The notes under the pieces were generated by a model that searched no databases, was not told the DNA's origin, and saw only the letters and a list, made by a program, of their open reading frames with translations. Made by a program: the position numbers and the translations under genes. Of a DNA stretch of 8,833 bases, positions 1-8,833 are shown piece by piece (position 1 is the stretch's first letter; every line of letters begins with the position of its first letter). This DNA is from Clostridia bacterium (GTDB lineage: Bacteria; Bacillota_A; Clostridia; Oscillospirales; SIG627): contig JAFVYT010000187.1 in assembly GCA_017508505.1 (NCBI GenBank), positions 1 to 8,833 on the forward strand. Reading direction: 5' to 3'.

Positions 1-4
1 GGTA

Positions 5-1270
5 ATGAAGGTTATGGTTGTCGGTGGCGGCGGAAGAGAGCACGCCATCATTAAAAAAATTAAATGTAACCCTGAGGTTTCTCAAATATTTGCCCTTCCC
101 GGTAACGGTGGTATGGCAAAGGACGCGACGCTTGTTGACATTGGCGCAAAGGACATTGACTCGATTGTTTCTTTTGCTGTGGAAAATGGGATTGATTATG
201 CCATTGTAGCGCCTGATGATCCCTTGGTTCTCGGCTGTGTGGATGCCCTTGAGGAAAAAGGGATTCCTTGCTTTGGCCCCCGTTCCAATGCAGCCATTAT
301 TGAAGGCAGCAAGGTGTTTTCCAAGAATTTGATGAAGAAATACAGTATTCCTACGGCTGAGTACGAGGTTTTCACCGATATGGATTCTGCCCTTCGCTAT
401 TTGGATTCTGCTCCGATCCCGACGGTGATCAAGGCAGACGGCCTTGCTCTCGGTAAGGGCGTTATCATTGCACAAACGCGCGATGAGGCAAGGGATGCCG
501 TTCGCTCCATGATGCAGGACAAGGTCTTTGGGAAGAGCGGTGATAAGATCGTTATTGAGGAATTTCTGACCGGGCCTGAGGTTTCTGTCCTTGCCTTTAC
601 CGACGGAAAGACGATGGTTCCGATGGTATCCTCAATGGATCATAAGAGAGCCGGAGATGGGGACACCGGACTCAATACCGGCGGCATGGGAACCGTTGCT
701 CCCAACCCCTGCTATACCGATGAGGTTGCACGGGAGTGCATGAATACGATCTTCCTTCCCACGATGCACGCGATGAACCGTGAAGGGCGCACCTTCAAGG
801 GCTGTCTCTACTTTGGCTTGATGCTGACACCTAAGGGGCCGAAGGTGATTGAGTATAATTGCCGCTTCGGTGATCCTGAAACACAGGTTGTACTTCCGCT
901 CTTGGAGACCGATCTTCTTACGGTAATGCGTGCCGTGACCGAGGAACGGCTATCCGAGGTTGACGTTCAATTTAAGAAGGCTTGCGCTTGCTGCGTTATT
1001 ATGGCCTCCGAAGGATATCCCGTATCCTATGAAAAGGGATTTAAGCTTTCCATACCGGAAGCAATCTCCGATTCCGTATACGTTGCGGGTGCCGCCATTC
1101 GCGACGGGTCTCTTGTGACAGCCGGCGGCCGCGTTCTCGGGGCAACCTTTGTAGCACCCAATCTTGCGGATGCCGTGAAGGGCGCATACGCTCTTGTGGA
1201 TCAGATCGAATTTGACAATGCATATTTCCGTCACGATATCGGTGCAAAAGCACTTTCGTATCAAAATTAA
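5..1270 (+). CDS. purD: Phosphoribosylamine-glycine ligase (GAR synthetase)
   Basis: This cytosolic ATP-grasp enzyme joins glycine to 5-phosphoribosylamine, the second step of de novo purine synthesis. The 421 residues match the usual family length, so the gene appears complete. Visible landmarks are the N-terminal glycine-rich VVGGGGREHA (residues 5-14), PGNGG (32-36), the ATP-grasp segment ADGLALGKGV (144-153), EEFLTGPEVS (185-194) and the metal/ATP-binding NCRFGDPETQ (285-294). The segment VAPDDPL replaces the more familiar VGPE-type motif near residue 70; I believe this is a known clostridial variant. The ATG at 5 puts the glycine-rich strand in the expected place, but only four bases precede it, so its ribosome site cannot be judged; a second ATG three codons later is possible. 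purL follows after 10 bases, so the two are almost surely co-transcribed. Confidence 0.97.
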   Translation: MKVMVVGGGGREHAIIKKIKCNPEVSQIFALPGNGGMAKDATLVDIGAKDIDSIVSFAVENGIDYAIVAPDDPLVLGCVDALEEKGIPCFGPRSNAAIIEGSKVFSKNLMKKYSIPTAEYEVFTDMDSALRYLDSAPIPTVIKADGLALGKGVIIAQTRDEARDAVRSMMQDKVFGKSGDKIVIEEFLTGPEVSVLAFTDGKTMVPMVSSMDHKRAGDGDTGLNTGGMGTVAPNPCYTDEVARECMNTIFLPTMHAMNREGRTFKGCLYFGLMLTPKGPKVIEYNCRFGDPETQVVLPLLETDLLTVMRAVTEERLSEVDVQFKKACACCVIMASEGYPVSYEKGFKLSIPEAISDSVYVAGAAIRDGSLVTAGGRVLGATFVAPNLADAVKGAYALVDQIEFDNAYFRHDIGAKALSYQN

Positions 1271-1280
1271 GAGGTAAACA

Positions 1281-4200
1281 ATGGTTTATAGAGTATATGT
1301 AGAAAAGAAAAAGGAATTGGCAGGGGAGGCGAGAGCCCTTCTTGCAGATGTCAGACAGCTTTTGGGCATTACTTCTCTGGAGGACGTCCGTATTTTGAAC
1401 CGCTATGATGCGGAGAGTATTACGGAAGAGCTTTTCGAGTATGCGAAAAAGACGGTTTTTTCCGAGCCTCAGCTGGATCATTTCTCTTCCGAGCTTTCCG
1501 TCCCCGGTGCCACCGTTTTCGGTGTTGAGTATCTGCCCGGACAGTTTGATCAGAGAGCCGATTCGGCGGCACAGTGCATTCAGATCATCTCCCGCGGAGA
1601 TCGTCCCGTGGTGCGCACCGCAAAGATCTATGCTCTTTACGGCGATCTTTCCGAAGCGGAGATTGCCGAAATTAAAAAATACGTCATCAATCCGGTGGAG
1701 GCCAGAGAGGCGAGCCTTGAACTCCCGGAAACTCTCAAGATTGCTTATGAGATTCCCACCGAGGTGAAGACGCTGGAGGGCTTTATTGACCTTGACCGTG
1801 CGGGGCTTGAGGACTTTGTAAAGGAATACGGTCTTGCAATGGATGCGGATGATATTGCATTTTGTCAAGAATATTTCCGTAGCGAGCGCCGCGATCCTAC
1901 TATCACCGAGATTCGTATGATTGATACCTACTGGTCTGACCATTGTCGCCATACGACCTTCCAGACGGTTATCGACGACGTGAAATTTGAGGATGCGCTT
2001 CTTCAAAAGACCTACGAGGATTATCTTTCCATTCGTCGTGAGCTTGGCAGAACCAAGCCCATTTGTCTGATGGATCTCGCCACCCTTGCAGTGAAATACC
2101 TCCGTAAAAACGGAAAGCTGGATAAGCTGGATGAATCGGAGGAAATTAATGCCTGTACCGTCAAAATCGAGATTGAGGCAGACGGCAAGAAGGAGCCTTG
2201 GCTTCTCCTCTTTAAAAACGAAACCCATAACCATCCTACGGAAATCGAGCCCTTTGGTGGTGCTGCTACCTGTATTGGCGGTGCAATCCGTGACCCGCTT
2301 TCCGGAAGGGCGTACGTTTACGGAGCGATGCGTGTGACGGGCGCTGCGGATCCACTGGTTCCCGTAAACGACACGATCAAGGGAAAGCTTCCCCAAAGAA
2401 AGATCGTGACCACTGCCGCCGCAGGTTATTCCTCCTACGGAAACCAGATCGGTCTTGCTACAGGCATCGTAGATGAGATCTACCATCCCGGATATGCTGC
2501 TAAGCGTATGGAAATCGGTGCAGTTGTTGCTGCGGCCCCCGCAGAGAATGTGCGCCGCGAAAAGCCCCTGCCCGGTGACGTGATCATTCTGCTTGGCGGT
2601 AGCACGGGGCGCGACGGTATCGGCGGTGCAACCGGCTCCTCCAAGGCCCATGACTCTCACTCCGTTGAGACCTGCGGCGCAGAGGTTCAAAAGGGAAATG
2701 CTCCCGAGGAAAGAAAGCTCCAGCGCTTGTTCCGCAATCCCGTTGCCACCAAGATGATCAAGCGTTGCAACGATTTCGGTGCAGGCGGTGTTTCCGTTGC
2801 GATCGGTGAGCTTGCCGATGGTCTTGAGATCGATCTGAACGCAGTTCCCAAAAAGTACGAGGGCCTTGACGGTACCGAGCTTGCGATCAGTGAGTCTCAG
2901 GAAAGAATGGCTGTTTGTATTGAGAAAGAAAATGTGGAGGCCTTCCTTGCACTTGCAAAGGAAGAGAATCTTCAGGCTTGTCCCGTTGCCGTTGTAACGG
3001 AAAATCCTCGTCTTGTAATGAATTGGAATGGAAAGACAATCGTGAATATCAGTCGCGAGTTTCTGAATTCCAACGGTGCTGATAAGCATATCGTCATCAC
3101 CCCGGCGGCCTGCTGCTATGAGAATAAGAAGGTAGCAGGAAGCTTTTCCGACAACCTTTTGTCCCTTGCCCGGGATTTGAACGTGTGCTCGAAGCGCGGT
3201 CTCTCCGAGCGTTTTGATTCGACCATCGGTGCAGGAACCGTCCTGATGCCATTTGGCGGTAAAAGACAGAGAACGCCGATTCAGGCAATGGTTCAGAAAA
3301 TCTCCGTTGAGAAGAAGGATACCGACGATTGCTCCTTTATGGCTTGGGGCTACAATCCTTTCGTGATGGAAAAGAGCCCCTATCACGGTGCATATCTCGC
3401 CGTTGTGGAATCGGTTTCCAAGCTGATTGCCTCCGGAGCGTCCTTTGAGGATGTGTATTTGACGTTCCAGGAGAATTTTGAGCATCCCAGAAAGGACGGA
3501 AGGCGCTGGGGCAAGCCCCTTTCCGCGCTCCTTGGAGCTTTCCGTGCACAGCTTGACCTTGGTATCGGCTCCATTGGTGGAAAGGACTCGATGAGCGGCT
3601 CCTTTGAGGATCTTGACGTTCCCCCCACTCTCGTTTCCTTCGCGGTAACGACCGGTAAAACATACGAGGTGGTTTCTCCCGAAATGAAGAATGCGGGAAA
3701 CAAGCTCTATTTGCTTCTTCCCGAATATGACGAGAATCACCTTCCCAAGGCGGATTCCTTGATTGCTCTCTTCCATCGGGTGAACGATCTCCTTCGTGAG
3801 AAGAAGGCCGTTTCCGCTTATACGCCCGGACTTGGCGGAATCGCGGAGGCTGTCCTTAAAATGAGCCTTGGAAACGGCTATGGCTTTGCCTTCTCCGATG
3901 CATTGCGTCTCGATGCGCTCTTCGGATATTCTTACGGCGGGTTCCTTCTTGAGTGCCCGGAGGCGCTTGAGGATGCCGTTTTGGTTGGTACTGTTACCGA
4001 AGAACGGACTTTCGTCTATGGCTCCGAGCGTGTTAGCGCTGATGCTGCCGAGGCGCTCTACGAGGAGAAGCTGGAGAGTGTTTACTCCTGTAATATTCCG
4101 GCTCGCGAAACGCCTGTGGAAACCTTCAGCTTTATGGCAAAGGAGCGCAAGGCTCCCGTTTACAAGTGCCAAAAGCCTAAGGTTATAATTCCTGCTTTCC

Positions 4201-4970
4201 CCGGAACCAACTGCGAGTATGATTCTGCCAAGGCAGTTCGTGCTGCAGGTGCCGAGGCCGAGATTATGGTGATCAATAACCTCTCCGCCGAAGGCATCAG
4301 CCGCAGTGTTGAGACTTTTGCTGAAAAGCTCAAGGATTCGCAGATTGTCTTTATTCCCGGTGGCTTCTCCGGTGGTGATGAGCCCGATGGAAGCGGAAAG
4401 TTTATTACTGCCTTCTTCCGCAATGCCGCCATCAAGGAGGGCGTGACTGAGCTTTTGGATAAGCGCGACGGCCTGATGTGCGGTATCTGTAACGGCTTCC
4501 AGGCTTTGATCAAGCTTGGTCTCGTGCCTTACGGCAAGATCATCGATACCGATGAGAGCTGTCCTACCCTGACCTTCAACACCATTGCGCGCCACCAGTC
4601 CAAGATCGTTCGCACCAGAGTCTCCTCCAATCTGTCTCCCTGGCTTGCCTTGACCGAGGTTGGAAGTGTATATCACGTTCCGATCTCCCACGGCGAGGGT
4701 CGATTCCTTGCCGATGAGGCGTTGATTCGAAAATTGGCAGAGAACGGTCAGATTGCAACGCAGTACGTGGATTTTGACGGAAATGCAACGTCCGACGTTC
4801 AGTTTAACCCCAACGATTCTATGTTTGCCATTGAAGGCATTACCTCTCCTGACGGACGTGTCTTTGGTAAAATGGGCCATAGCGAACGTGTTGGTAAGGG
4901 CCTGTACGTGAACGTTCCCGGTAACTACGACATTCGTATGTTTGAGGCTGCGGTTCATTACTATAAGTAA
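1281..4970 (+). CDS. purL: Phosphoribosylformylglycinamidine synthase, single chain with glutaminase domain
   Basis: This enzyme converts FGAR to FGAM using ATP and ammonia from glutamine, the fourth step of purine synthesis. The 1229-residue chain carries in one protein what many Firmicutes split into PurS, PurL and PurQ. In order: a PurS-like N-terminal region (about 1-90), a linker with WSDHCRHTTF (218-227), a first synthetase half with KNETHNHPTE (312-321) and GGSTGRDGIGG (439-449), a second half with GIGSIGGKDSM (761-771), and a class I glutaminase from about 966. The glutaminase triad is present: C1070 in GICNGFQ, and H1137 and E1139 in SHGEGRF. The length fits the shorter single-chain clade of clostridia and streptococci rather than the roughly 1300-residue proteobacterial form. 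GAGGT (1271-1275) sits 5 bases before the ATG. In-frame TTA, CTA and TCA codons are absent over codons 1-1226, which creates a huge antisense open frame. Confidence 0.97.
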   Translation: MVYRVYVEKKKELAGEARALLADVRQLLGITSLEDVRILNRYDAESITEELFEYAKKTVFSEPQLDHFSSELSVPGATVFGVEYLPGQFDQRADSAAQCIQIISRGDRPVVRTAKIYALYGDLSEAEIAEIKKYVINPVEAREASLELPETLKIAYEIPTEVKTLEGFIDLDRAGLEDFVKEYGLAMDADDIAFCQEYFRSERRDPTITEIRMIDTYWSDHCRHTTFQTVIDDVKFEDALLQKTYEDYLSIRRELGRTKPICLMDLATLAVKYLRKNGKLDKLDESEEINACTVKIEIEADGKKEPWLLLFKNETHNHPTEIEPFGGAATCIGGAIRDPLSGRAYVYGAMRVTGAADPLVPVNDTIKGKLPQRKIVTTAAAGYSSYGNQIGLATGIVDEIYHPGYAAKRMEIGAVVAAAPAENVRREKPLPGDVIILLGGSTGRDGIGGATGSSKAHDSHSVETCGAEVQKGNAPEERKLQRLFRNPVATKMIKRCNDFGAGGVSVAIGELADGLEIDLNAVPKKYEGLDGTELAISESQERMAVCIEKENVEAFLALAKEENLQACPVAVVTENPRLVMNWNGKTIVNISREFLNSNGADKHIVITPAACCYENKKVAGSFSDNLLSLARDLNVCSKRGLSERFDSTIGAGTVLMPFGGKRQRTPIQAMVQKISVEKKDTDDCSFMAWGYNPFVMEKSPYHGAYLAVVESVSKLIASGASFEDVYLTFQENFEHPRKDGRRWGKPLSALLGAFRAQLDLGIGSIGGKDSMSGSFEDLDVPPTLVSFAVTTGKTYEVVSPEMKNAGNKLYLLLPEYDENHLPKADSLIALFHRVNDLLREKKAVSAYTPGLGGIAEAVLKMSLGNGYGFAFSDALRLDALFGYSYGGFLLECPEALEDAVLVGTVTEERTFVYGSERVSADAAEALYEEKLESVYSCNIPARETPVETFSFMAKERKAPVYKCQKPKVIIPAFPGTNCEYDSAKAVRAAGAEAEIMVINNLSAEGISRSVETFAEKLKDSQIVFIPGGFSGGDEPDGSGKFITAFFRNAAIKEGVTELLDKRDGLMCGICNGFQALIKLGLVPYGKIIDTDESCPTLTFNTIARHQSKIVRTRVSSNLSPWLALTEVGSVYHVPISHGEGRFLADEALIRKLAENGQIATQYVDFDGNATSDVQFNPNDSMFAIEGITSPDGRVFGKMGHSERVGKGLYVNVPGNYDIRMFEAAVHYYK

Positions 4971-4984
4971 TCTGAGGTGATAGT

Positions 4985-6661
4985 ATGGGATACAAAAGTG
5001 ATATTGAGATTGCTCAGGAATGCGTTATGCGTCCCATCGGCAAAATCGCCGCAAGGGCACACGTCGATGAAAAATACTTGGAGCAGTACGGTAAGTATAA
5101 GGCAAAGATTGATCCCGCTCTCCTTCGCGAAAGCGATCGCAGAGATGGAAAGCTTATCCTTGTAACCGCGATTACACCCACTCCCGCAGGAGAAGGGAAG
5201 ACCACCACGACCATAGGTCTTGCAGACGGTCTTTCCCGCATTGGCAAGGACGTTACCGTTGCCTTGCGTGAGCCCTCTCTAGGCCCTGTTTTCGGCGTGA
5301 AGGGCGGAGCTGCCGGCGGCGGTTATGCTCAGGTTGTTCCGATGGAGGACATCAACCTTCACTTTACCGGTGACTTTCACGCCATCGGTGCGGCCAACAA
5401 TCTTCTTGCCGCAATGCTGGATAATCACATTCAGCAGGGAAATGCTCTCGGTATTGACGTCAGAAAGATTACTTGGAAGCGCTGTGTGGATATGAACGAC
5501 CGTCAGCTTCGTTTCCTGACCGATGGTCTCGGTGGCAAGGCAAACGGCGTTCCCCGCGAGGACGGCTTTGAGATCACCGTTGCCAGCGAAATTATGGCGA
5601 TCTTCTGCCTCTCCGATTCCATTTCGGATTTAAAAGAGCGCCTCTCCAGGATCATCGTAGGCTACACCTATGACGATCGGCCCGTTACCGCAGGAGATCT
5701 CAAGGCCGTCGGTGCGATGGCAGCGCTCTTGAAGGATGCCATAAAGCCGAACCTTGTTCAAACTCTCGAGGGAACCCCCGCTTTCGTCCACGGCGGCCCC
5801 TTTGCGAATATTGCTCACGGATGCAACTCCGTTATGGCAACGAAGCTTGCCTTGAAGATGGGTGATTATACTGTGACGGAGGCCGGCTTCGGTGCCGATC
5901 TCGGAGCCGAGAAGTTTTTGGATATCAAGTGCCGAATGGCAGGTCTGGTTCCTTCCGCGGTTGTTGTTGTGGCTACGGTCAGAGCATTGAAGATGCACGG
6001 CGGCAGAGCCAAGACCGAGCTGGCAGAGGAGGACCTTGTTGCTCTTGAAAAGGGAATTCCCAATCTGCTTCGCCACGTTTCCAATATCAAAAACGTATAT
6101 CAGCTTCCTTGCGTTGTTGCAGTCAATCGTTTTCCCACGGATACCGATGCTGAGATTGACTTCATCATTGCCAAGTGTAGAGAGCTTGGTGTCAATACCG
6201 TCCTTTCTACCGTTTGGGCTGATGGCGGCAAGGGCGGTGAAGCACTCGCTCGCGAGGTCGTAAGGCTTTGCGAGGAGGAAGAGGGGAATTTCACCTTCTC
6301 CTACGATCTTGATCTTAAAATTGAGGAGAAAATCGAAGCCGTTGTGAAAAAGGTTTACGGTGGCGACGGCGTGATCGTCACGCCTGCCGCAGCCAAGCAA
6401 ATTGCTCAGCTTTCTTCTCTTGGCTTTGACCGACTTCCCATTTGTGTTGCCAAGACCCAATACAGCTTTTCCGACGATCCTACAAAGCTCGGTGCTCCCG
6501 AAGGCTTCAAGGTCACCGTAAAGAACGTGAAGGTCTCCGCCGGTGCCGGGTTTATCGTGGTTTTGACCGGTGACATTTTAACGATGCCCGGCCTCCCCAA
6601 GGTGCCTGCCGCTGAGAAGATCGACGTTGATGAAAACGGGAAGATCATCGGTCTCTTTTAA
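4985..6661 (+). CDS. fhs: Formate-tetrahydrofolate ligase
   Basis: This enzyme makes 10-formyl-tetrahydrofolate from formate, tetrahydrofolate and ATP. It feeds one-carbon units to purine synthesis (the PurN and PurH formyl transfers) and, in acetogens, to the Wood-Ljungdahl methyl branch. The 558 residues match the well-studied homotetrameric Moorella enzyme. Visible motifs are the P-loop [11 protein letters not shown] (64-74), [18 protein letters not shown] (96-113), HFTGDFHAI (126-134), [12 protein letters not shown] in the middle, [11 protein letters not shown], and TMPGLPK (533-539) near the C-terminus. GAGGTGA (4974-4980) lies 4 bases before the ATG, and only 14 bases separate the gene from purL. 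A strong terminator follows the stop codon directly, so fhs looks like the last gene of the purine operon. Its placement suggests co-supply of formyl donor with purine synthesis. Nothing in this window shows the rest of a Wood-Ljungdahl pathway. Confidence 0.97.
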
Positions 6662-6663
6662 GC

Positions 6664-6704
6664 AAAAAAAGAATGCAAGTCCGGGCTTGCATTCTTTTAT
6701 TTTC
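6664..6704 (+). terminator. Intrinsic terminator of the purD-purL-fhs operon
   Basis: A perfect 9-bp stem (GAATGCAAG at 6671-6679 with CTTGCATTC at 6686-6694) has a 6-base loop, begins three bases after the fhs stop codon region, and runs into a T-rich tract. The preceding A-tract (6664-6670) can pair with the T run and lengthen the stem to about 13 bp. The A-tract also means the hairpin could work weakly in the reverse direction. Confidence 0.93.
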
Positions 6705-6776
6705 TGAAAACACATATTTGGAACGAGTCCTCACGTCGTACTACCCGGGCGATGAATCAAAACGTGCGGAATTCCA
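6705..6776. other. Intergenic stretch with no recognised content
   Basis: These bases lie between the purine-operon terminator and the next promoter region. I see no ribosome site, convincing coding frame, promoter or RNA gene. An open frame that starts inside the terminator and runs through the T-box leader (6673-6993) is not credible as a gene. Confidence 0.6.
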
Positions 6777-6795
6777 AGATTTTTTTGAAAAATCT
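6777..6795. promoter_or_regulatory. Perfect inverted repeat next to the -35 box; candidate operator or UP-like element
   Basis: AGATTTTT (6777-6784) and AAAAATCT (6788-6795) form perfect 8-base arms around a 3-base centre. The right arm ends one base before the -35 hexamer. The dyad shape and position suit binding by a dimeric repressor or activator, and the gene downstream encodes an XRE-type DNA-binding domain, so autoregulation is conceivable. The A/T tracts could instead act as an UP element. The repeat itself is plain in the sequence; its function is inference. Confidence 0.45.
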
Positions 6796-6796
6796 C

Positions 6797-6824
6797 TTGA
6801 CAAATCAAAACACGGTGCTATAAT
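6797..6824 (+). promoter_or_regulatory. Consensus sigma-A type promoter with extended -10
   Basis: TTGACA (6797-6802) and TATAAT (6819-6824) are exact consensus hexamers with a 16-base spacer. TG at 6816-6817 supplies an extended -10 (TGnTATAAT). Transcription should start near 6831, exactly where the T-box leader begins. So strong a promoter fits a gene whose output is limited later, by termination in the leader. Confidence 0.92.
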
Positions 6825-6921
6825 ACCTAACATAAAGGCTGTGATGAAGACGGCTTTAAGTTATTTCTTTTCAGAGAGTCGACGGTTGGTGCGAGTAGAT
6901 AGGGGAAACTTAAAACAGCCC

Positions 6922-6924
6922 ATC
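6922..6924 (+). promoter_or_regulatory. Probable specifier codon ATC (Ile) of the T-box
   Basis: In characterised leaders the specifier lies one base before the short helix that precedes the conserved GAGC. Here that helix strand is CTTC (6926-6929), paired with GAAG (6846-6849), so the codon falls on ATC. The T-box variable base is T (7038), which pairs with discriminator A73, as in tRNA-Ile. Shifting one base gives TCC (Ser), but bacterial tRNA-Ser usually has G73 and would call for C at 7038. A weakness is that the following base is C rather than the usual purine, and the loop's 3' side is longer than normal if GGC/GCC (6852-6854/6918-6920) stays unpaired. Confidence 0.55.
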
Positions 6925-7028
6925 CCTTCTGAGCCGGAGGTCCGAAAGCTTTTGCAAGTAGATATCTCCCGTGATTGCTGCGTTAATGCATAAGGATTGA
7001 TGGATCCTGAGTGGCAGTTTAACTGCAA

Positions 7029-7069
7029 TTTGAGTGGTACCGCGAGTAATGTATATTACCCGTCTCAAA
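7029..7069 (+). promoter_or_regulatory. T-box antiterminator
   Basis: Helix A1 pairs TTTGAG (7029-7034) with CTCAAA (7064-7069). The TGGT bulge (7035-7038) is the part that pairs with the NCCA end of uncharged tRNA. An upper helix of GTAAT (7046-7050) and ATTAC (7055-7059) closes a 4-base loop. Its 3' arm is the same CTCAAA that builds the terminator stem, so the two folds exclude each other. Confidence 0.88.
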
Positions 7070-7100
7070 GTATTTTGAGACGGGTTTATTTTTTATTTTT
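7058..7100 (+). terminator. T-box regulated intrinsic terminator
   Basis: A perfect 12-bp stem pairs 7058-7069 (ACCCGTCTCAAA) with 7074-7085 (TTTGAGACGGGT) around a 4-base loop. A T-rich run continues to 7100. It forms when charged tRNA leaves the antiterminator unstabilised, stopping transcription about 20 bases before the start codon of the next gene. Confidence 0.93.
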
Positions 7101-7105
7101 CAAAA

Positions 7106-7111
7106 AGGAGG
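7106..7111 (+). promoter_or_regulatory. Strong ribosome binding site that fixes the start at 7120
   Basis: AGGAGG is an exact Shine-Dalgarno core 8 bases before the ATG at 7120. It lies just after the leader terminator, which supports this start rather than the later in-frame ATG codons in the helix-turn-helix. Confidence 0.9.
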
Positions 7112-7119
7112 AAACGATA

Positions 7120-8833
7120 ATGGCAACTTTTTCTGAAAACAAATTAAACGAGGTTGCACTTCGAATTCGTGAAATGCGAGAGATCTCAGGGCTTTCACTT
7201 GAAGAGATGGCTCTCAGAACCGAAGTGACGCTTCAAGAGTATAAAGCCTATGAGAACGGTGAATTGGACTTCCCCTTTTCGTTCTTGCACAAGTGTTCTT
7301 TGGAGTTTGGAATCGGCATTACCGATTTGCTGGAAGGCAAAAGTGCCCTTCTTTCCTCTTACACCGTTACCCGAAAGGGGCAGGGGCAGGAGACTGCGAA
7401 GGAGGACGGCATCACCATTCAGAACCTTGCACCCAAGTTCCGCAACAAAATTGCCGAGCCCTACTGGGTGCGGTATGAATATGACCCCTCCCAGCAGAAT
7501 AAGCCCATCCACCTTGCCAAGCACAGCGGCCAGGAGTTTGACCTTGTGGTATCAGGAAAGCTCAAGGTTCAGATCGGCGATCACATTGAGATCCTCGAGG
7601 AAGGGGACAGCATCTATTATAACAGCTCCACCCCTCACGGCATGATTGCGGTAGACGGTAAGGACTGTCTGTTCTGCGCCGTTGTTCTCCCCGGTGAGAA
7701 TGAGAAGGAGGACGTGGTTCTGAAGAACCTTGTAAAGGCGAAGCGCTCTGAGGCTCTTATCTGCGAAAAGTTTGTGGAAACCACCGAGGATGAAAACGGC
7801 TGTCTGAAGGATATTTCCTTTAAGAACACCGATCGCTTTAACTTCGGCTTTGATATCGTGGATGAGATCGCGGAGAAGTATCCCGACAAACTTGCGATGC
7901 TTCACCTCGATAAGTACAAGAACGAAAGAAGATTCTCCTTCCTGGATATGAAGCAGCACTCCAATCAGTGTGCAAACTACTTTACCTCGCTTGGTATCAA
8001 GAGAGGGGACAAGGTCATGCTGGTGTTAAAACGCCACTATCAGTTCTGGTTTGCGATGGTTGCGCTTCATAAGATTGGCGCTGTTGCCATCCCCGCCACG
8101 AATCAATTGAAGGAACACGACTTTTTGTACCGTTACAACGCAGCGGGAGTTTCTGCCATCGTTTGTACCTCTGACGGAGACGTTGCCGACATTGCTGCGT
8201 CTGCCGCCGAACAATGTCCCTGTGTTAAGACCAAGATCATCGTCGGCGAGTCTAAGGAGGGGTGGCATAACTTCAACGAGGAATACAAGCTCTTCTCCAG
8301 AAAATTCGTTCGTCCCGAGGATGCTTCCGCAGGAGATGAAACTGCGTTGATGTTCTTCACCTCCGGTACCACCGGAAATCCCAAGATGGCCGCTCACAAG
8401 CACACTTATGCACTGGGCCATTTCGTAACGGCAAAGTATTGGCATTGCTGTGAGAGAGAAGGTCTGCATCTGACCATCTCCGACACGGGCTGGGGCAAGT
8501 CTCTCTGGGGCAAGCTCTACGGTCAGTGGCTTTGCGAGGGCGCTGTTTTCGTTTATGACTTTGATCGTTTTGATGAAAACGATATTCTTCCGATGTTTGC
8601 AAAGTATAACATCACGACCTTCTGCGCACCTCCCACGATGCTTCGTATGCTGATCCGGGGAGACCTTTCCAAGTATGATCTCAGCTCCATCCATCATATG
8701 ACTACGGCCGGCGAGGCACTCAATCCTGAAGTTCATAAGCTTTTTAAAGAGGCCACGGGTCTTGAGATTATGGAGGGCTTCGGTCAGACCGAGACTACTC
8801 TTGCAATTGCGAACTTTGCGGGGACTCATCCGA
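7120..8833 (+). CDS. XRE-cupin-acyl-CoA synthetase fusion (ACSM-like, AMP-forming), 3' end cut by the window
   Basis: The frame is open for 571 codons to the window edge without a stop. Residues about 9-72 form an XRE-type helix-turn-helix (IREMREISGLSLEEMA then YKAYENG). Residues about 128-190 form a cupin: KHSGQEFDLVVSG (134-146) resembles motif 1, and GDSIYY then TPHG (162-174) motif 2. From about 240 an adenylate-forming ligase begins, with the core ATP-binding TSGTTGNPK (414-422), then SDTGWGKSLWG, and GFGQTE (553-558). The SDTGW-type segment and the stretch up to GFGQTE closely resemble medium-chain acyl-CoA synthetases (ACSM family), which turn a carboxylate, ATP and CoA into acyl-CoA, AMP and pyrophosphate. 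About 230 C-terminal residues, including the catalytic lysine region, should lie beyond the window. The substrate is not readable. Ile T-box control suggests a branched short-chain acid; an aryl acid is the alternative. HTH-cupin and ligase are often separate genes, but here no stop or restart divides them. Confidence 0.9.
   Translation, partial: MATFSENKLNEVALRIREMREISGLSLEEMALRTEVTLQEYKAYENGELDFPFSFLHKCSLEFGIGITDLLEGKSALLSSYTVTRKGQGQETAKEDGITIQNLAPKFRNKIAEPYWVRYEYDPSQQNKPIHLAKHSGQEFDLVVSGKLKVQIGDHIEILEEGDSIYYNSSTPHGMIAVDGKDCLFCAVVLPGENEKEDVVLKNLVKAKRSEALICEKFVETTEDENGCLKDISFKNTDRFNFGFDIVDEIAEKYPDKLAMLHLDKYKNERRFSFLDMKQHSNQCANYFTSLGIKRGDKVMLVLKRHYQFWFAMVALHKIGAVAIPATNQLKEHDFLYRYNAAGVSAIVCTSDGDVADIAASAAEQCPCVKTKIIVGESKEGWHNFNEEYKLFSRKFVRPEDASAGDETALMFFTSGTTGNPKMAAHKHTYALGHFVTAKYWHCCEREGLHLTISDTGWGKSLWGKLYGQWLCEGAVFVYDFDRFDENDILPMFAKYNITTFCAPPTMLRMLIRGDLSKYDLSSIHHMTTAGEALNPEVHKLFKEATGLEIMEGFGQTETTLAIANFAGTHP

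What the first reader, a model, noticed from the sequence alone, without database searches (positions are those of the whole stretch)
6831..8833. T-box riboswitch controls an acyl-CoA synthetase rather than a classical amino-acid gene
The leader is unmistakable (GAGTGGTACCGCG at 7032-7044, shared antiterminator/terminator arm, stem I loops). The only gene it can control here is an ACSM-type ligase with regulatory domains. Most T-box targets are aminoacyl-tRNA synthetases, biosynthesis enzymes or transporters. An acyl-CoA ligase under tRNA control implies that the CoA ester is an amino-acid precursor.
Basis: partly seen in the sequence, partly recalled or inferred. Interest (0 to 1): 0.72.

Follow-up and report, generated by a model that had tools for sequence, protein, structure and literature searches.

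The report
tRNA-sensing switch on isoleucine salvage gene
A gut or rumen Clostridia-type bacterium appears to switch on an enzyme that activates the branched acid 2-methylbutyrate when isoleucine-loaded tRNA runs low, and its relatives carry a matching valine version, so the RNA switch itself suggests what each enzyme is for.

Summary
Window 6832-7070 matches the Rfam T-box model (87.3 bits, E 1e-19, but below the gathering score of 93), with a 12/12 promoter before it, a terminator sharing an arm with the antiterminator, and then an HTH-cupin-acyl-CoA synthetase (ACS1, cut by the window end).

The specifier reads AUC (Ile, 6922-6924). Among 81 ACS1 loci it is AUC in 73 of 73 readable leaders. 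A neighbouring paralogue, ACS2, has its own T-box, reading Val (GUA/GUC) in 47 of 47 readable of 53. The same reading rule gave the cognate codon at 19 of 20 aminoacyl-tRNA synthetase leaders.

Of 54 loci with at least 5.9 kb downstream, 47 carry 2-ketoisovalerate:ferredoxin oxidoreductase on the same strand. Ligase plus oxidoreductase is the route from branched-chain fatty acids to Val and Ile. One pocket residue separates ACS1 (Gly, 79 of 80) from ACS2 (Ala, 50 of 50). Loci lacking ACS2 mostly lie in genomes that have ketol-acid reductoisomerase (9 of 14, against 3 of 36).

Best reading: tRNA-Ile-controlled activation of 2-methylbutyrate for isoleucine synthesis. T-box and pathway are each known; in the papers searched I found no report joining them. 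No experiment was possible.

The parts
6797..6824 (+). sigma-70-type promoter TTGACA-16-TATAAT
   Evidence: 12 of 12 consensus positions, TG before the second hexamer
6832..7070 (+). T-box leader RNA
   Evidence: RF00230, 87.3 bits, E 1e-19, full model 1-219; gathering score 93 not reached
6837..6935 (+). Stem I of the T-box; base helix 6837-6840 with 6932-6935
   Evidence: model alignment, letters checked; homologous leaders share the motif
6846..6849 (+). lower specifier helix, 5' arm GAAG, pairs with CTTC 6926-6929
   Evidence: letters; model pairs 15-18
6852..6855 (+). upper specifier helix, 5' arm GGCT, pairs with AGCC 6917-6920
   Evidence: third pair complementary in 52 of 56 distinct leaders against a shuffle mean of 26.0 and maximum of 35; fourth pair 39 of 56 against 22.4 and 33; fifth position not paired
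6873..6878 (+). AGAGAG motif of the distal part of Stem I, opposite GGTTGGTG at 6884-6891
   Evidence: sequence and model alignment; role recalled from T-box literature
6922..6924 (+). specifier codon AUC (Ile)
   Evidence: model alignment; AUC in 73 of 73 readable ACS1 leaders; reading rule right at 19 of 20 aminoacyl-tRNA synthetase leaders
7032..7044 (+). T-box sequence GAGTGGTACCGCG; TGGT 7035-7038 would pair with a tRNA 3' end ACCA
   Evidence: sequence; pairing inferred
7029..7070 (+). antiterminator, TTTGAG 7029-7034 with the CTCAAA arm near 7064-7069
   Evidence: local fold and model alignment
7058..7085 (+). intrinsic terminator hairpin followed by a T tract
   Evidence: -19.1 kcal/mol
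7105..7112 (+). ribosome-binding site AAGGAGGA
   Evidence: sequence
7120..8832 (+). ACS1: HTH (residues 15-74), Cupin_2 (119-187) and AMP-binding (248-564) acyl-CoA synthetase, 571 residues, open at the window end; full relatives about 755 residues
   Evidence: Pfam; relatives of 753-755 residues
8491..8508 (+). acyl-pocket stretch W-G-K-S-L-W; Gly at 8494-8496
   Evidence: W-G-K in 79 of 80 readable ACS1, W-A-K in 50 of 50 readable ACS2; pocket role recalled for MacsMa (3etc), aligned

Best explanation
6832-7070 is a transcriptional T-box riboswitch specific for tRNA-Ile. When uncharged tRNA-Ile accumulates, its anticodon pairs with AUC 6922-6924 and its ACCA end with TGGT 7035-7038, the antiterminator wins over the terminator 7058-7085, and ACS1 is transcribed. 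ACS1 activates 2-methylbutyrate to 2-methylbutyryl-CoA; a 2-oxoacid:ferredoxin oxidoreductase carboxylates it reductively to 3-methyl-2-oxovalerate, and a branched-chain transaminase makes isoleucine. In relatives the next gene, ACS2, is the same device for isobutyrate and valine under tRNA-Val. Shown: the RNA match, the codon, its conservation, the gene order in relatives, the pocket difference and the link with KARI. Inferred: tRNA binding, antitermination, the substrates, the direction of the oxidoreductase, and that the window's own organism has the downstream genes, which lie outside the window.
For: RNA. Codon: AUC in 73 of 73 readable ACS1 leaders; GUA 42 and GUC 5 in 47 of 47 readable ACS2 leaders; Leu codons in 8 of 8 readable leuA-like leaders (five of the eight by script and three by eye). 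Rule checked on 20 aminoacyl-tRNA synthetase leaders named by NCBIfam: 19 cognate. Operon: of 54 loci with at least 5.9 kb downstream, same-strand VorB 47, CbiA-like NTPase 49, ferredoxin 47, ACS2 40, IlvE 17; VorB and IlvE pass their NCBIfam cut-offs. Ligase: best solved match 3etc (623.7 bits for a full-length relative); best NCBIfam match MbcS, an enzyme that activates 2-methylbutyrate and isobutyrate (PMC10026030, passages). Pocket. Genomes: KARI in 3 of 36 with ACS2 in the locus, 9 of 14 without (Fisher p 1.2e-4); in independent pairs on a tree the two go the same way in 4.6 and opposite in 0.0 of 8. Physiology: 2-methylbutyrate is a precursor of Ile and isobutyrate of Val in the rumen (PMC7356843, passages).
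Against: The leader is under the Rfam gathering score and its fold energy is not striking. 7 of 81 ACS1 loci show no recognisable T-box, one of them cut by its contig end, and an eighth leader is truncated. The MbcS model cut-off is not met (196 against 850 for the window fragment; 424.2 for an ACS2). One ACS1 (L020) has the ACS2-type Ala. The tree-corrected test is marginal (median p 0.0625, range 0.0312-0.5). The link of ACS1-like genes alone with KARI absence is not significant (5 of 16 against 71 of 131, p 0.11). No tRNA-Ile was among the 30 of 43 tRNA matches examined in the one genome tried. Catabolic or lipid roles are not excluded by sequence.
Confidence: 0.82

Rival explanations
1. 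The ligase supplies branched acyl-CoA primers for branched-chain membrane fatty acids, as MbcS does in Staphylococcus aureus, and T-box control only uses amino-acid shortage as a signal of low keto-acid supply.
For: MbcS is the best NCBIfam match, and MbcS feeds fatty-acid synthesis (PMC10026030, passages). 2-Methylbutyryl- and isobutyryl-CoA could serve both ends.
Against: In relatives the ligases sit with the oxidoreductase (47 of 54 loci) and sometimes IlvE (17 of 54), the enzymes that carry the CoA ester on to an amino acid. KARI is mostly present where ACS2 is missing and mostly absent where it is present, as a valine role predicts. None of these proves that no acyl-CoA goes to lipid.
Confidence: 0.1
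2. The operon breaks down Ile and Val: the oxidoreductase decarboxylates the 2-oxoacids and the ligase works backwards to give free acid and ATP.
For: Enzymes of the VOR family also run in the oxidative direction in peptide-fermenting anaerobes (recalled).
Against: A T-box turns genes on when the charged tRNA is scarce, the wrong time to degrade the amino acid. The ligase belongs to the AMP-forming family, which normally spends ATP. The genomes mostly lack KARI (present in 12 of 50; RecA over cut-off in 46 of 50), so they would be destroying an amino acid that most cannot make by that route.
Confidence: 0.05
3. The specifier is read in the wrong register and the switch senses another tRNA (for example Ser, UCC/UCA).
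For: The base after AUC is A in 37, C in 32 and G in 3 of 72 leaders, so a UCN register is not broken by base changes; one control leader (pheS, L103) is off by one under the rule.
Against: The rule gives the cognate codon at 19 of 20 aminoacyl-tRNA synthetase leaders. One base later, ACS2 leaders would mostly read the stop codons UAG or UAA. Ile, Val and Leu fit the gene sets.
Confidence: 0.02
4. The leader is a relic and ACS1 is transcribed mainly from elsewhere.
For: A weak 9-of-12 promoter-like site lies at 7030-7057; some relatives have ACS1 directly after another gene without its own T-box (L066, L068, L071, L072).
Against: 12-of-12 promoter, intact terminator and antiterminator in the window; AUC kept in 73 of 73 readable leaders; covariation in the specifier helix.
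Confidence: 0.03

Closest known systems
T-box leader (Rfam RF00230), tRNA-Ile class, transcriptional
   Same: Stem I with distal AGAGA/GGTTGGTG motifs, specifier codon, GAGTGGTACCGCG, antiterminator and terminator
   Different: The specifier loop is a compact 2 x 5 loop (AC / CAUCC). GAA beside the codon was seen in 0 of 72 ACS1 and 1 of 42 ACS2 leaders, but in 20 of 22 control leaders, 19 of which also have AGTA on the 5' side. The gene controlled is an acyl-CoA synthetase.
MacsMa, Methanosarcina acetivorans medium-chain acyl-CoA synthetase (PDB 3etc)
   Same: Best solved match (623.7 and 608 bits for full ACS1 and ACS2 of L001). The six pocket residues Trp237, Trp254, Lys256, Trp259, Cys298, Gly351 are kept in the L001 pair; the residue list and the 2-methylbutyrate preference are recalled, as the paper is not held
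   Different: 3etc has no HTH-cupin part in the aligned chain; ACS2 has Ala where MacsMa and ACS1 have Gly; no T-box is expected in an archaeon
MbcS of Staphylococcus aureus (NF047394)
   Same: Best NCBIfam model for the ligase domain; activates 2-methylbutyrate and isobutyrate (PMC10026030, passages)
   Different: Score far below the model cut-off; MbcS feeds lipid synthesis; the passages seen name no T-box (0 occurrences)
[quoted passage not shown]
   Same: Ligase + 2-oxoacid:ferredoxin oxidoreductase + transaminase; precursors named in PMC7356843 (passages), and proposed for Methanobrevibacter ruminantium in PMC2812497 (passages)
   Different: Those passages give no T-box and no paired ligases; PMC7709123 (passages) calls the reverse reaction not proven yet in its introduction on Prevotella bryantii

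Membership tests
T-box riboswitch (RF00230) | covariance-model match over the full model | tested here: met
   87.3 bits, E 1e-19, model 1-219
T-box riboswitch (RF00230) | score at or above the curated gathering score | tested here: not met
   87.3 against 93; ACS1 leaders of L001, L007 and L029 score 103.3, 103.7 and 104.9, that of L034 83.3. This is a cut-off, not a structural feature, and I still file it as a T-box
T-box riboswitch (RF00230) | T-box sequence, antiterminator and terminator with a shared arm | tested here: met
T-box riboswitch (RF00230) | specifier codon that fits the controlled gene | tested here: met
   AUC; operon for branched-chain amino acids in relatives
T-box riboswitch (RF00230) | loop E-type specifier loop (AGTA / GAA; naming recalled) | tested here: not met
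   GAA beside the codon in 0 of 72 ACS1 leaders against 20 of 22 controls. Common but not obligatory in the family by this count (2 of 22 controls lack it too)
T-box riboswitch (RF00230) | binding of uncharged tRNA-Ile and antitermination | not testable with these tools
   needs experiment
MbcS (NF047394) | curated model score of 850 | tested here: not met
   196 for the fragment, 424.2 for a full ACS2; not filed as MbcS
2-methylbutyrate-type acyl-CoA synthetase (MacsMa-like) | pocket residues of 3etc | tested here: met
   alignments; W-G-K..W in 79 of 80 readable ACS1; the window has W-G-K-S-L-W. Trp237 is Phe in 11 of 81 ACS1 by pattern
2-methylbutyrate-type acyl-CoA synthetase (MacsMa-like) | activity on 2-methylbutyrate | not testable with these tools
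   needs enzyme assay
Branched-chain fatty-acid reductive-carboxylation operon | 2-oxoacid:ferredoxin oxidoreductase beside the ligase | tested here: met
   in relatives, 47 of 54 loci with at least 5.9 kb downstream; not visible in the window, which ends inside ACS1
Branched-chain fatty-acid reductive-carboxylation operon | classical pathway missing or by-passed | tested here: inconclusive
   KARI in 12 of 50, IlvD in 15 of 50 with RecA over cut-off in 46 of 50; draft genomes of uncultured bacteria, and the window's own genome is not held

The most novel reading that the evidence does not exclude
A regulon in which RNA and enzyme have specialised together: duplicated HTH-cupin-acyl-CoA synthetases, each behind its own T-box, in which specifier codon (AUC or GUA/GUC) and acyl-pocket residue (Gly or Ala) change in step, so that each tRNA calls for exactly the fatty acid that becomes its amino acid. 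These T-boxes use a compact specifier loop without the GAA motif that is usual in the same genomes, and the HTH-cupin part may add a second, protein-level sensor of the acid or its CoA ester.
Probability: 0.5. Interest if true: 0.78.

Novelty: new variant of a known kind. Interest (0 to 1): 0.68.

Why it matters
That rumen bacteria turn branched-chain volatile fatty acids into amino acids is old knowledge (works of 1966-1971 cited in PMC7356843, passages), and such acids are fed to ruminants as isoacids. This gives the trait a gene marker and a control device. It makes three things testable at once: which organisms depend on which acid (ACS1 for 2-methylbutyrate, ACS2 for isobutyrate), whether the T-box codon can be used to assign a substrate to a metabolic enzyme and not only to transporters and synthetases (the use described in PMC2494555, passages), and how a T-box works with a shortened specifier loop. 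It also shows that a default Rfam cut-off misses such leaders.

Tried and rejected
Rejected: lipid-primer role, catabolic direction, other codon register and relic leader (see rivals). Other sub-threshold Rfam matches in 6660-7140 (caiA 30.5 bits against 55.5, snoR12, RsaF and others) overlap the terminator or low-complexity sequence and were set aside. Minimum-energy folding of the whole leader does not recover Stem I as the model has it and was not used. My first automatic codon reader misread 4 of 81 ACS1, 3 of 53 ACS2 and some leuA-like leaders, where it picked a chance match; they were re-read by eye, and ACS1 and ACS2 were re-counted with stricter patterns. I first took L105 for hisS by eye; NCBIfam calls it hisZ, so it is not counted among the synthetases. 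A first loop-E test looked for GAA only directly beside the codon; it was redone allowing one base between.

Controls not counted as cognate: pheS of L103 (off by one), a TrpX-like binding protein below its cut-off (L091) and L110 (no gene found). Beyond the 20 synthetase leaders, cysE (TGC), trpE (TGG; score just under cut-off, fragment) and hisZ (CAC) also read cognate.

Order-level contingency: of 147 genomes, KARI in 9 of 48 with an uninterrupted match of 1000 bits or more, and in 67 of 99 others (p 2.2e-8, not corrected for kinship). The 48 were picked by me from the listing; G130 (1007.6 bits, one in-frame stop) was left out, and G171 is partial. The group mixes ACS1, ACS2 and perhaps other paralogues.

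Literature: 10 searches gave no paper that joins T-box and acyl-CoA synthetase for this route. Two T-box surveys that might hold such a case could not be read, nor the MacsMa paper, so prior mention is not excluded. 'acyl', 'CoA' and 'ferredoxin' do not occur in the main texts of PMC2494555 and PMC7778990 (term counts; supplements not seen).

Not done: structure prediction, fold search, custom covariance model, viral or metagenome scans.
Full report
WHAT IS THERE. The window holds purD (5-1270), a single-chain PurL (1281-4970) and formate-tetrahydrofolate ligase (4985-6661), all on the + strand, a terminator-like hairpin at 6667-6698, and then a separate unit: promoter 6797-6824 (12 of 12 positions), T-box leader 6832-7070 (87.3 bits, E 1e-19, full-length match), terminator 7058-7085, a Shine-Dalgarno sequence and an open frame from 7120 with HTH, cupin and AMP-binding domains. 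The leader is under the Rfam gathering score of 93, so the default scan missed it.

THE CODON. In the model alignment the specifier falls on AUC 6922-6924. I tested the register. A rule (codon, one base, four bases of helix, one base, then GAG or a close variant) was applied to T-box leaders found by Rfam in 17 genomes that carry related loci; 30 of those matches were fetched. Their genes were named with NCBIfam. At 20 aminoacyl-tRNA synthetase genes the rule gives the cognate codon in 19: pheS 6 of 7, valS 4 of 4, asnS 4 of 4, tyrS 3 of 3, metG 2 of 2; the miss (L103, pheS) has UUC one base away. cysE, trpE and hisZ also read cognate.

CONSERVATION. A scan of genome contigs gave 80 loci with ACS1 at 66-84% identity in the best segment, mostly from sheep, goat, cattle, deer, rabbit and horse gut or rumen draft genomes; these are the best 80 of at least 587. 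With the window that is 81. Of these, 73 leaders are readable and 73 read AUC; one (L012) is cut by its contig end; seven have no recognisable T-box (L017 degenerate, L044 contig end, L058, L066, L068, L071, L072). In relatives the next gene is a paralogue, ACS2, again HTH-cupin-AMP-binding, with its own T-box: 47 of 53 are readable, GUA in 42 and GUC in 5; L078 is scrambled and five have none. A leuA-like gene upstream in some loci reads CUC or CUG in 8 of 8 readable of 17. So three linked gene sets carry three branched-chain amino-acid codons. In two Erysipelotrichaceae loci (L073, L080) the ACS2 leader is of the ordinary AGTA/GAA kind but still reads GUC, as if the leader had been replaced and the specificity kept.

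THE OPERON. Of 54 loci with at least 5.9 kb after ACS1, the same strand carries ACS2 in 40, a CbiA-like NTPase in 49, a ferredoxin in 47, VorB in 47, VorA in 41, VorC in 36 and IlvE in 17 (the last subunits often run off the fetched stretch). Of the seven loci without oxidoreductase on that strand, three run out of sequence (L006, L059, L066), L021 has it on the other strand and three (L002, L008, L023) show none. VorB passes its NCBIfam cut-off (542.6 against 399) and IlvE too (478.6 against 307).

THE ENZYME. The best solved match is 3etc, MacsMa of Methanosarcina acetivorans, which I recall to prefer 2-methylbutyrate; the paper is not held. The best NCBIfam match is MbcS, below cut-off; MbcS activates 2-methylbutyrate and isobutyrate (PMC10026030, passages). 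The residue between pocket residues Trp254 and Lys256 (numbering recalled; chain offset 23) is Gly in 79 of 80 readable ACS1, as in 3etc, and Ala in 50 of 50 readable ACS2; the exception is L020. A smaller pocket would suit the smaller acid; this is inference.

THE GENOMES. Among 50 genomes with an ACS1 locus, ketol-acid reductoisomerase (KARI, IlvC) is found in 12, IlvD in 15 and RecA over cut-off in 46. KARI is present in 3 of 36 whose locus has ACS2 and in 9 of 14 whose locus lacks it (p 1.2e-4). The combination without ACS2 and with KARI needs at least 7 changes on the ACS1 tree; in phylogenetically independent pairs the two traits go the same way in 4.6 of 8 on average and never the opposite way, median p 0.0625. 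One genome without ACS2 in its locus (L057) has an ACS2-like gene with a GUC leader elsewhere (L097). This fits: a cell that makes valine from pyruvate does not need isobutyrate, yet may still take 2-methylbutyrate for isoleucine. In an order-level sample KARI is found in 9 of 48 genomes with long ACS matches and in 67 of 99 others, uncorrected for kinship; for ACS1-like genes alone the difference is not significant (5 of 16 against 71 of 131, p 0.11).

A SHORTENED SPECIFIER LOOP. In 72 ACS1 leaders the helix above the codon begins directly with GG/CC; among 56 distinct ones the third pair is complementary in 52 (U-A, A-U, C-G, U-G), against a shuffle mean of 26.0 and maximum of 35 (one leader, L011, was not matched by the script). 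That leaves two bases opposite five. GAA beside the codon is absent in 72 of 72 ACS1 and 41 of 42 ACS2 leaders examined, but present in 20 of 22 control leaders of known reading. This may be why these leaders score near or under the Rfam cut-off; that is inference.

MECHANISM AND DIRECTION. Low charged tRNA-Ile should let ACS1 and what follows be transcribed. The resulting 2-methylbutyryl-CoA is the substrate for reductive carboxylation to the 2-oxoacid of isoleucine. In the rumen 2-methylbutyrate is a known precursor of Ile and isobutyrate of Val (PMC7356843, passages); for a rumen methanogen the route is proposed from its genome (PMC2812497, passages). A catabolic reading fits badly with induction at shortage.

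WHAT IS NOT SHOWN. Substrates, tRNA response and transcript ends are untested. The window ends inside ACS1, so the downstream genes are inferred from relatives. The window's genome is not held. The role of the HTH-cupin part is unknown. Novelty rests on ten searches of one open-access library; two T-box surveys were not readable.

VERDICT. Observation confirmed; interpretation supported and made specific. T-box and pathway are both known kinds; their union, the paired ligases and the compact specifier loop make it a new variant.

Noticed in passing
L073 and L080, upstream of ACS2: ACS2 leaders here have the ordinary AGTA/GAA specifier loop, unlike most others, but still read GUC (Val): possible leader replacement with kept specificity.
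   Followed up: partly
L004:1757-4210 and 18 other loci: A protein of about 818 residues, xylose-isomerase-like TIM barrel fused to an AMP-binding domain, seen in 19 loci together with the leuA-like gene, which has a Leu-reading T-box in the 8 readable cases; its role is unknown.
   Followed up: partly
L001:10895-11554 and relatives: A CbiA/ParA-like NTPase of about 220 residues lies in this operon in 49 of 54 loci; function in the pathway unknown.
   Followed up: no
L097 (genome of L057, titled Sphaerochaetaceae): An HTH-cupin acyl-CoA synthetase behind a T-box reading GUC in a genome labelled as a spirochaete: transfer or mis-binning.
   Followed up: no
window 7120-7680: The ligase carries N-terminal HTH and cupin domains, so the enzyme may also be a DNA-binding sensor; not explained here.
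   Followed up: no
window 6667-6698: Symmetric terminator-like hairpin with T tracts on both strands between the folate gene and the T-box unit.
   Followed up: no
L017:8200-8800: A T-box-like sequence precedes the IlvE gene (pattern hit), and a degenerate T-box-like remnant lies upstream of ACS1 in the same locus.
   Followed up: no
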